Source of the DNA: a virus
Length of the DNA stretch: 34,356 nt
Virus record (IMG/VR): IMGVR_UViG_3300008116_004464
Coordinates: 1 to 34,356 of that record
Strand: one strand, 5' to 3'
Part shown: positions 1-34,356 of the stretch, piece after piece
Layout of the letters: each line of letters starts with the position of its first letter
Position numbering within the stretch: the stretch's first letter is position 1
The notes under the pieces: model-generated
Told to the model about the DNA's origin: nothing
What the model saw: only the letters and a program-made list of their open reading frames with translations
Databases searched by the model: none
Position numbers and translations under genes: made by a program

Positions 1-172
1 TATCATTTTGAAAAAATAGGGGCTAAAATGGGCTTTAAATTCAATATTTTGATTTTAGGTTCAAATATGGGCTGTTTTAGGACTAATTAAGTTAATTTTT
101 ATGCGTAAATTAAATTAAAAAATAGCCATTAATTAAATTAAAAAACATATTTTTGGTAGCTACATTTGAATA

Positions 173-224
173 TATTTACAACTTTTGTAGTAAAATATAT
201 TTTTTATTTACAACTTTTGTAGTA
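173..224. repeat. Two direct copies of a 20-bp dyad-bearing repeat (candidate operators)
   Basis: An identical 20-bp unit occurs at 173-192 and 205-224. Each contains the inverted repeat TACAA-CTT-TTGTA (177-189 and 209-221). The copies are 32 bp apart, close to three helical turns, so they would lie on the same face of the DNA. They sit directly upstream of a probable HTH regulator at 235. Operator function is inferred; each unit also contains AACTTTTG, one mismatch from a -7 promoter box. Confidence 0.6.
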
Positions 225-230
225 TTTTTG
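223..230 (+). promoter_or_regulatory. Bacteroidetes-type -7 box, TATTTTTG
   Basis: TATTTTTG matches TAnnTTTG exactly and ends four bases before the ATG at 235, so the transcript may begin at or near the start codon. No clear TTTG lies 19-21 bases upstream (that stretch is a T run), so the -33 half is weak. The right-hand candidate operator overlaps the first two bases of the box, which would allow repression. Confidence 0.5.
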
Positions 231-234
231 TTAA

Positions 235-528
235 ATGGAAAAAAAGATACAAAGACAGATACTTTATACGAAGGAATCAAAAAGTGATTTTATCGTAAAA
301 GACAAAGAAGTTACAAAAATTAAAACTTTAGACCAATCTGAAGATGAAAGATGCAATCAGATACTTTTATGGATTAAATCTCATAATAAGTTTAAATGGT
401 CGACTATGTGTTCTGAAATAGGAATAGACAAGGGTAATTTCCAAAAAATGTTAAAAAAGGGAAAGATAAGTGTTGCGTTGGATTATATTATCAAAATAGA
501 ATTAGAGCTTAAAAAGTATGGATTTTAA
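235..528 (+). CDS. Small probable helix-turn-helix DNA-binding protein
   Basis: This 97-residue, lysine-rich protein has an N-terminal part (1-38) with no recognised motif. Its C-terminal half (about 41-95) reads like a helix-turn-helix fold: a helix around NQILLWIKSH, a turn near 60-66 (EIGIDKGNF) and a basic recognition-like helix (KMLKKGK). No family can be named with confidence. It is the first gene of a short rightward pair, ends ten bases before the next gene, and lies just downstream of two dyads and a -7 box, as expected for a self-regulating repressor. The ATG sits four bases after the -7 box with no Shine-Dalgarno. A regulatory role is inferred from context; a replication accessory role is also possible. 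Confidence 0.6.
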   Translation: MEKKIQRQILYTKESKSDFIVKDKEVTKIKTLDQSEDERCNQILLWIKSHNKFKWSTMCSEIGIDKGNFQKMLKKGKISVALDYIIKIELELKKYGF

Positions 529-538
529 TTAAATTAAT

Positions 539-727
539 ATGAAAAACTATCATTTAAGGTCAAATTACGAAAATCAAGTAGTTAAACTATCTCTAATAGC
601 CAATGAAAAAGTTAGAAACTTAAAATACTTATCGGACTACCAACTTCTTTGTATGCTAAATGGTTTACTGATTAAATTAAATTTAATACCGTTTACGGAA
701 GAAGAATTGGAAATAGACCTTGCATAA
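539..727 (+). CDS. Hypothetical 62-residue protein
   Basis: No family is recognised. The product is short, mostly helical in appearance, basic in its first half and acidic at the C-terminus (EEELEIDLA). It has no signal peptide or membrane segment. It follows the HTH-like gene by ten bases and is probably co-transcribed with it. The leader before its ATG is pure AT (TTAATTAAATTAAT), a motif repeated in other non-coding stretches of this window. It ends against a hairpin that stops the convergent leftward operon. The coding call rests on intact frame and placement. Confidence 0.5.
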   Translation: MKNYHLRSNYENQVVKLSLIANEKVRNLKYLSDYQLLCMLNGLLIKLNLIPFTEEELEIDLA

Positions 728-755
728 AAAAGCCCCCATTAAGAATAATAGGGGC
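726..755 (-). terminator. Rho-independent terminator of the leftward operon
   Basis: GCCCC (732-736) pairs with GGGGC (751-755) and ATTA (738-741) with TAAT (746-749) around an AGAA loop, with one C/A mismatch. On the minus strand the hairpin is followed by six T (731-726), so it is best read as the end of the 3785-832 operon. There is no T run on the plus strand, so it would terminate rightward transcripts poorly. Confidence 0.7.
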
Positions 756-757
756 CC

Positions 758-775
758 TAACTAAATCAAACCAAA
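758..775 (+). repeat. 18-bp direct repeat, copy 1 (copy 2 at 7339-7356)
   Basis: TAACTAAATCAAACCAAA is identical to 7339-7356. In both places a short AC-rich stretch ending ACACATGA follows. The second copy is the leader of the real gene at 7362. Here the ATG (784) opens only a four-codon frame before a stop, so this copy looks like an orphaned translation leader. Confidence 0.7.
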
Positions 776-796
776 AAACACACATGAGAACTGTGT
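771..796 (-). terminator. Possible weak second terminator of the leftward operon
   Basis: On the minus strand ACACA/TGTGT (796-792 with 784-780) forms a 5-bp stem with a 7-base loop, followed by a T run (778-773). It lies between the end of the leftward operon at 832 and the stronger hairpin at 755-732. The stem is short, so this is only a candidate. Confidence 0.3.
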
Positions 797-831
797 AAAA
801 TTATATTATTTTTTTGGTTTTTGATATATTT

Positions 832-1362
832 TTAGTTGAACACTAAATCTTTTTTTGCAAACTTTTCTTTTAATTTAATTACTAGGTCTAAATATATAGT
901 CCTAAATTCCTCGTTTGTATTAATTAAGTCATCAAAACACTTACACGCATACATTACTGTTGTATGGTCATACTTCCTTGTTTTATTTGTTGCTATAGTT
1001 TGACCAATTGAGGCAAATGAATTACCCATCATTCTAGCTAATTTAAAGTAGATGAATCTGTAATTAACTATATCACGATGTCTACCACTGTTTGCTAAAC
1101 GAGCTATATCATTACCAATTCTTTGATTACCGAACTTTTCTTTCATTAATCCATCAATAAAATCCCTAAGCATTAAAATAGGAACCTTTGGTATATCAGA
1201 CCTTTCATCTATCATGGTTAAAACATGAGGCTCATACCCAATTTTTTCTTTAAACTCTTTTTTAAATCTTTCAATAATCTTTGCTTCCAATCTTCTTTTG
1301 TAAAGCAGTGTTTCTGTTTCAACTTCTGGTCTTTCTAAATACTCATTTAACTCTACGCTCAT
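832..1362 (-). CDS. Protein resembling DnaA domain IV, without the ATPase domain
   Basis: The C-terminal part (about 92-150) matches the DNA-binding domain IV of the replication initiator DnaA. An arginine-rich helix (RHRDIVNYRFIYFKLAR) is followed by a helix with SIGQTIA, then KYDHTTVMYA at 130-139; DHTTV is the DnaA signature that contacts DnaA boxes. DnaA is normally about 450 residues with an AAA+ ATPase; here only 176 residues exist and no Walker motifs are seen. The first 90 residues are charged and helical with no known domain. It is the last gene of the leftward operon; its ATG overlaps the methyltransferase stop (ATGA). It probably binds DnaA-box-like DNA, either to recruit phage replication or to interfere with host initiation; both are inference. 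Confidence 0.7.
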   Translation of the reverse strand: MSVELNEYLERPEVETETLLYKRRLEAKIIERFKKEFKEKIGYEPHVLTMIDERSDIPKVPILMLRDFIDGLMKEKFGNQRIGNDIARLANSGRHRDIVNYRFIYFKLARMMGNSFASIGQTIATNKTRKYDHTTVMYACKCFDDLINTNEEFRTIYLDLVIKLKEKFAKKDLVFN

Positions 1363-2285
1363 TTTTCAAATTTTTCTATTGTTTTAAATATTTCGTATGC
1401 TACTTGTGGAACTATTGCATTTCCTCCTGCTTTAATTGATTCGTTTCTCCATTTAGAAAAGGTAATAGAGTCCAATCTTTCGGAAACCCCATCATCTCCA
1501 TTACAAATTGGGGATTGAGTTGGGAAGTTTTTGAAGTTGTTAAATTCATTTCTGCTATTTGGTCTGTCAAATTTCCCTTCCCTCTCTTGTGAGAGGTGTT
1601 CCCCCTGCTCGCTTGAGCTGTTGGAGTACAAAGCATCCCCACTAATGATGTCCTGTATATTTGACTTGGAGGAAGCGTTGAATTCTTCCCATCTTGAGCC
1701 ATCGGTGTTGGTAATAAGTGTTGAAGTTTCCTCCCCTGTATTACATCGTTTAGACAAGCTCCGTAACCTTCCGATGTTTTTCCCGGCTCTTGCGCTCTCG
1801 GAGTAGGCCACAAACCATATTCTTTCTCTTTTGTGCGGTGCGTTGACGCTTGCAGCTGGAATAAGAAACGGTTGCACTTCATATCCTTCCCTTTCCAAAT
1901 CATCGCACACCTCGTGGAATACCAATCCCCCCCCCCAACTAACAAGTCCACGAACATTCTCGCCAATAACCCATGTGGGTTGTATTTCTTTAATCGCTCG
2001 TAACATTTCAGGAAAGAGATGTCTTTCATCGGCCTTCCCCTTTCTAAGCCCTGCTGTTGAATACGGCTGGCATGGGAATCCTCCCGTAATAATGTCAATG
2101 TCTCCTCTGTGAATAGAGAAGTCTGTTTTAGTGATGTCATTGTAACTTATTGATTTTGGGAAATGATGTTTTAATACTTTTTGACCAAATGTGTTCCACT
2201 CACAATGAAACACATTCTTCCATCCCATCCATTCGGCAGCTAAATCAAAGCCACCAATGCCTGAGAATAAACTTCCATGTTTCAT
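1359..2285 (-). CDS. C5-cytosine DNA methyltransferase (Dcm-type)
   Basis: This 308-residue enzyme would transfer a methyl group from S-adenosylmethionine to C5 of cytosine in DNA. Conserved motifs appear in order: SAM-binding motif I near FSGIGGFDLA (7-16), catalytic PCQP (71-74, nucleophile C72), ENVRGL (109-114), HKRERIWFVA (151-160) and the C-terminal GGNAIVPQVAYEIF (287-300). The section between 160 and 280, where target recognition is expected, is serine/asparagine-rich and carries repeated short motifs (AYSES, TNTDGS, YSNSSS). Most of the gene also codes for another protein in a different frame (1412-2140). It overlaps its neighbours on both sides by ATGA. No restriction enzyme pairs with it, so it may protect phage DNA. 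Target sequence cannot be read from the sequence. Confidence 0.9.
   Translation of the reverse strand: MKHGSLFSGIGGFDLAAEWMGWKNVFHCEWNTFGQKVLKHHFPKSISYNDITKTDFSIHRGDIDIITGGFPCQPYSTAGLRKGKADERHLFPEMLRAIKEIQPTWVIGENVRGLVSWGGGLVFHEVCDDLEREGYEVQPFLIPAASVNAPHKRERIWFVAYSESARAGKNIGRLRSLSKRCNTGEETSTLITNTDGSRWEEFNASSKSNIQDIISGDALYSNSSSEQGEHLSQEREGKFDRPNSRNEFNNFKNFPTQSPICNGDDGVSERLDSITFSKWRNESIKAGGNAIVPQVAYEIFKTIEKFEK
1412..2140 (-). CDS. Protein encoded wholly inside dcm in another frame; methyltransferase-associated family
   Basis: A 242-codon open frame lies entirely inside the methyltransferase gene, on the same strand but out of frame. Its product resembles a phage and bacterial family I recall beside or overlapping dcm genes. 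Features are WYSTRCAMIWK (73-83), RFLFQLQAST (91-100), three proline-threonine motifs (WPTPRAQE 111-118, LPTPMAQD 143-150, TPTAQ 172-176) and LNPQFVMEMMGFPKDW (208-223). Chance frames rarely show such ordered, repeated motifs. The three repeats overlap the repeated TD/NS motifs of the methyltransferase frame, so both frames share one repeat structure. Its function is unknown; a role in target recognition or methyltransferase control is a guess. Start chosen: ATG at 2140; translation would need internal initiation or coupling. Confidence 0.75.
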   Translation of the reverse strand: MTSLKQTSLFTEETLTLLREDSHASRIQQQGLERGRPMKDISFLKCYERLKKYNPHGLLARMFVDLLVGGGDWYSTRCAMIWKGKDMKCNRFLFQLQASTHRTKEKEYGLWPTPRAQEPGKTSEGYGACLNDVIQGRKLQHLLPTPMAQDGKNSTLPPSQIYRTSLVGMLCTPTAQASRGNTSHKRGKGNLTDQIAEMNLTTSKTSQLNPQFVMEMMGFPKDWTLLPFLNGETNQLKQEEMQ

Positions 2286-2824
2286 TTTTCAAATTTTTTC
2301 TTTACTAAATTTAATTTATGTCTGTATTCTATAATTAAAGATTTTAACTCATCTCTCGTTGGTTTAGAAACCTGCCTAGCTTCTTCTTGCAGATACTCTA
2401 CAATACCCGGTTCTTCTTCTTCTAACTTTTGTCTATACACATCAATGTTTCCTGACAGAAAACAATTGTCGTATTCTGATTGTGGCCTACAATTCTGCGG
2501 AAGCCATCTAGTTGCATAATTTTTACGGCTAATAAAATGTCCGCATTGAGACTCTTGCCATCTCATTATTTTACCAGAGGTATAACAGGCAACCATACCA
2601 TCTTTGTTTGCGTATTTACACCTAATGTATTGGCTGAATATAGAATCTAAATCCTCAACCAAGTGTTTCAAACTTTCATCGTGCTGTTCTTCTTCGTATT
2701 TCTCTACTCTTTTAGAAGTGCTTTTTACTGTTGCACATTGCTTACACATTTTTTTAGAAAAATGATAATCTAATGTACCGCACGAAATACAAATTTTCTT
2801 TTTATTAATTATCGTACTTCTCAT
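2282..2824 (-). CDS. NinG-like recombination protein
   Basis: The 180-residue product resembles lambda NinG (Rap), which acts on branched DNA during phage recombination. A zinc-binding-like pair of CxxC motifs is at the N-terminus (C12, C15, C27, C30). A charged helical linker follows (35-70), then an HNH-like core: CYTSGKIMRW (80-89), CGHFISR (94-100), NCRPQSEYDNC (111-121), LSGNIDVYRQKL (123-134). It sits between the nuclease-like gene and dcm, overlapping each by ATGA, so these three are probably translated together. The NinG assignment rests on this motif order; nuclease activity is known for the family but not shown here. Confidence 0.75.
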   Translation of the reverse strand: MRSTIINKKKICISCGTLDYHFSKKMCKQCATVKSTSKRVEKYEEEQHDESLKHLVEDLDSIFSQYIRCKYANKDGMVACYTSGKIMRWQESQCGHFISRKNYATRWLPQNCRPQSEYDNCFLSGNIDVYRQKLEEEEPGIVEYLQEEARQVSKPTRDELKSLIIEYRHKLNLVKKKFEK

Positions 2825-3183
2825 TTTTTAAATAATTGTATAATTGGAACTAAAAAACCTTTTGACGTATCATTATCTCCACCTTTTTTTAAATACATTC
2901 CGTCTGTATAATATTTTCTAAGTTTAGCTTTTAATATTTCAACTTCAAATATAATTGCAAATCCTACTTCATCTATTTTATAAACCCAATAATCAGCATC
3001 AGTTGTTGCAATGCCAGATGGCTTACCTCTTGACTCATACTCTATAAAAACATTTCCTGTTTTATGTGTCATTCGGTCTGTTTTTACTTCTACCTTTTTA
3101 CCTTTTGCAAATATTTCATTTACCCAATCCTCACCAGATTCTCCAAAATTCAAATCGTGAGTAAAACTTGAAGAATACTTCAT
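2821..3183 (-). CDS. Probable PD-(D/E)XK-fold nuclease
   Basis: The 120-residue protein has the pattern of a small PD-(D/E)XK nuclease: an early acidic residue in a helix (GESGEDWVNEIF, E15), a strand ending in VEVK (31-34, the E-x-K pair) and a following strand with basic residues (NVFIEYESRGKPSGI, 44-58). TDADYWVYKI then resembles the strand after the active site. No DNA-binding add-on is visible. Its position just upstream of ninG in an ATGA-coupled array suggests recombination or resolution of branched DNA. It could instead be part of a defence or anti-defence function. The nuclease call is from motif spacing only. Confidence 0.6.
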   Translation of the reverse strand: MKYSSSFTHDLNFGESGEDWVNEIFAKGKKVEVKTDRMTHKTGNVFIEYESRGKPSGIATTDADYWVYKIDEVGFAIIFEVEILKAKLRKYYTDGMYLKKGGDNDTSKGFLVPIIQLFKK

Positions 3184-3420
3184 CTAATGTATGCTTAAAT
3201 TATTAATCACTTCTTCTTTTTGCTTATCAGTTAATTTAGGTAAAATATCTATTCCCCTACCTGCTATAACAACCTCTACAGAATTCAATTCTATAGTAAC
3301 CTCATCTTCACTATCATCTTGTAATGTCTTAGGAACTCTTTCAATTATTTCAGTAAAATCAACAATCATTTCCATTTTACCTGCTATTTCAAATAACTCG
3401 TTCTTGTAATTAATTTCCAT
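3184..3420 (-). CDS. Hypothetical acidic 78-residue protein
   Basis: No family is recognised. The protein is acidic, with a run of D/E near 35-40 (DDSEDE), and appears to mix helices with a central strand pair (VTIELNSVEVVIAG). There is no signal peptide, membrane segment or cysteine pair. Its stop codon directly abuts the ATG of the nuclease-like gene (TAGATG), so the two are probably co-translated. Acidic small proteins next to phage nucleases may be partners or DNA mimics; nothing here proves that. Confidence 0.55.
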   Translation of the reverse strand: MEINYKNELFEIAGKMEMIVDFTEIIERVPKTLQDDSEDEVTIELNSVEVVIAGRGIDILPKLTDKQKEEVINNLSIH

Positions 3421-3427
3421 TTTATTA

Positions 3428-3655
3428 TTATTTTATAAATTCAAAAAACAATCCATTAACTTCAGCGTCTATTCTTATACATCTTGATATATGGCTTATT
3501 GATACATTTTGTTCTTTAGCAACTTCAGATATACTACTGTAAACTTTATTATTATTTTTACAAATAACCATCTTTACATTTAAACCCTTTTTTACTCCTG
3601 AGCAATTTTTAGGGTTACCAAAAGTGTATTTAAAACTCTTTTTTACAGTACCCAT
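3428..3655 (-). CDS. Orphan NUMOD1-like DNA-binding protein
   Basis: The 75-residue product has a basic N-terminus (1-28, including GNPKNCSGVKKG) and then a NUMOD1-like module (29-74): a short strand pair MVICKNNNKVYSS followed by a helix-turn-helix (ISEVAKEQNVSISHISRCI). NUMOD1 is the DNA-binding repeat at the end of GIY-YIG and HNH homing endonucleases. No nuclease domain is present, so this is either a remnant of a homing endonuclease or a small DNA-binding protein adopted by the operon. A related pattern closes the HNH endonuclease at 31865. It follows the tiny gene at 3785 with one base between stop and start. Confidence 0.6.
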   Translation of the reverse strand: MGTVKKSFKYTFGNPKNCSGVKKGLNVKMVICKNNNKVYSSISEVAKEQNVSISHISRCIRIDAEVNGLFFEFIK

Positions 3656-3656
3656 A

Positions 3657-3785
3657 CTAATCTATTTTTGTTACTTTGCCATTTATGTACCTATATTTAC
3701 CAATAAACACACCGTCTCTATAAACCTCTATTACAAAGTCTAATAATTCTGCAAGTTTGTAGATATTGTCTCTATTTTCAATCAT
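3657..3785 (-). CDS. Hypothetical 42-residue protein, first gene of the leftward operon
   Basis: A short frame reads MIENRDNIYKLAELLDFVIE and continues for 22 more residues, ending KVTKID. No family is recognised. It is supported by context: a good -33/-7 promoter lies immediately upstream, with the ATG four bases after the -7 box, and its stop lies one base before the next ATG. The first 20 residues look like an amphipathic helix and the rest like a beta hairpin. The transcript would be essentially leaderless. Confidence 0.55.
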   Translation of the reverse strand: MIENRDNIYKLAELLDFVIEVYRDGVFIGKYRYINGKVTKID

Positions 3786-3789
3786 AATG

Positions 3790-3820
3790 CAAAGATATGA
3801 TTAATTAAATTAAAAACAAA
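3790..3820 (-). promoter_or_regulatory. Promoter of the leftward operon
   Basis: On the minus strand TTTG (3820-3817), a 19-base spacer and TATCTTTG (3797-3790) fit the Bacteroidetes -33/-7 consensus. The first leftward ATG is at 3785, so transcription probably begins at or beside the start codon. The -33 box lies inside the left arm of the dyad at 3816-3846, so a bound regulator could block it. Confidence 0.65.
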
Positions 3821-3846
3821 TATTTTTTCATAAAAAATTTATTTGT
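3816..3846. promoter_or_regulatory. Long dyad between divergent promoters (candidate operator)
   Basis: ACAAATA (3816-3822) is inverted at TATTTGT (3840-3846); inside it TTTTTT (3823-3828) is inverted at AAAAAA (3832-3837) around CAT, with two extra T on the right. It covers the leftward -33 box and lies just left of the rightward -33 box. The rightward transcript starts with an XRE-type gene, so this may be its operator. The AT-only inner arms could be chance in such DNA. Confidence 0.4.
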
Positions 3847-3853
3847 CTACATT

Positions 3854-3885
3854 TTTGTATTTTTGATTTTTTATCACTTACTTTG
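3854..3885 (+). promoter_or_regulatory. Promoter of the rightward replication operon
   Basis: TTTG (3854-3857), a 21-base spacer and TACTTTG (3879-3885) resemble the -33/-7 pair, although the -7 box has one base between TA and TTTG instead of two. A perfect TATTTTTG also lies at 3858-3865 but has no -33 partner at the right distance. The first rightward ATG is at 3905. Confidence 0.5.
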
Positions 3886-3904
3886 CATAAATAACCTAAA
3901 AACA

Positions 3905-4093
3905 ATGGAACCACAAAGAACACTAACAGCACTATTGAAAATAGCCCTAGATGGAAGGACAAATAGGTGGCTAGCAAAGAAAACCGGTATTCAGGAGTCT
4001 GAAATATCAAGGATTGTATCTGGAAGATTAATCCCAACTGATAAGCAGCTAGAAAAAATAAGAGCTGCCTTCCCGTACCAAGTAAATTTCTAA
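3905..4093 (+). CDS. Small XRE-family (Cro/CI-like) regulator
   Basis: The 62-residue protein is almost only a helix-turn-helix: LKIALDGRTNRWLAKKTG, then a turn, then the recognition helix ESEISRIVSGR (31-41), followed by TDKQLEKIRAAF. This is the standard Cro/C1-type fold, as in small phage Cro proteins. The ATG at 3905 is chosen over an earlier in-frame non-ATG start because the promoter lies upstream and the fold begins here. It is the first gene of the rightward operon and faces a divergent operon, the layout of a lambda-like switch. No integrase is seen in the window, so a lytic timing role is equally possible. Confidence 0.75.
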   Translation: MEPQRTLTALLKIALDGRTNRWLAKKTGIQESEISRIVSGRLIPTDKQLEKIRAAFPYQVNF

Positions 4094-4111
4094 TACCGAC
4101 AAAATATTGCA

Positions 4112-4879
4112 ATGGCAAAAGATGCTTATTATTTTTCACACGATAGTAATTCTCAGGATGACCCTAAATGTATGATACTTATTGACCAATTAGGTATGGA
4201 AGGTTATGGTATATTTTGGGCGTTAATTGAGAAGTTAAGGAATGAAACTGACTACCGATTACCTATAGCGCTTACTGGAAGTTATGCTAAAAGATGGGGC
4301 ACTTCTAAGGAAAAAGTAGAAACAGTTATAAAAAACTATGAATTATTTACTATAGATGACACACATTTTTTTTCTGAAAGATTGTGTCGTTCTATGCAGA
4401 AAAAAACAGAATCTGCACGTAATGCAGCTAATTTAAGATGGTCTAATAATCCTGATAATCAATTAGTTAATGCAAACGCAATGCAGTCGCATAGCAAACG
4501 CAATGCAGTCGGTATGCGAAATGATGCTATTAAAGGAAAGGAAAGTAAAGGAAAAGAAAAGAAAGAAAAGGAAAGTAAAGTAAAGGAAACAGCATACCGA
4601 GACAACATCAGTTTGTTAGAAAATGAAAATGAAAAGCTAGTATCCGAATATGGTCAAGATTTTGTTAATGCCTGTTACGATTTACTATCTTCCTATAAAA
4701 TTGAAAAATCCTATACAACCAAGTCTGATTATTTAACGATTAAAAGATGGGTTGTTGATGCGGTCATGGAGAAGGGTAAGGTAAAGCCAAAAATAATTAA
4801 ATTAAATACTGAAAATAAATTAAACGCTGAATTAGAGGAATACAAAAAAAGACAATCTGAATTAGGCCAATCTTTATAA
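4112..4879 (+). CDS. DUF4373-like replication-associated protein
   Basis: The N-terminal 95 residues, starting AKDAYYFSHDSNSQDDPK and with GMEGYGIFWALIEKLR, match the DUF4373 (Lin1244/Lin1753-like) domain found at the start of phage and plasmid replication-initiation proteins; it looks like a winged helix. Residues about 140-160 form a lysine/glutamate/serine repeat (KGKESKGKEKKEKESKVKE) encoded by an almost pure purine tract (4534-4590). The C-terminal part (165-255) is helical and may bind the helicase. The gene directly precedes the primase-helicase by nine bases, supporting an origin-binding or helicase-loading role, which is inferred. Confidence 0.65.
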   Translation: MAKDAYYFSHDSNSQDDPKCMILIDQLGMEGYGIFWALIEKLRNETDYRLPIALTGSYAKRWGTSKEKVETVIKNYELFTIDDTHFFSERLCRSMQKKTESARNAANLRWSNNPDNQLVNANAMQSHSKRNAVGMRNDAIKGKESKGKEKKEKESKVKETAYRDNISLLENENEKLVSEYGQDFVNACYDLLSSYKIEKSYTTKSDYLTIKRWVVDAVMEKGKVKPKIIKLNTENKLNAELEEYKKRQSELGQSL

Positions 4880-4888
4880 AATAAAACG

Positions 4889-6778
4889 ATGCAAGTAACA
4901 ATATTTGAAAACATATTTTCCAAGAACCCATTTTACATATCCGTAAGTGATGCTTTATCTAGAATATCTTCAGGTAAAAGTATGTCTTTGGTTAATGAGA
5001 TTCGTGGAACATTAGATAAATCAAAATCTCAAAAATTAAAAGCTAATTTACCATCCGTTTGTTTTAGTGGAAGGTTTGGTAGTGATAGAAAAGATGAGCA
5101 GATAATTGAGCATAGTGGATTTATAGTTTTAGATTTTGATGATGTTAGTGATTTAAGAGAAAAACAAACAGAGATAATTTCAAAACCATTCGTTTATGCT
5201 TGTTGGGTTAGTCCATCAGGTAATGGATTGAAAGCGTTAATTAAAATTGCCGATGGCTCAAAACATAGAGAGCACTTTCAATCTTTACAAGAAGTTTTTC
5301 CTGAAATAGATAAAAGCGGAATTAATCCTAGTCGTGTTTGTTACGAAAGCTATGACCCTGAAATTTATGTTAATGAAAAAGCTGAAGTTTTTAATAAGAT
5401 AAAAACCGTAGAGAAAAAATTAGTAAAACAAGATGCTATTGGTAGTGATTCTGAAAATTTTACTAAGATATTAAAATGGTTAACAAATAGAAACGATGCG
5501 TTTGTAACCGGAGAAAGAAATATTTATATTTTTAAGTTAGCATCAGCGTGTTGCCGTTTTGGTATTGAAGAAGATTCTGCAATAAATCTTATTTCATCAG
5601 AGTACACAGTTAGTAATGACTTTACTATGAGCGAAATGAAAAATGCAATCAAAAGTGCATATAGAGCAAGTAGGCATAATTTCAATACCGCAACAATACA
5701 GAAAGAAGTATTAGTAGATAGTACAACAAGAAGTGAGATTAATGTAAAGAAAGATTTTCAAGAGCATCAGGATGAGAATTACAGAGTTGAAGATGTTGTT
5801 TATGGTATTGATGTAAAAGAAAGGGCTTTACAGATTAATGAAAAAGGTTTTGAAAAGGTTATTGGTATCGGCGTACCTGAAATAGATTTTCATTTTAAGC
5901 CAAAAAGAGGAGAGATTACATTACTTACTGGTATTGGTAACTATGGTAAGAGTGCTTTTAAAAAATGGTATATACTTACAAGGATTTTATTGTTTGGGGA
6001 AAAGATTGCTACGTTTTCACCGGAAGATACCCCTGCTGAAGAATATTTTCATGATTATGTTGAAATGGTGTTAGGATGTGAGTGTACTCCATACAATCCA
6101 AATAGACCTCCAAATAAAGTTTATGAAGCAGCTTATGATTTTGTATCAAAGCATATATTCTACATAAGCGCTGAAATGTTGTCACCAACACCTCAATATG
6201 TAAAAGAAAAGTTTTTAGAATTAATTATTCAAGAGAAGGTTGACTTTTGTTGTATTGACCCATTTAATCAGCTTACAAATGATTATAAAGGTTTTGGTGG
6301 AAGAACGGATAAGTACTTGGAAACATTTTTAGCAGACTGCGCAAGGTTTGCTCAAAAGAACGATGTTTACTTTTGGATTATTGCGCATCCTAAATCAATG
6401 CAAAAAGATAAATCAGGAAACTATGAGTGCCCGGATGTTTTTGATATTGCAGATGGCGCAATGTGGAATAATAAGATGAATAATATTATGGTTTATCATA
6501 GGCCGTTTGCTCAGATAGATACAAATAATCCATTGGCAGAAGTTCACTTCAAAAAGATAAAAAAGAAAAGTGTTGGTAAAAGAGGATTTATGACAATTGA
6601 GTATATATGGAATACTAGAAGATTCTTTGTTCAGGGTAGAGATATTATTCAGGATATTTTGAATAAAAAGAAATATGATTTTTGGAATAGTTGGAAGGGT
6701 AAGCAAGCAAAATTAGACTTGCCACCTAATTGGGATAACCAAGGTGTTATAGATGATATTAGTCAAATAGATTTTTAA
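4889..6778 (+). CDS. Primase-helicase: VirE_N/BT4734-type primase fused to RecA-fold helicase
   Basis: This 629-residue protein joins two replication activities. The N-terminal part resembles the Bacteroidetes VirE_N/BT4734 family of archaeo-eukaryotic-type primases: GFIVLDFDDV (77-86) gives catalytic acidic residues, SPSGNGLKALIKI (108-120) is the next core strand, and INPSRVCYESYDPEIY (145-160) follows. Residues about 190-250 look like a helical primase C-terminal domain. A RecA/DnaB-like ATPase starts near 310: Walker A GIGNYGKS (348-355), Walker B CCIDPFN (D457) and a sensor-like WIIAHPKS. It would prime and unwind DNA at the fork. The neighbours are a DUF4373-like protein and SSB, forming a compact replication set. 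No DNA polymerase is visible in the window. Confidence 0.85.
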   Translation: MQVTIFENIFSKNPFYISVSDALSRISSGKSMSLVNEIRGTLDKSKSQKLKANLPSVCFSGRFGSDRKDEQIIEHSGFIVLDFDDVSDLREKQTEIISKPFVYACWVSPSGNGLKALIKIADGSKHREHFQSLQEVFPEIDKSGINPSRVCYESYDPEIYVNEKAEVFNKIKTVEKKLVKQDAIGSDSENFTKILKWLTNRNDAFVTGERNIYIFKLASACCRFGIEEDSAINLISSEYTVSNDFTMSEMKNAIKSAYRASRHNFNTATIQKEVLVDSTTRSEINVKKDFQEHQDENYRVEDVVYGIDVKERALQINEKGFEKVIGIGVPEIDFHFKPKRGEITLLTGIGNYGKSAFKKWYILTRILLFGEKIATFSPEDTPAEEYFHDYVEMVLGCECTPYNPNRPPNKVYEAAYDFVSKHIFYISAEMLSPTPQYVKEKFLELIIQEKVDFCCIDPFNQLTNDYKGFGGRTDKYLETFLADCARFAQKNDVYFWIIAHPKSMQKDKSGNYECPDVFDIADGAMWNNKMNNIMVYHRPFAQIDTNNPLAEVHFKKIKKKSVGKRGFMTIEYIWNTRRFFVQGRDIIQDILNKKKYDFWNSWKGKQAKLDLPPNWDNQGVIDDISQIDF

Positions 6779-6800
6779 TAATAAAAAAAAACAAAACACA

Positions 6801-7148
6801 ATGTTAAAGTTACAGTTAATCGGAAATTTAGGACAAGATGCAGTAGTCAACAATGTTGGCGGAAAAAATGTAATTAATTTTTCTGTCGCACACACAGAGA
6901 AGTACAAAAACTCTGAAAACGCAGAAGTTTCAAAAACAACTTGGGTAAGTTGTGCGTATTGGACCGAAAAAATTAATTTAGGAAGTTACTTAAAAAAAGG
7001 AACTCAAGTTTATTTAGAAGGTAAGCCAGAAGCTAAAACTTATTCTAATAGCGCTAACGAAGTAGTTCCGCAATTATCGGTTAGAGTTTCTAGCTTGCAG
7101 CTTTTATCTAGCAGCAAGTCTGAAAAAGGTGAAGAAGTTCCATTTTAA
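6801..7148 (+). CDS. ssb: Single-stranded DNA-binding protein
   Basis: The 115-residue protein has the OB-fold pattern of bacterial SSB: MLKLQLIGNLGQDAVV at the start, NFSVAHTEKYKN with a strand-loop-strand, the WVSCAYWTEK strand and LKKGTQVYLEGKPEAKTY. The tail is short and acidic and ends EEVPF, equivalent to the DDIPF tip with which SSB recruits host and phage replication proteins. It is shorter than cellular SSBs (about 150-180) because the linker is reduced. It lies downstream of the primase-helicase in the same direction and completes the replication cluster. The A-rich leader before the ATG is typical of Bacteroidetes. Confidence 0.9.
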   Translation: MLKLQLIGNLGQDAVVNNVGGKNVINFSVAHTEKYKNSENAEVSKTTWVSCAYWTEKINLGSYLKKGTQVYLEGKPEAKTYSNSANEVVPQLSVRVSSLQLLSSSKSEKGEEVPF

Positions 7149-7178
7149 ATTAACTATTAATTAAATTAAAAATTTTAG

Positions 7179-7186
7179 TAGTTTTG
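7179..7186 (+). promoter_or_regulatory. -7 box TAGTTTTG upstream of the small basic protein gene
   Basis: TAGTTTTG matches TAnnTTTG and is preceded by a TTAATTAAATTAAAAA motif (7158-7173), the same arrangement as upstream of the genes at 235 and 3905. No TTTG stands at the -33 position. It would give a leader of about 25 bases for the ATG at 7219. Confidence 0.4.
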
Positions 7187-7218
7187 TAAAAATGATTAAT
7201 TTTATTAAAAATTAATTT

Positions 7219-7341
7219 ATGGCAAAAGCTACAGGAACTTCAACAAAACTAAGCTTCGGGAAAAGAAAGGGCGGAAAAGCACAAAAAACACGAGGACCAA
7301 AACAAAAATCCGTTTCTAAGTACCGAGGTCAAGGAAAATAA
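7219..7341 (+). CDS. Very basic 40-residue protein
   Basis: The frame encodes MAKATGTSTKLSFGKRKGGK and ends KSVSKYRGQGK: 40 residues, roughly a third lysine or arginine, rich in glycine, with almost no hydrophobic residues. It has its own -7 box and an intact start and stop. Composition suggests binding to DNA or RNA, or a small virion core protein. I do not recognise a named family. The stop codon lies inside the 18-bp repeat at 7339-7356, which is the leader of the next gene. It was judged coding because of the unusual, consistent composition and the promoter. Confidence 0.65.
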   Translation: MAKATGTSTKLSFGKRKGGKAQKTRGPKQKSVSKYRGQGK

Positions 7342-7356
7342 CTAAATCAAACCAAA
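7339..7356 (+). repeat. 18-bp direct repeat, copy 2 (copy 1 at 758-775)
   Basis: TAACTAAATCAAACCAAA, identical to 758-775. Here it serves as the leader of the gene at 7362, ending in ACACATG. The repeat includes the stop codon of the preceding gene. Confidence 0.7.
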
Positions 7357-7361
7357 TACAC

Positions 7362-7643
7362 ATGAACAAGAAATGCGCTTTAATCAAATCGCTATTGAAA
7401 GGCGATATTATCAATGTAAGTAATTCTATTAAACTTACTGGTTACAGTAATCCAGCTAGGGAAATACCAAGAGAGGTGGAGAAACCGTTTGGATGTGTTG
7501 TTAGCCGTGTTAAAATGGAAGGTAGAGACCAGTTTGGTAACTATGTAACATGGTACGACTATAGGTTTAATCCTAGAATAGACAAGAACGCAAAGGCTAC
7601 CAAAAAAATGAAAGAATATTTAGAAAAAGAAACGAATAGATAG
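7362..7643 (+). CDS. Probable winged-helix protein, 93 residues
   Basis: The start of the protein (KCALIKSLLKGDIINVSNSI) resembles small phage helix-turn-helix proteins that begin with a short helix, a 'GD-x-IN' turn and a second helix. The middle (REIPREVEKPFGCVVSRVKM) fits a recognition helix followed by the wing strand, and TWYDYRFNP ends the fold. The tail is lysine-rich. It is probably a DNA-binding regulator; the exact family is uncertain. Its stop is followed immediately by the next ATG (TAGATG), so the two are likely co-translated. Confidence 0.5.
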   Translation: MNKKCALIKSLLKGDIINVSNSIKLTGYSNPAREIPREVEKPFGCVVSRVKMEGRDQFGNYVTWYDYRFNPRIDKNAKATKKMKEYLEKETNR

Positions 7644-7925
7644 ATGGCTTTTAAATCAAGTAAAAATAATCCAAGGCAGTATATAGGAAAAGCAGAGTTT
7701 GTTGGTGAAATAGAAAAAGAGCTGACGCACTTGGTTTATGATTGCTCCTTGGATTTAGAAGAAAGAAAAAAGAAGGTTATTACCCTAGATTCTGCTGCTG
7801 AGGTCGCAGCCCTACTTGGCGTTAAAATTGACGCTGTTTTTAAAAACAGAAAGGTGGGTAAAAGGATTAAGGGTATAAACGGAAAGTATTACGCAGTGAG
7901 GGTTTTAAAAAATAACAATGAATGA
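7644..7925 (+). CDS. Hypothetical basic protein with a possible HTH
   Basis: The 93-residue product has a charged N-terminal half (YIGKAEFVGEIEKELTHL) and a C-terminal segment TLDSAAEVAALLGVKIDAVFKNRKVGKRIKG that looks like a helix-turn-helix followed by a strand pair ending KYYAVRVL. That part is reminiscent of the short DNA-binding modules of homing enzymes, but the match is weak. It begins directly after the previous stop and overlaps the next gene by eight bases, so it belongs to a tightly coupled group of four small genes (7362-8285). Function unknown. Confidence 0.5.
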   Translation: MAFKSSKNNPRQYIGKAEFVGEIEKELTHLVYDCSLDLEERKKKVITLDSAAEVAALLGVKIDAVFKNRKVGKRIKGINGKYYAVRVLKNNNE

Positions 7926-8070
7926 TATAAATAAAAAATATTACCAAATGGGCTTTTATGCTGGGAGGGAGTATCAAAAGTTCCAATTTAATATTTTGTC
8001 GTTTATTATTGGATTATCCGTTTCCGCAACAATTAGTTGGATTGTTTTATATTTATATTTTGTGCTATGA
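7918..8070 (+). CDS. Small single-pass membrane protein, 50 residues
   Basis: The frame starts inside the end of the previous gene (8-base overlap) and ends in ATGA with the next. It encodes a charged, tyrosine-rich N-terminus (MNDINKKYYQMGFYAGREYQ) and one long hydrophobic stretch (residues about 25-50, including ILSFIIGLSVSATISW) that runs to the C-terminus. This is a typical small membrane protein. Lysis or superinfection functions are possible because phages often encode such proteins, but no holin/endolysin pair is seen here. Confidence 0.55.
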   Translation: MNDINKKYYQMGFYAGREYQKFQFNILSFIIGLSVSATISWIVLYLYFVL

Positions 8071-8285
8071 TACATGAATTTTCAACCCCTATAAAAGTTC
8101 ATACTCCACATGGAGCTGGTGAATGTATTTTATTGATTGACTATGGGTTAAATGTAAACTCGGTATGGCTTGTTAGGCTAAAAGGTGGCGTAGTTAAGCA
8201 TTATTACTCAGAAGAAGTCAGGGTTTATGGAAACGCAATGAATGGCATGGGAATTGATATGGATATACCGCATAATTGGAAATAA
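8067..8285 (+). CDS. Hypothetical 72-residue protein, beta-rich
   Basis: The ATG at 8067 overlaps the previous stop (ATGA) and is preferred to an in-frame TTG at 8037, which would add ten residues encoded inside the upstream gene. The protein reads as several short strands (IKVHTPHGAGECILLI, SVWLVRLKGGVVKHYY) like a small SH3 or KOW barrel, and ends DMDIPHNWK. No family is recognised. It closes the group of small genes before the GroES gene. A role cannot be deduced. Confidence 0.6.
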   Translation: MIHEFSTPIKVHTPHGAGECILLIDYGLNVNSVWLVRLKGGVVKHYYSEEVRVYGNAMNGMGIDMDIPHNWK

Positions 8286-8291
8286 ATGATT

Positions 8292-8299
8292 ACTTTTGT
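8292..8299 (+). promoter_or_regulatory. -7 box TACTTTTG before groES
   Basis: TACTTTTG matches TAnnTTTG and stands 21 bases before the GroES start. The sequence around it, TTAC-TTTT-GTAA, is a short dyad. No good TTTG is found at -33. The leader that follows is a repeated AAATT run. Confidence 0.4.
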
Positions 8300-8320
8300 A
8301 AATAAATTAAATTAAATTAA

Positions 8321-8587
8321 ATGAAACAAAAATTCACACCATTAGGCAAAAGAGTGCTTGTAAAACTAGATGCCCCTAAAGATAGGACAGATAGTGGTCT
8401 TTACTTGCCAGAAACAGCTCAAAAAGACTTTATCACAGGAGTTGTAGAAATGGCTGGTAAAGAGGCTGAAAATGTTGCAAAAGGAGATAAAATTATGTTT
8501 GCTAGTACTGTAGGAGTTGACATTGAGGTTAACGGACAGCAGTTTAGACTTATTCCTGATGAGCTTTATATTGACGCAATAATCTAA
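8321..8587 (+). CDS. groES: GroES-type co-chaperonin
   Basis: The 88-residue protein matches Cpn10/GroES along its length: PLGKRVLVKLDAP at the start, TDSGLYLPETAQ in the place of the mobile loop that binds GroEL, GVVEMAGKE, VAKGDKIMFASTVGVDIEVNG and a final LIPDELYIDAII. Cellular GroES is about 95 residues. Phage GroES proteins, such as T4 gp31, replace the host cap to fold a large capsid protein with host GroEL; the capsid gene itself is not in the window. A terminator follows directly. Confidence 0.92.
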   Translation: MKQKFTPLGKRVLVKLDAPKDRTDSGLYLPETAQKDFITGVVEMAGKEAENVAKGDKIMFASTVGVDIEVNGQQFRLIPDELYIDAII

Positions 8588-8604
8588 TGATTTAACCCAT
8601 TATT

Positions 8605-8640
8605 TAAAATGCCTTCAAAATTTTGGGGGCATTTTATTTT
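8605..8640 (+). terminator. Strong Rho-independent terminator after groES
   Basis: TAAAATGCC (8605-8613) pairs perfectly with GGCATTTTA (8628-8636). The stem can continue through two G-T pairs and a C-G pair, and is followed by TTTT. The hairpin contains an in-frame ATG (8609) that could be mistaken for the start of the next gene. Confidence 0.8.
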
Positions 8641-8674
8641 TATATCCTATAAAAAACTTAATTTTATACCATCT

Positions 8675-9526
8675 ATGAGCGCACAACCGATAAACCATAT
8701 TTTTCTTAATTTAGACAAGCCTATTCAAGATACAATCAAAGTAGGTGATTTAGAGTTATACCTAGACGGTTCATTCCGACCAGAATGGAACGCAACCGTT
8801 GTTGGTGAAATAGCAGCATTGCCAGAAAACCCTAAAGGAGAATATTCTGAAACAGTTTCTAAATTAAAAGTTGGAGATAAAGTTTTATTTGATTATTCAG
8901 TAGTTGCTGAAAGAAAATTTGAATCAGATGGAGCTTATTTTACAGAAGTTACAAAAGATAGCCCGTACTATCAGAAATTTATTAATGGTAAGGGTGAAAA
9001 AATATTCATTGTAGCAATGCCGGGCAAGATTACACATACTTGGTCTGGAACATTCAGCGACAATCGTGGTAATTTTATCCATGGATGTCAAGGTTCTGAA
9101 AGTGAATTAAGCAGATGGAAGTCTCAATTTAGTTTTGGTGAAACTCAGCAATTCTTTTTTACAAACCTTGTAGATACAGGAACTGGTGATGTATGGAAAG
9201 CTTCGTACAGAGATATTTATGCGAAGTTTGATGGTGAAGAATTAAAAACAGTTGGTGATAGAATTATTCTTGAGCCAATAGATTTAGATATTCCAAAAGA
9301 AGTATTAACCCAAATGGGAATAGAGTTGCCGCAGAGCACATTCAAGGCAAGACTTGGAGATAGAGCTAAAGTTATTTCAGCTCCAGAAGATTCTGGTTTA
9401 AAAGAAGGTGATGTTGTGGGTTTTGAGGAGAAGTATTTGGAGAAATACGAATACAACGGTAAAAATTATTATTTAATAAAATCCCGCAGAGCGCTGGGAA
9501 TTTGGGAGGAAGAAGATGGCTTATAA
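8675..9526 (+). CDS. Tandem GroES-like (double-barrel) protein
   Basis: The start at 8675 (MSAQPINH) is chosen because the earlier ATG at 8609 lies in the terminator stem. The 283-residue product seems to hold two GroES-like barrels. The second (about 190-278) is clearer: TVGDRIILEPI, ARLGDRAKVISAPEDS, LKEGDVVGFEEKYLEKYEYNG and YYLIKSRRALGIW follow the strand order of GroES. The first (about 22-115) repeats the pattern with VGDLELYL, VVGEIAALP, LKVGDKVLFDY and GEKIFIVAM. An insert (116-185) separates them. It may act as a pseudo-symmetric cap for GroEL or as a virion assembly factor; both are inferred. It overlaps the next structural gene by 11 bases. Confidence 0.65.
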   Translation: MSAQPINHIFLNLDKPIQDTIKVGDLELYLDGSFRPEWNATVVGEIAALPENPKGEYSETVSKLKVGDKVLFDYSVVAERKFESDGAYFTEVTKDSPYYQKFINGKGEKIFIVAMPGKITHTWSGTFSDNRGNFIHGCQGSESELSRWKSQFSFGETQQFFFTNLVDTGTGDVWKASYRDIYAKFDGEELKTVGDRIILEPIDLDIPKEVLTQMGIELPQSTFKARLGDRAKVISAPEDSGLKEGDVVGFEEKYLEKYEYNGKNYYLIKSRRALGIWEEEDGL

Positions 9527-10157
9527 TATAAATGACATATACAATCAAATGCTATTCATTGTTCGTAAAGAACGTGGAGTTTTTGTAACTGTAAATGAAG
9601 CTATGCAAACGCTAGATAATGCACAATTAGAAGCGACTGAAGAATGGTTTTCAACTTATGGTGCAACACAAATAATTCATGATGCAATACGAAAATTAAG
9701 AGTTCAGAAAAGTTTCACGTCAGATTCAACAGGATTAGTAACTTTTGATGCTGATTACTTGCATTTAATTGGTGGTGCTTATACTGTTAGTGGCAGCACA
9801 ATCAACAATGTAAGGTTTTTGAATGAAGATGAATTAGCGTTAGCTTTAAAAAGTCAATTAAGAGTTGTTTCTACTAGCAATCCTATTGCAATTGATGCGT
9901 CAGTTGGATTTAGATTATATCCTGCGGCTACTCAATCTGGTTTTTATAATTACTTGAGAAGGCCAGCTACTCCTGTTTTAGGATACACACAATCAGGTAG
10001 AACTATAACTTACGACCCTAATACTAGCACACAATTAGAATTTACAGACGTTTATATCAACAATATTATATCAAGAGCATTGAAGTTTTGGAGTATTAAC
10101 ATGGCTGAACAAGATATTCAGCAATTTGCTCAGATTCAAACTCAAGAAACTAAATAA
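9516..10157 (+). CDS. Probable neck/ring virion protein
   Basis: This 213-residue protein starts with a helical stretch (NINDIYNQMLFIVRKERGVFVTVNEA) and has a beta-rich middle (VTFDADYLHLIGGAYTVSG, VGFRLYPAA) and a helical tail. That pattern is seen in head-completion or ring proteins of short-tailed phages, including those of crAss-like phages. It is the first of four adjacent genes of similar character before the muzzle-like gene. I cannot name the family. Neighbours are two bases apart, so the group forms one operon. Confidence 0.5.
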   Translation: MAYNINDIYNQMLFIVRKERGVFVTVNEAMQTLDNAQLEATEEWFSTYGATQIIHDAIRKLRVQKSFTSDSTGLVTFDADYLHLIGGAYTVSGSTINNVRFLNEDELALALKSQLRVVSTSNPIAIDASVGFRLYPAATQSGFYNYLRRPATPVLGYTQSGRTITYDPNTSTQLEFTDVYINNIISRALKFWSINMAEQDIQQFAQIQTQETK

Positions 10158-10159
10158 AA

Positions 10160-10801
10160 ATGGCAGGTACTACTAAATATTTAATGGCTGAACAAATCCT
10201 AACAAGATTAGCTGGTGGTTATAGAGATAGCAACCAGCCTGTTCAAATGGAAGATGTGGTAAAAGCGATTGAGCAAGTTGTTAATGCAACTTTTCAAATG
10301 CAGTACTATTCAGCTACCTTACCTACTGGTGAAACTATTCCAGATAATCTAATGGTTGCTTATTATGAAAATATTCCGGTAACAAGTTTTGGAGAAAGAG
10401 CAAAAGCTACATTGCCTGTAATGCCAATATCCCTTCCTAGAAATATGGGGGTATATCGTGTTACTGATGAAAATGACAATGACTATATTCCTGTTCCTTT
10501 AGGGCAAGGAGCTTTAATAAGAGCAGATAAATTATTAAATGATTTGTTAGGTAGTGTTTGGTATGAGTTAAGAAACTTTACTGTTGTTTTCTCAAAAGAT
10601 ATTACACTATTGGGGGTTAGTACAGTAAATATGTACTTGGTGGTTATGGATATTTCACTTTATTCAAATACAGACCCATTACCCATACCTGCTGGAGCTG
10701 AAGATGAAATTATAGAAAAGGTATATGCTAAATTCGCAATTGTTACACCAGAAACTGGAATAGTAGACAACTATAGTGCAGCAACAAATAAAATTAATTA
10801 A
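10160..10801 (+). CDS. Probable virion ring protein, 213 residues
   Basis: The N-terminal region (EQILTRLAGGYRDSNQPVQM, then EDVVKAIEQVVNATFQMQY) is helical, the middle is a set of strands (LPVMPISLPRNMGVYRV, NMYLVVMDISLY) and PLPIPAGAEDEIIEKVYAKF ends the core. Similar 'PIP...E..I...V' tails occur in ring proteins that I associate with crAss-like and related podoviruses; this is recall, not a search. Same operon as its neighbours. Confidence 0.5.
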   Translation: MAGTTKYLMAEQILTRLAGGYRDSNQPVQMEDVVKAIEQVVNATFQMQYYSATLPTGETIPDNLMVAYYENIPVTSFGERAKATLPVMPISLPRNMGVYRVTDENDNDYIPVPLGQGALIRADKLLNDLLGSVWYELRNFTVVFSKDITLLGVSTVNMYLVVMDISLYSNTDPLPIPAGAEDEIIEKVYAKFAIVTPETGIVDNYSAATNKIN

Positions 10802-10803
10802 AA

Positions 10804-11592
10804 ATGACTACCGCATCTTTAGATTATATAGTAAAAAATTTCCTATTAAAAAAAGGATACCCATTGCATTGGTATATGCAGTCTTTGGTTTACGCAGCAG
10901 ATTGTTTGCGTGATATTACATTTGATGATTTACGTGTAATTAATACAAAAATATTACCTGTAGACCAAACGATTAATGCGGCAGAATTACCAAGTGATTA
11001 TCAGGATTATGTAACAGTAGGTGTTATGGTTGGACAAAGAATCAGACCATTGACTCCTACAAGTACGTTAAATCCTCTTATTAATTTGAATGAAAATTTG
11101 AATTTTGCAGAGCAGCCTTGGAATGAAAATGTGACTTCTTCAGATTCAAACTCTGCTCAATTATATTATGGCGCATTGCCTTATGCTCAATGGTTTACCG
11201 TAAGATACAATGATTACGGTGAAAATATTGGTAGAAGCTTTGGTTTTGGCGCAGGACATCAAGAAGATACTTTCCAAATTTTTAAAGAAAGAAATCAAAT
11301 TCAATTAGACCAAACTTATTCTGTTGAAAATATTGTACTTCAATATGTATCAGACGGACAAGAGGCTGATGCGGCTACTCAAATAGACCCATACGCTATA
11401 AAAACGATACAAGCTTATATTGGTTGGCAGACTAGAGAGAATAATAGAAATTATAATATGGGCGAAAGACAAATGGCCCAAAACGAATACGTGCGTGAAA
11501 GAAAAATCCTAAGAGCTAGAAAAGCTGATTGGAGCGTTGAGAAAATTAAAAGAATTGTTCAAAAGAATAGTCAAGCATCTCCTAAATACTAA
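10804..11592 (+). CDS. Probable portal-proximal adaptor or ring protein
   Basis: The 262-residue protein opens with LDYIVKNFLLKKGYPLHWYM, a helical region that resembles head-tail adaptors, continues with strands (TINAAELPSDYQDYVTVGVM) and a long acid/aromatic section (GENIGRSFGFGAG), and ends in a basic helical tail (YVRERKILRARKADWSVEK). The tail could bind DNA in the neck. It directly precedes the large muzzle-like gene. Assigning it as adaptor versus ring is uncertain. Confidence 0.5.
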   Translation: MTTASLDYIVKNFLLKKGYPLHWYMQSLVYAADCLRDITFDDLRVINTKILPVDQTINAAELPSDYQDYVTVGVMVGQRIRPLTPTSTLNPLINLNENLNFAEQPWNENVTSSDSNSAQLYYGALPYAQWFTVRYNDYGENIGRSFGFGAGHQEDTFQIFKERNQIQLDQTYSVENIVLQYVSDGQEADAATQIDPYAIKTIQAYIGWQTRENNRNYNMGERQMAQNEYVRERKILRARKADWSVEKIKRIVQKNSQASPKY

Positions 11593-11596
11593 TTAA

Positions 11597-14500
11597 ATGA
11601 TTAGAAGTAAAAAGATATTTACTGGCGGATTGAATCAGGATGATTCATTGCATTTATTACAAGATAATGAGTATTTAAGAATAATGAATGGTCGTGTTGG
11701 TATTACTCAATATGGCCGTAATGCTAGAGTTGAAAATGTTCCGGGTACTACACTTATTTCTCAAGCGGTTTATCCTCCATACGGAACTAATATTTGTATA
11801 GGTAGTTGTGTGGATACGGAAGGTCAAAGAATGTTATGGTTTATATGCAACACATTTGGTGACCACGGAATTTATTGTTTTGATTTTGTAGATAATCAAG
11901 TTTACGCTGTTATATACGATAGTCAGGTTCAAGAAGGTCTTAATTTTAATAAGAACTACAGAATTGACAAAAACTGCAGAGTAATTAATGGTGTTCTTTA
12001 TTGGTCAGATAATTATAATGAGCCAAAGAAAATAAACATAGACAAGGGTATAAAAACAAACCATGCAAGTTATCAAACAGAAGAAACTGCATATAACTTA
12101 TACCCAAATGGATTACCATATACCACATTAACTGTAATTAGACGCCCTCCATTTTATTCATTGCAAGTAGCTAAATCAAATGATGCTACTTATAATAATA
12201 ATTTTATTGAAAGGTCTGCTTTTCAAATGTGCTATTACTATGAGTTTGTTGATGATGAAAAATCTAGACTTTCTGCTTTTAGTGACTTGTTGAATTTTAA
12301 TTCTCCTGATAGTAATGCTAATTACATAGCAGCAGAATTACCTTATGCTGAATATATTGAAGATGAAATTCAAAGAATTAATATATGCGCTAAAGATGTT
12401 TTAAATAATGTAATATTTATTGTTAAAACATTTGATAAAGCAAATGCTAATGATTTAGCTGCTATCAATGCGCACAATGCTGGAACCGCACAATTGGCAT
12501 TTGATTTTTATAATAACATAGCAGGCGCTAATTTAGATTCAAGTCAATCTAACATACCATTTGACTCTGTTCCTTTATTAACAAAAACATTAGAAACAGG
12601 GACAAGCAGATTGTTTATGGGCAATAACCTTTCTGGTTATGATACTCCTACTGAAACAAGCTTAACTATCCCAACATCTACCACTACATCACCAGCAAGT
12701 AATACATTTACTTCAGAGGTGACTAGCTATTATATACCTATTAAAAGAACTACATTTCCATTTGATACAACTGTAGAGGAAGTTAACTTCATGTATACTT
12801 CTTCTTACTTTAATAAAGTTCTCTATTACAATACATATAGGAATACTCCTCCGGCTCTTATTCCTACTCCTTTAAATTTAGCAGATGTAACAATTGAAGA
12901 TTACAATTTAACATTCTTCTTAAATAATTTTACATCTACATATTCTCCTAATACAACAGGGTATGATTGGGATTACGCTAATTTATCATCTGCATATACT
13001 TTACCAAGAGGTTATTATATACTTATAAATAATAACACTGGACAGTTTATTAGTCAGAATATATATAAAACAGGAGCTTCTTATAATATATCTATAGCTT
13101 TTTATGATAGATTTAGAAGGAAGTGTGGTGTTGTAAGTGAATTTACTAATTATAATATACCTGATTACTCTTTTGGACAATCATCATTTGTTAGCTATTT
13201 GAATTGGGCGTTAAGTAATTCAAACGCTGTTAATGAAATACCTGATTGGGCTTATTATTATCAAATATTAAGTACAAAGAACTTAAATAGCACTTCATTT
13301 TTGCAAGTAAAAACAGGGGGAGCGCAATATGCAACTCGTTCAACTAGCACAACTGATTTGACTTATAGTGGCACTTTTTCTAGTTCAACATACGCTGTTG
13401 GTTTAAATATATCACCACTTAACTCAATCGGTATAGGTTATAATTACCAAGAAGGTGATATGGTTAAGATTTATATATCATCAACTCCGGTTATCAATTT
13501 AAGAATCATAGGTCAAGATGGTGATTATATACTTGCTGACGGATATGATTTAGGTGCGCTTAATGCCACTACATCAAATTTCTTTATTGAGATATATACC
13601 CCTAAAAAGACATTTGTAAATGAACCCTTTTTTGAGGTTTCTGATTCTTATGCAATAACTAACCCGGGAACCATATCAAGAGAATACAGTACGCTTGCTG
13701 GACAGATAAGCGGAGATGTTTATACATTAGAAAGGACAGATACTTCTTCTGCTTTATACTATACTCAAAATATGTCTCCAAATGATAGTATGTGGCAATT
13801 CTGGAACACAAATACAGGGTGGCCTAACTTTATAACTACGCTTGGACAGACTAGAAATGAGCATGAAATAAGGTATTCAAATGTATATACTGCTGGAACT
13901 GCAAATAATGGATTAAGCACTTTTGAAGCATTAAACTTTAAAAATGTACCATTAGGCACGGGTTCTATACAAAAACTACAGCTTGCTTCTAAAACAAACG
14001 AGCAGGGTGTTATTATGCTTTCTATAGGTGCTTTCCAGACAGCTTCTTGCTATTTAGGTGAGGTTCAATTAGTTGGTTCTTCTTCTAATTCATCTTTAGT
14101 TCAAGATAGTGCCGTAATTGGTACTATAAACGTACTAAAAGGTATGTATGGAACCACGGCTCCAGAAACAGTTGTTGAATATTTAGGCAATATATTCTTC
14201 TATGACTTAAACAATGGTCAAGTAGTTCAATATAGTTCAAACGGCTTATTCCCTATTAGTAGCTTTAAAATGGAGCGTTTATTTAAGAATTACGCAAAAG
14301 GATACTTAGCAGCTAATAATAATAACCTTGATAATATCAACGGATTTCACCATTTACCTACATTTATAGACCCATTCCATAAGGAATTTGGTATATCTCT
14401 AGTGGGATTGACTTATGAGAACTATGCATCTACATTGCCTAGTTACGCTACGGTTCCGGCTTACGCAAGTTCTATTATCAACAGATTTGATATATCTGAT

Positions 14501-15052
14501 AGTTTAGCTAAATCAGTGGTATTTAACCTAGCCGAAAACAAATGGATAAGCGATTATCAATTCATGGGCGAGCAATACGATTATTTTGACAATAGGTTCT
14601 TTGGTTTCAAAAATGGTGCTCCTTACGAGTTTAATACAAATACTTCCACGTGGAACACTTGGTTTGGTACTCAGTATCCAGTTAGAGTTTGTTGGGTAGT
14701 AAATAAGCCATTAAGCGGATTGAAGGATATGTCTGAAATAGTTATGGAAACTAGCGTTGCGCCTGATTTTACAGTGGTTTATACTACATTACCTAATACT
14801 CAAATAACAGACTTAACAAGCTCTGATTATGTGAACCAAGAGGGTATTTTGTACGGTAGGTTGTTTAGAGACAGATTGTCTCCAAATGCAACAGGAACTC
14901 CTGACCAAAAGCTAATGACAGGGGATATTGTTATTTCACAAATACCTCAAATAATGGCTGAATTTCAACAGTATTCATCAATAATTTATATTAATTTTGT
15001 AGACGTAGGATTTAACTTATCAAGAGGTCAAAATTTTATTTTGGCTGAATAG
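11597..15052 (+). CDS. Large tail-tube/muzzle-like protein (P22 gp10-like architecture)
   Basis: The 1151-residue product starts with MIRSKKIFTGGLNQDDS, a start I associate with large tail proteins of Bacteroidetes podoviruses (muzzle of crAss-like phages; distant resemblance to packaged-DNA stabilisation protein gp10 of P22). Most of the length is serine/threonine/asparagine/tyrosine-rich short strands, with repeated blocks suggestive of a beta-propeller. No catalytic motif, signal peptide or collagen repeat is seen. Such proteins close the tail and stop DNA leakage. It is the longest pure structural gene in the window and sits between neck and ejection genes. An alternative is a receptor-binding tail protein. 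Confidence 0.6.
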   Translation: MIRSKKIFTGGLNQDDSLHLLQDNEYLRIMNGRVGITQYGRNARVENVPGTTLISQAVYPPYGTNICIGSCVDTEGQRMLWFICNTFGDHGIYCFDFVDNQVYAVIYDSQVQEGLNFNKNYRIDKNCRVINGVLYWSDNYNEPKKINIDKGIKTNHASYQTEETAYNLYPNGLPYTTLTVIRRPPFYSLQVAKSNDATYNNNFIERSAFQMCYYYEFVDDEKSRLSAFSDLLNFNSPDSNANYIAAELPYAEYIEDEIQRINICAKDVLNNVIFIVKTFDKANANDLAAINAHNAGTAQLAFDFYNNIAGANLDSSQSNIPFDSVPLLTKTLETGTSRLFMGNNLSGYDTPTETSLTIPTSTTTSPASNTFTSEVTSYYIPIKRTTFPFDTTVEEVNFMYTSSYFNKVLYYNTYRNTPPALIPTPLNLADVTIEDYNLTFFLNNFTSTYSPNTTGYDWDYANLSSAYTLPRGYYILINNNTGQFISQNIYKTGASYNISIAFYDRFRRKCGVVSEFTNYNIPDYSFGQSSFVSYLNWALSNSNAVNEIPDWAYYYQILSTKNLNSTSFLQVKTGGAQYATRSTSTTDLTYSGTFSSSTYAVGLNISPLNSIGIGYNYQEGDMVKIYISSTPVINLRIIGQDGDYILADGYDLGALNATTSNFFIEIYTPKKTFVNEPFFEVSDSYAITNPGTISREYSTLAGQISGDVYTLERTDTSSALYYTQNMSPNDSMWQFWNTNTGWPNFITTLGQTRNEHEIRYSNVYTAGTANNGLSTFEALNFKNVPLGTGSIQKLQLASKTNEQGVIMLSIGAFQTASCYLGEVQLVGSSSNSSLVQDSAVIGTINVLKGMYGTTAPETVVEYLGNIFFYDLNNGQVVQYSSNGLFPISSFKMERLFKNYAKGYLAANNNNLDNINGFHHLPTFIDPFHKEFGISLVGLTYENYASTLPSYATVPAYASSIINRFDISDSLAKSVVFNLAENKWISDYQFMGEQYDYFDNRFFGFKNGAPYEFNTNTSTWNTWFGTQYPVRVCWVVNKPLSGLKDMSEIVMETSVAPDFTVVYTTLPNTQITDLTSSDYVNQEGILYGRLFRDRLSPNATGTPDQKLMTGDIVISQIPQIMAEFQQYSSIIYINFVDVGFNLSRGQNFILAE

Positions 15053-15101
15053 TTGAATTTGAAAAATAAATAGTAATTTTAAACATCTAAATTAGAAGTA
15101 T

Positions 15102-15815
15102 ATGCCTTTCCCATTTATGGCTCTTGGAGCTGGAATAAGCGGCCTTGGTTCATTAGGTAAGATATTCGCAGGAGCAAATCAGAATAAGCTTGCTAATCAA
15201 ATTAATCCTTTCTTTCAGCAGTATCAAAAAAATCCATTAGCGCAAGAGAATTTAGCTGCAAATAAAAATTTGTTTTATGGCCGTATGCCGGGAGCACAAA
15301 AAGCTGAATCTAATATAATGCAATCTCAGTCTAATCTATTATCTAATTTGCAAAGAGGAGCAACTGATGCTTCTCAGTTAATAGCTGTTGGGTCAGGATT
15401 GCAAGGTGGAACCAATGAAGCATTTTCTAATTTAGCAGCAGCTGAAGGTCAAAGCAAAGCTGCGCTACTTCCTAGTTTGGGTCAAGCATATAGAGGAGCT
15501 ATTTCTGAAGCTGATAAAGCTTATGAAAGTATGCTTCAAAAATATCAAATAGATAGACAAGATAAAGCTGCTTTGAGAGAATCAGGTATGCAAAATATAT
15601 TTGGAGGAGTAGGTGATATTGGAGCAGGTCTTATGCAATACGGTCAGTTTAAAAGTTTAGGGAATACCGGTTTGAATCAGGGAGGACAAAGCGCACAAAT
15701 GCTGGGCGGCAATCCTGCTTTGGTTCAAAATATTTTATATGGAACAGGAAATAGATTCCAAAATCCTAGTTTTTTAAAATCATCTACATATCAACTACCT
15801 AAATTAGGAGGATAA
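15102..15815 (+). CDS. Probable ejection (internal virion) protein 1
   Basis: The 237-residue protein begins with a hydrophobic glycine-rich helix (FMALGAGISGLGSLGKIFAG, residues 5-24), followed by glutamine/alanine/serine-rich helices. Small ejection proteins such as T7 gp14 or P22 gp7 have this make-up: a membrane-inserting start and a flexible helical body. Two large helical proteins follow directly, as in the three-protein ejection set of podoviruses. The 49-base gap before it is the longest in this operon and holds no recognisable promoter. Confidence 0.55.
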   Translation: MPFPFMALGAGISGLGSLGKIFAGANQNKLANQINPFFQQYQKNPLAQENLAANKNLFYGRMPGAQKAESNIMQSQSNLLSNLQRGATDASQLIAVGSGLQGGTNEAFSNLAAAEGQSKAALLPSLGQAYRGAISEADKAYESMLQKYQIDRQDKAALRESGMQNIFGGVGDIGAGLMQYGQFKSLGNTGLNQGGQSAQMLGGNPALVQNILYGTGNRFQNPSFLKSSTYQLPKLGG

Positions 15816-15818
15816 ATC

Positions 15819-17321
15819 ATGGCAGACGGAAATAACAGCGCAGATTACGCATTTACTTTACCGAATTACTTCCCGGCTCCGGGTCAAGTTTTACAGTCAG
15901 CTATTGCTCAAAGAGAAAGACAATTAGCTAATGAAGCAGAAGCTGCTGAAAGAAAAAGACAATATGATTTAAGACAACAGGAGAAGGATGAAACAGAAGC
16001 GTTTCGTAAGATGCAATATTTGCAGGAATATACAGACCCATCTAAATACCAAACAGGTGTTGATGCTGCGGATGCAATTATAAAAGATAGTTTGAATAAT
16101 ATTTATAATGAATTTAGGAACCTTAAATTAGACCCCGTAACACTTGCTGATTCATTGAGAGGTAAAGTTGGTGATTTAGTTAGCGCATCAACAGCAATGA
16201 AAAATGAAGCAAAAGCTTTTGAGCAATATATTCCTGATGTAAAGAATAAATTTAAAAGTGTAAATATAGATTTGTTAAGACAAAATTTTAAAGGTGACTT
16301 AGTAAATAGATATATAAAAGGAACAGGATTTAATAAGACCCCAGAGCAATCTAAAATTTTAGAAAATTTAGCTAACCCTGAATTTTTAGCTGATTATACT
16401 GGTGATATTTCTAGTATTGTAGATGCGGTTAAAGATGCAAAAAATAGACAAAAGGTAACCGCATTTGTTGGTAAAGATGACCAAAATGTTAAAAAATATG
16501 GAGCTAATATAGGTATTTGGGAAAAACCAAATTTCGATGTAAATGCAGGATATTTACCTCCCGGAACTATACCTACCACATCTATTATTTCAGAGCAAAG
16601 GCCTATATCAGGTGTTAATGCCCCTGTACCTGTTGTTAATGATGATGTATATGTTGCTTTTGCTCAATCACCTTCCAATCAAGCTGAAATAATTGGTGCA
16701 ACTAAAAAAAGATTTAATGGTTCTAGTTTACCGGCATACAATACTTTATCCGATGAGGAAAAAATGAGTGCGCAAAAAAATACATTATATGATATAATTA
16801 AAAAGGTGGACCAACCGGGATTTACATTAGAAGGTATACAAACTCCTAATGTAACAAAGATTAATGTGGGAGGAACCCCATCTAAGACCGCCAATTATGA
16901 TTATATAAAAAATGTAGAAAAATCAATAAAAGATAATGATTCTGATGCATTTATGTCTCTTGCCGATAATCTAGCAGGACTTGATGGTGGAAAATTTAAT
17001 TATGTATCAGCAAAGACATACAAAAGACCAGACGGAACAATAACTGGTGTTGAATTTGTTTTAAATGATGAATATGGAGAGCCTGTTACTAGAGTATTAA
17101 AATCAGATACTCCTAATTTAAGAGCTCAAATTACAAAACTATATCAAGAAGTCGCAGGACCTTCTGCTGTGGCAGAAAAGGGTATAACAGGAGAACCTGT
17201 GAAAAAAACAGTTTACAAGCTTGGTAATAAGACTTTTACTAGATTACAATTAAACAAAGAAGGTTATACTGATGCTCAAATTGAACAAGCTATAAAATTA
17301 GGTAACCTTATTAAACAGTAA
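15819..17321 (+). CDS. Probable ejection (internal virion) protein 2
   Basis: The 500-residue protein has a proline-containing start (LPNYFPAPGQVLQSAIAQRE), then a charged coiled-coil-like helix (QLANEAEAAERKRQYDL and following, about 30-70), and long helical stretches before a mixed C-terminal part with strands (TITGVEFVLNDEYGEPVTRV). It has no enzyme motif. Its place between a small membrane-active protein and a giant protein is the layout of ejection proteins. A GGAGG lies 11 bases before the ATG but is also the end of the previous coding region. Confidence 0.5.
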   Translation: MADGNNSADYAFTLPNYFPAPGQVLQSAIAQRERQLANEAEAAERKRQYDLRQQEKDETEAFRKMQYLQEYTDPSKYQTGVDAADAIIKDSLNNIYNEFRNLKLDPVTLADSLRGKVGDLVSASTAMKNEAKAFEQYIPDVKNKFKSVNIDLLRQNFKGDLVNRYIKGTGFNKTPEQSKILENLANPEFLADYTGDISSIVDAVKDAKNRQKVTAFVGKDDQNVKKYGANIGIWEKPNFDVNAGYLPPGTIPTTSIISEQRPISGVNAPVPVVNDDVYVAFAQSPSNQAEIIGATKKRFNGSSLPAYNTLSDEEKMSAQKNTLYDIIKKVDQPGFTLEGIQTPNVTKINVGGTPSKTANYDYIKNVEKSIKDNDSDAFMSLADNLAGLDGGKFNYVSAKTYKRPDGTITGVEFVLNDEYGEPVTRVLKSDTPNLRAQITKLYQEVAGPSAVAEKGITGEPVKKTVYKLGNKTFTRLQLNKEGYTDAQIEQAIKLGNLIKQ

Positions 17322-17323
17322 AA

Positions 17324-20300
17324 ATGGCAGAAGAATTTGTAGAAATAGAGCAAGAAAATGACCCATTGGGTATTCTTTCTAAAAAAACAGCGACTCCTAA
17401 AGTTCAAGGAGCCGCTCCTGTAGATAACGACCCATTGGGTATTTTAAAAAAAAAATCTACTCCTGTAGTATCTTCGGTTACACCATCACCATTACCAAGT
17501 CAGCCTGATTTTTTAAAGCAAGGTCAAAAGGTAGCTTCAGGTGAGATTTTTACTGATATTAGCAAGTCTGTACCTAAGACAACAGTACAACCGGTTGTAA
17601 AGCCAACATTAAAAGAAGCGGCATTAAAAGATAGAGAAAATAATGGCAATTATTTAGCTGCTCTTTATAATATGGTTGTTTCTGGAGCTGAAACTATTGC
17701 CGGAGGAGCAGCCAGATTAAATCAAAAATTTGATGCTAGCCCAATTGCTAGGATACAGGAAACGGCAGATAAGGCAGCATCTAGTGTTACTGGTATTAAC
17801 TATGAAGCAATAAGAGAAAAACAAGCGGCAGATAAAGTCAGAAATCTTGTTGGTAATGTTAGAAGTGGAGCATCTTCTAAAGAATACGAAAAAAAATTAG
17901 TTCAAGGTTTTGATGTTACTAATGGTATAGGGTTAGATGATATAAAAGCTCTTGGAGTTATTTTACCATCAATTGCTGGAGACATGGCACTGGGTGTTGC
18001 AACAGGAGGTACAAGTTTTGCTATTCAGGGATACGATAATGCATTATCTACAATAGATGATATTCCGGAAGCTAAAAACATGAGCGAAACCACTAGAACA
18101 GCATTTGGACTAGGAGGTGCCGTAATAGCTGGTGTTTTAGAAAAGCTTGGTATGGATAATATACTTAAAAGCGGAACTGCTACTAAATATGTTACATCTA
18201 AAATATTAAAAGAGGCTTCAGAAGAATTAGCAAAGAAGGGAGTAAAAGTTACGGCTGAACAGTTCCAAAAAACAGTATCAGACAAGGCAACCCAATTACT
18301 TACTAAAACGGCTTTAAAGAATACCGTAAAAGCTGGAGCTAAATCTGCATTAGTTGAAGGAGGTACAGAGGCTACTCAGGAAGGTGCTATGGATTTAATG
18401 AAATTGGCTGCAAACCAAATAGAAAATAAAAAAATATTTGATGAGGAAGAAATAAAAAATACGGCAGCTTCTAGGTATTTAAACTCTGCCGTTATGGGGG
18501 GTATTTTTGGTGGTATCGGTGGCGCTGTAACAGCAAGGACTAAAAACCTTCAACGTCATATAGAAAGTGAAATAAAGAGCGCTAAAACACAACAAGATAT
18601 AGATAATTTAGTTTCAGAAATAAATCAAAATGTTGAAGATGGAACTTTATCTAACAATGATGCGGAATTATTAAAATCAATGGTTGATGAGAATTTAAAC
18701 AAACCAAAAGATTTAGATATTAAAAATGAAAAAGAAGATAAATTATCTGAGGTAAATGGAGAAATAGCTTTATTAAATAAAGAGGATAGATTATACAATG
18801 AGAATTTAGAAAAGTTAAATAAAAGAAAGGCAGAAATAAATTCTTATTATGATAATTTATCTAAAGAATCAAAGAAGTTAGATGAAGTGGATGCTGAAGA
18901 TGGAGCTGCTATTCCTACTGAAGAAGTTGTCACAGAAGAAGTTAAACCAAGTGAAATAAAAGTTGGCTCTTTAGTTAAATGGGATGTTTTTGGTAATGAA
19001 GAAACAGGCGATTGGAATGTAGTAAATGAAACTACTACAAGAGGTGGGGAGCCTGCTGTTACATTAAGTAAAACTTATATAGAGGATAGTACAAACGGGA
19101 AGTCATATACAAAAGAAGTAACAGAAGAAGTTAAACCAACTGAGGTAAAAACTGTAGAGCAATTAAGAGAGCAAGAACAATCTGAACTTGATTCTAAAAT
19201 ACCAAATGCAGAACAATATAGAGTAGATGGTAAAGTAGATAGGGCTAAGTTAACTAATGAAGAAGATGTAAAAGCATTTGATGAGGTTTATAATAAATAC
19301 GATAAGTTAATATCTCCTTTATTAGAAAAACCAGTAGAACAAAAAGTAACGGTTGAATTATTATCATCTCAAGAGCCACCTCAAAAAGAAGGAGAAACTA
19401 TTGTTACTTTAAGTGGTAAAACAGAGGCGGAAAGACTTGCTTCTATTGAGAAAAGACAATCTTTTACTCAAGTTTCAGATAAGGTTTTAGCAGATAATGC
19501 TTTGATTCAAAAAGCTCAATCTTATTTTAATAAAGGGAAAAACTATAAAAATTCACCAGAAGGTAGGGCTGAGTTAAATAAGTTAAGATTTGAGGCTAGG
19601 GATTTGGGACTTACTGTTGATACGGAAAGAAATAAAGTAACTGTTCCTAGTAAAAAAACAGGTAGACCTAGGAAGGTTAGTTATAATAATAGAGCTGATA
19701 GTGATTCAGTGGTTGAGACTAATGGTAAAACGCTTACGGAAAGGAATAGAGATGTGCAAGAGGTTTTTGAAGAACTTACTGATGCTGGTGTTTTTTTAGA
19801 TATAAAATCAGAATCAGGAAATAGAATGAGTGCTACTCAAATTGATTCTGCTATTAATGATATTCTAGAGGGGATACCTAGTAAAGGCGCAAATAAATAT
19901 TTAGATGCTTTAGAAAAAGGTCTTTCGGAAGATGCCATTCCATTGTATGATAAAGGTATGGGAAGGTTCGCTCCTAGATTGGCTGATATTAGAGCTGAAT
20001 TAGGTGTTGAAAAGGAAGTGGTTGGAGAGCCAATGGATGAGGTTGCATTGAATAAATTCTTAGATGAAGAATCAAAACTTACTCCAGAAGAAGAACAAGA
20101 TTTATTAGATAACGTAGAAAATTTACTTTATGAATACGAAACAACAGAAGCAGGACCTGAAGGAACGGTTCAATCAACTGAAACCGGAGCAAAAGAAGGA
20201 GTTCCTTCAGAGGCTAAACCGTCTGAACCTACTAAAAGCGAAAGACAGGCAGAATATGAAAAAATAAAATCTAATAAAAAGAAAAAGGATTTTGTAAGAA

Positions 20301-23300
20301 ATAATCTACCTGAAGAATTTAAGCCATTAGCTGATGAGCTAACAAATGCTCAAATGTCTGAAATAGTAGACAGTAATTTTGATTTAAAAACAATTAAAGA
20401 TATACAAGATGCCGTACAAAAGCAAAGCGCAGCAGAAGTACTTCAACCTAAACAGGAAGGAGATGGAGGCACAGGGGGTGAACGTAAACGAGTGGAACAA
20501 GGAAAGCAAGGGGATGAGCCTGCCGGAGAAGGTAAAGCCAAGGCAGCAGAAGAAGCACAGCCCAAAGGTACTGAGGAAGGCGAAGTAATTGGTATTACTC
20601 ATGAGCAATTAAATGAGGTAGCACGTGAATTAGGATTCCCAGAATATGAAGCAAGTCCTGAAACTGTTGAGCAATGGGATAATGAAGCAAGAGAAAATTT
20701 AAAAGACCCAGAATATGCTAACAAGCTGATTGCTAAATATGAAAAAAATGAGATACCTAAGCCTAATGAGCAGAGGGCTATGTTAATGATATTATCTTCT
20801 GCAAAAGCAAAACTTAATGCAAATCCATCACCTAAGAATTTAGCTGAATTCAAAAAAATAATGGAATTAAGTAATAATGTTGGTGGTAGATTAGTTGGTC
20901 AATCATTAAGAGCTAGACAAGGTGTTAAGCAAGTAGAAGATACATTACCAGACTTCTTATTAATGAGAGAGAATGATAGAGGTTATCCATTTACTGAATC
21001 TGAAATAAAAGACCAAGCTAGAGTATTTGAGGAACTTCAGAAAGAAAAAAATGATTTAAAAGAAGCTTTACAAAAGAGCGAAGAAGCTAATGCTAAGTTG
21101 ATTGCCGAAATGGGAGTTAATAAAGCTAAAGCTGCTGCTAGAAAAGCTGCAAAAAAGACAAGAGAAGAATATGTTATTGAGAGAAAGCAATCTTTAGCTG
21201 CGGCTCGTGAAGCTCTGAAAAAGCTAAGAAGCGGAGAGCAAGGTTTGACCGCTGTTAGTATTCCCGGAGTTAAGGAATTAACTGCCGTTGCTCCGCATAT
21301 TAAAAACTATATGAAAAGCTTGGTAGAGGAGGGTGTTTCTAAGCTAGATGATGTTATTAATGATACCTATGCTGAGTTTAAGGATATAGTAGATGGTTTA
21401 ACTAAAAAAGATATACTTGACGCATTTAATGGAGAATATGACCAATCTAAGCCAAGAACTAGAAATGAAAAGGCTGAAGAATTAAGATTGTTACAAAGAG
21501 AAGCTGCTTTATTAAAGGAACTTGAGAATGTTAGAAAAGGAATTGAAAAAGAAAAGAATCCAGCTCAAAAGGTAAAAAAGAATGACAGAATATTAGAACT
21601 TGAAGATAAGATAAAAGAAGTAAAAAGGCTTAATAAGGAAAGAGACCGTGTGCCTCAAGAATTTACCGAGTCAGAATTTGCTTCAAAAACTGAAGGTGAA
21701 CTACTTGCTTCAAAAAGAAGGATGCTTACTAAGAGGATAGAGAAGCTCCAAGATGATATTAAGAATAAAAGATATTTGGAAGAAAAGGCGGCACCTCCTA
21801 AGCTTGAGTTAGATAGAAAAACTCAATTATTGAAAGATAGGGTTGTTAAGATGGAAAGGCAAATAGAAGCTGAAAGACAAAAAGATGCTTATAAAAAAAT
21901 GAGCAAAACAGAGAAAGCTTTTGACCACATTAATCAAATAACCGGTATTAGAAGGGTTATGCAAACTGCATTTGACTTATCTGTTTCTTTACGTCAAGGT
22001 GTTTTAGTTGCTTTTAATCCTAGAAAATGGGATGTTTTTTCTAAGGCTTTTGGTAATCAAATGAAAAGCGCATTTAGTGATAAGAAGTATAATAGCTTGA
22101 TGTATGATATACATAATTCTAGCGAATACAATAAAATGCTAGAAGATGGAATTAAATTCAATGAGCTTGATGCCTTAAAGAACGAAGAAAGAAACGAAGA
22201 TTTTCAAAAGAGTTTCCTTTATGGTATTAAAATACCTATTGTAAGACAATTGATAACAGAGCCATTATTGGCATCTCAAAGAGCTGCTGATGGATTTTTA
22301 AATACGGCTAGGTATGAATTGTATTTAAAGTATGAAAAACAATTATTAAAGCAAGGCATTACTAGACAATCTGACCCTGAAGCGTATAAGAAAATGGCTG
22401 ACCTTGTAATGAATATGACGGGTCGTGGTAAATTAGTTAGCTTTTTAGAATCAGGTAAGGCTAATAAAGTTGTAAGTAACACATTTTATGGTGCTCGTTT
22501 AATGGCTGCAAATATTAATAGTTTAAATCCTGTTAAATATGCTCAATTACCTCCGGGCGTTAGAAAAGAAGTAATGAAAGATATGTTATCATACGTTACT
22601 ACTACAGCAGGAATTATGCTTGCAGCATCTGCCGCAGGAGCTACTGTTGAAATGGACCCTGATGAACCAGATTTTTTACAAATTAGATTTGGTGATAAAG
22701 TGTATGATATTACTGGTGGTAAGGCAGCTTATTTAAGAACATTCTTTAGAATGACATCTGCATTATATTCAAGATTTACTGATAATAAATATAATCAACA
22801 GAAAAAAATAGAAAGAGCTGGTAGTTCATTGTTTAAATTTTTTAGAAACAAATTGGCTCCAAACACAGGATATGCTGTTAATATGGCATTAGGTAAAAAT
22901 ACTTTAAATCAAGATTTTGACCCTTATGAAGTGTTAGAGGCTTATCCAATGTATGCCGATGATTTTGCGGAAGCATTAAAAGATGAAGGTATTACTTCAT
23001 TAGCTACTGTTCTTGCTCCAAACATTTCAGGTATAGGTTATGGAAGTTATGCTACTCAGGCAAATAAAGAATCTTTAGAAACTTCTTTAGAAAGAATGTT
23101 AAATTCTGATGAGATGAATCCTGAACTTATTAAGAATCATAAAGATGGAGATAGGCTTATAAATGATAAAGAGTTTGAGGAACTAAGCAAACTAAGAGAT
23201 GCTAATATAGAAAAAGAAATAAGAAGGTTATATGATGGCAAGTCAAAATTTAATCTTACATTAGATAAGGGAAATGTAGTTACCAAGAAAGTTGAAAATA

Positions 23301-23452
23301 TGACAGAAGAAGAAGTTAAGAAAGCTAAGAAATCAATAGCTTCTGAAGCAACAAGATTGTCAAAAGAGCAATTATTTGGTAAGGAAAAGAAAACAAGAGA
23401 GGAGAAAATGGAAGATAAAAGATTATCAAGAGCAAGAAAAAGATTTGACTAA
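17324..23452 (+). CDS. Giant 2042-residue virion/ejection protein with N-terminal NDPLGIL repeats
   Basis: Two copies of NDPLGIL (12-18 and 35-41) open the protein, in a linker-like region. Hydrophobic glycine-rich segments follow near 215-275 (GGAVIAGVLEKLG) and near 390 (GGIFGGIGGAVTA). From about 420 to 1250 it is acidic/lysine-rich, helical and low-complexity, with TEEVKP repeats and an island of strands (KVGSLVKWDVFG). Long coiled coils follow. The C-terminal third (about 1540-1900) is better ordered, with MTGRGKLVSFLESG, a hydrophobic segment (TTAGIMLAASAAGATVE, about 1758-1775) and GGKAAYLRTFFRM. The body resembles large polyvalent or ejection proteins delivered with phage DNA. No polymerase, protease or lysozyme motif was recognised. 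Confidence 0.55.
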   Translation: MAEEFVEIEQENDPLGILSKKTATPKVQGAAPVDNDPLGILKKKSTPVVSSVTPSPLPSQPDFLKQGQKVASGEIFTDISKSVPKTTVQPVVKPTLKEAALKDRENNGNYLAALYNMVVSGAETIAGGAARLNQKFDASPIARIQETADKAASSVTGINYEAIREKQAADKVRNLVGNVRSGASSKEYEKKLVQGFDVTNGIGLDDIKALGVILPSIAGDMALGVATGGTSFAIQGYDNALSTIDDIPEAKNMSETTRTAFGLGGAVIAGVLEKLGMDNILKSGTATKYVTSKILKEASEELAKKGVKVTAEQFQKTVSDKATQLLTKTALKNTVKAGAKSALVEGGTEATQEGAMDLMKLAANQIENKKIFDEEEIKNTAASRYLNSAVMGGIFGGIGGAVTARTKNLQRHIESEIKSAKTQQDIDNLVSEINQNVEDGTLSNNDAELLKSMVDENLNKPKDLDIKNEKEDKLSEVNGEIALLNKEDRLYNENLEKLNKRKAEINSYYDNLSKESKKLDEVDAEDGAAIPTEEVVTEEVKPSEIKVGSLVKWDVFGNEETGDWNVVNETTTRGGEPAVTLSKTYIEDSTNGKSYTKEVTEEVKPTEVKTVEQLREQEQSELDSKIPNAEQYRVDGKVDRAKLTNEEDVKAFDEVYNKYDKLISPLLEKPVEQKVTVELLSSQEPPQKEGETIVTLSGKTEAERLASIEKRQSFTQVSDKVLADNALIQKAQSYFNKGKNYKNSPEGRAELNKLRFEARDLGLTVDTERNKVTVPSKKTGRPRKVSYNNRADSDSVVETNGKTLTERNRDVQEVFEELTDAGVFLDIKSESGNRMSATQIDSAINDILEGIPSKGANKYLDALEKGLSEDAIPLYDKGMGRFAPRLADIRAELGVEKEVVGEPMDEVALNKFLDEESKLTPEEEQDLLDNVENLLYEYETTEAGPEGTVQSTETGAKEGVPSEAKPSEPTKSERQAEYEKIKSNKKKKDFVRNNLPEEFKPLADELTNAQMSEIVDSNFDLKTIKDIQDAVQKQSAAEVLQPKQEGDGGTGGERKRVEQGKQGDEPAGEGKAKAAEEAQPKGTEEGEVIGITHEQLNEVARELGFPEYEASPETVEQWDNEARENLKDPEYANKLIAKYEKNEIPKPNEQRAMLMILSSAKAKLNANPSPKNLAEFKKIMELSNNVGGRLVGQSLRARQGVKQVEDTLPDFLLMRENDRGYPFTESEIKDQARVFEELQKEKNDLKEALQKSEEANAKLIAEMGVNKAKAAARKAAKKTREEYVIERKQSLAAAREALKKLRSGEQGLTAVSIPGVKELTAVAPHIKNYMKSLVEEGVSKLDDVINDTYAEFKDIVDGLTKKDILDAFNGEYDQSKPRTRNEKAEELRLLQREAALLKELENVRKGIEKEKNPAQKVKKNDRILELEDKIKEVKRLNKERDRVPQEFTESEFASKTEGELLASKRRMLTKRIEKLQDDIKNKRYLEEKAAPPKLELDRKTQLLKDRVVKMERQIEAERQKDAYKKMSKTEKAFDHINQITGIRRVMQTAFDLSVSLRQGVLVAFNPRKWDVFSKAFGNQMKSAFSDKKYNSLMYDIHNSSEYNKMLEDGIKFNELDALKNEERNEDFQKSFLYGIKIPIVRQLITEPLLASQRAADGFLNTARYELYLKYEKQLLKQGITRQSDPEAYKKMADLVMNMTGRGKLVSFLESGKANKVVSNTFYGARLMAANINSLNPVKYAQLPPGVRKEVMKDMLSYVTTTAGIMLAASAAGATVEMDPDEPDFLQIRFGDKVYDITGGKAAYLRTFFRMTSALYSRFTDNKYNQQKKIERAGSSLFKFFRNKLAPNTGYAVNMALGKNTLNQDFDPYEVLEAYPMYADDFAEALKDEGITSLATVLAPNISGIGYGSYATQANKESLETSLERMLNSDEMNPELIKNHKDGDRLINDKEFEELSKLRDANIEKEIRRLYDGKSKFNLTLDKGNVVTKKVENMTEEEVKKAKKSIASEATRLSKEQLFGKEKKTREEKMEDKRLSRARKRFD

Positions 23453-23673
23453 TGACATTAGAAGATTTTAGAGAATTAACAGCAGACCTTGATGGTGACA
23501 CAGAAATGTATATATTTGCAAACGACACGCTATTCCCTATATGTATAGAGGATAGCGCTGTCTTGGATTTAACTAATGATAAAAGGCAGCTTACTGTTGT
23601 ATCTTTGACCGCTTGTAATCATACAGATGAAGGCAAATACACAGTAGGGATGCCGAATATAATACTAAATTAA
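23452..23673 (+). CDS. Hypothetical acidic 73-residue protein
   Basis: No family is recognised. The start overlaps the previous stop by one base (TAATG). The product is acidic and made of short strands (TEMYIFANDTLFPI, KRQLTVVSLTA). There is no signal peptide. It is co-transcribed with the giant virion gene and the terminase. It could be a chaperone or minor virion protein; nothing in the sequence decides. Confidence 0.55.
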   Translation: MTLEDFRELTADLDGDTEMYIFANDTLFPICIEDSAVLDLTNDKRQLTVVSLTACNHTDEGKYTVGMPNIILN

Positions 23674-23676
23674 CAC

Positions 23677-23988
23677 ATGGAAACACTTGAAGAACTAAAA
23701 CAAAAACTATTACTTTACGAGCAAAATGGAGCGGCTAAGTTATTTTACGCTTTGAACCGTAAAGCTAATGAAATGGCAGATTTGTTAAATAAAACAAACC
23801 TATCCCATTTACAGCTTGAAGATAAGAACGACAAGACTTTTGAAAGATTAAAGATTTTATGGAATGATAGCGCAAGTATATCAACTGCTATTAGAGATTT
23901 AGGTATATCTGCCGGTGTTACAGGTGATGAAGGGAAAGACGTTGCCAAGAAACCATTTGTAGAAACCATTGCTGAAAGCAGAAAATAA
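23677..23988 (+). CDS. Hypothetical 103-residue helical protein beside terL (possible small terminase)
   Basis: The protein is helical: TLEELKQKLLLYEQNG, a second helix NRKANEMADLLNKTN, then ERLKILWNDSASISTAIRDLG and a short charged tail. It ends four bases before the large terminase gene, the usual place of the small terminase subunit TerS. Small terminases often have an N-terminal HTH and an oligomerising coiled coil; only helices can be seen here. The TerS idea rests on position and size. Confidence 0.45.
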   Translation: METLEELKQKLLLYEQNGAAKLFYALNRKANEMADLLNKTNLSHLQLEDKNDKTFERLKILWNDSASISTAIRDLGISAGVTGDEGKDVAKKPFVETIAESRK

Positions 23989-23991
23989 TCT

Positions 23992-26043
23992 ATGCCAGAA
24001 ACCATAAAAATATACGGTTCGGAAATCTCACTTCCGGAAAGACCTGATGTGTCAGAAATAGAGAATTGGGGTACAGATGACCCTAATGAGCAATATTGGA
24101 GACGTAAAGATATACCATCATTTTTATCACTTGTAGAATATGATAGTGAAGGTAATGCATTGTTGAATGCAGAACAGGCAGCTTATGCCAATAGAGAAGT
24201 TCTACGGTGCAAGAAAGGATTTTGGTTTTATAACAATGGCGCTCCTACTTACATAAGCGGTAAAAACTATTTCTATTTAAGTTTTTGGAAACTAGAGGAT
24301 GACATATACCCTGACTACAGGGATACAGATAGAAGATACTTTTTGTTTTTGGACCATTGGGAAAGAACTCCTTGGTGTTTAGGTATTGTAAGAGGTAAGA
24401 AAAGACGTGAGGGTGCGACATCAGTTGCGACATCTAATTTGGTTTATGAATGTATATTCTATAAGAATAGTTTCTGCGGTTTAACAAGTAAAACTCAAAT
24501 AGATGCTAAGGCAGCATTTACAAACATGGTTTCGTTTGGATACAGACAATTGCCAGTATTTTTAAAGCCCAAACAATTAAATAATAAAGATAGCGTTAGT
24601 GAATTAGTATTTGCTCATAAATCAGTAGAGGTAAGAGGTGCTAAAGGTAGTATAGTAGATACAGATACAGGGCATAGGTCTAGAATTGATTATAGAGCCC
24701 CTTCTTTAAACTCTTATGACTCAGGTCGATTAAGTAGAGGGCTGTTTGATGAGGGCGGAAAATGGGCTAAAGAAAATCCTTTTTCTACATTTATATCAAT
24801 CGTAAGTAAGACTCTTGTAAAGGGTGCCAAAAGAGTTGGTTTTATAGAATGTCCATCTACATCAAACTCAATGACAAGTGGTGGTGAGGAATTTAAGAAT
24901 GTTTGGGATGGCGCAGACCATTTTAAATATGCAAAGACCCCTAATAGATTAGTTAAGTATTTTGCTCCGGCCTATGACGGATACCTCGGATTTATTGATA
25001 AGTTCGGGATGAGTGTTATCAATGAGCCAGATGAAGAACAATATAAGTTTCTAGTTGAGTATTATGTTGGGGCTGGTGACTTGGATGAGAGTGATATAAG
25101 ATTAGGGGCCAAGAAGTATTTAGAACAAAAGAGAAAGCAATTAGAAGGCGTACAATTAGAGGAAGAAATAAGGATGAACCCTTTTGATGAAAGGGAAATG
25201 TTTATGCTTCGGAACAATAATTGTCACTTTGATGCCGTTGTATTAAATGACTTGTATGAACTAGCAAAGGTTAATGAAAGCTCCGCAGTTGAATATGGAA
25301 ACTATGTATGGGAAGGTGGAATACCTTTTGCAAAAGCTATTTGGCATAAATGTGATAAAGAAAGCGCTAGATGGCACAGGGCTAAGGATTTTAAAACTCC
25401 AGAAGAAACATACGAAAAAAGAGGCAGTTTGTTTATACCTAAGAACTATGTTCAGTTTGTAAGTGCGGTTGACCCGTTCCAAAACTCAGTAGTTGAATCA
25501 GGAGAAGGTTCTAAAGCTAGTAGTTTTGTAATGAATAGGTATGATAAAGGTGATAATGAACCTATATTTGACAGGATGCTTGTTTCAAAGTATCACGCAA
25601 GACCTAAAATGGTAGAGCTTTTCCACATGGACATGGCACTGCAATGTTTTGCTTATGGAGGTCAATTATTAGTGGAGGCTAAGATGGATGGTGGTTTACG
25701 TAAGTTCTTTGTTGACAACTATTTAGAAATGTTTCTAATGAAACTTCCTAATAAAGATACCTATGGTGTTGACCCTAATGCAGACAATAAAGCATTAATG
25801 GTAAACTTATGGGAGCAATACATACTTACAAGTGGTAAAGACGGAAAGATAATATACCCTAATTTGATAGATGACAAATATGATGGATTGTTAAAGTTCA
25901 ACGTGAACGATACAGAAGTATCGGATTTGGTAATGGGAGGCGGATGGACTTTATTTGCAGATTATTATAAAAAGGTTAACTTGAAAAAAGTAGAGAATAA
26001 AACTAAGCTTTCTGATTTTTTTGCTATGAAACCAACACGCTAA
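23992..26043 (+). CDS. terL: Large terminase subunit
   Basis: The 683-residue motor pumps DNA into the prohead and cuts it. ATPase part: an N-terminal region with YISGKNYFYLSFWKLED, a modified Walker A-like GIVRGKKRREGAT (131-143) with basic residues in place of the usual small ones, and Walker B GLFDEGGKW (D253, E254). Nuclease part (RNase H-like): VSAVDPF (D494), LLVEAKMDGG (E562) and DDKYDG (627-632). The sequence is of the divergent type I associate with Bacteroidetes podoviruses including crAss-like phages; I cannot verify that here. Its stop overlaps the start of the glycosyltransferase gene by one base (TAATG), so the cassette reads through from the packaging operon. Confidence 0.88.
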   Translation: MPETIKIYGSEISLPERPDVSEIENWGTDDPNEQYWRRKDIPSFLSLVEYDSEGNALLNAEQAAYANREVLRCKKGFWFYNNGAPTYISGKNYFYLSFWKLEDDIYPDYRDTDRRYFLFLDHWERTPWCLGIVRGKKRREGATSVATSNLVYECIFYKNSFCGLTSKTQIDAKAAFTNMVSFGYRQLPVFLKPKQLNNKDSVSELVFAHKSVEVRGAKGSIVDTDTGHRSRIDYRAPSLNSYDSGRLSRGLFDEGGKWAKENPFSTFISIVSKTLVKGAKRVGFIECPSTSNSMTSGGEEFKNVWDGADHFKYAKTPNRLVKYFAPAYDGYLGFIDKFGMSVINEPDEEQYKFLVEYYVGAGDLDESDIRLGAKKYLEQKRKQLEGVQLEEEIRMNPFDEREMFMLRNNNCHFDAVVLNDLYELAKVNESSAVEYGNYVWEGGIPFAKAIWHKCDKESARWHRAKDFKTPEETYEKRGSLFIPKNYVQFVSAVDPFQNSVVESGEGSKASSFVMNRYDKGDNEPIFDRMLVSKYHARPKMVELFHMDMALQCFAYGGQLLVEAKMDGGLRKFFVDNYLEMFLMKLPNKDTYGVDPNADNKALMVNLWEQYILTSGKDGKIIYPNLIDDKYDGLLKFNVNDTEVSDLVMGGGWTLFADYYKKVNLKKVENKTKLSDFFAMKPTR

Positions 26044-26666
26044 TGTGGACCGATTTTTTTGATAAAATACTTGTTATAAATCTGCCAAGCAGAACCGACC
26101 GTCTATTACAGATAGCTGAAGAACTTTATAAATGGGGTATACCATACGAGTTGGTAAACGCAACCCCACACGAAAACGGTGCAGAAGGGTTAAGAATTAC
26201 AGTTGAAAAGATATTTAGGGATGCGGTTGCCGCCAATTTAAAGTCTGTTTTAATATTTGAAGATGACGCAATGTTTGTAGAAAGCTGCGGAAATCCAAAC
26301 GATACAATGGAGCAGGTTGTAAAACAGCTACCTCCTACTTGGCAGATACTATACCTAGGAGCTCAGTGTACGAATGGATTTAAGGCAAAAATATCTCCTA
26401 ATCTTCTTTTATTAGATATGGCATTTGCTACACACGCATGGGCTATATCACTTGATGGGATGAAAGAAATACTTTCAGCAGGCTTAGAAGCTCCCATAGA
26501 TAACTCAGTAGTAAAGACCGTGCAGCCTAGGGGCCATACTTACATAACACACCCGTTACTTTGTACGCAAAGACCCGGCTATAGTGATATAGGTAGAACT
26601 GAAATAAATTGGCAGCCATTTATAGAACAGCGATATTATCAAAAATTTTCTGAATCAAATCTTTAA
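26043..26666 (+). CDS. Glycosyltransferase family 25-like protein
   Basis: The 207-residue product matches GT25 (LPS-type glycosyltransferases): the start KILVINLPSRTDR (8-20) and the acidic motif SVLIFEDDAMF (68-78, EDD at 73-75), which corresponds to the nucleotide-sugar/metal site. The middle (YLGAQCTNGF, AFATHAWAISLDGM) matches the remaining fold. GT25 enzymes are usually about 230-280 residues; this is compact. No signal peptide, so it is cytosolic. It starts within the terL stop codon and begins the glycan cassette. Donor and acceptor are unknown. Confidence 0.8.
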   Translation: MWTDFFDKILVINLPSRTDRLLQIAEELYKWGIPYELVNATPHENGAEGLRITVEKIFRDAVAANLKSVLIFEDDAMFVESCGNPNDTMEQVVKQLPPTWQILYLGAQCTNGFKAKISPNLLLLDMAFATHAWAISLDGMKEILSAGLEAPIDNSVVKTVQPRGHTYITHPLLCTQRPGYSDIGRTEINWQPFIEQRYYQKFSESNL

Positions 26667-26668
26667 AA

Positions 26669-27364
26669 ATGCAACAGATTAGTATTTGTATACCTACTTG
26701 GAATAGGGTAGAAATGACCCTGAATAGTTTTAAAAAAGTTTATAATGACGCTAGAATAGATACCATTGTTATAGTGGATGACGCTAGTGATATTGATGTT
26801 TATACCAGACTTAAAGAAGAATGTGATAAGCTAAGTAAGGTAAAGCTTTATAGGAATGTTACAAATCAAGACTGTTACGCTAACAAGTTTTTAGCCGTAA
26901 GCTATTCTCCTACAGACTACTGTATACTCTTAGATAGCGATAATCAAATAGATGAAACCTACATAGATAAGATATATTCTCAAACTTGGGATAAAAAGAC
27001 CATACTAGCTCCTGATTTTGCAAAACCCCTATTTGACTATACAGAATTTAGTGGGATGACTATATCTAAAGATAATGTAGCTAAATACATGGACAGGCCG
27101 TTTTTTGCAACTTGTCTAAATTGTATGAACTACTTTGTTTCGGCAATGGATTATGTAAAAGTTTGGGATGCCAATACGGACCCACATAGCTCTGATAGTA
27201 TATACCAAAACATGAACTGGTTTAAATGGGGTAATAAAATGCATATAGTTCCGGGGATGCAATATGAGCATTTGGTTCACGATGAATCACATTACAAGCT
27301 CAATTGTAGCATAGACCCAGAATTTTATCAAAAAGTTGAAGAAGAACTTAGAAATATGAAATAA
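26669..27364 (+). CDS. Glycosyltransferase family 2
   Basis: The 231-residue protein has the GT2 (GT-A) pattern: ISICIPTWNRVEM (4-16), a strand ending IVDDASD (35-41) that would bind the nucleotide, and CILLDSDNQID (85-95) where the DxD metal site is expected. EHLVHDESHYKLN near 210-222 may hold the late catalytic acid. It is soluble with no membrane helix. It lies three bases after the GT25 gene and before the RNA element. The sugar cannot be told from sequence. Confidence 0.82.
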   Translation: MQQISICIPTWNRVEMTLNSFKKVYNDARIDTIVIVDDASDIDVYTRLKEECDKLSKVKLYRNVTNQDCYANKFLAVSYSPTDYCILLDSDNQIDETYIDKIYSQTWDKKTILAPDFAKPLFDYTEFSGMTISKDNVAKYMDRPFFATCLNCMNYFVSAMDYVKVWDANTDPHSSDSIYQNMNWFKWGNKMHIVPGMQYEHLVHDESHYKLNCSIDPEFYQKVEEELRNMK

Positions 27365-27424
27365 ATTATTTATTTTAGTATCGCTTAATTCATAAATAAA
27401 TGGTTAGTTGTTAAATAAGACATA

Positions 27425-27489
27425 CCCCCGAAAACAAGACGTTCAAGCCCCCCTGCGTGAATTAAGCCGTCTTGTCGTAGGGGGCTTTT
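27425..27489 (+). promoter_or_regulatory. Structured RNA element with competing pairings (attenuator or switch)
   Basis: Four pieces interlock. ACAAGACG (27434-27441) pairs with CGTCTTGT (27468-27475). AAGCCCCC (27445-27452) pairs with GGGGGCTT (27480-27487); this helix can extend through a bulged C to 27457/27476 and is followed by TTTT, like a terminator. CCCCC (27425-27429) can also take the same GGGGG, closing a hairpin around the first helix. The two 8-bp helices overlap and cannot both form easily, because the three bases joining them would have to span both. The element ends six bases before the ATG at 27494. Position in the cassette suggests control of the genes from 27494 on; no known riboswitch class is recognised. 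Confidence 0.6.
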
Positions 27490-27493
27490 AATT

Positions 27494-28231
27494 ATGGTAA
27501 CATTTACAAACGCTGGAAGAATGGGTAATTGGTGCTTTGAAGCTGCAACGGCTATAGCCTATGCGCTGAAGCATGATTTAGATTTTACCGTTCCTTCGCA
27601 CAGCGACCATCCAAAGTGGAATCCGATATACTGCTTACATTTGGTTAACCCAAATTATAACCCTAACTTAGAGAAGATTAATTTATGGGAAGGAAAGCAT
27701 AGTTACGAAGAACTACCTTTTAACGAAGAATGGAGAGATAAAAATATTTCAATAGAAGGTTACAGACAAACGGCAAAGTATTTTGATGAATACAGAAACG
27801 AGATATTGTACCTATTTAATTTCCCATATAATAGACAAGATGGATATGTAGCTTGTCATGTTAGAAGGGGTGATTATGTTCAATTAAGAGATAAGCATCC
27901 AGAAGTAAAAGTAGAATGGTATGAAAAAGTTATGGCTGAATTTTCGGGATACAAGTTTAAGTTCTTTTCTGATGACATTCAGTGGTGCATGGAGAACTTT
28001 AAGCACAGAAATGATTGCGAATTTTCTGGTAATAGTGATGAGGTATCAGACCTATTAGAAATGAGTTGGTGTGAGCATCAGATATGCAGCCCAAGTACTT
28101 TTAGTTGGTGGGGAGGATGGTTGAATAGAAACGAGAATAAGAAAGTTATATTCCCTACATTTTGGTTTAGTCCCGGATGGGATGGTTTAGATACTAGCGA
28201 TATTGTTCCCCCTTATTTTATAAAAATGTAA
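27494..28231 (+). CDS. GT11-like fucosyltransferase
   Basis: The 245-residue product matches alpha-1,2-fucosyltransferases of family GT11: an N-terminal 'GRMGNWCFEAATAIAYA' (8-24), the GDP-binding motif CHVRRGDY (121-128) and the late motif SPSTFSWWGGWL (199-210). Family enzymes are usually 270-300 residues; this is slightly short. They use GDP-L-fucose; some fucosyltransferases are known to accept GDP-L-galactose, which differs only by a hydroxyl. A GDP-mannose 3,5-epimerase gene lies 600 bases downstream, which would supply GDP-L-galactose. No fucose synthesis gene is in the window. It lies directly after the RNA element. Confidence 0.85.
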   Translation: MVTFTNAGRMGNWCFEAATAIAYALKHDLDFTVPSHSDHPKWNPIYCLHLVNPNYNPNLEKINLWEGKHSYEELPFNEEWRDKNISIEGYRQTAKYFDEYRNEILYLFNFPYNRQDGYVACHVRRGDYVQLRDKHPEVKVEWYEKVMAEFSGYKFKFFSDDIQWCMENFKHRNDCEFSGNSDEVSDLLEMSWCEHQICSPSTFSWWGGWLNRNENKKVIFPTFWFSPGWDGLDTSDIVPPYFIKM

Positions 28232-28233
28232 TT

Positions 28234-28821
28234 ATGAGTGATTTTTTAATGTTTGATTTTCCGCATTTCTATCAAAGGATTGCAAAAGAGCTTCCAGATG
28301 ATTGTAAGGTATTAGAGTGTGGGGTTGCTGATGGTGATAGTGCCTTGTTCTTAGCTCAAGAGCTCAATAGACTTGGAAAGAAGTTTAAGCTATATATGGT
28401 AGATAATATGGATTATGGTAAATACCTTCAAATGAAAACTATTTACCAAAACATAATCAAAAGCGGATTAGGTGAGTTTATAGAAGTTGTTCCGTTTGGT
28501 AGCTTAGAGGCAGCGGAAATGTTTAATGATGGGTATTTAGATTTCTGTTATATAGACTCATCACACACTTACGAAGAAACTAAAAAAGAAATTAGAGCTT
28601 GGTATCCAAAAGTGAAAGATGAATGTATACTAGCTGGGCATGATTATAATGCAGATGAAGTACGTAGAGCAGTTGAAGAAGTGGTTCCCAAAGTTTTTGT
28701 AAGAGATGATATTGGTGACAGAAGCTTCAATCCAGAAAATGTATTACAATCAGAAGATACTCTAAATAATTTTGGAGTATGGTGGTTTAGAAAGCAATGG
28801 TATTTAAAACTAAATAAATAA
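28234..28821 (+). CDS. Class I SAM-dependent methyltransferase (Methyltransf_24-like)
   Basis: The 195-residue protein has a Rossmann-type SAM site: VLECGVADGDSALFLA (26-41) with the glycine loop, an acidic strand end YMVDNM (54-59), and FCYIDSSHTYEETKKEI (104-120), typical of Methyltransf_24 enzymes found in sugar clusters. LAGHDYNADEV follows as expected. The substrate could be a sugar or nucleotide-sugar intermediate. It is two bases after the GT11 gene and two before the epimerase, so these are co-translated. Confidence 0.75.
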   Translation: MSDFLMFDFPHFYQRIAKELPDDCKVLECGVADGDSALFLAQELNRLGKKFKLYMVDNMDYGKYLQMKTIYQNIIKSGLGEFIEVVPFGSLEAAEMFNDGYLDFCYIDSSHTYEETKKEIRAWYPKVKDECILAGHDYNADEVRRAVEEVVPKVFVRDDIGDRSFNPENVLQSEDTLNNFGVWWFRKQWYLKLNK

Positions 28822-28823
28822 AC

Positions 28824-29813
28824 ATGAAAACAGCATTAGTTTGTGGTGCAGGTGGATTTATTGGTAGCCACATGGTAAAAAGATTAAAGAAAGAAGGTTA
28901 TTGGGTAAGAGGTGTTGACTTAAAAAGACCTGAGTATTCCGAAACAGAAGCCGACCATTTTGTAGTTGGTGATTTAAGGAATCCAGAACTTGTAAGTAGG
29001 GTTACATTTGCGCCTAATCAGAGCGACATATATAGCGGACATGGTTCTTTTGATTTAGTAATTCAGATGGCTGCTGATATGGGCGGAGCTGGTTATATAT
29101 TTACAGGGGATAACGATGCGAACGTGATGCATAATTCTGCATTGGTAAATCTTAATATGGTATACTATTGCACTAAGAATAAAGTAAAGAAAATATTATT
29201 CTCATCTTCAGCTTGTGCGTATCCAGAGCAAATCCAAGAAAGAGAAGATTGCGCTGCATTGAAAGAGAGTGATTGTTTCCCTGCCGCACCCGATTCACCT
29301 TATGGATGGGAAAAGATATTTAGTGAAATACTATTTGATTCTTTTAGAAGGAACTACAAGTTAGATGTAAGAATCTGTAGGTTCCATAATATATTTGGAC
29401 CAGAATCATGTTATAACAATGGTAAAGAAAAAGCCCCTGCCGCTGTTTGCTATAAAGTAGCATCTGCCGAAGAAGGTGGTGAAGTAGAAATATGGGGAGA
29501 TGGAAAACAAACTAGGTCGTTTCTTTTTATAGATGAAGCTGTAGAAGGAGTAATGAGATTATTAGACAGCGACTATGTACATCCGGTAAATATTGGTTCA
29601 AACGAAATGATTGCAATTAATGATTTGGCTAAGATGGTTATTGATATTTCTGGAAAGAATTTAACTATCAAAAATGTAGAATCAAATGCAATAGGTGTAC
29701 GTGGTAGAAATTCTGACAATACTCTTATAGAGGAGAAGCTAGGATGGAAGCCATCAAGACCGCTTCATGAAGGAATAGAGAAATTATATAACTGGATTAA
29801 TCAAAAAGTATAA
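28824..29813 (+). CDS. GDP-mannose 3,5-epimerase-like enzyme
   Basis: The 329-residue SDR-type protein matches GDP-mannose 3,5-epimerase, which makes GDP-L-galactose. NAD binding is shown by GAGGFIGSH (8-16). Hallmarks are MAADMGGAGYI (82-92), SSSACAYPE (127-135), PYGWEK (159-164), RFHNIFGP (186-193), KEKAPAA (201-207) and WGDGKQTRSF. The spacing fits the plant enzyme as I recall it: C131, Y160, K164 and K203 correspond to C145, Y174, K178 and K217. Plant enzymes are about 377 residues; this is shorter at the ends. The alternative is another NDP-sugar epimerase of the same superfamily. The GT11-like gene two places upstream is a plausible user of the product. Confidence 0.85.
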   Translation: MKTALVCGAGGFIGSHMVKRLKKEGYWVRGVDLKRPEYSETEADHFVVGDLRNPELVSRVTFAPNQSDIYSGHGSFDLVIQMAADMGGAGYIFTGDNDANVMHNSALVNLNMVYYCTKNKVKKILFSSSACAYPEQIQEREDCAALKESDCFPAAPDSPYGWEKIFSEILFDSFRRNYKLDVRICRFHNIFGPESCYNNGKEKAPAAVCYKVASAEEGGEVEIWGDGKQTRSFLFIDEAVEGVMRLLDSDYVHPVNIGSNEMIAINDLAKMVIDISGKNLTIKNVESNAIGVRGRNSDNTLIEEKLGWKPSRPLHEGIEKLYNWINQKV

Positions 29814-29814
29814 T

Positions 29815-30438
29815 ATGCTGATACCATTAAAACCCATACTTGAAAAGTATGATATAAAATTAGATGGAGTTGCTCACGTTGGCGCTCATTGGGCTGAAGA
29901 ACATGATGACTATATTGATTGTGGACTAAAGGGTTTCTTATATGTAGAGCCTATTAAAGAAGCATTTGAAGTTTTAGTTGAAAGATTTGCAGGGGATTCT
30001 AATGTAAAACTAGAGAACGTAGCAATTGGAAGCAAGCCAGATATTGGTGTTATGTGTGTAGATACAACCAACCAAGGACAAAGCAATAGTTTGCTAGAAC
30101 CATTTGTGCACTTAGAGCAACATTCTGAAGTGATTTTTAATGGTGACCCACAAGTAGTTAAGATAGTAACATTGGATAGTATAGAATTCCCTTCTTGGTA
30201 TAATCTATTTATGGTAGATACTCAAGGGTATGAATTAGAAGTGTTAAAAGGTTCTGTAAAAGTGTTGCCTCAATTTGATTTACTTTACTTAGAGGTTAAT
30301 AGACAAGAAACATATAAGGGTTGCCCAATGGTAGAGGAGCTAGATGAGTTTCTATTACCTTTTGGATTTCATAGAGTAGAAACAAAATGGGCTTCCCATT
30401 ATCACTCTTGGGGCGATGCAATTTGGATAAAAAAATAA
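29815..30438 (+). CDS. FkbM-family methyltransferase
   Basis: The 207-residue product matches FkbM methyltransferases: GVAHVGAHWAEEH (18-30) is the SAM loop, FLYVEPIKEAFEVL (41-54) the acidic strand end, VKIVTLDSIE the following strand, and LFMVDTQGYELEVLKG the late motif. FkbM enzymes often methylate sugars of O-antigen or secondary metabolites. The ATG at 29815 is one base after the epimerase stop. The terminal methyl may cap the phage-specified glycan; that is inference. Confidence 0.85.
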   Translation: MLIPLKPILEKYDIKLDGVAHVGAHWAEEHDDYIDCGLKGFLYVEPIKEAFEVLVERFAGDSNVKLENVAIGSKPDIGVMCVDTTNQGQSNSLLEPFVHLEQHSEVIFNGDPQVVKIVTLDSIEFPSWYNLFMVDTQGYELEVLKGSVKVLPQFDLLYLEVNRQETYKGCPMVEELDEFLLPFGFHRVETKWASHYHSWGDAIWIKK

Positions 30439-30440
30439 TT

Positions 30441-31244
30441 ATGATAAACGTACCTTCAGAATTTACGCCAACAATAAATACGATTTACCCTTTTGAAAAT
30501 CTTTTTATTTTTGAGGATTGGGTAACAAGGCAATATATACCTAAAACCGAAAGAGAGTATTTGCCAATACAATGGACCGCTTATCATGTTAATAATAGTT
30601 ATGGTAATGATAAGCAAGCTATCGATAAGCTACAGAAATATGTGGATAACCTATCAAGAGATAAAAAGTATTGGACAATTTGCCAATATGATGATGGTAT
30701 AATTATAGACCTAAAGGATTTGGATGTGCTTCAGTTTAGTATGAGCAAGAAGGTGGGTGTTGAAATACCGCTTCTTTGTATGCCACACTCTTTTGAATGG
30801 GATGGCAGAAAGAGAAGATTTGCTTCTTTTATCGGAACCCATACTCACCCTGTAAGAGAACACGTATTTAATATATTGAACCCCGACTATTATGTATCTG
30901 ATAAAGGTCATGATATTAACCAGTTTTGTGATATTGTATCTGAGTCATTGTTTGGCCTATGCCCAAGAGGTTATGGGTTAAATAGTTTTAGGATAGCAGA
31001 ATGTATGCAGTATTTAACTATACCTGTTTATATATCTGATGAATTTGTAAATCCATTTGACCTAGATTTTAGGGATTTTGGTATTATAATAGAAGAAAGG
31101 GATGCTGATAGAATTGAGCAGATTTTAGGGAGCGTATCTTATTTGGAAATAATAGACAAGCAGGAAAGAATCGGTGAAATATACAAAGAGTATTATACCT
31201 ATGAAGGAGCGCTTAATAAAATAATTAAGATTTTAGAAAATTGA
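30441..31244 (+). CDS. Exostosin-like glycosyltransferase
   Basis: The ATG at 30441 starts MINVPSEF and is preferred to an earlier non-ATG start inside the FkbM gene. The 267-residue protein ends in an exostosin (GT47)-like pattern: FASFIGTHTHPVRE (127-140), then SLFGLCPRGYGLNSFRIAEC (169-188) and TIPVYISDEFVNPF, the region that binds the nucleotide-sugar in these GT-B enzymes. The N-terminal half is poorly matched. It is soluble with no anchor, unlike eukaryotic exostosins. It is in the same operon as the FkbM gene; the sugar is unknown. Confidence 0.7.
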   Translation: MINVPSEFTPTINTIYPFENLFIFEDWVTRQYIPKTEREYLPIQWTAYHVNNSYGNDKQAIDKLQKYVDNLSRDKKYWTICQYDDGIIIDLKDLDVLQFSMSKKVGVEIPLLCMPHSFEWDGRKRRFASFIGTHTHPVREHVFNILNPDYYVSDKGHDINQFCDIVSESLFGLCPRGYGLNSFRIAECMQYLTIPVYISDEFVNPFDLDFRDFGIIIEERDADRIEQILGSVSYLEIIDKQERIGEIYKEYYTYEGALNKIIKILEN

Positions 31245-31786
31245 AAATAGCAGTTATCCACAATTTTGATTCTCATGATAGGTTTGATAGGCTAATGCAA
31301 GAGTTTATTGGACAAGGCATAAAGAATTATCAGATATTTCCGGCTATACACGACCAATATTCTGTTATGAAGGGTATTAATTTAGCTCATAAACAGTGCG
31401 TTCAGTTTGCAAAAGATAATGGACTCAAGGAAATATGTATCATGGAGGATGATGTAAGGTTTACTAATCCTAATAGTTTTAAGTATTTCTTGGAAAATAA
31501 GCCAAAGGATTTTGATATTTATTTAAGCGGCATTTATTTAGGAGAGATTTTAGAAGATAATTCTGTTAAATCCTTTACCGGATTCCATTGCTACATTGTT
31601 AATGAAAGGTTTTATGATGAATATTTGAGCGTTCCTGATGATGAGCATATAGACAGGGCATTGTCGAATTTGGGAAAATACTATGTTTGTAATCCATTTG
31701 CGGCTATCCAATATAACGGATTTTCCTATAACACAAAAATGGATATGAATTATGATGATTTGCTTAAAGGCCGTGAATTATATTAA
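31241..31786 (+). CDS. Second GT25-like glycosyltransferase, TTG start
   Basis: The frame starts with TTG at 31241, overlapping the previous stop (TTGA). A TTG start is chosen because the first strand (KIAVIHNFDSHDR) is needed for the fold and no ATG lies upstream. The 181-residue product has KEICIMEDDVRF (64-73... EDD at 69-71) and FTGFHCYIVNERFYDEYL, similar to GT25 and other small GT-A enzymes. It is shorter than the first GT25 gene and may be a reduced relative. It ends the cassette; a promoter and the homing endonuclease follow. Confidence 0.65.
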   Translation: MKIAVIHNFDSHDRFDRLMQEFIGQGIKNYQIFPAIHDQYSVMKGINLAHKQCVQFAKDNGLKEICIMEDDVRFTNPNSFKYFLENKPKDFDIYLSGIYLGEILEDNSVKSFTGFHCYIVNERFYDEYLSVPDDEHIDRALSNLGKYYVCNPFAAIQYNGFSYNTKMDMNYDDLLKGRELY

Positions 31787-31807
31787 ATTAATTTTTAAAT
31801 AAATTAT

Positions 31808-31840
31808 TTTGTATTTTTAACATACTTTTAAGTATTTTTG
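31808..31840 (+). promoter_or_regulatory. Promoter before the homing endonuclease and portal genes
   Basis: TTTG (31808-31811), a 21-base spacer and TATTTTTG (31833-31840) match the Bacteroidetes -33/-7 consensus on both halves. It is the best promoter in the right half of the window. Transcription would start near 31846, giving a leader of about 19 bases before the ATG at 31865. Confidence 0.7.
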
Positions 31841-31864
31841 GTTAATCTTAAATTTAGCATAGTA

Positions 31865-32428
31865 ATGCAGCAGCAAACAAATGATATTACCGAAATCTGG
31901 AAAGATATACAAGGGTATGAAGGTTGCTATAAAATTAGTAATTTTGGTAATGTTATGGCATTAAAAAGAGAATATTCTTCTAATGGTTCAAAAAGATTTA
32001 CTGAAGAAAAGATTTTGAAGAAAAGAGTAAAACAAGATGGGTACCTAAATGCTGCATTAACATTAAAAGGTAAAAGAAAAGATATAAGCGTTCATAGACT
32101 TGTTGCAATGGCTTTTATAGATAACCCTGAAAATAAATTAGAAGTTAATCATAAAGATGGTGTAAAAACCAATAATCATGTTTCAAATTTGGAATGGTCA
32201 ACAAGAAAAGAACAAATGAAACACGCTTATAGTATGGGTTTAAACAGTATTGTAAAATATATGGAAAATAGACCACCATCAACAGGTAAGGTAGTTATAG
32301 ACTATTATACTGGAATATTTTATGAATCAGCAAAGCAAGCAGCAAAAGCTAGAGACATGAAATATTCTACATTAAAAGCAATGTTAACAAATAGAAATAG
32401 CAATAGAAGTGGTATTCACTACGTTTAA
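31865..32428 (+). CDS. NUMOD4/HNH homing endonuclease
   Basis: The ATG at 31865 is chosen; an in-frame TTG at 31838 lies inside the promoter box. The 187-residue protein has a NUMOD4 start (EIWKDIQGYEGCYKISNFGN, 10-29), then an HNH_3-type nuclease: VHRLVAMAFI (76-85), NHKDG (95-99) and NNHVSNLEW (103-111). The C-terminal part (from about 143) resembles a NUMOD1 repeat. Such enzymes cut a target lacking the gene, so the gene spreads. It sits free-standing just upstream of portal. Its first six residues (MQQQTN) equal those of the portal protein, as does most of the matching DNA. Confidence 0.88.
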   Translation: MQQQTNDITEIWKDIQGYEGCYKISNFGNVMALKREYSSNGSKRFTEEKILKKRVKQDGYLNAALTLKGKRKDISVHRLVAMAFIDNPENKLEVNHKDGVKTNNHVSNLEWSTRKEQMKHAYSMGLNSIVKYMENRPPSTGKVVIDYYTGIFYESAKQAAKARDMKYSTLKAMLTNRNSNRSGIHYV

Positions 32429-32441
32429 AGTATTATAAATT

Positions 32442-34356
32442 ATGCAGCAACAGACAAACACATATCCTGACCAACAAGTCGACCCAAAAAGTAAGGGATA
32501 CGATTGGATTTTGGCTTATGTTAAGAGCGCTTGGAGCGATAGTAGGGGTTATGTACCTAATAATATGCTCAATTTCGGTCAATCAAAAATGAACGAGATT
32601 AGAGAATATGCATTAGGTAGACAAAGTACAACAAAATATAAAAAAATGTTGCTCGCAGATGAGCAAACAGATAAGAGTTGGTTAAATATTGACTGGACTC
32701 CACCATCTTTTTTGACTAAATTTAGGGAAATTGCTATTTCAAAATTGGTGCAGAGGAGATATGATATTCAAGCGTTTGCTGTAGACCCATTAGCTAAAAG
32801 TGAAGAAGATGCTTACTTCAATGAAATGAAGGTTAAGATTATGATGCGTGAAGCATTGAAGAAAGCTGGTGGAGAAGAACTTGTAGACAGTCCTGTATTA
32901 GCACCAGCTCCGGGTGAGCCGCAAGACATGGAGCAATTAGAAATGGAGCAGCAATTTGGATACAAGCACGTAATGTCAATGGAGGCAGAGCAAGCTGTAT
33001 CACTTTCTTTTTATCAAAATAAATTTGATGACAAGAGGAAAAGAACTATAGAAAATTTATTTGATTTTGGAATGGGTGGTTACACTCAATGGATTGATGA
33101 GAATGGTCACGTAAAGATAAGAGAAATTAACCCTGAAAACATGGTGTTATCTTATTGTTCTAAAAGTGATTTTTCTGATTTAGTGCATTGGGGTGAAGTA
33201 AGAGAAATGTATATTGGAGATTTAGCTCCATACTTTACGGCAGACCAAATGAATCAAATGGTAACTTCTGTCGCTGGAAGATTTGGTAACCCATCAAACT
33301 TTATGTACGGAACTGACTATTCTAAATATTGGAATAGATTTAAAATATTAGTTTTAGATTTTGAATTTTTATCATGGAACGATTATACTTATAAAGAAGA
33401 AGTAGATGGTCGTGGTAATACAAGATTTGGTAAAACTAAATATCAGTCTCCTTCAAGAATGGCTGTTAATCAATTAGGTTCATTAGAAGCTGAATTTAAT
33501 AAGCCAATGAGTCAAACAGAAAGTAAAGGTCAAGCAGAACCTATTTTTATGCCTGTAACCAAAAAGGTTGTTTACAAGTGTAAGTGGGTTGTGATGACTG
33601 ATTTTATGTATGACTGGGGTATGTCTGAAAACCAAATTAGAAAACCATCATCTTGGTGGGATACTCAATTGAATATTCAGTTGTATGCTTGGAACTTCTA
33701 TAAGATGCGTTTTGCTGGTGTTACAGAAAGGCTTATTCCATTGGAAGATAAAGCTTGTTTAGCTTGGTTTAGATTGCAGAATATGGCTAATAAGCTTATT
33801 CCATATTTAATCAATATTGATTTAAACGCACTTGAAGGTGTTGACTTTGGTGGTGGTGGTGAAAAAATGAATCCTACTAAAGTTATGGATTTCATTTTCT
33901 CAAACTTTGTTGTTCCTTATCGTTCAACAGATTTGTTAAGCCAAAATCCAAACTACAAACCAGTAAGCATTGAGGCTTCTGGTCAATTAGCTGTATTTGG
34001 TCAATTGTATGATGACTTGATGCGTACTATTGATTTAATGCGTCAAGTGTCAGGGTTGAATGAATTAACAGATGGCTCAACTCCTAATGCAAGAACTCTA
34101 GTTCCTGTTGCAAATGCAGCAATGGAAAGTACTAATAATGCTCTTTACTTATTAAGCTTTGCTGATAAACAATTGATTCAAGGTTTAGCTGATGCAATAG
34201 TTGCAAAAGTTCAAATAGCTGTTAAGTTAGGTAAGGTTCAAGGTTATGCAAAATCTTTAGGTGATGAAACAATTAAGTTCTTGCAAATTAATCCTAATTT
34301 ATCTATTCATGAATTTGGTATTTTCATTGAAGATGCTCCGCAAGATTATGAAAGAC
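32442..34356 (+). CDS. Portal protein, 3' end cut by the window
   Basis: About 638 residues are visible, with no stop before the window ends. The start MQQQTNTYPDQQ at 32442 is followed by a helical region and GYDWILAYVKSAWS. The core has LNIDWTPPSFLTKFREIA, YDIQAFAVDPLAKSEE and long helices (SMEAEQAVSLSFYQNK), and FGMGGYTQWID, a pattern I associate with portal proteins of Bacteroidetes podoviruses and crAss-like phages. Portals form the twelve-subunit ring through which terminase pumps DNA. Its separation from terL by the glycan cassette and endonuclease is unusual; the two are normally adjacent. The 13-base gap before it has no promoter, so it depends on the promoter at 31808. Confidence 0.75.
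   Translation, partial: MQQQTNTYPDQQVDPKSKGYDWILAYVKSAWSDSRGYVPNNMLNFGQSKMNEIREYALGRQSTTKYKKMLLADEQTDKSWLNIDWTPPSFLTKFREIAISKLVQRRYDIQAFAVDPLAKSEEDAYFNEMKVKIMMREALKKAGGEELVDSPVLAPAPGEPQDMEQLEMEQQFGYKHVMSMEAEQAVSLSFYQNKFDDKRKRTIENLFDFGMGGYTQWIDENGHVKIREINPENMVLSYCSKSDFSDLVHWGEVREMYIGDLAPYFTADQMNQMVTSVAGRFGNPSNFMYGTDYSKYWNRFKILVLDFEFLSWNDYTYKEEVDGRGNTRFGKTKYQSPSRMAVNQLGSLEAEFNKPMSQTESKGQAEPIFMPVTKKVVYKCKWVVMTDFMYDWGMSENQIRKPSSWWDTQLNIQLYAWNFYKMRFAGVTERLIPLEDKACLAWFRLQNMANKLIPYLINIDLNALEGVDFGGGGEKMNPTKVMDFIFSNFVVPYRSTDLLSQNPNYKPVSIEASGQLAVFGQLYDDLMRTIDLMRQVSGLNELTDGSTPNARTLVPVANAAMESTNNALYLLSFADKQLIQGLADAIVAKVQIAVKLGKVQGYAKSLGDETIKFLQINPNLSIHEFGIFIEDAPQDYER

Follow-up and report, generated by a model that had tools for sequence, protein, structure and literature searches.

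Natural C5-cytosine methyltransferases built from two polypeptides include M.EaeI and M.EcoHK31I, and for the latter Lee, Kam and Shaw are said to have described in 1995 a beta subunit encoded in another frame inside alpha. In M.EcoHK31I, the large subunit contains motifs I-VIII and X and the small subunit contains motif IX, with the predicted target-recognition domain placed on the large subunit, and in M.AquI the small subunit carries both motifs IX and X (PMC3404938). Overlapping C5-methyltransferase ORFs have been noted in Streptococcus thermophilus phages, with the S. pneumoniae phage MM1 and a conjugative streptococcal transposon as precedents (PMC5601072). A further hidden gene is the ShiLan domain, an out-of-frame HNH endonuclease concealed in a phage methylase, which is a mobile insertion of sporadic occurrence (PMC11855218).

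The stretch of DNA analyzed here, referred to as the window, is an IMG/VR virus record of 34,356 bases with a GC content of 33%. It contains a C5-cytosine methyltransferase (Dcm) ORF, alpha, with a second ORF, beta, nested in its +1 frame. The adjoining ORFs encode a DnaA C-terminal-domain protein, a NinG-like protein, and replication-type proteins, neighbors that fit a phage early region, as expected. Our main reading, to which we assign a probability of roughly 0.85, is that the two genes together specify a two-polypeptide C5-cytosine DNA methyltransferase in which alpha would be the catalytic subunit and beta would provide target recognition and motif IX. The features of the locus are as follows.

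1359-2285, minus strand: alpha, the C5-cytosine methyltransferase (Dcm) ORF, 308 aa
1412-2140, minus strand: beta, the ATG-started ORF nested in the +1 frame of alpha, 242 aa
2138-2140, minus strand: beta start codon ATG, over Dcm Asn49-Asp50 (AAT GAC)
1886-1924, minus strand: beta WYSTRC (WYSTRCxxxWKxK) motif, where the conserved part of beta begins
1607-1810, minus strand: beta PTP repeat region, the variable cassette, facing Dcm-frame linker residues ~159-227
1787-1810, minus strand: beta WPTPRAQE motif
1691-1714, minus strand: beta LPTPMAQD motif
1607-1630, minus strand: beta (L)CTPTAQAS motif
1472-1519, minus strand: beta motif IX, LNPQFVMEMMGFPKDW

Judged by motif layout as it has been described, the locus resembles M.EcoHK31I in having motifs I-VIII and X on alpha and motif IX on beta, and the nested small-subunit frame, present in the window and its homologues, is a feature that M.EcoHK31I reportedly shares. 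It differs from M.EcoHK31I in that recognition is placed on beta by selection, by predicted disorder in alpha, by a shortened alpha in Porphyromonas somerae, and by cassette swaps, and in that the arrangement is phage-borne and occurs across several phyla. The likeness to M.AquI lies in the distribution of the catalytic and distal parts over two polypeptides; unlike the small subunit of M.AquI, the window beta ends before motif X, which stays on alpha.

The streptococcal overlap was rejected as an instance of the same arrangement on account of its different anatomy. Streptococcus phages 5093 and MM1 do have two methyltransferase-annotated ORFs in different frames, with a +1 offset in MM1, but their large ORF encodes all of a single-chain enzyme, motif IX (RKLTPRECWRLQGFPD) included, and their small ORF has neither a motif IX nor a match to the beta profile. 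In both MM1 (L324, 7480-8637 and 7631-8056) and 5093 (L325, 6055-7023 and 6212-6640), the small ORF contains a W-x-x-x-M-M-x-N-G-K pattern that faintly recalls the N-terminal part of PHROG 1008. An inserted homing endonuclease of the ShiLan type was likewise rejected: the ShiLan domain, too, is a conserved ORF lying out of frame in a phage methylase gene, but beta matches no HNH family in Pfam or NCBIfam and its ORF is present at all 80 of the loci retrieved by a Dcm query. The genome of ShiLan itself, which has the HNH-hiding methylase gp65, also encodes a single-chain homologue of the enzyme considered here, gp70, five genes further on (L255, 2001-3170).

Beta belongs to the same protein family as PHROG 1008 and the "g55 internal gene" of Paenibacillus phage Shelly (Shelly_56). 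The Shelly annotation already presents this beta homologue as a gene inside dcm, other records annotate the same locus as one frame only or as fragments, and neither the PHROG 1008 nor the Shelly entry states a recognition-subunit function. A literature search covering few subscription papers found none that assigns PHROG 1008 the role of a recognition subunit or examines selection on it. Apparently new features are the encoding of the specificity domain entirely in a nested frame, its conservation across phyla, and its exchange as a cassette that spans two frames.

Coding evidence and selection in the two frames

An earlier note on this DNA, made from the sequence alone, had proposed a 242-codon gene out of frame within dcm. 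Such a gene is present on the minus strand in the +1 frame, the motifs quoted for it were all found, at the positions listed above, and the repeats of the two frames do coincide, the three PTP-type motifs lying exactly over Dcm VAYSESARA, ITNTDGSRW, and LYSNSSSEQ. Within the window alone, the +1 frame stays free of stops for up to 244 codons, a length never approached in 5000 permutations of the Dcm codons that preserve the Dcm protein sequence, where the longest such run averages 79 codons and does not exceed 201; synonymous resampling of the window gene predicts 12.8 stops in the +1 frame (minimum 4), and there are none. The homologue search suggested in that note returned homologues of the 242-residue protein that overlap dcm in the same relative frame. 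Over the overlap in 124 distinct homologues, synonymous resampling predicts 1929 +1 stops and only 5 are observed; the +1 frame is fully open in 119 of them (expected, 0.0), and the other alternative frame accumulates 2652 stops over the same stretch. A second and more distant set, 96 genes from bacterial genomes and other phages with GC contents of 0.37 to 0.59, has 7 stops against 851 expected. Some homologues were retrieved with the hidden protein as query, which favors an open frame, but the 80 viral loci retrieved with Dcm alone are free of this bias and all 80 have the ORF in the same relative frame. Breakage of the nested frame by stops where Dcm is kept is not the pattern seen, an interior beta stop occurring in 2 of the 124 homologues (L044 and L161).

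In the 99 sequences with Asn, His, or Asp in the Dcm column that creates the internal ATG, that codon always ends in T (AAT 71, CAT 24, GAT 4), and by comparison upstream Asn codons are AAC in 20% of cases. Judged from this column, the beta start codon is conserved. In phage Shelly, the internal ATG is preceded at a distance of ~12 nt by a GGGAGG sequence, and in Acinetobacter phage ABMM1 two candidate starts 4 nt apart lie behind a single AGGAG; these start contexts fit internal initiation and are suggestive only.

Selection in the two frames was computed from substitutions in 35 non-overlapping pairs of relatives, each classed by its effect in both frames. Because dN/dS was obtained by counting with multiple hits uncorrected, the contrast between regions outweighs the absolute values: over the 46 codons that precede the overlap, the +1 frame gives 1.31 and 0.87, behaving as noncoding, and the Dcm frame about 0.1. 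From Dcm residues 50 to 160, both frames are constrained, at about 0.15 for Dcm and about 0.55 for beta. From residues 160 to 250, the Dcm frame gives 1.42 (1.23-1.61) and 0.93 (0.66-1.41) and the beta frame 0.50 (0.38-0.65) and 0.33 (0.22-0.50), and from residues 250 to 282 the corresponding values are 1.18 and 0.49 for Dcm and 0.45 and 0.19 for beta. By this comparative measure, the constraint from motif VIII almost to motif X falls on the hidden frame, and the Dcm frame is nearly free (about 0.5-1.4). Since the hidden frame is the constrained one over residues 160 to 250, the constrained protein at the usual place of the target-recognition domain is beta. Conservation is weak over the first ~55 residues of beta, a part that may be a tolerated overprint.

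These results bear out the claim that both frames are truly coding, which is supported by the open frame in homologues and by purifying selection specific to each frame, and the location of the constraint is directly supported as well. The suggestion that one repeat unit serves both proteins did not hold for Dcm, whose frame is without amino-acid constraint there. It could be argued that the +1 frame is open simply as a by-product of Dcm sequence and codon use and that the second protein does not exist, as chance overlapping ORFs do occur and the pairing of motifs is partly forced by the shared bases (PTP over Ala-Tyr-Ser and similar). This can hardly be true given the stop deficits in both homologue sets under resampling that preserves the Dcm protein, a +1 dN/dS that is below 1 in the overlap and about 1 outside it, and the occurrence of the same protein without overlap in P. 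somerae. By these comparative measures, beta is a real gene.

Division of the methyltransferase motifs between alpha and beta

Alpha contains motifs I (FSGIGGF), IV (GGFPCQ, with Cys72), VI (ENV), VIII (HKRER), and X (GNAIVP), and it thus has the motifs I to VIII (including PCQ and ENV) and motif X by which a C5-cytosine methyltransferase is recognized; Cys72, ENV109-111, and GN 288-289 are invariant. It matches phrog_363 at 5e-71 and PF00145 at 2e-47, the latter over residues 1-223 only, so that the C-terminal part of the Pfam family is not reached, and a phmmer comparison with M.HhaI covers residues 5-162 only and ends at motif VIII. In an AF2 model built with 52 natural relatives, the core has pLDDT values of 90 to 97 and the motif X helices 92 to 96, and residues 196-263 fall below 50, with nearly all of the range from 173 to 263 at this level; the stretch of alpha over the cassette is accordingly predicted to be a disordered linker. 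By the extents of the M.HhaI and Pfam matches, the AF2 model, and selection, motif IX and a recognition domain are absent from the alpha chain.

Beta matches phrog_1008 ("DNA methyltransferase") at an E value of 3.1e-23, residues 11-224 aligning with positions 34-279 of the 329-position profile. Its order is a WYSTRCxLTWKxK segment, then the PTP repeats, and then LNPQFVMEMMGFPKDW. Within the WYSTRC segment, S75 and W82 are invariant among 71 sequences and W73, K88, and R91 are conserved in at least 90% of them. By a simple pattern, the homologues contain 0 to 5 PTP/LTP motifs, mostly 2 to 3, and the number of motifs correlates with length (0.71). The LNPQFVMEMMGFPKDW segment aligns with motif IX of M.HhaI, LHPRECARVMGYPDSY; the hhalign score is 28.4 (P 7.5e-6), and none of 100 shuffles scored above 14.2. 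In single-chain enzymes, it is through motif IX that the recognition domain packs against the core. The presence of this motif in the hidden protein, a point missed in the earlier note, makes that protein likely to be a second subunit of the same enzyme, and the split of the motifs between the two chains is seen directly.

Searches of Pfam, NCBIfam, and PDB sequences with beta alone or as a profile gave nothing useful and no family. Modeled alone by AF2, beta is poorly predicted (pLDDT 59.8, pTM 0.28), and a fold search with this low-confidence model gave nothing useful, with one row at Z 2.2. The poor model could be explained by the need for a partner, yet it is no evidence for one.

Fused, split and separated relatives

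Single-chain forms of the enzyme are found in mycobacteriophages (prophiFVLQ01-1 gp6, DillTech15 gp66, and ShiLan gp70), where the chain continues in frame after motif VIII with LLPTP repeats, a WMMGWPxxWV motif IX, and a GNGV motif X. For the C-terminal halves of these chains, matches to phrog_1008 reach 3e-76, and over motif IX they align with the beta profile at an hhalign probability of 96.4 (E 1.3e-9). In Cindaradix (L253), Dcm stops just after motif VIII and a +1 ORF holds the PTP repeats and motifs IX and X, a layout like that of M.AquI with a +1 overlap. In P. somerae, the two proteins are encoded by adjacent, separate genes, with beta beginning 1 nt past the alpha stop. The P. somerae alpha is 268 aa long, its C-terminal block following motif VIII after only about 20 residues, and the 237 aa beta contains LLPTPTASD, LLPTPTAMS, and LNPLYVEEMMGFPEGW; they match the window proteins at 1e-22 and 4e-59, respectively. 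Because beta does not overlap motif VIII there, its motifs are not a shadow of Dcm. The separate proteins to which the earlier note referred in other phages do exist, as the P. somerae neighbor, the Shelly "g55 internal gene", and PHROG 1008, and fused and separate versions are thus directly documented.

In the genome and viral sets, the remaining loci with both genes complete are nested, with the exception of L183 (1816-3033, a Paludibacter metagenome-assembled genome), where the N-terminal part of Dcm is in the beta frame and the rest in another frame, a change that would reflect either a single-base indel or a sequencing error. Porphyromonas phage024a was considered as a second separated pair and rejected, the downstream protein being unrelated. 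About 3.5 kb upstream of the separated P. somerae pair lies a truncated nested copy (L315, 1464-1877) that consists only of PTP repeats, motif IX, and the Dcm C-terminus, and it may have been left behind when the two genes became separated. In Edaphocola aurantiacus (L215, 2805-3390), a second ORF resembling part of beta directly follows the nested pair and is possibly a spare recognition subunit.

Two actinophages divide the pieces in other ways. In Rhodococcus phage ReT1v-1 (L254, 1283-2485 and 1581-2255), the +1 ORF holds the PTP repeats and the Dcm frame holds motifs IX and X, and in mycobacteriophage RitaG (L256, 2001-3089 and 2353-2940) the recognition region begins in the +1 frame and is completed in the Dcm frame. 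Since the pieces in ReT1v-1 are divided otherwise, the alpha/beta split is not uniform among actinophages. In these two phages, either the division between frames has shifted in evolution or frameshifting joins the parts.

The window also contains ten consecutive C residues (G10 when read on the coding strand) at 1927-1936, within both frames, and this tract could be a slippage or phase-variation site able to join them. A reading in which programmed or slippage frameshifting, with G10 as a possible slippery site, joins the two frames into one chain with recognition domain and motif IX would account for the placement in the overlap of the only G/C run of 7 or more in the window, for the recurrence of G10-G12 at the corresponding position of 14 of 124 homologues, in frame in every case, and for the different division of the pieces in some actinophages. 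We consider it very unlikely, however, as a run of at least 10 is lacking in 110 of the 124 homologues, the chain produced by a shift at this tract would be without motifs VIII and X, and beta not only starts at a conserved ATG of its own but is a separate gene in P. somerae.

Cassette exchange and the proposed enzyme

The loci L051 and L075 illustrate how the recognition region varies. Their alpha core is identical and their first 480 nt are 97 to 100% identical, the middle is mostly below 60% identical with large differences in length, and the last ~150 nt are again 93 to 100% identical; both frames nonetheless stay open, and beta retains ordered PTP segments and motif IX. A core of at least 85% and a cassette of less than 65% nucleotide identity are seen in 236 pairs, which are not independent of one another. 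The exchange of cassettes is thus a direct observation, and the expectation that the two proteins evolve together over the target-recognition region is borne out in that cassettes change in both frames at once. In these comparisons, the pattern is that expected from the exchange of target-recognition domains, here in two frames simultaneously.

It is unlikely that beta is a real protein with another job, such as a regulator, a chaperone, or an anti-restriction protein, that lies inside dcm by accident. The lack of a Pfam or NCBIfam family or a confident fold for beta would suit such a protein, but beta carries the motif IX that is missing from alpha, it is continuous with the catalytic core, in frame, in the mycobacteriophage enzymes, it directly follows a shortened alpha in P. 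somerae, and the pattern of cassette swaps fits recognition domains.

In the two-subunit enzyme that we favor, alpha would be the catalytic subunit, with the AdoMet site, the catalytic Cys72, and motifs I-VIII and X, and beta would supply what alpha lacks, namely the region that recognizes the DNA target and motif IX. Beta would be made from the same message by internal initiation at the ATG at 2140 and would join alpha to give the active enzyme, with the part of alpha over the recognition cassette serving merely as an open, disordered linker. Recombination between relatives would swap the cassette and so change the methylated sequence, and the changed methylation would protect the phage DNA from different host restriction systems. 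We infer the translation start, the formation of a complex, target recognition, and the anti-restriction role from the features described above. Multi-TRD methyltransferases of SPbeta-type phages are multispecific. By extension, each PTP module might be a small separate recognition element, with the enzymes multispecific and their specificity changed by swapping cassettes of modules that are open in two frames, though we regard this idea as doubtful.

Nested pairs occur in phages of Bacteroides, Paenibacillus, Lacticaseibacillus, Porphyromonas, and Acinetobacter and in a marine phage. Among cellular genomes, PHROG 1008 is found in 3 of the 38 that represent the P. somerae family and in 4 of 249 sampled from the phylum of an Oscillospiraceae genome, a sporadic distribution that fits a prophage gene, as expected. 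Many phage and prophage genes annotated as a single Dcm appear to be two-subunit enzymes whose specificity half has gone unannotated because it lies in the other frame. On the proposed model, cloning a recoded Dcm frame would destroy beta and yield an inactive enzyme, and a prediction of specificity from the Dcm frame would be meaningless. The pair is long, deeply conserved, and nearly fully nested, with natural fused, overlapping, and separated versions, and together with the recombination of two-frame cassettes it offers a rare and testable system for the origin and resolution of overlapping genes.
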